40,125 nt of DNA from Candidatus Paceibacter sp. (GTDB lineage: Bacteria; Patescibacteriota; Minisyncoccia; Phycocordibacterales; BOKC01). The notes beneath the pieces are model-generated. The model worked only from the letters and a program-made list of their open reading frames with translations. It was not told the origin of the DNA and searched no databases. Position numbers and translations under genes: made by a program. Shown here in pieces: positions 1 through 40,125 of the stretch (its first letter is position 1; each line of letters opens with the position of its first letter). The DNA lies in contig DYGD01000006.1 in the NCBI GenBank assembly GCA_020724885.1, positions 1 through 40,125 on the forward strand. The letters are read 5' to 3'.

Positions 1-224
1 AGGTGTTTAAGTTTACGGTATAGGTTTCAGATTGGGCTAGAGAGGTCAGTGGCGAAAACAGCGAGAACGTTAACAATAAAAAGAAAAAACGGGTGAGTTT
101 TCTTACAAGCATTAACGAAAATTATATCAAAAAAATAGGAGAAATATTAACCCAACCCCTAAACTTTCTATAATTCAGAATGATCGAGATACAATCTCGG
201 TCATTCTGCTGGTCGGATTTTAAC

Positions 225-262
225 TCGAAAAAGAAAAAGCCGCGCAAGAAATGCGGCTTTCG
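225..262 (-). terminator. Rho-independent terminator of the orphan gene
   Basis: Minus strand GCCGC-atttcttgc-GCGGC followed by TTTTTCTTTTT. Confidence 0.7.
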
Positions 263-287
263 GGAGGAGCGGGGTTGCGCGCAAAAG

Positions 288-626
288 CTAAGCAGAGAGA
301 GCGTCGGAGAGACGATTGACATCTTCCGGAGAAAGTTTTGCGGCTCCCGCGATCGCAAAAGAATACACCCCCAAAGCAGAGCTGATCTCGCCATCAGTCA
401 GGTCTGTTCTGCCTCTGAACTCATCTCTCTCCGGCTGTGTCAGCTCGTTGGAGCCAGAAGTCAGGAATTCCACCACCCTGCTCCTCATTTCATCCACAGA
501 AAGAACACCCTCGCCGGAGTCATCCGGCGCCACGCTGGTACTGCCAGCCCTCTTGGTCATCGCGCTGTCAGTTTTCACCTTTTCCCCTTTCCACCTTTTT
601 CTTGGAACACCCGTCCGAGTGAGCAC
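288..626 (-). CDS. Orphan hypothetical protein (start could be internal: GTG or ATG near MTKRAGSTSV)
   Basis: 112-aa ORF with higher GC than its surroundings; followed on the minus strand by a rho-independent terminator at about 225-260; no recognisable family. Confidence 0.6.
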   Translation of the reverse strand: MLTRTGVPRKRWKGEKVKTDSAMTKRAGSTSVAPDDSGEGVLSVDEMRSRVVEFLTSGSNELTQPERDEFRGRTDLTDGEISSALGVYSFAIAGAAKLSPEDVNRLSDALSA

Positions 627-754
627 TCTAAAGCTTAATTATCGCTCCTATTTTAAAATCAGGCAATCCGACTTATACACACCGGGTTTTATAGATTATT
701 CACGGTTATTCAGGTTAACAAATCTCAAAAAAATGCTAATATTTTGTTTATCTT

Positions 755-2494
755 ATGCCTCAAGAAAAACTGGAAAAAATTAGGCACTCATTGGCGCACC
801 TTTTGGCGGCGGCGGTTTTGAAACTCTACCCTGACACTAAAATCACTCTAGGTCCGGCGATTGAAAAAGGTTTTTACTACGACCTAGATTTTTCCTCGCA
901 TATATCAGAAAAAGATTTGCCGAGAATTGAAAAAGAAATGAAAAAAATTCTACCGAGCTGGAAAGAATTTTCTCACAAAGAAGTGACAGAAAAAGAGGTG
1001 AGAGAATTTTTTAAAGACAATCCTTATAAATTGGAACTCATTGATGAAATTGTTTCAAAAGGAGAAAAAATCACTTTTTACACTTGCGGAGAATTCACTG
1101 ATCTCTGTCGGGGTGGTCATGTTGAAAATCCATCTAAGGAGATAAGCCCGGATGCTTTCAAACTGGACAGAATCGCCGGCGCTTATTGGCGGGGCGATGA
1201 AAAAAATAAAATGCTCACCAGAATCTACGGATTGGCATTTGATACAAAAAACGAACTTGACGAATACTTGAAACAAAAAGAAGAAGCCGAAAAAAGAGAC
1301 CATCGAAAACTCGGAAAAGAGCTTGATTTATTCACATTTTCAGACCTGGTAGGTTCTGGTCTGCCGTTATTTACTCCAAAGGGCACGATTTTAAGGGAAA
1401 GGTTGGATGCATTTTCTCAAGATTTAAGAATCTCGCGGGGATTTCAAAAGGTCTGGATTCCGCACATAACTAAAAAAGACTTGTATGTAAAATCAGGGCA
1501 TTGGGCCAAGTTCGGCGAAGAATTATTTTTGGTAAAAAGCCAAGAGACAAAAGATGAGCTTGTGATAAAGCCGATGAATTGCCCGCACCATCAGCAAATC
1601 TATGCTTCAAAACCCAGAAGTTATAGGGACTTGCCTATTCGCTACATTGAAACCACCACCGTCTACAGAGACGAAAAAGCGGGAGAGCTTTTGGGCCTCT
1701 CTAGAGTGCGTTCTATTACTCAAGACGATAGCCATATTTTCTGCACTCCCGAACAAATCAAGGAAGAATATCAAACATTGGTAAAAATAGTAAAAGAATG
1801 CTACGACAAACTTGGAATGAAATTTAGAGCTCGACTTTCTCTTCATGATCCAAATCAAAAAGAAAAATACCTGGGAGAAGAAAAATTGTGGGAAAAAGCA
1901 GAAGCGATTTTATTGGAAGTGGTAAAAGAAAACAAATTAGATTACTACTTAGCTGCCGGTGAAGCGGCTTTCTACGGACCTAAGATTGACTTTATGATCA
2001 CAGACGCTATAGGTAGAGAATGGCAACTCGCCACTCCCCAACTTGATTTTGTCCAGCCGGATCGCTTCGGATTAAAATATACCGACAAAGACGGCGCAGA
2101 AAAAACACCGGTTATGATTCATTTCGCGCTTCTCGGTTCATTAGAAAGATTCCTTTCGGTTTATATTGAACATACCGCCGGCGCTTTTCCTTTTTGGCTC
2201 TCGCCCGTTCAGGTCAAGATCCTGCCGATTAGCGAAAATCACATTGAATATGCAAAGCAAATCAACCAAAAACTCAAGGAGGGTGGCATTCGTTCTGAAT
2301 TAGACCAAAGCAATGAGACCCTGGGCAAAAAAATCAGGAATGTCCGAATGGAAAAAGTTCCCTATTGGCTCGTCATCGGCGACCAGGAAAAAAGTAGTGG
2401 AATGGTAAAAATTGAGAGCCGAGACCGAGGTGATCTTGGAAGTTTGGAATTAGAAACCTTAATCAAAAACCTGAAAAGAGAACAATCTGAATAG
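755..2494 (+). CDS. thrS: Threonyl-tRNA synthetase lacking an N-terminal TGS domain
   Basis: Starts at the HSxAHLLAAAV editing domain; class II motifs (MNCPHH, YRDE, GSLERF) and C-terminal anticodon-binding domain. Confidence 0.95.
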   Translation: MPQEKLEKIRHSLAHLLAAAVLKLYPDTKITLGPAIEKGFYYDLDFSSHISEKDLPRIEKEMKKILPSWKEFSHKEVTEKEVREFFKDNPYKLELIDEIVSKGEKITFYTCGEFTDLCRGGHVENPSKEISPDAFKLDRIAGAYWRGDEKNKMLTRIYGLAFDTKNELDEYLKQKEEAEKRDHRKLGKELDLFTFSDLVGSGLPLFTPKGTILRERLDAFSQDLRISRGFQKVWIPHITKKDLYVKSGHWAKFGEELFLVKSQETKDELVIKPMNCPHHQQIYASKPRSYRDLPIRYIETTTVYRDEKAGELLGLSRVRSITQDDSHIFCTPEQIKEEYQTLVKIVKECYDKLGMKFRARLSLHDPNQKEKYLGEEKLWEKAEAILLEVVKENKLDYYLAAGEAAFYGPKIDFMITDAIGREWQLATPQLDFVQPDRFGLKYTDKDGAEKTPVMIHFALLGSLERFLSVYIEHTAGAFPFWLSPVQVKILPISENHIEYAKQINQKLKEGGIRSELDQSNETLGKKIRNVRMEKVPYWLVIGDQEKSSGMVKIESRDRGDLGSLELETLIKNLKREQSE

Positions 2495-2506
2495 ATCTCC
2501 TCCGCA

Positions 2507-3691
2507 TCAAAGATTTTTATTTCTTTGCAGACATTTCTCAACTTCATTTTTATCAATCACCGGCAATCTTTCCTCTCCTGGGGTTGTCGGATAAGGTAAT
2601 TCTTTCATTTCTGAAACCAGACAATCAAGGCATCTGACGGCTTTTACTTTGTCATTTTCGGCTTTCTCAACCAACAAATCCAAAGCGTCGGTAGAAATCA
2701 AAACTTGCCGTTCCCTGGCCTCGGATTGAATAAATTCTGCTATTTCTTTTTTCTGATGACCCTCACCAATAAGGCCGGAAATGCCGTTATTGCTGTAAGC
2801 CAAAGACATTTCTGCCTGTTCGGCTTTTCTCTGTCTTCTCAAAATCAAGACAAAAGAAAGCAAAATCAGGCCACCGATAATCAAAATTGACAGAGAAATT
2901 ATTCTCCAAACAAAAGGGACCATGCTGGTTTCCGGCAACCCGCCGACGGCGGTAGAGACGCTTTTAGTTGTAGCGATAGCGCCAATAGAATTTTTATCGC
3001 CAATTTCAACAGAACAATTAGCGGTCATTTTCTGCCCGTCCGCGGAAACCAGAACTTGGGCTGATTTTATGCCAGCAGTCCGGTAAGATATAGAAACCGC
3101 TTCGGTCCCGCCTGACAAGTCATCGACGCCAGACCATTCATATGTTCTTTCTCCGGCAAAACCAATGGTTCTAACTTGCCAGACAACGTTTTCTCCCACA
3201 CCAGCCGGATCAGGATTAGCAAAACAACTGGCTGATGGAAGCTGGCCTTCGGCAAGCATCTCACCTAAAACAGTTCCTTGACGTGACCCACCACCCCGGT
3301 CTGTAGAAAAGCCGGTACTTTCAGGATTTTCAACAACCACACTGCAATTTCTAAAGATTCGCTGTCCGCCGGACTGGACTCTTACAGTCGCGGTTTTAAC
3401 ACCGGGTGTCCGATACACCTTAGAGACGCTTGAATTGGCACTGCTTAAACTATCCGAACCGGACCAAAGATAAAGATAAGAATAAATTCCGTCACCGCCG
3501 GAAACATCAACATACCAAGTAACCGATTGGCCAACCACCGACGGCGAAGGGGACGCAAAACAATTGCCAGACAAAGAAACACCTTGGGCAGAGGCCGGGC
3601 TATTATTTGGCAACATAAAAATACCCCCAAAAACAAATACTGGAATGGCGATAATCAGAATGCTTAAATTTTTGTATGTATTATTTAACAT
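2507..3691 (-). CDS. Secreted/membrane protein with two PKD/Ig-like repeats and a C-terminal TM segment
   Basis: N-terminal hydrophobic segment, two repeats of the form SC/NCFA-P-P--VG--V-W--------Y-WSG-D-L, TM helix near ISLSILIIGGLILLSFVLIL. Confidence 0.7.
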   Translation of the reverse strand: MLNNTYKNLSILIIAIPVFVFGGIFMLPNNSPASAQGVSLSGNCFASPSPSVVGQSVTWYVDVSGGDGIYSYLYLWSGSDSLSSANSSVSKVYRTPGVKTATVRVQSGGQRIFRNCSVVVENPESTGFSTDRGGGSRQGTVLGEMLAEGQLPSASCFANPDPAGVGENVVWQVRTIGFAGERTYEWSGVDDLSGGTEAVSISYRTAGIKSAQVLVSADGQKMTANCSVEIGDKNSIGAIATTKSVSTAVGGLPETSMVPFVWRIISLSILIIGGLILLSFVLILRRQRKAEQAEMSLAYSNNGISGLIGEGHQKKEIAEFIQSEARERQVLISTDALDLLVEKAENDKVKAVRCLDCLVSEMKELPYPTTPGEERLPVIDKNEVEKCLQRNKNL

Positions 3692-3742
3692 ATTTTTCTA
3701 TTATACACGAAAACAAAAAATAAGTCAAATCTAATGCTTGTC

Positions 3743-3794
3743 TATATTAAAACAGCATTCAAAACCTTTCGGCTAAAAATGCTGTTTTAATATA
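3743..3794. repeat. Perfect 17-bp inverted repeat (hairpin), possible bidirectional terminator
   Basis: TATATTAAAACAGCATT (3743-3759) / AATGCTGTTTTAATATA (3778-3794), 18-nt loop. Confidence 0.75.
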
Positions 3795-3800
3795 CTTTTA

Positions 3801-3976
3801 TCCCCACGCCTATTTTGCATAACATTTCGTTGCTAATTTCAAATTTCTATAAATATCTAAAGATTACCTGCTAATACAAGCTTTGTAAGATAACGGGTGG
3901 AAATGCGGGGGCAACCCCAATACCTTCTGCCTTCGGCAGGGCTACGGGACAGGTAATGCAAAAGTAGGCGTGGGGG
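3801..3976 (-). mobile_element. MITE-like element, copy A
   Basis: Terminal inverted repeats (T)CCCCACGCCTA-TTTTGCAT / ATGCAAAAGTAGGCGTGGGGG, flanked by a 4-bp duplication TTTA (3797-3800 and 3977-3980); about 175 bp, non-coding; homologous to copies at 8098 and 8270. Confidence 0.85.
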
Positions 3977-3977
3977 T

Positions 3978-5048
3978 TTATTTTTTTAAATAAACTGTCC
4001 TCGTCGGATAAGCCATTGAAACTCCTTCTCTCTCCAAGGCCGACTTGATCCGCAAATGAATTTCTTGCTGAACATCCATATACGCGTTAAAATCCGGCGA
4101 CTCCGTATAATAAACAACTTCAAAATCAAGAGAGGAATCGGCAAAGCGGTGAAAATGGGCGCGATCAAAGCGAGTCAGATTAATTGAGTCAATGATTTCT
4201 TTGATCAGTCCGGGGATTTTTTCCAACTTTTCATTCGGCGTCTCATACAACACGCCAAAAGAGAAAGTTACCCTTCGCTCTTTCATCTTTTTAAAATTGT
4301 GGATTCTGGCGTTGGTCAGTTCTTGGTTGGAAATGACAATCTCTTCGCCTTGAAGAGCTCGTAGGCGGGTGGTCTTAATGCCAATATGCTCCACCACCCC
4401 CATATCCGAGCCAACAATGATAAAGTCACCAGGCACAAACGGTTTATCAAAATAAATAGCAAAAGACGAAAAAAGATCGGAAAGAATATTTTGAAGCGCT
4501 AGCGCTACGGCAATACCGCCAATGCCTAATCCCGCCATCACCGAAGTTACATTAACTCCCAGATTGGATAGCACAAACAAAGCCGCTATCACCCAGAGAA
4601 CACCTTTGGCAATTTTGCCGATTAAATTTATAGCGCCTTTGCTGCCCTCGGTCTTTTCTTTCTTGCTGTATTTTTTAACCGCATAATCAACCAAGATTCC
4701 GCTTGCTACCACTATCTGATAAACAACCCAGACGACCAAAATGATAGTTAAAATTCTCCAAACTTGCGCTTGGACTTCAATAAACCAAAGCGAGAGATAG
4801 AAGGCCAAAAAGGCGTAAAATGGCGGCCGGAGTTTTCGGATAATCAGAATGAATGTTTCGTCCAAATCGGTCTTGGTTTTTTGCGCCAGTTTTTCCAGCT
4901 TGGCCAAAATAAATTTATTGAAAACCGCAAAGACCGCCAAAAGAACGGCAAAAACAAACACAGCAAAAATATATTCGGCAATAGTATTGCCACCAAGAGA
5001 AAAATTCAAAAATTCTACTGAAAGAAAATTTATGTCTTTCATAAACAA
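3978..5048 (-). CDS. MscS-family mechanosensitive ion channel
   Basis: Multiple TM helices followed by GLGIGGIAVALALQNILSDLFSSFAIYFDKPF-PGDFI, the MscS pore/beta domain signature. Confidence 0.93.
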   Translation of the reverse strand: MFMKDINFLSVEFLNFSLGGNTIAEYIFAVFVFAVLLAVFAVFNKFILAKLEKLAQKTKTDLDETFILIIRKLRPPFYAFLAFYLSLWFIEVQAQVWRILTIILVVWVVYQIVVASGILVDYAVKKYSKKEKTEGSKGAINLIGKIAKGVLWVIAALFVLSNLGVNVTSVMAGLGIGGIAVALALQNILSDLFSSFAIYFDKPFVPGDFIIVGSDMGVVEHIGIKTTRLRALQGEEIVISNQELTNARIHNFKKMKERRVTFSFGVLYETPNEKLEKIPGLIKEIIDSINLTRFDRAHFHRFADSSLDFEVVYYTESPDFNAYMDVQQEIHLRIKSALEREGVSMAYPTRTVYLKK

Positions 5049-5121
5049 AATATAACATAAGATTGACCGATAACAAATGACAAATAACTTACGACTGAAT
5101 GACTAATAACAGGTGATTTAT

Positions 5122-5196
5122 TCCCCCTTTATAAAAGGGGCCCCCGACCCGGGTCGGGGGGGATTTTGTATCCATAAAAGGTGACACCTTTTATGG
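5122..5196. repeat. Cluster of three perfect or near-perfect hairpins/palindromes
   Basis: CCCCTTT-ATA-AAAGGGG (about 5124-5140), CCCCCGACCCGGGTCGGGGG (5141-5160), CCATAAAAGGTG-A-CACCTTTTATGG (5172-5196). Confidence 0.75.
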
Positions 5197-5210
5197 GCTG
5201 AATTTTCAAA

Positions 5211-5250
5211 AAAAGGAGACAACTTGACGATCGTCAAGTTGTCTCCTTTT
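5211..5250. terminator. 40-bp perfect palindrome, probable (bidirectional) terminator
   Basis: AAAAGGAGACAACTTGACGA|TCGTCAAGTTGTCTCCTTTT; flanked by A/T tracts. Confidence 0.75.
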
Positions 5251-5258
5251 AAAAATAA

Positions 5259-5300
5259 AAAGGCGCCCGGTCGCATCGCTGCAACTCGGGCGCCTGCGGC
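5259..5300 (-). terminator. Rho-independent terminator downstream of gene A
   Basis: Minus strand GGCGCCCGagttgcagcgatgcgacCGGGCGCC followed by TTTTTATTTTT. Confidence 0.75.
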
Positions 5301-5355
5301 GCTCCCGCCTATCCGCTTTCGCGAACAAACAAGAGCGCTTGTGGTGTATCCACCC

Positions 5356-5988
5356 TTATCCCCTTATCCCATATCCATCTGGGATGGTGACCACCTCCCC
5401 TCCCATCACCGTGAGAAGGGCGGTATTGGCCCACGGCTCAAGCCGGAACTGATTGGAGCCGGCTCGGTTCGTTCTGCCCAGGAAGTGCGCCAGATTCACT
5501 GCCGCTGGCACTGGCATGGATTCCGGCAGGATAAACCTTGCCGGGAATTTCAGCCGTTTGCTCTGCTGGGCGAACTGGAGGTGGAAGTAGTTCCCGAAGG
5601 ACCACCCGGACTGGCGGTTTCTTCCCGACCAGTCAATTTCCATGGGCTCTCCCAAGGACGCCCTTGTCGGGGCATCCATGGTGATGCTCTTGGTCCAAAT
5701 TGCCAAGAGCACCCCCGAGAGCTGTGCCGCCACCATCCTCTCCGAGGGGGTGGCGCCGTGAATGACGGTGATACAGTCACCGTCATGGACATACCCATCC
5801 CTGCAGAGCAGGAACAGGGTTTTCAGCCCCGAGGGCAGGCGGTCGTGTTGACCGTGCCACCAGAGGCTTCTGTCGAAGGCCTCACATGAAGCATCCTCGA
5901 CATCCGCCCAGCCCTCTCCCTGTGGGGGGTTCGACTTCCACAGATGGGCCGGCAGGTTCTCTTCTTCCGACAATATGTACCAATTCAT
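5356..5988 (-). CDS. Gene A: orphan hypothetical protein (MNWYILSEEENLPAHLW...)
   Basis: ORF 5356-6036 trimmed to the ATG at 5988, preceded by GGGGAAGGAGAAAAGA; markedly higher GC than flanks; no recognisable family. Confidence 0.75.
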   Translation of the reverse strand: MNWYILSEEENLPAHLWKSNPPQGEGWADVEDASCEAFDRSLWWHGQHDRLPSGLKTLFLLCRDGYVHDGDCITVIHGATPSERMVAAQLSGVLLAIWTKSITMDAPTRASLGEPMEIDWSGRNRQSGWSFGNYFHLQFAQQSKRLKFPARFILPESMPVPAAVNLAHFLGRTNRAGSNQFRLEPWANTALLTVMGGEVVTIPDGYGIRG

Positions 5989-6039
5989 TCTTTTCTCCTT
6001 CCCCGCATCAGCGGGGAAAATGTTTCGTTTTGCCACTTA

Positions 6040-6131
6040 CCACAAGCAGCTTTCTGGAAATCCGTAAATTCTTCTAAGGGTGTCGGAAACCCTTAGATTG
6101 TTTGCGCGGATTTTCAGAAAGCCACTCGTGG
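6040..6131 (-). ncRNA. Structured leader element, copy L1
   Basis: About 25-bp imperfect stem CCACGAGTGGCTTTCTGAAAATCCG / CGGATTTCCAGAAAGCTGCTTGTGG with inner hairpin CTAAGGGT/ACCCTTAG; second copy at 7938-8026, with stem differences preserved as G-U pairs. Confidence 0.75.
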
Positions 6132-6158
6132 CTGTATAACCTGTCCCGTTTTAGCGGG

Positions 6159-6179
6159 ATGACTGACTTCAAAGAACAA
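6159..6179 (-). promoter_or_regulatory. boxA-like antitermination motif downstream of ribozyme HH1
   Basis: Minus strand TTGTTCTTTGAAGTCAGTCAT; identical at 8032-8052 and core repeated at 7284-7297; resembles the Bacillus-type rRNA boxA TGTTCTTTGAAAACT. Confidence 0.5.
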
Positions 6180-6267
6180 TCTGTTTCGTCCTTCTTGCCC
6201 CGTTAAATCGCGAAGCGATTTTTTCGGGGTCGGACTCATCAGCACGGACACACATCCGTGAACAGAT
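6179..6267 (-). ncRNA. Hammerhead ribozyme HH1 (type III topology, stem III open)
   Basis: Minus strand AUCUGU-U|CACGGAU-GUGU-GUCCGUG-CUGAUGA-GUCC-(extended stem II)-GGAC-GAA-ACAGAU; all core nucleotides present; predicted cleavage between 6261 and 6260. Confidence 0.93.
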
Positions 6268-6311
6268 GGAGGTTTATTAAGGGAAACCTGCCTTGAAAAC
6301 CTTTCTCGCAG

Positions 6312-7238
6312 CTAGTGGAGGAGGTGCTTCGCCACCACGGCGACGACCTGGTCGATCGTCAGGGTGGAGCTGACGCCCTGCGGCGAGCCGCCGATGGTCG
6401 GGGAACCGCCCCAACCCGCCTCGAGCGTCGCGAGCTCGGCGAGCGCGGACTTGATGTCCGCAAACTTCGGCTCGAAGGCGCAGACCGTGAACTTCACGTG
6501 CGCCTCCCCGCCACCCAGCTTGAAGGCCGGGTTGCGAGCGATGACGACTGGCGCGAGGGAGTACCCCACGCTGGTGGCCGCCCGGTGCGTGCTCTCCACC
6601 ACCGCGATCTTGCCGCCGGAACGGGTCTCGTGCTTGATCGCTCCGCTTTCGAGAGCGGTGATCATGTCGAGCCGCTCCTTCTCCACGGAGTCGCGGTACT
6701 GCTTCGGCTCCTCGCCGGTGAGTAGCCACTTCTCCATCGTGGCGACGCGATCGGCCAGAGGGACCTTGAAGTCCATGACCGCCGCCGCGATCGCGGCGAG
6801 CGGGCGGGAGCTCTCGGCCGACGCCGTCTCCTCCGACCAGGGGTTGTCCCGGGTCGGGAGGGGCGTCGGACCGGGGTAGCCGCCCCGGGCGAACTTGTCG
6901 GCGATGGCGACCATGTTGATCCGCCCCTGTGCGGACTCGAGGCTCTCGCCCCGGGCCCGGACGGAGAAGACCGCCATGCTGCCGATGGCGTCCAGGTCGG
7001 CGCGAACCGTCGCGAGGGTGGAACCCTCGGCCGGGAGATCCGCCGTCAGCGCGTCCTCGATGGCCGCGCGGTTAGCGTCGCCACCCGTGTGCTGCGGGTC
7101 GAGGTTGAAGGCGCAGCGCTTCGCGAGCGCGGGCACCGTGACCTCGATTCCGTAGACCGAGTTGGCGAACACCTTGTCGTTTGCCTCCGCGGCGGCCGGG
7201 ATGTTGCGGGGATCCAAAAAAGTTGCGAACTGGTACAT
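6312..7238 (-). CDS. Gene B: orphan hypothetical protein (MYQFATFLDPRNIPAAAEAND...)
   Basis: ORF 6312-7262 trimmed to the ATG at 7238 with GGAGGA upstream; strongly GC-rich; lies exactly between two hammerhead ribozymes. Confidence 0.8.
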   Translation of the reverse strand: MYQFATFLDPRNIPAAAEANDKVFANSVYGIEVTVPALAKRCAFNLDPQHTGGDANRAAIEDALTADLPAEGSTLATVRADLDAIGSMAVFSVRARGESLESAQGRINMVAIADKFARGGYPGPTPLPTRDNPWSEETASAESSRPLAAIAAAVMDFKVPLADRVATMEKWLLTGEEPKQYRDSVEKERLDMITALESGAIKHETRSGGKIAVVESTHRAATSVGYSLAPVVIARNPAFKLGGGEAHVKFTVCAFEPKFADIKSALAELATLEAGWGGSPTIGGSPQGVSSTLTIDQVVAVVAKHLLH

Positions 7239-7283
7239 GACTTCCTCCGTTTCTTCGGACATCTATCGCATCCGAGTGGAATA

Positions 7284-7297
7284 ACTTCAAAGAACAA
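7284..7297 (-). promoter_or_regulatory. boxA-like motif downstream of ribozyme HH2
   Basis: Minus strand TTGTTCTTTGAAGT, same position relative to the ribozyme as at HH1. Confidence 0.5.
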
Positions 7298-7384
7298 TCT
7301 GTTTCGTCCTTCTTGCCCCGTTAAATCGCGAAGCGATTTTTTCGGGGTCGGACTCATCAGCAGAGATACACATCTCTGAACAGA
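7297..7384 (-). ncRNA. Hammerhead ribozyme HH2 (type III topology)
   Basis: Minus strand UCUGU-U|CAGAGAU-GUGU-AUCUCUG-CUGAUGA-GUCC-(extended stem II)-GGAC-GAA-ACAGA; stem I covaries with HH1; predicted cleavage between 7379 and 7378. Confidence 0.93.
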
Positions 7385-7426
7385 GAGGGATTTTGTTTTA
7401 CCAGTTCCCTCAAACTAGTTGGGGCA

Positions 7427-7882
7427 TCACTTCTCCGAGAAGAACCCTCCTGCCAGGTCGTCCTCCCCGAAGATCATCGTGGCGAGTGGAACCCAATCTA
7501 GTTCCACCTGCACAGTAGCGTATCTAGCACAGAGGACATGGAGACTGCCCTCTGTTGTGGCAACGACCGACCTCCAACAAAAGAGGCGAGTCGTCTGCCC
7601 GAAGACCTGCCGGAAGGACTCGGCCCTGAAGCCGTTGTCGCACGAAGAACGCCGGAGGCACTGGATTGCTATTGCATCCAGCGTCCCCAAACAGTGCTCA
7701 ATCCTCCCAGTGTCCAACAGGTGCTTGTACACCTCCTGGCCGGGCTTTTTGGGCGCGAGATAGAGTCCAACCTCCGAGAGGTCGTACTCTTCTCTTCCCC
7801 GAAGCTCCGAGTGCAGGGCCTTTTGAGCCCAACTCGGAACCGCAGGCTCTACGCCTCTTCGGATCCTCACGACATTGTCCAT
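7427..7882 (-). CDS. Gene C: orphan hypothetical protein (MDNVVRIRRGVEPAVPSW...)
   Basis: 151-aa ORF preceded by GGGGAAGGAGAATTGAA; GC-rich; same leader (CCCCGC hairpin + AAGGAG) as gene A. Confidence 0.8.
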   Translation of the reverse strand: MDNVVRIRRGVEPAVPSWAQKALHSELRGREEYDLSEVGLYLAPKKPGQEVYKHLLDTGRIEHCLGTLDAIAIQCLRRSSCDNGFRAESFRQVFGQTTRLFCWRSVVATTEGSLHVLCARYATVQVELDWVPLATMIFGEDDLAGGFFSEK

Positions 7883-7937
7883 TTCAATTCTCCTTCCCCG
7901 CTCTGCGGGGAAAATGAGTTTCAGTTCCTGCCACTCA

Positions 7938-8026
7938 CCACAAGCAGCTTTCTGGAAATCCGTAAATTCTAAGGGTGTCGGAAACCCTTAGATTGTTTGG
8001 GTGGATTTTCAGAAAGCCGCTTGTGG
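7938..8026 (-). ncRNA. Structured leader element, copy L2
   Basis: Minus strand CCACAAGCGGCTTTCTGAAAATCC ... GGATTTCCAGAAAGCTGCTTGTGG with inner hairpin CTAAGGGT/ACCCTTAG; homologous to L1. Confidence 0.75.
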
Positions 8027-8031
8027 CCTTT

Positions 8032-8052
8032 ATGACTGACTTCAAAGAACAA
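8032..8052 (-). promoter_or_regulatory. boxA-like motif at the 5' end of the predicted transcript
   Basis: Minus strand TTGTTCTTTGAAGTCAGTCAT about 10 nt after the predicted start site. Confidence 0.55.
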
Positions 8053-8068
8053 AAACTTTCCTATTTTC

Positions 8069-8097
8069 ATTATAGCAAATTCAATTCTGTTTGTCAA
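8069..8097 (-). promoter_or_regulatory. Consensus sigma70-type promoter of the three-gene unit
   Basis: Minus strand TTGACA - 17 nt - TATAAT, both hexamers exact consensus. Confidence 0.85.
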
Positions 8098-8265
8098 CCC
8101 CCACGCCTACTTTTGCATTACCTGCCCCGTAGCCCTGCCGAAGGCAGATGGTATTGGGGTTGCCCTACATTTCCATCTGTTATCTTACAAAGCTTGTATT
8201 AGCAGGTAATCTTTAGATATTTATAGAAATTTGAAATTAGCAACGAAATGTAATGCAAAATAGGG
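8098..8265 (+). mobile_element. MITE-like element, copy B (right end degenerate)
   Basis: CCCCCACGCCTACTTTTGCAT left end, internal sequence homologous (reverse orientation) to 3801-3976; bordered by TCAA. Confidence 0.8.
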
Positions 8266-8269
8266 TCAA

Positions 8270-8408
8270 CCCCCACGCCTACTTTTGCATTGCCTGCCCC
8301 CGCATTTCCACCCGTTATCTTACAAAGCTTGTATTAGCAGGTAATCTTTAGATATTTATAGAAATTTGAAATTAGCAACGAAATGTTATGCAAAAGTAGG
8401 CGTGGGGG
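8270..8408 (+). mobile_element. MITE-like element, copy C (internal deletion)
   Basis: Perfect termini CCCCCACGCCTACTTTTGCAT ... ATGCAAAAGTAGGCGTGGGGG, flanked by TCAA (8266-8269, 8409-8412). Confidence 0.87.
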
Positions 8409-8491
8409 TCAAGTAAAATTAAGAATAGGAAACCAAAGCACCAAAAACAGCTATGTTTAGCCGTATATTTCTATACCCTATTGGCTAATGG

Positions 8492-8532
8492 CTATACCCC
8501 CCCCTTTTTGATGAAAAGGTGGGGGGTATACC
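8492..8532 (-). terminator. Hairpin downstream of gyrB
   Basis: Inverted repeat TATACCCCCC...CCTTTTT / AAAAGG...GGGGGGTATA. Confidence 0.6.
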
Positions 8533-10716
<2,184 letters not shown>

Positions 10717-10841
10717 TTATCCTGTTTTTCAAGTGTATTATACCGCAAATTACCTTAAAAACAAAGAAAAATGTGGATTTCCCGACCTTTGGGTATTAGG
10801 CGGGATATTCTCCGCAGTTGCAATAAAAACACATAATTTTC

Positions 10842-10871
10842 TTGACAAAAAATAAAGGATATGATAGTATA
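10842..10871 (+). promoter_or_regulatory. Sigma70-type promoter of small orphan gene/RNA
   Basis: TTGACA - 17 nt - TAGTAT. Confidence 0.65.
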
Positions 10872-10941
10872 CAAAAAGAGGATGCGCGTGGGGCGCGTCC
10901 CAAAGCACCGGCCTAAAAGGCCACAGTTCAGGAGAGCGCCA

Positions 10942-11118
10942 ATGACGAAAGGTGCCGTGAGATCAGACAACAGGTGTCGCCGTGGTTACCGCTTGGCCGT
11001 GGCTCAGCGAGAGCCGGGTTGGCGACCGAGGAGGAGGGTCGAGGCGAATGCCTCGACGACCACCACAGTGGCAGCGGGGTCTGCTGACGACAGGGGCAAC
11101 CGGAAGATTGCCGCCTGA
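10942..11118 (+). CDS. Small Arg-rich orphan protein (58 aa) or part of a structured GC-rich RNA
   Basis: ATG preceded by CAGGAGAG; own promoter upstream and terminator downstream; strongly GC-rich relative to flanks. Confidence 0.45.
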   Translation: MTKGAVRSDNRCRRGYRLAVAQREPGWRPRRRVEANASTTTTVAAGSADDRGNRKIAA

Positions 11119-11156
11119 ACCAAGACCCACTCACAGCGCCATGACGGCGCAAACGC

Positions 11157-11192
11157 GCCCCGGCTGTGCAAGCAGTCGGGGTGTTTTTCTTT
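11157..11192 (+). terminator. Rho-independent terminator
   Basis: CCCCGGCTG-tgcaag-CAGTCGGGG followed by TGTTTTTCTTT. Confidence 0.75.
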
Positions 11193-11195
11193 CCA

Positions 11196-11242
11196 AATGT
11201 TAAACACCTGGTGTTTAACATTCTTTCCTGGTGTTTAACATT
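11196..11242. promoter_or_regulatory. Candidate operator: GGTGTTTAACA sites upstream of pheS
   Basis: AATGTTAAACACC-T-GGTGTTTAACATT palindrome followed by a direct copy CCTGGTGTTTAACATT. Confidence 0.5.
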
Positions 11243-11292
11243 TTTTCTTTCATTCTTTCAAAAAATTCAGTTTTTGATACAATTTCTTTCTA

Positions 11293-12429
11293 ATGGAAAT
11301 AAAAATTAACTCGGAAGAAGAAAAACAATTAAAAGAAGAATTGGCGAAAAGATCCGACCCCGAAGCTCAAAGAATGCTACGGTTCCTTAATATGCCGGAT
11401 TTATCAAGAACCTCCAAAAACCCGTTAGCCGAATTGGCGGAAAAAATAAAGGCAATGCCGGATTTTAAAGATTTTGACGAAGTAGAAGCGCCGGAGATTG
11501 TCTCAACAGCAATCAGTTTTGATTTGTTCAACTTTGCGCCTAATCATCCCGCCCGTTCACGTTCCGATACTTATTTTGTAGATGACAACAATATTCTCCG
11601 ACCCCATACCACTGTTATGTGGTATTACCATCTCAATCAGCCGGAGATAAAAGAAAAAATCGCTCGCGGGGAAAGTGTCGGCGCTCTCTCTCGCGGCAAG
11701 GTCTATCGCAAAGACGAAATTGACCGCAATCATATGAACATTTTTCACCAAATGGACGGCTGGTTTCTATGCCGAAGAGAAGAAAAAATTATTGATAGAA
11801 GCGACTTGGAAGACATTTTGAACAAAATTGTCAAAACAATTTTCGGTCCCGATATTGAGTACCGCTTTAATCCGGACACATTCCCTTACACAGACCCGAG
11901 TTTAGAAATTGAGGTAAAAATCGGAGACAGATGGATAGAAGTTTTGGGCGCCGGGGTTGTCAGCGGAAAAGTTTTAGAAAATTTAGCCGTTGATTCAAGT
12001 GTTTGGAGCGGTTGGGCTTTCGGTTTCGGTTTGGAACGACTGGCGATTTTAAGCATGGATTTGCCTGATATTCGCCTGCTTTGGTCTGAAGACGAACGGG
12101 TAAAAAAACAATTAAAACTCGGACAAAAGTTTCAGGAGGTTTCCAAGTTCCCGCCGGCCCCGCGCGATATTTCTTTTATCGTCCCAAAAACTTTCGTGCC
12201 GAATAATTACTTTGACCTTATCCGCGACATCGGCGGAGATTTTATAGAAGAAGTTGAGCTTTTGGACAAATACGAAAATGCCGACAAATTCGGCACGGAT
12301 AAAACGAGCTATACTTACCGGATTGTTTATCGATCAATGGAACGAACACTGACTTCTGAAGAAGTTGAAACAATCCACAAAAAAATAGAGGAAGAAACAA
12401 AAAATCAGTTTGGCGCTGAGATTAGGTAA
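11293..12429 (+). CDS. Phenylalanyl-tRNA synthetase, monomeric (mitochondrial-like) architecture: catalytic domain + C-terminal FDX-ACB domain
   Basis: GWAFGFGLERLAILSMDLPDIRLLWSEDER and KFPPAPRDISFIVP...NYFDLIRDIGGDFIEEVELLDKY...TSYTYRIVYRSMERTLTSEEV match the layout of mitochondrial PheRS. Confidence 0.9.
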   Translation: MEIKINSEEEKQLKEELAKRSDPEAQRMLRFLNMPDLSRTSKNPLAELAEKIKAMPDFKDFDEVEAPEIVSTAISFDLFNFAPNHPARSRSDTYFVDDNNILRPHTTVMWYYHLNQPEIKEKIARGESVGALSRGKVYRKDEIDRNHMNIFHQMDGWFLCRREEKIIDRSDLEDILNKIVKTIFGPDIEYRFNPDTFPYTDPSLEIEVKIGDRWIEVLGAGVVSGKVLENLAVDSSVWSGWAFGFGLERLAILSMDLPDIRLLWSEDERVKKQLKLGQKFQEVSKFPPAPRDISFIVPKTFVPNNYFDLIRDIGGDFIEEVELLDKYENADKFGTDKTSYTYRIVYRSMERTLTSEEVETIHKKIEEETKNQFGAEIR

Positions 12430-12610
12430 TTAACCCTAGATTATTTTATTTTTTGGGTTTGCCTCTGTACAATAAAACAAAAGAGAAGTTTGCATCATAC
12501 CCCGTAGCAAAATACTTAACATCGTAATCCGATGGTCGGACTTGAATCCCGATACCAAAGCAAAGCTTGGTACGGGACAAGCCGACCGCCTGTTCATCCC
12601 GTTAGAAGTG

Positions 12611-12683
12611 AGCCGGAGAGAGGACTTGAACCTCCAAACCTTTCGCTTACAAAGCGATTGCTCTACCATTGAGCTACTCCGGC
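12611..12683 (-). tRNA. tRNA-Thr (TGT)
   Basis: GCCGGAG TA GCTC AATGGTA GAGC A ATCGC TTTGTAA GCGAA AGGTT TGGAGG TTCAAGT CCTCTCTCCGGC T; CCA not encoded. Confidence 0.9.
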
Positions 12684-12691
12684 ATAAAAGT

Positions 12692-12732
12692 TGGCGGACA
12701 AGAAGCGGTTGCTCTGCCATTGAGCTACATCG
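12692..12732 (-). pseudogene. 5' tRNA fragment upstream of tRNA-Thr
   Basis: GCCGATGTAGCTCAATGGCAGAGCAACCGCTT...; loses tRNA structure after the anticodon-arm 5' strand. Confidence 0.65.
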
Positions 12733-12753
12733 GCAAATAAAATAGTGGGGGAG

Positions 12754-13149
12754 TTAAGAATTTATATCCGCCTTACCGTTCTCTCTGTTTTCCTCTTTTA
12801 CTTTAGCAATTTCCTTCAGAAAATGCGAGGTGGAAACTTTATCTTTCCTAATCTGAAGCTTCCCTCTCACATAGTATCTCAGACGATTATAATAGTCGGA
12901 CAACTTTGCCACTGCTCTCTCCAACATTAAAAAACAGTGAGCCGGCAGTTGAGAAAAAATGAATAACTTCGTTCGTCTTTTCAGATCTAACCATTTCTTA
13001 AAAATCAATATTCCAAAATTTCTTAATCTTTCGTCTTGAGAAGCTAGCATTCTGGACAACCGAGAGGTTTTACTTGATTTTAATTCCCAAAGTTTCAATA
13101 GAGCAAACAAAACCAGAAGAATTATTGAGGTTAAAAGAAGATAAAACAC
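12754..13149 (-). CDS. Hypothetical small membrane protein
   Basis: N-terminal TM helix MFYLLLTSIILLVLFALLKLW; compatible spacing with the downstream gene. Confidence 0.65.
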   Translation of the reverse strand: MFYLLLTSIILLVLFALLKLWELKSSKTSRLSRMLASQDERLRNFGILIFKKWLDLKRRTKLFIFSQLPAHCFLMLERAVAKLSDYYNRLRYYVRGKLQIRKDKVSTSHFLKEIAKVKEENRENGKADINS

Positions 13150-13170
13150 GTTATTATTCTAAACAAAAAA

Positions 13171-13752
13171 TTAAACGGAAAATCTGACAAATCTTCTTAC
13201 TTCAATTTTTTCGCCGAATTTCTGAATGGCCGACTCTATGAGCTCTCGGACTTTGAGTTCCGGATTTTTAATAAACGGCTGTTCCAGAAGAATTTGCTCG
13301 GCAAAAAAAGCGTCTAGTTTGCCGGACAAAATTTTTTCTTTCAAATCTTCCGGCTTGCCTTCAACTTCTTTGGCAAAAACCTCGCCAGCTTCTTTTCGAG
13401 CTCCCTCGCTGATATCGTCCTTTTTCAGATACTTCGGAGAAGAGGCGGCTACTTGCATCGCCAAATCATAAGCCAAATCTTTGAATTCTTTATTGCCGGC
13501 AACAAAGTCGGTTTCGCAATTCAACTCCACCATCGCGCCAACGCTGGCATTGGAATGAATATAAGAAGCTACAACACCGGCATTTAATTCTCGATCGGAC
13601 TTTTTGTCAGCCACCGCCTTACTTTGTTTTTGGAGAACAATTTGAGCTTTGCTCATATCACCCCCCGCTTCTTCCAAGGCCTTTCGACATTGCATAATTG
13701 AAACGCCGGTTATATTGCGCAACTCTTTGACTTGTTCAGTGCTTATTGACAT
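13171..13752 (-). CDS. tsf: Translation elongation factor Ts
   Basis: LRNITGVSIMQCRKALEEAGGDMSKAQ and VELNCETDFVAGN. Confidence 0.96.
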   Translation of the reverse strand: MSISTEQVKELRNITGVSIMQCRKALEEAGGDMSKAQIVLQKQSKAVADKKSDRELNAGVVASYIHSNASVGAMVELNCETDFVAGNKEFKDLAYDLAMQVAASSPKYLKKDDISEGARKEAGEVFAKEVEGKPEDLKEKILSGKLDAFFAEQILLEQPFIKNPELKVRELIESAIQKFGEKIEVRRFVRFSV

Positions 13753-13817
13753 TTTTTCTAAAAATTTTAAAAAATAAAAAGAGCTACAGACACCACCTCC
13801 TCGGAAACTACAAGAAT

Positions 13818-14543
13818 CTACTCTGCTTTATCAGCGTCTGATTTTACTTTTTTCTTACCGGCGACGACCGCGTCAACAATCTGCTTCACAAAAAATTCTA
13901 TACTTGAAACGGCAGAGTCATTTGCCGGAATCGGGAAGTCGATTTCTTTCAAATCACAATCAGAATTAGCCAAGGCAACTATCGGAATCTTCTTTCTTCT
14001 GGCTTCAGACACAGCTGTTTTTTCTTTTCGAGGATCAACGATAAAGATAGCTGCTGGAGGTTTTTTCATAGAAACCAGACCGGAAAACATCTTCTCCAGT
14101 ACTTCTATTTCTCTGTCCAAAAGCAATCTTTCTTTTTTTGTATATTTAACCAGTTCGCCTTTTTCTCTTTGCTCTGAAAGTTCTTGCAATCTTTCCACCC
14201 TCTTTTTTATTTCAGAAAAATTGGTGATGGTGCCGCCAATCCAACGATTCTCCACAAATGGCATCTCGGATGACAGAGCGCCACTTTTGACAACCTCTTT
14301 GGCTTCGTTTTTCGTTCCGACAAAAAGTATCTGCTTCCCAGAAGCAACCGTGCTGTCTACAAAATCTTTGGCAGCGGCAAGCATGGGCGCCATTTTTTCC
14401 AAATCAAAAATTTCCACATTATTCTTTGAACCCAAGATAAATTCCTTGGTGGACGGATGCCTTCTTGATTTGGAGTAACCATAATGAGCCCCCACTTCAA
14501 AAAGGCTTTTTATATCAATTTTTGTATCGGCTTTTGTTGGCAT
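13818..14543 (-). CDS. rpsB: 30S ribosomal protein S2
   Basis: LFEVGAHYGYSKSRRHP, NRWIGGTITNF, PIPANDSAVSSI. Confidence 0.96.
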   Translation of the reverse strand: MPTKADTKIDIKSLFEVGAHYGYSKSRRHPSTKEFILGSKNNVEIFDLEKMAPMLAAAKDFVDSTVASGKQILFVGTKNEAKEVVKSGALSSEMPFVENRWIGGTITNFSEIKKRVERLQELSEQREKGELVKYTKKERLLLDREIEVLEKMFSGLVSMKKPPAAIFIVDPRKEKTAVSEARRKKIPIVALANSDCDLKEIDFPIPANDSAVSSIEFFVKQIVDAVVAGKKKVKSDADKAE

Positions 14544-14604
14544 ACTTGATTAAACAAATAATACAGGTAGAGATACTAACAAATCCGGACGGGTTATGCA
14601 AACC

Positions 14605-15573
14605 TTATTCCGAGCTTCCCGACACCTCTAACAAATCTTCAATTATCTGATCTACAAAACCACCAAGAATCTTTTCCGCTTGGGACCAGCTTTTTTTAAT
14701 TCGATGGTCAGTCACCCTGTCTTGCAAGATGTTATATGTCCTGATTTTTTCCGACCGGTCGGCGGTACCTATCTGGCTTTTTCTCTGTTCTGAATATTTT
14801 TGGGCTTCTTTTTCTTGGTGTAATGCCTCCAATTTGGCCGCTAAAATACTCATCGCTTTTTCTTTATTTTTAAGCTGGCTTCTTTCGGCGGTTGAACGAA
14901 CGTCAATTCCGGATGGTTTGTGGATAACCCTTACCGCGGTTTCCACCTTATTGACGTTTTGCCCGCCGGCGCCTCCCGAGCGCGAGGTCTCAATTTCCAG
15001 ATCGGCCGGATTTATTTCAACCTTGGTTTTTTTTCTAATTGGCAAAATCGCCACCGAAGCGGTAGAGGTATGAACTCGGCCTGATTTTTCTGTCGGCGGA
15101 ACTCGCTGAATCCGGTGAACTCCGGTTTCAAATCTCAAATTATTAAAAACCCCTTGACCCTTGATTTCAAATGACGCCTCTTTGTATCCGCCCAAAGCGC
15201 TTTTTGATTCGTGCAGGTTTCTAAACACCCAACCCTGACTCGCGGCATATTCCCCATACATTTCCGCCAGACGTTTGGCAAATAAAGCCGCCTCCTCGCC
15301 ACCAGCGCCGGCTCTAACCTCAAGCACAACTTCGTTGAGTCCGCCTTGGCTGGAATCTGATTCCTCGCCTTTCAAGATGTCTTCCATCTGTCGAAGAATT
15401 TCTGCTTTCTGGTTTTCAATATTCTTTAATTCATCATCAGACAAATCCTTGAGGTCGGGATCCTCCTGTAGTAATTTCCCAACTTCAATTTTCTCCTTTT
15501 CTAATTTTTCAAAGACAGAAAAAAGAAAGCTGGTTTTAGGATTGTTTTTGAATTTTTCTAAATCAGTAGCCAT
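14605..15573 (-). CDS. prfA: Peptide chain release factor 1
   Basis: [59 protein letters not shown]. Confidence 0.94.
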
Positions 15574-15601
15574 AAGAATAATTATATTCTAGCAAGAAAT
15601 A

Positions 15602-15638
15602 CAAGCCACGCCCCGACCTAAAGTCGGGGCGTGGCTTG
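15602..15638. terminator. Perfect 16-bp hairpin between prfA and rpmE
   Basis: CAAGCCACGCCCCGAC-ctaaa-GTCGGGGCGTGGCTTG. Confidence 0.7.
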
Positions 15639-15647
15639 TAAGTAAAA

Positions 15648-15926
15648 TTAGGATTCTTTCTTGACCGCATCTCTTTTCTGCTTTTTCTCGGCTTTCTTTG
15701 CGGTTTTGGATTTTACCGCCGGACCGGCTGCCGCTCTTTTGGCCCTAAACTTCTCCACCCGGCCGGCAGTATCAAGCACTTTATCTTGACCGGTAAAAAA
15801 AGGATGGCAACTATCGCAAATCTCAACATTCAGCTCCTTTTGGGTAGAGCCGACTTTTATTTCTTTGCCACAAGCGCATTTTATAATCGCTTGGGAAAAA
15901 TATTCCGGATGAATTTCTTTTTTCAT
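15648..15926 (-). CDS. rpmE: 50S ribosomal protein L31
   Basis: [16 protein letters not shown]..., [26 protein letters not shown]. Confidence 0.95.
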
Positions 15927-15986
15927 GATTGATTTTGTTTAATAAGCGAGCATTATACACAATGCGAGTGAATTTGCAAAATCATC

Positions 15987-16055
15987 ACCCTGTTAAATAA
16001 ATTTGAGCTTAAGCTCGAATCTAGAAATTCCAAAGGAATTTCTATTTAACAGGGT
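15987..16055. repeat. Branched inverted repeat (three-way-junction potential)
   Basis: Outer stem ACCCTGTTAAATA/TATTTAACAGGGT enclosing GAGCTTAAGCTC and AGAAATTCC-aaa-GGAATTTCT. Confidence 0.75.
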
Positions 16056-16089
16056 TTAGAAAAATATAGTCGCTTCGCTCCTTATTTTT

Positions 16090-17445
16090 CTAAAAACTCA
16101 ACGGATCAATCATTTCTTCCTGAATTCTTCTGGCATGAGCCATCACTTGATCGCCGTAAAAGGCGTTTTGCGGTTTATTCCAGTTGCCCCCTGCATAATA
16201 TTTAAGAGCGGCAGTCCGTTCAGCTGTAAAACCACCGGCGCCCGCACCCAATTCACTGAGGTAAATCGCGGAAGCCATAAAAGCATCTTGCGGGTCCCAA
16301 GGGTTGGCTATTGATTTGCCAAGCGCCGCAGCCACTTTGCTTTTATAAATTTCCCAAGTGGTTGGAATAAATTGCGACGGCCCCATCGCTCCCCCCCAGC
16401 CATTACCCCAAGGACAAGACAAAGGCATTGAATCCGGATCAAGCCCCAGCTCCCCAGTTATTCTCAAAAAAGCCGCTTGGTCATTTCTTTTGGACCAGCC
16501 CTTAGCAATATCATCAGGCCCCGGCATTATATCCCGCCACTTCAAAGTGTCCTGCGGTCGATTACAAGTGCCAATATTAGCCCCCAGATTGGATTCTTGG
16601 GTCAAGATAGCAAGAACAAAAGCTGGACGAACCCCTGTTACCTTTTGAGCGGCTTCAGCATACCGCAAAGCATCTCCGAACGGAATCGCCGCCGTATCGC
16701 GCAAAGCGAACAGGGCGGCTCTGATTTGGGCCGCCTTTTTCTGTCGGTCGGCGACAATTTGGGCATAAGTTCTCTCTTGGGTCCGATTTATTTCCAAAAG
16801 ATGCTTCTGTTCGGCTTCATTCTGTTCTATCCTGCGCCTCTCGGCTTCATTAGCCGCTCGGACATCAACCTCGCGGTTACGCTGAACTCCCAACTGCTCT
16901 TTTTCAATTTCAAGCTGAATTTTGGTGTCCCTGATTTCAACAAAAGACGAAAGCATCGCTTTATTAATTGACTCCATATTGTCCCAATCAATCAGAAAAT
17001 CAGAAAGATTTTCATTACTCAAAACAACTTCAACTAAAGAAAATGACTGCGCTTCATTGGTTCGGCGGATCAACTGCGAGAGAGATTCTTTACTCCTCTC
17101 AACTTTAGCGTCCAGTTCCCCTATAGTTTGTAATCGTAAATTTATCTCGCGGCCTAACCGTTCAATTTCAATGTTCCTAGCTTTTATTTGGGCCTGGGCT
17201 TCTTTGATCTTGGCATTCAGAATAGCAATGTCTCGTTCAAAAGAAGCTGACTGGCTTTGTTTTTGCTGAAGTTCCTTTTGCCAAACAGCTATTTCTTTCT
17301 CAATTTCTGATAATTCGGCCCGGAGTTGCGCTTCCCGCCTTTCTAGGTTGTCACTTAATTGGCCAAAAGTTGCGGAAGAAAAAGACATCTGTGACAAGAT
17401 GATTGCCACTGTTACAAAAAGAGAGATTTTTTTTGCAAGAGACAT
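16090..17445 (-). CDS. Coiled-coil peptidoglycan-associated protein with C-terminal lytic transglycosylase-like domain
   Basis: Signal peptide, long coiled coil, then FVLAILTQESNLGANIGTC...GGAMGPSQFIPTTWEIY...DPQDAFMASAIYLSELGAG (SLT-like). Confidence 0.85.
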   Translation of the reverse strand: MSLAKKISLFVTVAIILSQMSFSSATFGQLSDNLERREAQLRAELSEIEKEIAVWQKELQQKQSQSASFERDIAILNAKIKEAQAQIKARNIEIERLGREINLRLQTIGELDAKVERSKESLSQLIRRTNEAQSFSLVEVVLSNENLSDFLIDWDNMESINKAMLSSFVEIRDTKIQLEIEKEQLGVQRNREVDVRAANEAERRRIEQNEAEQKHLLEINRTQERTYAQIVADRQKKAAQIRAALFALRDTAAIPFGDALRYAEAAQKVTGVRPAFVLAILTQESNLGANIGTCNRPQDTLKWRDIMPGPDDIAKGWSKRNDQAAFLRITGELGLDPDSMPLSCPWGNGWGGAMGPSQFIPTTWEIYKSKVAAALGKSIANPWDPQDAFMASAIYLSELGAGAGGFTAERTAALKYYAGGNWNKPQNAFYGDQVMAHARRIQEEMIDPLSF

Positions 17446-17468
17446 TGGAGATATCTAGATATTAGAAG

Positions 17469-18125
17469 CTAGGTGCCAGGTTTCTGCGCTTCGACTTGTT
17501 CTCCTCCTTCCTCATCTTTCTTTCCTTTCTTTTCAACTTCAATTGAAGATAGATCCGGCGCTACGCTTTCTTCTTCCACTTCTTCTTTGGCTTCTTCAAC
17601 CAAAGCTACCACTTCTTCCATGCCTTCTACAAGCTCAACTCCGGAGGGTAAATTTATATCTTTGGCTAAAATTTGGCTGTCAAAATCTTTCAAGATTGAA
17701 ATATCAACCGAGAGTTCGTGCGGTAAGTCCTTCGGCATAGCTTTAATTTTCAACTCATGCAAAACCTTTAACAAGATTCCGCCTAATTCTTTAACCGCCG
17801 GAGAAACGCCTTCAAACTTAATCGGGACATCAACTTCCAACTTGTGATCTTTTTCAAAAACATAAAAGTCAGCGTGAATTGGCAAATCAGTAATCGGATC
17901 AAACTGAACATCCTTGATCAAGGCCTGTTTTTCACCCGCTTCGGTCTTTAATGTTACGACGGATGACTCGCCGGCCTCTTTCAAGACCTTGCCGAAAGCT
18001 GTCGCATCAACCACAATTGCGGTAGCCGGTTCTTTCTTGCCGTAAAAAACAGCCGGAATCCGCCCTTCATTGCGAAGTTTTTTATTATCGTTCTTTTCCC
18101 GATTTTTTGTTTCTAAAGTAAGCAT
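17469..18125 (-). CDS. rplY: 50S ribosomal protein L25/general stress protein Ctc
   Basis: MLTLETKNREKNDNKKLRNEGRIPAVFYGKKEPATAIVVD...LIKDVQFDPITDLPIHADFYVF; ORF trimmed from 18314. Confidence 0.92.
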   Translation of the reverse strand: MLTLETKNREKNDNKKLRNEGRIPAVFYGKKEPATAIVVDATAFGKVLKEAGESSVVTLKTEAGEKQALIKDVQFDPITDLPIHADFYVFEKDHKLEVDVPIKFEGVSPAVKELGGILLKVLHELKIKAMPKDLPHELSVDISILKDFDSQILAKDINLPSGVELVEGMEEVVALVEEAKEEVEEESVAPDLSSIEVEKKGKKDEEGGEQVEAQKPGT

Positions 18126-18164
18126 AGTTGGTATTATCGCATAATTAAATCCGAAAATCAATAA

Positions 18165-18200
18165 AAAATCCCCGGCACTCGACGTACCGGGGAGTTGTAG
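18165..18200 (-). terminator. Terminator of the HTH-GHKL operon
   Basis: Minus strand CTCCCCGGTACGTCGAGTGCCGGGGATTTTTTATT. Confidence 0.7.
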
Positions 18201-18222
18201 AACTTCGAGTAGTTTACTCGGC

Positions 18223-19923
18223 CTACTTTTCTGCGGATTTCCTCCTGCCTGCAGGGGTCCGCACTTTGTCGCTGGTGAGAATCCACGAGACAAGCGAGTG
18301 GTTGAACTCATCAAGAACTTGTCGTTGGGCGTATCGGAGATTCTCAGGCATCATCTGAAGAGTCAGTGCTTGCATAGCCACACACTCCTGCAACTTCATG
18401 AGGGTGGTGTCTTTGACATCGCAAGCCCTCCAGAGCGGATGCCGGATATTGAAGGTCAGAATCCCTTCGGTTGCGTCCAGCTTCCACAGATCGGGGGAAC
18501 CTTCCATTGGTTCGTGAGCAAATTGCAAGCCGAAGCTTGAACCCCTCACAACCTTTCGTGTTCGTCCTTTCGGACCTGCCACAGTCATTGGGGAGTGCTT
18601 CTCCCTTTCCAGGGCCGGATCACTACGGACGCGCGGCTCTGCTTCAGGATCTGTGGAGTGAGCTCCGGGCTTGCCCTCAACGGAGAGTGATGGCCGGTCT
18701 TGTTCACCAACCACCTTCTTTTGGAAGTGCCCTTCACCGATCGTGCCCTTGCCGAACGACCTGATGACCTCTAGAAGAGATGCGTGAGCCGGGTCCCTAA
18801 GAAGGTGCTCCACAACCTTCATAGAACGCAGGCCAAGTTCCTGAAGCCTCTGTTCCTGACGAGATTGCTTCAGTTCATCGAGGTGATGTGACCCGACTGT
18901 GCTGAACCACTCTTCGATGGAACAACACAAACCGATGAAAGCGTCATCCTTTTCAAACGCTTGCCGATTCGGGTGGAGCTTTGCTCGCTCTGAGATGATC
19001 TCTCCTTCGAAGATCCCGGAGGAAAGTGCCGCGATCGCTTCTCCATCGATGAGATTCTCTGCGGCACGGGCGAAGAAGTGGAAGGGGAACCGGAAGTCAT
19101 TCCCGGAAACCCCCAGAAGCACTTTGCCGCCAGGACCTCTGCCTTTCTTCTTGCGTGCGACGAACAGGCGGAATGTAGTAACCCCCGAATCAGGGTTTTT
19201 GAACGTCTGGACGGGAAGAGCTTGGCCTGAGAAATCCTGTGCTGTGACATTGTCACGGGTTTCGGTTCTTCCGTCTTTGTGGGTAATCGCCACCGAGATG
19301 ACAGTTTTGTTGCTCCTCATGGTCATCGCGTAGCGATCTTGAATCCCACCGACTAGCGAGTCCATGTCAACCCTGCTCTGGAACGTGTCATCGGTGAACC
19401 CGATGAGGCACATCTCGGATCGCCACTCCACTCGGGTCTTACCGCTACCGACTGGCACTCTCTTGTTGAGAGTCAGATCCGGCCGATCGCGAAGAGGAAC
19501 CGTGAGGTTCTCCTTTTGCTCGGCGATCTTCTTACTGTCAAACGTCCATTCCCGAAACTCGTTGTTGTAGAGCGCGGCACAGGAAATGAACGTGAACGTA
19601 TCGCACTTGCCGAGAGGTGAGATGAGACCGATGCCGAATTGGCCCAGACTCCCTTCTCCCTTCCGGCCCGGTTCTGCCACTGAAGCAAGCGCTGCGTTGA
19701 ACTTTTCAAGGGAGACGCCGCTACCATTGTCTCGCACCGAAAGGTGCCGAGTTTTGTAGTTGATCTTTATCCAGATTCTTTTGGCCTGGACATCTTTGTC
19801 GAGAGCGTTCTGGACAAGCTCAAGGATGACCTCAAGCAGAGTCGGGTACATCCCCGCCAGATGAAGAAGAGCACGGCCCTGATTGAATCTGATGGCTGTG
19901 TTCCTTGTCGCCGTATGTGTCAT
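18223..19923 (-). CDS. GHKL (Hsp90/gyrase-B/MORC-like) ATPase domain protein
   Basis: LLEVILELVQNALDKDVQAKRIWI (N-box) and VRDNGSGVSLEKFNAAL...GSLGQFGIGLISPLGKC (G1/G2 boxes); start at 19923 with AGGAGGTAGTC upstream. Confidence 0.82.
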   Translation of the reverse strand: MTHTATRNTAIRFNQGRALLHLAGMYPTLLEVILELVQNALDKDVQAKRIWIKINYKTRHLSVRDNGSGVSLEKFNAALASVAEPGRKGEGSLGQFGIGLISPLGKCDTFTFISCAALYNNEFREWTFDSKKIAEQKENLTVPLRDRPDLTLNKRVPVGSGKTRVEWRSEMCLIGFTDDTFQSRVDMDSLVGGIQDRYAMTMRSNKTVISVAITHKDGRTETRDNVTAQDFSGQALPVQTFKNPDSGVTTFRLFVARKKKGRGPGGKVLLGVSGNDFRFPFHFFARAAENLIDGEAIAALSSGIFEGEIISERAKLHPNRQAFEKDDAFIGLCCSIEEWFSTVGSHHLDELKQSRQEQRLQELGLRSMKVVEHLLRDPAHASLLEVIRSFGKGTIGEGHFQKKVVGEQDRPSLSVEGKPGAHSTDPEAEPRVRSDPALEREKHSPMTVAGPKGRTRKVVRGSSFGLQFAHEPMEGSPDLWKLDATEGILTFNIRHPLWRACDVKDTTLMKLQECVAMQALTLQMMPENLRYAQRQVLDEFNHSLVSWILTSDKVRTPAGRRKSAEK

Positions 19924-19948
19924 GACTACCTCCTTTCTGCCCCTTTGA

Positions 19949-20725
19949 CTAGCGGGACATTTCCCTGCGCGCCCGCTCACTGCAGAGACGGCTGAGCAGA
20001 TTTGACAATTCGAACAACGCATTGGAACGACCGACCTGAGTTTGTCTCCTGAGGTTTTCCCTTTCGTCCGGACTGTACGTGTCCGAGAGAATCTGTTCAG
20101 CCAGAGATCTTGCCGCCAGAATGAGGTGGGCGAGTGCATAAATCTGTTGGCCATGCAGAGAACCGTCATGTCCGTCTCTGTGTTCTCCGCCAGTCGGCGC
20201 AAACTTCTCGCCCTCCGTGTGAACACGGACAGGGATGTAGTTAAGTTCTTGTAGAGTCATCCGCCAAGAATCTTGCTTCTCTTTCATCTTTGTCTCTTGA
20301 AGAGAGATGAAGGTCTTGATCAGATCTGCTTTCTGATCGGGGGGCTGGATTCTGCCTGTAGACCATCTCAGGATGGTGTTTCTGGTCACTCCGGTGTATT
20401 GGCCGACATGGTCAAGAGAAACAACGTCAAGCGCCAACAGAATCGCGAGGTCGCGCTGTGCTTGCGACAGGTTTTCGCGCTCCACAATGGTGTACCCAAT
20501 CTGCTCCAAGAAATATTGGAGTTTGAGAAGGTTGACACCAGAGGGCATCACGTGTTTCCCGAACCAGTCGTAGCCGGCAGAAAGGCCGATCTTAAGCAAT
20601 TTGCAAATCTTGTTACGCGGCTTGTAGACCGCTCTCGGTGTATCTCTGCCGACATGGTTGAGACCCGCGGCACTTGAGAAGTGCCTGAGACACGCATCGG
20701 TCGTGCCAGTAATTGGCTCTATCAT
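19949..20725 (-). CDS. Putative HTH DNA-binding protein, first gene of the GHKL operon
   Basis: AILLALDVVSLDHVGQYTGVTRNTILRWSTGRIQPPDQKADLI resembles a HTH; ATG at 20725 after AAAGGAAACGTC. Confidence 0.6.
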   Translation of the reverse strand: MIEPITGTTDACLRHFSSAAGLNHVGRDTPRAVYKPRNKICKLLKIGLSAGYDWFGKHVMPSGVNLLKLQYFLEQIGYTIVERENLSQAQRDLAILLALDVVSLDHVGQYTGVTRNTILRWSTGRIQPPDQKADLIKTFISLQETKMKEKQDSWRMTLQELNYIPVRVHTEGEKFAPTGGEHRDGHDGSLHGQQIYALAHLILAARSLAEQILSDTYSPDERENLRRQTQVGRSNALFELSNLLSRLCSERARREMSR

Positions 20726-20769
20726 GACGTTTCCTTTCTTTTTTTGACTCGTGGTTCTGAGTACGATGA

Positions 20770-20790
20770 GGCGCACAAACGTTGTGCGCC
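20770..20790. promoter_or_regulatory. Perfect 9-bp inverted repeat upstream of the HTH-GHKL operon (candidate operator)
   Basis: GGCGCACAA-acg-TTGTGCGCC. Confidence 0.45.
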
Positions 20791-20816
20791 CAACTTGAAC
20801 ATACCGCCGTGCGTGT

Positions 20817-21779
20817 TTAAACCGCGTTGGGAGGAGTTTGCCCTTCAAAAAAAGCAATAATATTTTCCGCCGCCATAGTTGACATTGCCGAACGGGTTTC
20901 CAAAGTCGCTGAGGCGATGTGTGGAGTTAAAATGACATTTTGTAATTTTTCGAGTCCCGGATAAACTTTCGGTTCGTTTTCAAAAACGTCTAGCGCCGCG
21001 CCGGCAATTATCCCATCGCGCAACGCCTCAAACAGCGCTTTCTCATCCACCACCGGCCCGCGAGAGGTGTTGATCAAATAAGCTGTTGGTCTCATTTTCG
21101 CAAGCCGAGAAGTGTTTATCATGTGACGAGTCGAGTCTAAAAGTGGCACATGAATTGAGACAAAATCCGAAGCCGACAACAAACCTTCCACTGACGGATA
21201 AAAAGTTGCTTGAAATTCTTTCTCAATAGCTTCATTGGGTTTGATGTCGTAATAAGCGATTTCCATTCCAAAGCCGTTTTTGCCCTGAAAAGCCACTCGC
21301 GCGCCGATTCTACCAGCCCCTAAAATCCCCAAGGTCTTCCCTTTTATATCCGTGCCGAGCAAAAGTTCCGGTGCCCAGCCCTCATACTTGCCGTCTCGGA
21401 CAAATTTGTCGGCCTCTGCCACGCGGTGAGCAATCGCCATTATCAAAGCAAAAGTGTGTTCGGCAACGGTGTCAGTCAGAACATCGGGCGTGTTGGTCAC
21501 TACAATCCCTCGCCTCTTGGCTTCTTCAATGTCAATGTTGTTGAAACCGACGGCGTAATTGGCAAAAATTTTGGCATTTGGCGATGCCTCAAAAATTTCC
21601 GCATCAATTTTATCTGTCAAAAGGCAAAGCACCGCATCATAGGGTTTTTGTTTCAAAGCAGAGACCAGCTCTTCCTTGGATAACACCCTGTCATGCGGGC
21701 TGACATCAATTTCATAGCCATTTTCTTTGAGTAGATTTATGCCGGTCTCGGGAACTTTGCGAGTAATAAAGATTTTCAT
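20817..21779 (-). CDS. D-isomer-specific 2-hydroxyacid dehydrogenase (glyoxylate reductase-like)
   Basis: GKTLGILGAGRIGARVA, NTSRGPVVDEKAL, ENEPKVYPGLEKLQNVILTPHIASAT. Confidence 0.93.
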   Translation of the reverse strand: MKIFITRKVPETGINLLKENGYEIDVSPHDRVLSKEELVSALKQKPYDAVLCLLTDKIDAEIFEASPNAKIFANYAVGFNNIDIEEAKRRGIVVTNTPDVLTDTVAEHTFALIMAIAHRVAEADKFVRDGKYEGWAPELLLGTDIKGKTLGILGAGRIGARVAFQGKNGFGMEIAYYDIKPNEAIEKEFQATFYPSVEGLLSASDFVSIHVPLLDSTRHMINTSRLAKMRPTAYLINTSRGPVVDEKALFEALRDGIIAGAALDVFENEPKVYPGLEKLQNVILTPHIASATLETRSAMSTMAAENIIAFFEGQTPPNAV

Positions 21780-21923
21780 AAAAAAGATAAAAAATTTTCA
21801 AATGTATTGATTGGAAATTGGAGTTTGGAATTTGATTGATAATTGAAAATTGATAATTGATAATTCAAGCTGTAGAAAAGCGCTATTACCATTTTAACAT
21901 CATATTTGCTACAATAACAACCA

Positions 21924-22919
21924 ATGAAACAACTTGATTTCCTCGCTATTGGCGACATCGTCACCGACGCTTTTATAGAGCTTGAAGAGGCCTGGATAGA
22001 AACCGACAATCCGGAAAAAAATAAAGAGCTTTGCATGCGTTTCGGCGAAAAATTGCCGTTTCGCGACGTCGTGGTAGTGCCGGCGGTCGGCAACAGCCCG
22101 AACGCCGCCGTTGCCGCTCATCGCCTAGGCCTCAACTCTGGCCTAGTTACCAATACGGGCGACGACTCATACGGAGAGGAACAGATAGCGCAACTTAAAA
22201 AAGAGGGAGTAAAAACCGATTATGTCCAAATCCACAAAGGGATGAAATCCAACTATCACTTCGTCTTGCGCTACAAAGAAGAGCGAACGATTCTCGTCAA
22301 ACACCAAGAATATGACTACAAACTGCCAAAGATAGAGCCGCCGCCAAAATGGATTTATTTAAGCTCCTTGGCTTCCAATTCTCTGCCACACCATCACGAG
22401 ATTGCCGACTGGCTTCGCAAAAATCCGGAAATAAAACTGGCTTTCCAGCCGGGGACTTTCCAAATCAAACTCGGCGCCGAGAAACTGAAGGACTTATATC
22501 AATTGAGCGAATTGTTTTTCTGCAACAAAGAAGAAACGCAAGCGATCACCGGGCGGAAAGGGGCCAAACTGTCAGAGCTTCTCAAAGCAATGAAGGAATT
22601 GGGGCCAAAAATTGTCGTGCTCACCGACGGACCAGCCGGCGCCTACACTTACGACGGAAAAGAAATCTGGCATATGCCGATGTATCCCGACCCAAAGCCA
22701 CCGGTAGACAGAACCGGCGCCGGCGACTCTTTTTCTTCAACTTTCACTTGCGCTCTGGCTTTAGGCAAATCAATTCCCGAAGCGCTTGCTTGGGGACCGA
22801 TAAATTCAATGTCAGTCGTGCAATACATCGGCGCCCAGGAAGGTCTTTTAATTAGGGAAAAGTTGGAAGAATATCTTAAAAACGCTCCGGAAAATTATAG
22901 ACCGGAAAGATTGGAATGA
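21924..22919 (+). CDS. PfkB-family carbohydrate kinase
   Basis: VPAVGNSPNAAVAAHRLGLNSGLVTNTGDDSYGEEQI and DRTGAGDSFSSTFTCALALG. Confidence 0.92.
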   Translation: MKQLDFLAIGDIVTDAFIELEEAWIETDNPEKNKELCMRFGEKLPFRDVVVVPAVGNSPNAAVAAHRLGLNSGLVTNTGDDSYGEEQIAQLKKEGVKTDYVQIHKGMKSNYHFVLRYKEERTILVKHQEYDYKLPKIEPPPKWIYLSSLASNSLPHHHEIADWLRKNPEIKLAFQPGTFQIKLGAEKLKDLYQLSELFFCNKEETQAITGRKGAKLSELLKAMKELGPKIVVLTDGPAGAYTYDGKEIWHMPMYPDPKPPVDRTGAGDSFSSTFTCALALGKSIPEALAWGPINSMSVVQYIGAQEGLLIREKLEEYLKNAPENYRPERLE

Positions 22920-22944
22920 AAAAGGGCGCCGGTAGCGCCCTCAC
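22920..22944 (-). terminator. Rho-independent terminator
   Basis: Minus strand GGGCGCTACCGGCGCCCTTTTTC. Confidence 0.7.
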
Positions 22945-23003
22945 GAACGATGCGAAGTAGTGATGTTTTAAGTCGCCTTGAGACCGGCGGTTCAACACTA
23001 ATG

Positions 23004-23246
23004 CTAGTCGGCCGGCTCACCCTCTCTTTCTCCTTCAGCCAGCACACGAGCGCCGGCGCGAAGTTGCATCCAGCACTCGACCGCACGCTCGAACGCATGG
23101 ACTTCGTCCCGGGTTGTGCATCGTTCGAGCCATCGGTCCACAAAGCGGTCGTAGTCGTCGCGCGGAATGCGCTCGTGCCGGCACAATTCAACGAACTCAT
23201 CGTGCGCCTCTTCAAGCCACTCCGGAACAGGGTTTCTGGCGGACAT
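23004..23246 (-). CDS. Small acidic orphan protein
   Basis: ATG at 23246 preceded by GAAGGAGGGCAT; GC-rich; terminator at about 22922-22943; no recognised family. Confidence 0.65.
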   Translation of the reverse strand: MSARNPVPEWLEEAHDEFVELCRHERIPRDDYDRFVDRWLERCTTRDEVHAFERAVECWMQLRAGARVLAEGEREGEPAD

Positions 23247-23413
23247 ATGCCCTCCTTCGCTTTTGTGCGTGATTTTGTACACCTAAATTCAGTATATCCG
23301 GAAATCCTGGAATTACAAATGAGAACCCCTCTGCTCTCGACACTCGCTATCACATGAAAAAACCCGCAACGGAGCGCGCAATAAGTTGACTGGTCTTGCC
23401 ACCTAACCTTTTG

Positions 23414-24403
23414 TCAATTTTTTCGACCCAACACTTTTAGCACCGCTTCTTTAACATGTCGGACTTCCATTCCGTAATGATCCAAAAGTTGGTCGGGTAA
23501 ACCGCTTTGGCCAAACTGGTCATCCACTCCGATAAACTCTATCGGCACCGGATAATTTTTTGCCAAACACTCTGAAACAGCGCTTCCCATTCCGCCCCTG
23601 ATCTGGTGTTCTTCAACTGTCACAACCGCCCCGCATTCTTTAGCGAAAGAAATTACGGCTTCTTCGTCCAATGGCTTAATTGTTGAAAGATTAAGAACTT
23701 TAACTGAAATTTCGTTCTCTAATTCTTTGGCAACGACCAGAGCCTTATGAACCAACGCTCCCGTCGCCACAATTCCAACTTGAGGATTTTTACCATCCCA
23801 GAAGATTTGTCCTTTACCTATTTCAAACGGTGTATCAGAAGTCGTAATAATCGGGGTTTTTTCACGAGCCAAACGAATGTAGGTCGGGGAATCAGTTTTC
23901 GCGACCGCAATCGTCGCTTTTTCCGCTTCAATTGAATCGCAAGGCGAAAGCACAACCATTCTCGGCATTACCCGCATAATAGCAATGTCTTCAACTGCCT
24001 GATGCGTTCCGCCATCGGGACCAACGGAAATCCCCGCGTGCGAGCCGGCGATTTTTACCGGTCGGTCGTTATAGCAAATTGTTGTCCGGATTTGCTCCCA
24101 GTTCCGCCCAGGAGAAAACATCGCGTAAGAAGTAATGAAAGGAATTTTTCCCATCGCTGCCATGCCGGAGGCAACCGTAGCCAAGTTCTGCTCGGCAACG
24201 CCAATCTGAACATAGCGTTCCGGAAACTTGTCCCGGAAAAGATGCATCTGGGTTGACTCGGTTAAGTCCGCGCAAAGTCCGACAACTCTTTCGTCATTCT
24301 CCCCTGCTTTGAGCAGTCCTTTTCCAAAACCCTTCCGAATCGGCTCCTGTTCAACTTCTTTACTGAAAATATTAGGATTTAATTTTGACTTTGAATGCAA
24401 CAT
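23414..24403 (-). CDS. Transketolase, C-terminal (pyrimidine-binding) subunit
   Basis: RYVQIGVAEQNLATVASGMAAMGKIPFITSYAMF, HAGISVGPDGGTHQAVEDIAIMR. Confidence 0.94.
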   Translation of the reverse strand: MLHSKSKLNPNIFSKEVEQEPIRKGFGKGLLKAGENDERVVGLCADLTESTQMHLFRDKFPERYVQIGVAEQNLATVASGMAAMGKIPFITSYAMFSPGRNWEQIRTTICYNDRPVKIAGSHAGISVGPDGGTHQAVEDIAIMRVMPRMVVLSPCDSIEAEKATIAVAKTDSPTYIRLAREKTPIITTSDTPFEIGKGQIFWDGKNPQVGIVATGALVHKALVVAKELENEISVKVLNLSTIKPLDEEAVISFAKECGAVVTVEEHQIRGGMGSAVSECLAKNYPVPIEFIGVDDQFGQSGLPDQLLDHYGMEVRHVKEAVLKVLGRKN

Positions 24404-24468
24404 AATTTATTTCAAAACCCTTTCATTTTTCTAATTTTATCTAAATTCTATTCTCTATAATCTAATTT

Positions 24469-25341
24469 CTATTCATGCTCGCTTTTTACTTTACCACCAA
24501 AGGTTCGCAGTTCTTTTAAAGCCATCTCGGCTTCTTCTTTGCCCGGCGGTTTGCCGTGCCATTCAAATTTTCTTTCAAATTCTCTGACTCCTTTTCCAGG
24601 AATCGTTCTAGCTAAAATAACCGACGGCTTGTTGAAAACAACTTTCGCTTCATTTATAGCATTATTAATCTCCTCAAAATTATGCCCATCTATTTCAATT
24701 ACGTGCCAATTCCATGATTCCCATTTAGCCACTAAAGATTCCAAAGGCATTATATCTTCCGTAAAACCATCAATTTGAATATTGTTTCTGTCTACTATGG
24801 CAATTAAGTTATAAAGTCTTTCTTTCGCCGCAAGCATTGCCCCCTCCCAAGAATTTCCAGCGTCTAATTCGCCGTCAGACATTAAGCAATAAAAAAAACG
24901 GCCGGAAGAATTTGCGTGATCCATTCTATCGGCAATCGCCATACCGACTGCCTGCGAAAGTCCGGACCCTAAAGGGCCAGAGCTTGTTTCAAGCATAGGC
25001 AAATATTCGCGATGCGGATGACCTTGAAGCCGGCTTCCAAATTTTCTTAAAGTTTTTAACTCTTCCACGGAAAAATATCCGGCATGAGCCATTGTCGCGT
25101 AAAGAACCGGACAAATATGCCCGTTTGAAAGAACAACTCTATCCCTGTCTTCCCATTCGGGATTTTTAGGATCATGTTTCAAAGCGTGAAAATAGAGAGT
25201 CGTAAAAACATCGGCCATGCCCAAAGGGCCAGCGGTGTGTCCGGAACCAGCTTCCAAAAGCATCTCAATTATTGATTGCCTGATATTATTGGCAATCCCC
25301 GCTAGTTCGTCTTTTTTCTGGTCGGTTAGTTTGTGGGACAT
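24469..25341 (-). CDS. Transketolase, N-terminal (TPP-binding) subunit
   Basis: EAGSGHTAGPLGMADVFTTLYF, LSNGHICPVLYA, MSDGELDAGNSWEGAMLAAKERLYNLIAIVDRNNIQIDG. Confidence 0.94.
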   Translation of the reverse strand: MSHKLTDQKKDELAGIANNIRQSIIEMLLEAGSGHTAGPLGMADVFTTLYFHALKHDPKNPEWEDRDRVVLSNGHICPVLYATMAHAGYFSVEELKTLRKFGSRLQGHPHREYLPMLETSSGPLGSGLSQAVGMAIADRMDHANSSGRFFYCLMSDGELDAGNSWEGAMLAAKERLYNLIAIVDRNNIQIDGFTEDIMPLESLVAKWESWNWHVIEIDGHNFEEINNAINEAKVVFNKPSVILARTIPGKGVREFERKFEWHGKPPGKEEAEMALKELRTFGGKVKSEHE

Positions 25342-25367
25342 GTAACTAGATGTTAGATAGTTAGGTT

Positions 25368-25751
25368 TTAGTTATCAGAGGGGCTCCAGATACCTCCTTC
25401 TACATCTCCAAAATTAGGATCGTTCAACAAAAGAATAAATTCTTCTAACTGTTCCCTACGAAGATTCGCTTCTATTCTTTTAGGCTCTTCTGACTTAACG
25501 TTTATCACGAGAAAGCCTTTATTTATTCCAAAACACAAAAATTCAACACTAAAATCACGGCTTCTCAAGTTTTCGTCGGGAAAGGTTTTATAGATAAACT
25601 CTTGTATTGCTAGGCTAATCTTTCCTTTATCAATCGGATTTTCTGTTTTTAAAACAGGTGGGAAATCTTCTGGAGTATTGCCTTTCTCAAAACTTATATC
25701 TCTTTTTTTAGATTCATCACTTTCTCCTAAATTTTCAAATCTATTTTTCAT
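25368..25751 (-). CDS. Hypothetical protein
   Basis: ORF trimmed to MKNRFENLGESDESKK; same-strand position between rpe and tkt. Confidence 0.55.
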   Translation of the reverse strand: MKNRFENLGESDESKKRDISFEKGNTPEDFPPVLKTENPIDKGKISLAIQEFIYKTFPDENLRSRDFSVEFLCFGINKGFLVINVKSEEPKRIEANLRREQLEEFILLLNDPNFGDVEGGIWSPSDN

Positions 25752-25794
25752 ATGAAATATTTTTTTAACTTTATAACTACTAAATTCTAACATA

Positions 25795-26496
25795 CTAGGT
25801 TCCAACTTTCCTTAATTCTTCTATAGTATTTTTTATATTATCACTTTCAAAGATTGCCGAGCCGGAGACCAGACGAGTGGCGCCGGCTTCTACCAATAGC
25901 GGAGCGGATTCCAAGTTAACTCCGCCGTCAACACTCACAACTGCTTCGGGAAATTTTTCTTTAAGTTCTCTGATTTTTAAAATTACCCTTTCATCAAACG
26001 GCTCTCCTTGAAAACCAATTTGAGCTATACCCATAAACTGCACAAAATCCAATTCAGAAACAAAAGGATAAATCTGGTCGTTCTCCGTATCAATATCAAG
26101 CGCCAAGCCAAGCCCAATGTAAAGCGCTGAATCCTTTGAAACCAACCGGCTTCTAAAATCTTTTATCAACGAACCAATATTGTCTGTTGATTCAATATGA
26201 AAAATTATTCTTTTGGCGCCGGCAATAACCCAGTCAAACCAGACATCTTCCGGCCTTTTAATCATCAAGTCAACCTCAAAATCAATCTGATCCCAAAAAG
26301 GAAATTCTTTTTCTTCCTTTTTAATTGCGACAAAATCCGTGTCTTCAGAATTTAAATACGGCCAAGACGGTTTAGGTGTCAATTTCCCATCCATCACATC
26401 AATCTGCACCAAAGGAGCGAGTCCTACGACTTGAGACATTTTGTCCTTTAAATCGTGAAAATCTTTGGGAATGATTGCTGGAATTATTTCAACCAT
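25795..26496 (-). CDS. Ribulose-phosphate 3-epimerase family protein
   Basis: MVEIIPAIIPKDFHDLKDKM, QIDVMDGKLTP, VSVDGGVNLESAPLLVEAGATRLVSGSAIF. Confidence 0.88.
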   Translation of the reverse strand: MVEIIPAIIPKDFHDLKDKMSQVVGLAPLVQIDVMDGKLTPKPSWPYLNSEDTDFVAIKKEEKEFPFWDQIDFEVDLMIKRPEDVWFDWVIAGAKRIIFHIESTDNIGSLIKDFRSRLVSKDSALYIGLGLALDIDTENDQIYPFVSELDFVQFMGIAQIGFQGEPFDERVILKIRELKEKFPEAVVSVDGGVNLESAPLLVEAGATRLVSGSAIFESDNIKNTIEELRKVGT

Positions 26497-26528
26497 AATT
26501 TTTGATTGTGGCATAATGTGAATAAATA

Positions 26529-26655
26529 CTTGACATTCTTTTTGGTTTTGATAGTATGGACTCACAAATGGCTTCGGCCCGACTCCACCGTAAGGTGGAG
26601 GAAATAAACAAGAAACTCAAGGCAACAATGCCTTGAGTTTCTTGTTTAACTGCTG
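26529..26655 (+). ncRNA. Candidate small RNA (or micro-ORF) with own promoter and strong terminator hairpin
   Basis: TTGACA-16 nt-TAGTAT (26531-26558 region); hairpins CTCCACCgtaaGGTGGAG and AAACAAGAAACTCAAGGCA-acaa-TGCCTTGAGTTTCTTGTTT. Confidence 0.45.
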
Positions 26656-27477
26656 AAATTCTTCATCTTTCATCGTTCCAATATGGCGACTTAATCTCCT
26701 AGCATCAATGAGGCGGACTTGAGATAAAATAGCAACACTTGTTGTGTTTTCATCAAAGGGAAAGGCAAAGTAATATTTACTTCTTTTTTCAGTCTTAGAC
26801 AGAGGAACAGCTAAAAAAATTTCGTTGTTAAATTTCCGAATAATAACCACTGGTCGCAGAAAATCTTCGCCTTGGCCATCCTGCTCAAATCCCACATTAG
26901 CTCCCACATAACAAAACCAGATTTCTCTTTCATGAAAAAAAGGACGTCTCTCAATGGAATGAATATTTTTCTTTTTTAAATTCCAACTATCAAAATCTTT
27001 AGAGGAATCTGAGTCAATTACCGACTTATTAACCAGAAATTCCAACTTCTCCAGTCTACGCTTATGCCGCTCATCTTTTGAGAAATCGGTTTCCAGCCAC
27101 AACTTCACCGCTTCAATTGCTTCTGTCTCTTTGAGAAAACGCGCGCCAAGCGAGAGAATATTTGCGTTGTTATGCTCCCGAGAAAGTGTCACTATATCTA
27201 AACTGCTCCCGTAAAAAACTACGGCGCGAACGTTTGTAAATCTATTGGCGCAAATTGCTTCGCCTTGTCCAGAGCCACCAAAAATTATGCCTCGACTGTT
27301 TTCCGGATTTTCCGAAACTGCTTTGGCTACTGGAGCTATGTAGTCGGGATAATCGTCTTCCGGGTTTAATTCAAAAGCGCCTTTATCTTCCACTTCATAA
27401 CCCCCAGCCAAAAGAAATTTTTTAATTTCCTCCTTTAATTCAAACCCTGCGTGGTCGGCGCCTAAAAATACTTTCAT
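26617..27477 (-). CDS. Ribose-5-phosphate isomerase B fused in frame to a PemK/MazF-like domain
   Basis: N-term MKVFLGADHAGFELKEEIK...GIIFGGSGQGEAICANRF...REHNNANILSLGARF (RpiB); C-term WNLKKKNIHSIERRPFFHEREIWFCYVGANVGFEQDGQGEDFLRPVVIIRKF...SQVRLIDARRLSRHIGTM (PemK/MazF-like). Confidence 0.87.
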   Translation of the reverse strand: MKVFLGADHAGFELKEEIKKFLLAGGYEVEDKGAFELNPEDDYPDYIAPVAKAVSENPENSRGIIFGGSGQGEAICANRFTNVRAVVFYGSSLDIVTLSREHNNANILSLGARFLKETEAIEAVKLWLETDFSKDERHKRRLEKLEFLVNKSVIDSDSSKDFDSWNLKKKNIHSIERRPFFHEREIWFCYVGANVGFEQDGQGEDFLRPVVIIRKFNNEIFLAVPLSKTEKRSKYYFAFPFDENTTSVAILSQVRLIDARRLSRHIGTMKDEEFQQLNKKLKALLP

Positions 27478-27591
27478 GAAAAATTAGGTAATAATAAAAT
27501 GGAAAAATTTTTGTTATCTTGTAAATCTCACTAACAAGATCTATAGCTTTCTGCCAAACAGTCCAATCTTTATGATCCCGCATCATTATTA

Positions 27592-28623
27592 TTACTTATT
27601 TACTGCTTGTCCCGCTTTAATCACATGCTCTACCAGAGTATGAGTATACCCCGCCTCATTGTCATACCAAGTCATCACCTTCACCAGATTACCATCAATA
27701 ACTCTGGTAAGTTCAAGGTCGGCAATAGAGCCATATTTGCTTCCTAAAATATCAGAAGAAACGAGCGGGTCGCGGGTAACGGCAAAAATTCCCCGCCATC
27801 TGTCTTCTTTGGAAGCATCCTCTAAAATTTTATTTACCTCTTCAACTGTTGTGTCTCTTTTGGCGATGAAAGTGATATCGGCAATAGAGCCGGCTAAGAC
27901 CGGAACTCTTAGAGAAATTCCATCAAATTTTCCTTCCAATTCTTTTATAACCTTTGTTGTCGCCTTAGCCGCGCCGGTGGAAGTCGGAATAATATTTTGT
28001 CCGGACGCTCTGCCGAGCCGAGGGTTTTTTGCGTTCGGACCGTCAACAACCGACTGACTGGCCGTTACGCCATGCACCGTGCTCAAAATTGCTTTTTCAA
28101 TTCCCAACTTTTTATTCAAGATTTGTACAACCGGACTGCCAGCATTAGTAGTGCAAGAAGCGTTTGAAGTGATATTGCAGGTTTTTAAACTTTCTTCATT
28201 TATACCCATCAAAACGGTCGCTTGCCCTTCGCCTGCTTCATCTTTGGCAGGGGCAGTGATCACCACGCGTCTGGCACCAGCTTCCAAGTGCACTTTAGCT
28301 GATTCAAACTTGGTGAATGCACCAGTGGATTCGACTACCACATCAATGTCCAAATCCTTCCAAGGCAAAGCCATCGGGTCCTTTTCGCTGAAGAAAAAAA
28401 ACTTTTTGCCATCAACGATCAGAGATTTACCGCCGTCACCGACTTCAACTTTAAAATCGCTCTTGCCATAAACCGTGTCGTACCGCAAAAGGTAGGCAAT
28501 ATTTTCAACATCGCCAAGGTCGTTTATCGCAACTATATCCAACTCATCACGCTGGCGAGCCGCCTTAATAAAGGCCCTACCGATTCTCCCAGCGCCATTA
28601 ACAGCAATTTTTATTTTTTTCAT
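27592..28623 (-). CDS. gap: Glyceraldehyde-3-phosphate dehydrogenase, type I
   Basis: INGxGRIGR-type Rossmann start, SNASCTTN active site, GGxxVxxxWYDNEAGYTH-like C-terminus. Confidence 0.96.
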   Translation of the reverse strand: MKKIKIAVNGAGRIGRAFIKAARQRDELDIVAINDLGDVENIAYLLRYDTVYGKSDFKVEVGDGGKSLIVDGKKFFFFSEKDPMALPWKDLDIDVVVESTGAFTKFESAKVHLEAGARRVVITAPAKDEAGEGQATVLMGINEESLKTCNITSNASCTTNAGSPVVQILNKKLGIEKAILSTVHGVTASQSVVDGPNAKNPRLGRASGQNIIPTSTGAAKATTKVIKELEGKFDGISLRVPVLAGSIADITFIAKRDTTVEEVNKILEDASKEDRWRGIFAVTRDPLVSSDILGSKYGSIADLELTRVIDGNLVKVMTWYDNEAGYTHTLVEHVIKAGQAVNK

Positions 28624-28637
28624 TTAAAATCCAATTT

Positions 28638-30995
28638 TTAACTCTTTGTGGCCGCGGGTACGACCTGAACCAGTTCGTCTACCTCGCAAACTCCGGCAAC
28701 ACAAGCCAATTCTTTTTTGGCTTCGGTTTCATCCTGTTTTTCATAAGTCATAATTTTTGAGAAATCTATGTGCTCCATCCGAGCCGCCATATCTTTATAT
28801 ATCTTCTCGTCTATTTCTTCAAAAGGCGCCAATTGATAAACATGGTTGTCCCGTGGCAAGAAAGACAGACCGCCAATCATGTCCCAGTTTTTATAAAGCC
28901 AGTTTGCGACTTCAATCCATTCGTTTTCGCCAATAGAAACCGTCACCGAAGGATTGTGTTCGGTGTAATTTTCTTTCACCAACTTCCAATACTCCAATTG
29001 TTCTATAGCGGATAAATCATTTTTGAAAATATGCGAACCGGCAGGCGACTTCACCGGAAACTCAAACACGTAAGTATAAGCACTCTCCATTGTCTGTCCG
29101 ACCTCTGGCTTGTAGGGCACACCTTGGTCGCGCAACATTTTGAAGAGAGAGTCGGTGGCAGAGATCCTGATCCGTCTGATGTAATATTTTGAGTGTCTCG
29201 GGTGCATACCAGAAGAGCAATCAACCATCTGCGACAAAGTTCCTGATGGCTTAACGCAGGTGATACAGGTTGAGGCATTGATGCCAAATTTCTTGGCATA
29301 CTGTCGATTGATTTTTATTGACTCATTCCTCAATACTTTCAAAACCTTTTCGTCTCTCAAAGACGGGCAGTCCCAATGGCCGGTGATTGATACACCGAGT
29401 AATCTTTCCGATTCACAATTCTCTTTCCACTTCTTAGAGATGTATGGAAAATTAGTGAGAGTTGACTGGTATGTCCCCAAAATGGTAGCCAACCTCATCT
29501 TTTTCAGGAGTGTTTCAAGGTTGTCTTCTTTTCTGGCAACAATTTCCGAAAGATTGCAAAACTGCTTTGATTGCAAAATAATCTCGCCACAAGGATTGGT
29601 CCCGATTGAGCCAATAATATTCCCGCCTTGGCTGTCAAAATAACCTTCCGGACTCTCTTTCAGCACCTTAATCCTCCTTTCTGGTAGGGTTTTAGCTAAT
29701 GAACCTCTATTGAAAATCCCTCGCTCGCCACTTCCGGACTTCATAAGCGCAATCCATTCTTCCAAAAACTCGGTGCTGGTTGGCTTATTGGTATAAACCG
29801 CCGAATTATTAGCCAAACTTCTTTGGGGTTCAGTGATATAGAACTGGCCTTTTTTGGCGTCGCGAATCTCTTGATCGTCAAAATCAGAAAGAGAAATCAT
29901 GGCACTTCTTCTGACGCCACCGGAAACCACACAATCGCCGATCATACATATAATATCGTGAACGTCTATATTTGAAAGTCGCTTTCCTTGTTTCTTCAGC
30001 ATTTTGTCGCGGGTAAAACTAAGGAGTCGCTTCAAAGGTTCCGGGCCGGAGGCCTTGCCACCCATTGTTTTGAGACGTTCACCGGCCGGACGGATTTTTG
30101 AATAATCAAATTCAATATCATTCCCTTCCGCCCATGTCTTCATTCCCAAAACAAAAGCATTGCACCACCCCTCTTTGCTGTCTTCTATCGTATGGACCGG
30201 CAAGCTTTTGCCGGTTTGAATTTTTATCTGCGGAAATTTTTGGACATTCTGACTTTCAGCCGACCAACCAACTCCAGTGCCACACATTGACACATACATT
30301 ATCTCGGTTAAATCCTGAAAATTTTCCGGCGCAATGTAAGAACAATTATACGCACAAACGTTTGTGGAGCGAGCCGCCTTGCCGGAAAATTGCAAAAGTC
30401 GCATTGACGGCATCGCTTGATGTTCCAGAATACCTTCTCGGATTTCCTGATATTCATTCTTGCTTAATTTGTTGCCAAGATTTTCTTTCATAAAATCAAC
30501 ATAGCGATCAACAGTTTCAATCCAGGTTTCTCTTCTTTGTTCCGATTCAATCCAACGAGCATAAGTTCTGTAATAAACAAATTCTGCCAAAGAGTTTTTA
30601 AAATATTTTTTACTTTCCGCCGCAAGTTTCCTGACCTTCTCTGGAACTTGCATACCAACCATTCTCATTTTATTTCTTTGCTCGCGATAGAGAATATATG
30701 ATTTGGCTGTGGCAATATATTCGGAAAGCATTAATTCCTTTTCAACGGAATTTTGGATTCCTTCAACTGTTGGCAGAAAGTTCGGATGTTTTTTTGAAAT
30801 TCTGACTAGATCAGCCAGAACTTTGTTGGCAACAATTTGCGCTTCTTCTAAAGATCCCTCTCCGGTCGCCAACATTGCTTTGTGAATCGCATTTGAAACT
30901 CTATCAATGTCAAAATCTACGACTTCGCCGCTTCTCTTTTGAACTTTTTTTATAAGATTCGACCTTTTACCCTTCGGTTTTGCAGTTTTTACCAT
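28638..30995 (-). CDS. nrdJ: Adenosylcobalamin-dependent (class II) ribonucleotide reductase with N-terminal ATP cone
   Basis: VQKRSGEVVDFDIDRVSNAIHKA (ATP cone), CGTGVGWSAES, NPCGEIILQSKQFCNLSEIV, CVKPSGTLSQMVDCSSGMHPRHSKYYIRRIRI. Confidence 0.9.
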   Translation of the reverse strand: MVKTAKPKGKRSNLIKKVQKRSGEVVDFDIDRVSNAIHKAMLATGEGSLEEAQIVANKVLADLVRISKKHPNFLPTVEGIQNSVEKELMLSEYIATAKSYILYREQRNKMRMVGMQVPEKVRKLAAESKKYFKNSLAEFVYYRTYARWIESEQRRETWIETVDRYVDFMKENLGNKLSKNEYQEIREGILEHQAMPSMRLLQFSGKAARSTNVCAYNCSYIAPENFQDLTEIMYVSMCGTGVGWSAESQNVQKFPQIKIQTGKSLPVHTIEDSKEGWCNAFVLGMKTWAEGNDIEFDYSKIRPAGERLKTMGGKASGPEPLKRLLSFTRDKMLKKQGKRLSNIDVHDIICMIGDCVVSGGVRRSAMISLSDFDDQEIRDAKKGQFYITEPQRSLANNSAVYTNKPTSTEFLEEWIALMKSGSGERGIFNRGSLAKTLPERRIKVLKESPEGYFDSQGGNIIGSIGTNPCGEIILQSKQFCNLSEIVARKEDNLETLLKKMRLATILGTYQSTLTNFPYISKKWKENCESERLLGVSITGHWDCPSLRDEKVLKVLRNESIKINRQYAKKFGINASTCITCVKPSGTLSQMVDCSSGMHPRHSKYYIRRIRISATDSLFKMLRDQGVPYKPEVGQTMESAYTYVFEFPVKSPAGSHIFKNDLSAIEQLEYWKLVKENYTEHNPSVTVSIGENEWIEVANWLYKNWDMIGGLSFLPRDNHVYQLAPFEEIDEKIYKDMAARMEHIDFSKIMTYEKQDETEAKKELACVAGVCEVDELVQVVPAATKS

Positions 30996-31228
30996 ATTGC
31001 TTTCCTGTTTAGATTAATAAAATATTTTGCCAATACATTTTACCCCAAAAAAGTTTTCCACAGAACACAAAAAAGCTGTTTTTTACGACTCAATGAAATA
31101 AAACAATGCTCTTGTAAAGACAGATCGAGTCCGCCCTCAAAATACATTGGAAAATAAGAGCCACTGACCCTTACTTTCCGAGGGAAAAAACGTCAAACTG
31201 AAAGCTAGGCGGTTAATTGTGGAAAACT

Positions 31229-31726
31229 TTAGTTGAGTTGAACTGTTTCGCCATCTTTAATTCTGTTTTTTCCCAAAAATCCGGCATTGACTTCCAACAC
31301 ATAGAGCGCCGGTGAAGAGGGGTAAAAAACTTGCGGATAAGTATCAGGCGACACCGAGCGACTTGAATTAATTATCTTTAATTCTTCATCTAGCCAGACA
31401 ATATCAATAGGAAAATTCATTTCTTTCATCCAGATTCCGTGCCAACCAGGTTCATCAAATATAAAAAAGAGTCCCGTATTTTCGTTAAGACCTTCTCGAC
31501 CGGACAGACCGCGCGCGCGAAGTTCTGGGGAGTCGGCAATTTCCAATCTGATAGTTGCGCCGTTATCAAACAACAACTCGGTAAAGGAATTTTGGAAATT
31601 TTCTTTCTGGTTCTCAACTCCCAATAAAGAGTTTTCCCATCGCCAGACAAAAAACATAAAGATCAGAAATAACAGAATTACCAGCAGTGCGGTGAGGATT
31701 TTGTTTTTTTTGTATTTATTCGCCAC
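31229..31726 (-). CDS. DUF192 family protein
   Basis: LEIADSPELRARGLSGREGLNENTGLFFIFDEPGWHGIWMKEMNFPIDIVWLDEELKII. Confidence 0.9.
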   Translation of the reverse strand: MANKYKKNKILTALLVILLFLIFMFFVWRWENSLLGVENQKENFQNSFTELLFDNGATIRLEIADSPELRARGLSGREGLNENTGLFFIFDEPGWHGIWMKEMNFPIDIVWLDEELKIINSSRSVSPDTYPQVFYPSSPALYVLEVNAGFLGKNRIKDGETVQLN

Positions 31727-31754
31727 GATTTTGAATTTTTATTAAAATTTTATC

Positions 31755-32630
31755 TTATCGTTTATTTTCAGACAGATAAGCTTCCAATCCATCCTTAACC
31801 TCCGGGTGTTCCAGTCCAAGTTCTATTTGAGCAATGATGAATTGCAGTTTGTTGCCACAATCAAATCTTTTGCCGCTGATTTTTTTACTACGCAAAACTG
31901 CTCCGCCTTCAATCAATTTCATAAAAGCATCCGCCAAACGTATTTCGTCATCTTTACCTCCTTTCAATTCCTTAAGTGTCTGAAAAACCTGCGGGGTGAT
32001 GATAAATCGCCCGACAACTCCGAGATCGGACGGAGCATCTTTGACTTCTGGCTTTTCAACGAATTTTTTTACTAATAAGACATTGTCTCCAAGATCCTCG
32101 CCGCCAACCATGCCGTAGCTTGAATACCGGCTCTCGTGAATTTGTTCAACTGCCACCACCGGATTTCCATATTTATAAAAAGTGTCAATTAATTCTCCAA
32201 TCGCCGGTCTTTGGCCAGTAATAATGTCATCACCAAAAAAGACAGCGACTGACTCATCATCACCAACAAAAGGAAAAGCTGCGAGGATAGCATGGCCGTC
32301 ACCTAGTGGTTTGTTCTGACGGACAAAAGCAAACTTGGCCAGTTTGCCTATTTTTCTAATTTCTTCAAGTTCAGCTTGCTTGCCGCTCTGATCCATGCGG
32401 TATTCAAGTTCAAAATTGCGGTCAAAGTGGTCTTCAATCGCCCGCTTGCCAATGGCAGTCACAAAAATTATTTCTTCAATGCCGGCCGCTACCGCCTCTT
32501 CCACAATATATTGAATGACCGGCTTATCAACTACAGAAAGCATCTCCTTGGGCTGGGCTTTTGTCGCTGGCAAAAAACGAGTTCCCATTCCGGCCACCGG
32601 AATAATGGCTTTTTTTATGGTCTTAATCAT
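31755..32630 (-). CDS. galU: UTP-glucose-1-phosphate uridylyltransferase
   Basis: KKAIIPVAGMGTRFLPATKAQPKEMLSVVDKPVIQYIVEEA; start trimmed to 32630 with GGAGAG upstream. Confidence 0.94.
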   Translation of the reverse strand: MIKTIKKAIIPVAGMGTRFLPATKAQPKEMLSVVDKPVIQYIVEEAVAAGIEEIIFVTAIGKRAIEDHFDRNFELEYRMDQSGKQAELEEIRKIGKLAKFAFVRQNKPLGDGHAILAAFPFVGDDESVAVFFGDDIITGQRPAIGELIDTFYKYGNPVVAVEQIHESRYSSYGMVGGEDLGDNVLLVKKFVEKPEVKDAPSDLGVVGRFIITPQVFQTLKELKGGKDDEIRLADAFMKLIEGGAVLRSKKISGKRFDCGNKLQFIIAQIELGLEHPEVKDGLEAYLSENKR

Positions 32631-32769
32631 CTCTCCTCTACAAACTATACCAAAGATTCTTCTTTTGTGCAGAAAACGCCTCGCCACACCAGTCAGCTCA
32701 TTGTCGACAACACCGACTCTCACAACACAAGTATCAAAACTTTCTTCCAGCAATTAATTTTCTCCTGTG

Positions 32770-32854
32770 CGGAGGAGGAGGGATTCGAACCCTCGACACC
32801 TTTCGGCATACTCGCTCTCCAAGCGAGCGCACTAGACCACTATGCGACTCCTCC
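32770..32854 (-). tRNA. tRNA-Ser (GGA)
   Basis: GGAGGAG...CTCGC-TTGGAGA-GCGAG...long variable arm...GAGGG TTCGAAT CCCTC CTCCTCC G. Confidence 0.92.
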
Positions 32855-32896
32855 GCACAAGAGAAAATTTAAATTGAAAAGAGTTCTCGATTTTAG

Positions 32897-32936
32897 ACAG
32901 GCATGTGCATTAGACCACTCTGCCATCTCCCCGCCA
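32897..32936 (-). pseudogene. 5' tRNA fragment upstream of tRNA-Ser
   Basis: Minus strand GGCGGGGAGATGGCAGAGTGGTCTAATGCACATGCCTGTC: Ser/Leu-type acceptor + D-arm, no 3' half nearby. Confidence 0.6.
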
Positions 32937-32986
32937 TAAACGGAATGAATAAATCAAAAAAACCTACAAATTATAAAAAGTTCAAG

Positions 32987-33607
32987 CTAGATAGAACTAT
33001 AAACTATTAGGCTGATCAGCGCAAAAAAGATTGAGAGATATAAAAGCAGGGCGGCTAAAGACAGAATCCAAGGCAAAGGCAGGACCACAAAAAGCAAAAC
33101 TAGGCCGACCCCAAACGATTGCAAAACCATTTTTATTTTGCCCGGCAAAAGAGCGGTGATCGTCTGCCCGCCTTTCCGAATTTTTATCAGAGCGTTTAAA
33201 ATTAAAAACAATTCAATGGCAACGATAACCGCCATTAAGAAAAAACTCAAGTAAATAGAAACCGCCACCGCACCGACACTGCCGATTAGAAGTTTGTCGG
33301 CCAGCGGGTCGTGCAATTTACCCCAGTCGGTTATCTGCTGTCTGGTGCGCGCCAAAGAGCCGTCTACCGCGTCGGAAAAAGCTGAAACCGAAAATAAAAT
33401 GATACTCCAACCGTGGTAGCCGGAGAGCAAAAGATAGAGAATAACCGGAATGGAAAGATAACGGAAGGTGGTAACATGATTTGGCAAAACGGTTTTGGGA
33501 AACAGGTACAAAAGCGAATGCGCCAAAATTTTGTCAAAGAAATTCGGTTTTTCGGAAACGGTTGAATGAATTCTCAAATTTTCAAACATTTTGTTGCTGT
33601 TACCCAC
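32987..33607 (-). CDS. CDP-alcohol phosphatidyltransferase family protein
   Basis: SDAVDGSLARTRQQITDWGKLHDPLADKLL motif (DG-AR-G-D-D). Confidence 0.92.
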   Translation of the reverse strand: MGNSNKMFENLRIHSTVSEKPNFFDKILAHSLLYLFPKTVLPNHVTTFRYLSIPVILYLLLSGYHGWSIILFSVSAFSDAVDGSLARTRQQITDWGKLHDPLADKLLIGSVGAVAVSIYLSFFLMAVIVAIELFLILNALIKIRKGGQTITALLPGKIKMVLQSFGVGLVLLFVVLPLPWILSLAALLLYLSIFFALISLIVYSSI

Positions 33608-34478
33608 GCAATGCTCTTATCCTTTCTTGCGCCGGTGGGTGTGTGGAAAATAATTTATTCATAAATCCGGCAAAACCCTGCGCGCCGAAAGGGTTGGAAA
33701 TAAAAAGATGAGAAGTCGCATGACTGGCATGTCTCATCGGCCGGCTGTAATTTGAAATTTTTTCCAGAGCGGAAGCAAGACCTTCCGGATAGCGAGTCAA
33801 AAGCGCGCCGGAAGCGTCAGCCAAAAACTCTCTTCTGCGCGATACGGCAAGCTGAATAACTTTTGCGGCAATCGGCGCTAAAATTATCGCCACAATTGCC
33901 AAAACCATAAGCCAACCGGCTCCTTTGTCCCGTCTACCGCCACCGAAAAAAGCCATCCGCCATGAGATATCCGCCAAAATAGCAATAAAACCGACCAGAG
34001 TGACGGCAATTGTTGAGACCAGCATATCTCGGTTGCCGATGTGAGAAAGCTCGTGAGCGATAACACCTTCAAGCTCCGTTCTGTCCAGTATTTGAAGCAA
34101 ACCGGTTGTCACCGCCACTGCTGAATGTTTAGGACTTCTTCCAGTAGCAAAAGCGTTTGGCGCCGGATCATCAACAATATAGAGTTTTGGCATCGGAAGC
34201 CCGGCCGTAATTGAAAGATTTTCAACAATGTTCCAAAGCTCGCGGTGAGAATCGCGGGAAACCGGCTTGGCCCGGGTTAATTTAATGACAATTTTGTCAG
34301 AATACCAGTAGCTGAAAAAATTCATTAGGATGGCAAAGGCGACAGCGATGTAAAGAACGCTAGGCGAGTCAAAATACCAGCTGATAAGCCAGCCAACAAA
34401 AATAACGACCACCAAAAAGAAAAACATCAAAAACCATGTTTTGCGAACGTTTTTGTCTTTTTCGTTATAGATGTTCAT
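33600..34478 (-). CDS. htpX: Zinc metalloprotease HtpX
   Basis: GVIAHELSHIGNRDMLVSTIAVTLVG; multiple TM helices. Confidence 0.95.
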   Translation of the reverse strand: MNIYNEKDKNVRKTWFLMFFFLVVVIFVGWLISWYFDSPSVLYIAVAFAILMNFFSYWYSDKIVIKLTRAKPVSRDSHRELWNIVENLSITAGLPMPKLYIVDDPAPNAFATGRSPKHSAVAVTTGLLQILDRTELEGVIAHELSHIGNRDMLVSTIAVTLVGFIAILADISWRMAFFGGGRRDKGAGWLMVLAIVAIILAPIAAKVIQLAVSRRREFLADASGALLTRYPEGLASALEKISNYSRPMRHASHATSHLFISNPFGAQGFAGFMNKLFSTHPPAQERIRALRG

Positions 34479-34595
34479 AATTAACCAACAACTAACAACC
34501 TTTACTACCTATGCCCATACAACCTATACCACCTATACAACAAAAAACTAAAAATTGTGTTGTAGAGGTTGTTGGTTGTAGAGGTTGTAGAGGTT

Positions 34596-35063
34596 TTATT
34601 GATGCCTTATCACCAACGTTTTGGCAATAATATCGTGGAGTCCTTGTTTTTTCTTGGTCCAACCAATCATTAGGTAGCCGATGAAGAGAATAATAGCAGA
34701 AATTATTTTGGCAAAATGCCGGCCGGTGGCTCGCCAAAAGGAAAGTTTTCGTCCATGGTCGTCGGTAACTTGAAGATGCAAAACCATTTTCCCGGGAGTC
34801 GCCTGCTTAACCGAACTTTCAAAGAAAGCGAAGTAAAGCCAAGCGCCTAAAGTGTTGAAAATTCCGGCGGCGTTTCCAAAAATAAAAGACAAAATACTTA
34901 CGGCAACACCTAAAATAACCATATCTATAATTCCAGCGCCAAATCGCCGCCAAAAACCAGCATAAAGAACTTCCGGCAAAGCGGCAACAGACGCGGTGGC
35001 TTGCGGATTTCCTGAAGAAACCCCTTGGTCAGGAGTGGGTGTGTTTGATTGATTTTGTTCCAT
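34596..35063 (-). CDS. RDD family membrane protein
   Basis: YAGFWRRFGAGIIDMVILGVAVSIL...TPGKMVLHLQVTDDHGRKLSFWRATGRHFAKIIS. Confidence 0.9.
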   Translation of the reverse strand: MEQNQSNTPTPDQGVSSGNPQATASVAALPEVLYAGFWRRFGAGIIDMVILGVAVSILSFIFGNAAGIFNTLGAWLYFAFFESSVKQATPGKMVLHLQVTDDHGRKLSFWRATGRHFAKIISAIILFIGYLMIGWTKKKQGLHDIIAKTLVIRHQ

Positions 35064-35102
35064 AAATTTAATTTTTAGAAATTAAAAATTTCCCACAATT
35101 TT

Positions 35103-35672
35103 CTAAAACTGCACGGCTACCGGTTCTTTAGCCGCCGCTTCACCCTCCCCCAGCTCAAAGAAATCCCTTCTGGCAAACCTAAACATTTTAGCGACAATGT
35201 TTGCCGGGAAGGATTCAATGCCGATGTTTAGGTTTCTGACGTTGGTGTTGTAAAAACGGCGCGCCGCCTGAATTTTGTTTTCGGTGTCAGAAAGCTCTCG
35301 CTGAAGTTCCAGAAAATTTTGATTGGCTTTAAGGTCGGGATAATTTTCAGCCACGGCAAAAAGCGACTTCAAAGCGCCGGCGAGTATCCCTTCGGCTTGG
35401 GCCACACCTTTAATGTCACCCTTGACTTCGGCATTCATGGAGCGAGTACGAGCTTCGGTTACTGATTCAAAAACGCCTTTTTCATGCGCGGCGTAACCTT
35501 TTACCGTATTCACTAAATTAGGAATAAGGTCATATCGCCTTTTTAATTGGACATCAATATCGGCCCAACTTTCCTTGGCGCGATTGACCAAACGAACAAA
35601 ACGATTGTAGGCCATAATGACCCAGAGAACGATTAGAACTAAAATTCCTATTAAGATGTATGTGAAATTCAT
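35103..35672 (-). CDS. lemA: LemA family protein
   Basis: NRFVRLVNRAKESWADIDVQLKRRYDLIPNLVNTVKGYAAHEKGVFESVTEAR...YPDLKANQNFLELQRELSDTENKIQAARRFYNTNVRNLN. Confidence 0.94.
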   Translation of the reverse strand: MNFTYILIGILVLIVLWVIMAYNRFVRLVNRAKESWADIDVQLKRRYDLIPNLVNTVKGYAAHEKGVFESVTEARTRSMNAEVKGDIKGVAQAEGILAGALKSLFAVAENYPDLKANQNFLELQRELSDTENKIQAARRFYNTNVRNLNIGIESFPANIVAKMFRFARRDFFELGEGEAAAKEPVAVQF

Positions 35673-35817
35673 GATAAATGATTTATGACTGATAACCCCA
35701 GTAGTAGAAAATTTTATTTTCACTACAGGGCAAGCTTATAACTGAATAACTGCTACATAATACCACGCCCTAGCAATAGAACATAGGGATTAGAAAACAG
35801 AGTTATGTAGTACAATA

Positions 35818-37437
35818 CTATAGAGAAACCGTAACAGCAATGATTTTTGCTTCGTCTATTTCCCGATCTATATTCACAGCAAAATATTTTAATTTACTGC
35901 CATCGTCGCTAAATACAGGTCGAGTAACATCATCGTACCATCCCATCTTTTCACCGTTTAAGATAACTACCTCCCTAGTTGTATCCCACCACTCTCTTCT
36001 TTCCCACTCTGGGGATCTCAGGGTGATAACATAAGCGTAGTTTTTGCCATCAGGGCTGAAAGAGAAATCTCTAACAGAGAACCCATGTTCCTGTCTCTCT
36101 CCATCTATAACGAAAAACCTCTCTGACGGTGTTTCTTCTGTAGAGTAGGCATACCTATTGCTGTCCAGACTAAAATTGATTTCTCTGATAGAACCATAGG
36201 GGAGAGAACCGTAAGGACCCTCTTCTCTATTGCTTCCTCTCTTGTTAAGAATAAAATAGCTCTTTTCGTCCCATCTAGCCATATAAGCAAATGATTTGCT
36301 GTCCGGACTAAAAATTACATTTCCTACCGAAGAAAAAGATTTAAGCTCTTCTCCATCAACAATAACAAACTTTTCTTCTCCCCTTCCTGCGCTGTAGGCA
36401 AACCTATTTCCATCTGGACTAAAAATCAATCTTGTAGATGTTTTATCGTATCTCTCTTGCTCCTCTCCATTTATGACAACAAATTCCTCGTTTCCAATAG
36501 CAGCGCTATAGGCAAAATCATTTTGAGAACTGAAATATGCCATACTGACTTTTTCATACAAACTTTGTTTTACTCCATTAAGTACAAAATAGCTGCCACC
36601 TGCACCTTTTACTCTATAAACATAACTTTGGCTATCTGGACTAAAAATAATCCCTTCTTCGCCTATTTGCCAACCATCGATATCTTCTCTTTCCCCGTCT
36701 ACCACAACAAAGGGCCTACCACCATGTCTGTCTCCTTCCCACCCAACATAGGCGAATCTTTTACTGTCAGGACTAAAGCTTGCGTTAATAGTAGAGGGAT
36801 GGAAGGTCTTAGACAGCTCTATTTTTTTGCCATCACTAAAAATCAAGAAGGTTCTATATGACACATAAAAGTCTGAAGCTGTTTCGGATATTTCTTGGGC
36901 TGTGTAAACAAACTTTTTGCCGTCTGGACTAAATAAAATATTTTTTTGGGTAGGACTCTCGATTTTTGTTGTGTCTGTAGTAAATCTCTCCACCCAATCA
37001 TGTCTTTCTAATTCCTCCCTATTTAATACAATAAATTCTTGATCTCCTTGCCGGGCTATATAGGAAACGCCTTGTTCATCCAAGCTAAGATATTCAATAG
37101 AGTCATATCTATTATGCTCCTCCCCGTTTAAAACCACGAATTGTTTTTCACCCTCATATCTTACAAAAGCAAAATTTTTACCGTGCGGATCTGTCGAAAT
37201 ACGATGAAATTGACCTGTACCGGTAAAAGAGTAAACTATTGTTTCTTGCTTTTCGACAACTTTTTCTGTGGATGTTTCCTCCCTCTCCCCAAAACCACTA
37301 AACACAAAATATCCTCCGACGATAAGCGCGACAACGGCTAAAATAACTATCCCGATAATTAAAGGTGTTTTGTTTTTCGGAGCATTAACCTCCTGATTTT
37401 GAAATTCTGCTTGTGGAGTTTGATTTTCCGGTGGCAT
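35818..37437 (-). CDS. Membrane-anchored WD40-like/TolB-like beta-propeller protein
   Basis: N-terminal TM helix then about 10 repeats with (I/V)FSPDG/S-(K/N)-FAY. Confidence 0.8.
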   Translation of the reverse strand: MPPENQTPQAEFQNQEVNAPKNKTPLIIGIVILAVVALIVGGYFVFSGFGEREETSTEKVVEKQETIVYSFTGTGQFHRISTDPHGKNFAFVRYEGEKQFVVLNGEEHNRYDSIEYLSLDEQGVSYIARQGDQEFIVLNREELERHDWVERFTTDTTKIESPTQKNILFSPDGKKFVYTAQEISETASDFYVSYRTFLIFSDGKKIELSKTFHPSTINASFSPDSKRFAYVGWEGDRHGGRPFVVVDGEREDIDGWQIGEEGIIFSPDSQSYVYRVKGAGGSYFVLNGVKQSLYEKVSMAYFSSQNDFAYSAAIGNEEFVVINGEEQERYDKTSTRLIFSPDGNRFAYSAGRGEEKFVIVDGEELKSFSSVGNVIFSPDSKSFAYMARWDEKSYFILNKRGSNREEGPYGSLPYGSIREINFSLDSNRYAYSTEETPSERFFVIDGERQEHGFSVRDFSFSPDGKNYAYVITLRSPEWERREWWDTTREVVILNGEKMGWYDDVTRPVFSDDGSKLKYFAVNIDREIDEAKIIAVTVSL

Positions 37438-37457
37438 GGAATTAGTTTTTAGTTTAT
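37384..37457. repeat. 74-bp direct repeat, left copy (5' end of the propeller gene)
   Basis: Identical to 39063-39136 by direct comparison. Confidence 0.9.
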
Positions 37458-37497
37458 CAAAAAAATTTCAAACTGGATAAAAGTTATCAACTCCTCT

Positions 37498-38502
37498 CTA
37501 CCTAGATTTTGGAATAAAACTGACGCTGTCTTCATCAAAAAACATTAGCAAACAACTTCTCTTCTTTTCATCCGAACCGGTGAAGCTACCAAATACCTCA
37601 CACAATCTTAATTGGTAAAAAAAATCAAGACTAGAGATGTCCTCTACTACTATCCTAAAGGGACTAGTTTTTGATACGACAGGTAATGGAATTTCTGCTA
37701 TGAATCTTTGATGGAAATCAACTGCTAACGGTTCTAGTTCTCCAGTAGCAGGAATAACCCGTGGCCGAAGATAGGGTTCTATGGTAAAAATGCAAAACTC
37801 CTGGAAGGTAGCATTCAAAGGAATATCTGTAATAGAATCCGGAGGCACAACGGCTATTTTCTCATCTGACAGCTGAACACAGAAATCTATCAGCTCCTTG
37901 GCATCTGTTTTGTCCCCCGGACCCAAACCTGGAGAATCAAAGATTATGTCTCTCAAACAAAAGTCAGGGCCGGCCGTTTTTCTTCCTGAAGGAGTTGTAA
38001 TGCTAAGCTGAATTTGACCTAAAAGACACTTTTCAACTATAGAAGAGTCGGCGGTTTTGTCTGAAAGAACTACAACTGGAATCGAAAGTGTGAATACTAG
38101 CACCAAGGGCATTGCGTAGAAAACAATGACGGATAAAATCAATCTTCTTATTAACCACAACAAAAAGACAAAAACAACGTACCAAAAAACAAAAGCGAAC
38201 GCTGGAATAAGTATTTGTGCTCCAAATGCTAGTGACATAGAGCGTGTTAATAAAATAATTACAGAAAATATTACTTCTGGAAGAAAAAGTATACCTCCTG
38301 AAATTTTGTAAAATAGATTTACTTCTGCATCGAAACTATAAGGATTTAATGTTTGATATAAAACGTTATTAAAATACGAATACAAAATTGCAGACGACAA
38401 AACCAGAGAAAGAAAAACAGGAAATATAAAAACCGCCCAATTTGAAGGCCTTCTCTTCCGCGCCGGTTCCACATTTAATTGAGCTTGATTTTCCGAGGGC
38501 AT
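37498..38502 (-). CDS. Hypothetical membrane protein
   Basis: Four or more predicted TM segments; N-terminus MPSENQAQLNVEP resembles the neighbouring MPPENQTPQAEF. Confidence 0.65.
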   Translation of the reverse strand: MPSENQAQLNVEPARKRRPSNWAVFIFPVFLSLVLSSAILYSYFNNVLYQTLNPYSFDAEVNLFYKISGGILFLPEVIFSVIILLTRSMSLAFGAQILIPAFAFVFWYVVFVFLLWLIRRLILSVIVFYAMPLVLVFTLSIPVVVLSDKTADSSIVEKCLLGQIQLSITTPSGRKTAGPDFCLRDIIFDSPGLGPGDKTDAKELIDFCVQLSDEKIAVVPPDSITDIPLNATFQEFCIFTIEPYLRPRVIPATGELEPLAVDFHQRFIAEIPLPVVSKTSPFRIVVEDISSLDFFYQLRLCEVFGSFTGSDEKKRSCLLMFFDEDSVSFIPKSR

Positions 38503-38518
38503 AAGTTAAACGTTAGTT

Positions 38519-38746
38519 TTATAAATCATCAAACTCGTCTACCGATAGTCCGGCCTGCCTGACAACAATGTTATAGAGTGTCCCAATCGGTATATCTTTA
38601 GAACTATGTACCGGAACAGTCACAATCCTAGACCCGTCTTTGCTCTTAAGGTAAAGGTGGCTCCCCCGCTGATGCGTCTCAGAAAAACCGGCTTTCTTGA
38701 GTTTTTGAATGACTTTTCTTGCCGGCAGTCGTTTGAGCTTACCCAT
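38519..38746 (-). CDS. hicA: HicA-type mRNA interferase toxin
   Basis: LKKAGFSETHQRGSHLYLKSKDGSRIVTVPVHSSKDIPIGTLYNIVVRQAGLS. Confidence 0.93.
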   Translation of the reverse strand: MGKLKRLPARKVIQKLKKAGFSETHQRGSHLYLKSKDGSRIVTVPVHSSKDIPIGTLYNIVVRQAGLSVDEFDDL

Positions 38747-38751
38747 GGAAT

Positions 38752-39000
38752 TTAAACAGCTTCTGGAATAAAAAGTTTGATGTAAGTACCTTCAGTATGA
38801 AAAGCTGGTTTAGGAATTTCTTTCTGTTCTTTAACAAGCACCTCCAAATAACCCAAGGCCGCTTCTCTGACATTGGCTTCCGCCTCGGCAAAGGAATCAC
38901 CAAAAGAAGAAACATGGTTAAGCTCCGGAATGGTAGCAACTACCTGCCTTGTTTCTTTATCCACTTCATATTCAATTTTGTACTGAAACTCTTTTGACAT
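38752..39000 (-). CDS. hicB: HicB-type antitoxin
   Basis: FQYKIEYEVDKETRQVVATIPELNHVSSFGDSFAEAEANVREAALGYLEV. Confidence 0.9.
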   Translation of the reverse strand: MSKEFQYKIEYEVDKETRQVVATIPELNHVSSFGDSFAEAEANVREAALGYLEVLVKEQKEIPKPAFHTEGTYIKLFIPEAV

Positions 39001-39062
39001 GCTTCTATTATAACACTTAATTTGCTTGAAATCCAAGAATTTGTATGCCGTATCTAGAATTT

Positions 39063-39136
39063 ATTAACCTCCTGATTTTGAAATTCTGCTTGTGGAGTTT
39101 GATTTTCCGGTGGCATGGAATTAGTTTTTAGTTTAT
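39063..39136. repeat. 74-bp direct repeat, right copy (truncated gene start)
   Basis: Identical to 37384-37457; encodes only MPPENQTPQAEFQNQEVNKF-stop. Confidence 0.9.
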
Positions 39137-39141
39137 AGCCC

Positions 39142-39573
39142 TTAGTTTTGTTTATCCATAAACTCTACGAAATATTTAGCAAAAGCGCGAAAGACATCCG
39201 GAGCTTTTTGGAGATAATCATGAATTTTTACTTCATCAATTTTATCGTAATCGTGAACCAAAAAATTCCTAAATTTCGCCATATCAATATTTTCATCCGC
39301 AAACTGTCTTGGGACAATTTCACTTTCCCCAAGCATTCGCACCACGTCTTTGTATTCTTCCGCGGTTTTGCCGACTACTTTTGATAAGAAATGTTGTCCA
39401 ACATCCAAAATTATCGTTATGCCTATGAGTAAATTGAACATAGCAACATTATTCAATTTAAAATCTTTTACAAACTCGTCTTTTGGAGAACGGGACACTT
39501 CCTCAAGTATTTTAATTACTTCCTTGAGGCGGAACAGTTTGCTGTTCATTGATTCTTTTTCAAACAATTTCAT
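39142..39573 (-). CDS. HepT-like (HEPN/DUF86) toxin
   Basis: RNFLVHDY (RX4HXY motif) in a helical DUF86-type protein. Confidence 0.88.
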   Translation of the reverse strand: MKLFEKESMNSKLFRLKEVIKILEEVSRSPKDEFVKDFKLNNVAMFNLLIGITIILDVGQHFLSKVVGKTAEEYKDVVRMLGESEIVPRQFADENIDMAKFRNFLVHDYDKIDEVKIHDYLQKAPDVFRAFAKYFVEFMDKQN

Positions 39574-39582
39574 ATTTCTTGT

Positions 39583-40017
39583 TTATACTGGTAATTTGCC
39601 AAAGCTACCATCTTTTAGCTCCTGCCTTAAAACATTGTCGCGAATACGCCTTAATTCTTTTGTATCTTCGTACTCTCTGACAATCATCCGTTCTAGCGCA
39701 AAACGGGCATCAGAATCTACATCAAGAATCAACTCTCCGCCAAATATCGCTTGATATTTTATAAGAGGTCCGCGAGCGGTTTTGAGATCTATGACATCGG
39801 TATCAACAACTCCTAATTCTCTTGTAATATCAAAAGAGAGTTTCATTCTTTTATTAAAGTTGTCCTGCCCAAAAGCATCTTCGCCGAAAAGCACGCCGAC
39901 ATCAATATCAGAATGTGGCCCCATTGTGCCCCGAAGGGCTGAGCCAAAAAGATACCCGACAATTACGCCGTGCTGTTCCATAATTTCCGCTATTCTTTTT
40001 TTATCTTTCTCGTTCAT
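39583..40017 (-). CDS. MntA-like minimal nucleotidyltransferase (antitoxin)
   Basis: GYLFGSALRGTMGPHSDIDVGVLF (GS-X10-DXD). Confidence 0.9.
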   Translation of the reverse strand: MNEKDKKRIAEIMEQHGVIVGYLFGSALRGTMGPHSDIDVGVLFGEDAFGQDNFNKRMKLSFDITRELGVVDTDVIDLKTARGPLIKYQAIFGGELILDVDSDARFALERMIVREYEDTKELRRIRDNVLRQELKDGSFGKLPV

Positions 40018-40063
40018 ATCAATAACTATACCATAAAGTTGATGAAATTTTAACGGCTTTCTT

Positions 40064-40107
40064 AAAAATCCCCCCGCCCCGACTAAAGTCGGGGCGGGGG
40101 GATTTTT
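40064..40107. terminator. 20-bp perfect hairpin terminator
   Basis: AAAAATCCCCCCGCCCCGAC-taaa-GTCGGGGCGGGGGGATTTTT. Confidence 0.75.
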
Positions 40108-40125
40108 TTTTCTAATTTCTATTTT

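Follow-up and report, generated by a model that had tools for sequence, protein, structure and literature searches.

Analysis of a 40,125-bp stretch of a Candidatus Paceibacter genome (hereafter the window) showed that the gene for ribose-5-phosphate isomerase B (RpiB) continues in frame into a PemK/MazF-like toxin domain, and that a predicted gene for a structured RNA lies directly downstream on the opposite strand. The explanation that we propose, and consider probable, is that a mobile two-gene module, consisting of a gene for a MazF/PemK-fold endoribonuclease and a gene for an RNA of ~85 nt, landed between rpiB and rpe, that its toxin gene became joined in frame to rpiB, and that the convergent RNA, with its own sigma70-type promoter and a terminator in common with pemK, acts as the likely antitoxin. 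The coordinates of the features are given in Table 1.

Table 1. Features of the fusion locus and of two further in-frame PemK fusions (positions refer to the window unless a locus is named)
Feature	Position	Strand	Basis or remark
rpe, ribulose-phosphate 3-epimerase	25795..26497	-	Pfam; start codon placed from the same-genus genome, where rpe adjoins rpiB
Predicted RNA gene including promoter	26530..26648	+	directly downstream of the fusion
Predicted sigma70-type promoter	26530..26557	+	TTGACA 26530-26535, 16-base spacer, TAGTAT 26552-26557
Predicted convergent structured RNA (~85 nt)	26564..26648	+	starts with ACAAATGG at about 26564 and ends with the terminator hairpin; likely antitoxin
First hairpin, GGC-UUCG-GCC	26570..26579	+	
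Second hairpin, CUCCACC-GUAA-GGUGGAG	26583..26600	+	GNRA loop
20-bp terminator hairpin	26605..26648	.	overlaps the pemK 3' end; likely used by both transcripts
rpiB-pemK fusion ORF	26617..27477	-	read 27477->26617; stop codon 26617-26619; open frame, both Pfam domains above cut-offs
RpiB domain, aa 1-146	27040..27477	-	profile, structure and genome searches
Linker, aa 147-160	26998..27039	-	low-confidence stretch aa 155-160 in the predicted model
MazF/PemK-fold domain, aa 161-286	26620..26997	-	Pfam, family profile, predicted structure
R208 codon	26854..26856	-	aligned with MazF Arg25
S227 codon	26797..26799	-	aligned with MazF Thr48
PemK of L154	L154: 2649..3044	+	with upstream frame
PemK of L156	L156: 2599..2976	+	with upstream frame

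The fusion is a single ORF of 286 aa with an ATG start and no internal stop; it is encoded on the minus strand, a point on which the earlier note is silent. A Pfam search of this ORF returned LacAB_rpiB at aa 3-145 (E 4.6e-41, above the curated cut-off) and PemK_toxin (PF02452) at aa 185-285 (E 5.2e-12; 46.4 bits against a cut-off of 23.1), which bore out the claim of an earlier note on this DNA that a complete RpiB is joined to a PemK/MazF-like domain in one frame. The RpiB domain passed the cut-off of the subfamily PRK05571 and did not reach that of the rpiB equivalog TIGR01120. It matched solved RpiB structures (best E 8.3e-29), and Foldseek gave a TM of 0.88 (normalised by target) to RpiB of M. 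tuberculosis. By alignment it retains what we take to be the active-site residues of the M. tuberculosis enzyme, and the RpiB part of the fusion probably still works. It was the sole RpiB match in the genome (592 kb, 93% complete), in which neither RpiA nor a second RpiB was found.

AlphaFold2 predicted both domains of the full fusion well and the linker at aa 155-160 poorly, and a Foldseek search with this model returned RpiB and MazF structures for the respective domains. The isolated C-terminal domain was predicted with a pLDDT of 88; its nearest structures were the MazF proteins from S. aureus and B. subtilis, with TM values of 0.67-0.70. The profile of the pemK family matched B. subtilis MazF (E 8.5e-10), and all 66 relatives of the fused toxin domain matched PF02452. 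The key catalytic residues of MazF are Arg25 and Thr48 (PMC7354611). Their positions, which the earlier note had proposed to inspect, are occupied in the fusion by R208, invariant across the 66 relatives, and by S227 in place of the catalytic Thr. Ser is also found in the close free homologues L040, L117, and L124 and in M. tuberculosis MazF7 (PMC7354611). The fused MazF-fold domain would be an RNase and a toxin, and start sites inside the fusion ORF may release it as a separate domain on translation.

In Patescibacteria, the family of the fused toxin domain normally consists of free proteins of ~130 aa that start with M-[KE]-K-D-F-x-x-W, and the fusion junction 'SKDFDSWN' coincides exactly with this start. 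The family differs from MazF by an N-terminal W-x-x-x-K helix and a longer first loop. It was present in 147 of the 397 genomes of the order, with a patchy, multi-copy distribution of up to eight matches per genome.

The same-genus comparison, resting on one genome (G001), showed the gene order nrd-gap-rpiB-rpe-tktN-tktC in the same neighbourhood, with an RpiB of 153 aa and without pemK; therefore, the likeliest event is an insertion of pemK that separated rpiB from rpe, in frame with the former, in the lineage of the window. The earlier note would have given up the fusion if the genes were separate in all close relatives; in this one relative rpiB does stand alone, and the fusion in the window still stands. 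Two further features of this neighbourhood were observed. The stretch between gap and rpiB (27478-27589, minus strand) encodes part of a 23S rRNA-intervening-sequence protein and is apparently a decayed insertion; its PF05635 match (E 6.6e-5) stayed below the cut-off. Between rpe and tktN (25368-25805, minus strand) lies an ORF of 145 aa with no Pfam or NCBIfam match, and no ORF was found at this site in the same-genus genome.

The search for other genomes with the same fusion, suggested in the earlier note, yielded one more, an ORF of 332 aa in genome G181 (PCWC01000113.1; loci L032/L114), which belongs to another family. In the toxin tree, the two rpiB fusions fell in different supported clades and were united in no bootstrap tree, which points to two independent origins. 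A single ancestral rpiB-pemK fusion was rejected since the toxin tree gave it no support. The fusion, its absence from the sister genome, and a second, apparently independent fusion are established at the level of sequence. Directly upstream of the second fusion (L114, 1154-1775, minus strand), an ORF of 104 aa and a helix-turn-helix ORF of 94 aa were seen, which are HigB/HigA-like by eye only.

Other fusion partners were also found. In L154 and L156, a small protein beginning with 'MSANNYI', for which no Pfam match was obtained, is joined in frame to PemK; the PemK domains of these two loci lie apart from each other in the toxin tree. In L151, from position 3670 (plus strand), PemK is N-terminal in an open frame of 713 residues, the remainder of which resembles a repeat-bearing surface protein. 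Long open frames before pemK in L108, L136, L158, L159, L160, and others were not counted as fusions, as they look like sequence preceding the true start.

Lining up the DNA downstream of 77 pemK genes revealed a conserved element on the strand opposite pemK. Read in this direction, TTGAC[AT] is separated by 15-18 bases from a TATAMT-like box, and ACAAATG follows 5-7 bases further on. Behind ACAAATG come two hairpins, the first GGC-UUCG-GCC and the second usually capped by a GNRA loop, then an A-rich stretch, and finally the terminator hairpin, which overlaps the pemK end. The predicted fold of the window RNA had an energy of -47.7 kcal/mol (z -9.8), and the two 5' hairpins alone had a z of -3.3. 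At least two tandem RNA elements or hairpins behind one pemK were observed in L201/L214 (G635:C58:11423-11595), L164 (2685-2888), and L008 (1244-1525).

The promoter, covariation, wobble, and tetraloop figures count related sequences repeatedly, and are thus inflated and not to be read as probabilities. Of 70 intact toxin loci, 69% reached a promoter score of 10 or more out of 12 on the convergent strand. The corresponding shares were 6% for the pemK strand, 4% for either strand upstream, and 5% for shuffled sequence, the shuffles preserving single-base composition only. All cells paired in a MAFFT alignment of 14 sequences, which showed 14 double changes where shuffles gave 4.6. In 75 model-aligned copies, an alignment that was fitted to the structure, 99.4% of cells were paired, and double changes numbered 111, whereas shuffles gave 25 and slid controls no more than 19. 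For the terminator hairpin, a structure-blind alignment of 32 sequences gave 65 double changes against 18. The ratio of G.U to A.C on the convergent strand was 20:1 and 31:2 in two counts (A.C being the wobble of the other strand). The tetraloops of the second hairpin were GNRA in 36 cases on the convergent strand and in 1 on the pemK strand, and those of the first hairpin were UNCG in 31 and 0, respectively. Promoter, covariation, wobble asymmetry, and tetraloops together indicate that the convergent element is a transcribed structured RNA, and not simply a hairpin in the DNA or the terminator of pemK. The loop types and the G.U/A.C counts ruled out that the hairpins serve the pemK mRNA alone. 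The Rfam search returned no credible known family for this RNA, and the covariance model of RF02913 had no hit over its cut-off in the window or in 59 relatives.

A covariance model built for the convergent RNA (R1) was used in genome searches. It matched 132 of the 397 genomes of the order, the best match having an E of 1.2e-21, and the RNA of the window was intact (E 1.1e-19, 79 bits). Across the phylum, matches were obtained in 16 of the 288 genomes sampled. Thirteen RNA loci from outside the order were inspected, and 11 of them had pemK in the expected convergent position. The RNA gene was kept at both rpiB-pemK fusions. Starting from the toxins, a strict element score was passed by 65 of 77 loci, and toxins that are truncated or broken are among the others. 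With a looser rule, 66 of the 72 intact toxin loci passed; the other six had either an R1 match or an element recognisable by eye. Among the best 29 RNA loci, an intact pemK was at the expected place in 18 and none was there in 11, six of which held pemK remnants (among them a 31-aa tail with 84% identity in L176, a 50-aa tail in L181, and a weak remnant in L186). Loss of the toxin with retention of the RNA, and rarely the reverse, is what an antitoxin role of the RNA predicts. On these comparisons, the RNA gene is established with its predicted promoter, structure, strand, and tight link to pemK.

The statement of the earlier note that no antitoxin gene is adjacent holds as far as proteins go: around the 77 loci, no small ORF resembling an antitoxin recurred beside the pemK genes, and no MazE-family match over the cut-off was found in the genome of the window. 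It overlooked the convergent RNA gene. The PADLOC anti-phage defence library gave no match.

We infer that the convergent RNA is transcribed and neutralises the toxin, and that the folded RNA would do so by binding the toxin directly, as in type III systems. Such binding appears roughly twice as likely as antisense pairing with the toxin mRNA, because the unpaired ACAAAUG and the two capped hairpins, the most conserved parts of the RNA, lie outside the overlap with the toxin gene. Of the RNA, only the terminator region overlaps this gene. ACA is the target triplet of E. coli MazF; as a guess, the leading ACAAAUG of the RNA, which contains ACA, might act as a substrate mimic of the toxin. RpiB would carry the toxin domain, kept in check by the RNA, within a cluster of carbon-metabolism genes. 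Since RpiB is the only ribose-5-phosphate isomerase detected, the whole fusion gene would be hard to lose, and the fused module could be disarmed by truncation, not lost together with the gene.

Several points weigh against this antitoxin model and lead to other explanations. The overlap at the 3' end also permits antisense action. A type I antisense antitoxin, which would base-pair where the two terminators overlap, at the 3' end of the toxin mRNA, and so hasten decay of this mRNA, is rather unlikely. It agrees with the convergent order, with an overlap that spans the last pemK codons, and with SR6 of B. subtilis, which overlaps the 3' end of the yonT mRNA and promotes its degradation (PMC5848175). 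However, the conservation of sequence and tetraloops peaks outside the overlap, in ACAAAUG and the two 5' hairpins, where pairing needs no conservation, and the toxin is a MazF-fold protein of ~130 aa, not a small hydrophobic peptide. The linkage of RNA and toxin could also be co-inheritance in a cassette, with no antitoxin role for the RNA, and the RNA is short and single-copy, without the pseudoknot of solved type III antitoxins. It is unlikely that the RNA is real but no antitoxin, tuning pemK through convergent transcription, acting as a host-directed small RNA, or forming the end of a mobile cassette. The patchy, multi-copy pemK family would fit this, and RNA copies without an intact toxin are equally explained by an independent function of the RNA; but the asymmetry of G.U/A.C and tetraloops points to a transcribed RNA, not a DNA end, several orphan RNAs hold pemK remnants and hence were modules formerly, and no recombinase family recurred next to the loci.

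Two explanations concern the fusion itself. An inactive toxin domain (domesticated or decaying), or a fusion produced by faulty assembly, is quite unlikely. This particular fusion occurs in one genome only and Ser substitutes for the catalytic Thr; yet the frame is fully open, the catalytic Arg is kept, the same Ser is found in free homologues and in MazF7, and the RNA gene beside it is intact. Moreover, a faulty assembly of the window is made less likely by an unrelated MAG (L032/L114) whose fusion has the same architecture. The earlier note had proposed RpiB as an in-cis antitoxin, or an RNase gated by metabolite binding. RpiB and a MazF-fold domain do share one chain, and such a fusion arose twice, but both ideas have become very improbable: the pemK family is mostly free-standing, RpiB is one of several fusion partners, others being unrelated small proteins, the RNA gene is kept at both rpiB fusions, and the predicted linker is poorly ordered.

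In the antitoxin model that we prefer, the conserved convergent RNA would explain why the MazF-fold proteins of the pemK family in Patescibacteria look as if they had no antitoxin. On balance, we lean towards an undescribed kind of toxin-antitoxin system that is widespread in Patescibacteria, in which a MazF-fold RNase would be neutralised by a convergent, promoter-bearing structured RNA and the two, as a unit moving between lineages, can become welded to indispensable enzymes such as RpiB. If true, this would be a new RNA-antitoxin architecture outside types I and III and a new structured RNA family, and the rpiB fusions would illustrate a way in which addictive modules become hard to lose from a 0.6-Mb genome. 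In the literature covered, which took in a minority of subscription journals and no bioRxiv preprints, no account was found of rpiB-pemK fusions or RNA antitoxins in Patescibacteria, or of such a toxin-RNA pair, and an earlier description is possible. The window also holds a HicA/HicB pair (38519-39036, minus strand; HicA E 9.7e-19, HicB-like E 1.2e-6) and a HEPN/MNT-type pair in which a HepT-like ribonuclease adjoins a nucleotidyltransferase (39142-40017, minus strand).

Among known systems, the fusion resembles the RpiB family in keeping the complete domain with its active-site residues and fold, and differs from it by the C-terminal toxin-fold extension. The toxin fold and the catalytic Arg are shared with MazEF/PemIK (type II), but the genes of the window family have the convergent RNA beside them instead of a MazE/PemI-like partner, and the N-terminal helix and longer first loop are additions to MazF. 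ToxIN, CptIN, and TenpIN (type III) likewise lack a protein antitoxin and pair an RNase of MazF/Kid-like fold with a structured RNA (PMC5086642), and the TenpIN toxin model weakly matched 1 of 66 family members (E 0.0043, a hint only). The type III RNAs described so far form pseudoknots and are encoded as repeats upstream of the toxin within its operon (PMC5086642), whereas the window RNA is downstream on the opposite strand, has its own predicted promoter, is usually single-copy, and carries two simple hairpins; the type III layout of an upstream RNA in the same operon, with tandem repeats and an intervening terminator, was not found at the pemK loci. In yonT/SR6 of Bacillus (type I), a convergent small RNA also overlaps the 3' end of the toxin gene (PMC5848175), but the toxins of such Bacillus systems are small peptides (58 aa for yonT) and the conserved parts of the window RNA lie outside the overlap. 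The Rfam pemK RNA motif RF02913, named in PMC7657543, is also a structured RNA, and takes its name from pemK genes, but its covariance model does not match the window RNA. The module resembles an RNA-antitoxin system, yet by its sequence departs from each of types I, II, and III in one defining feature.
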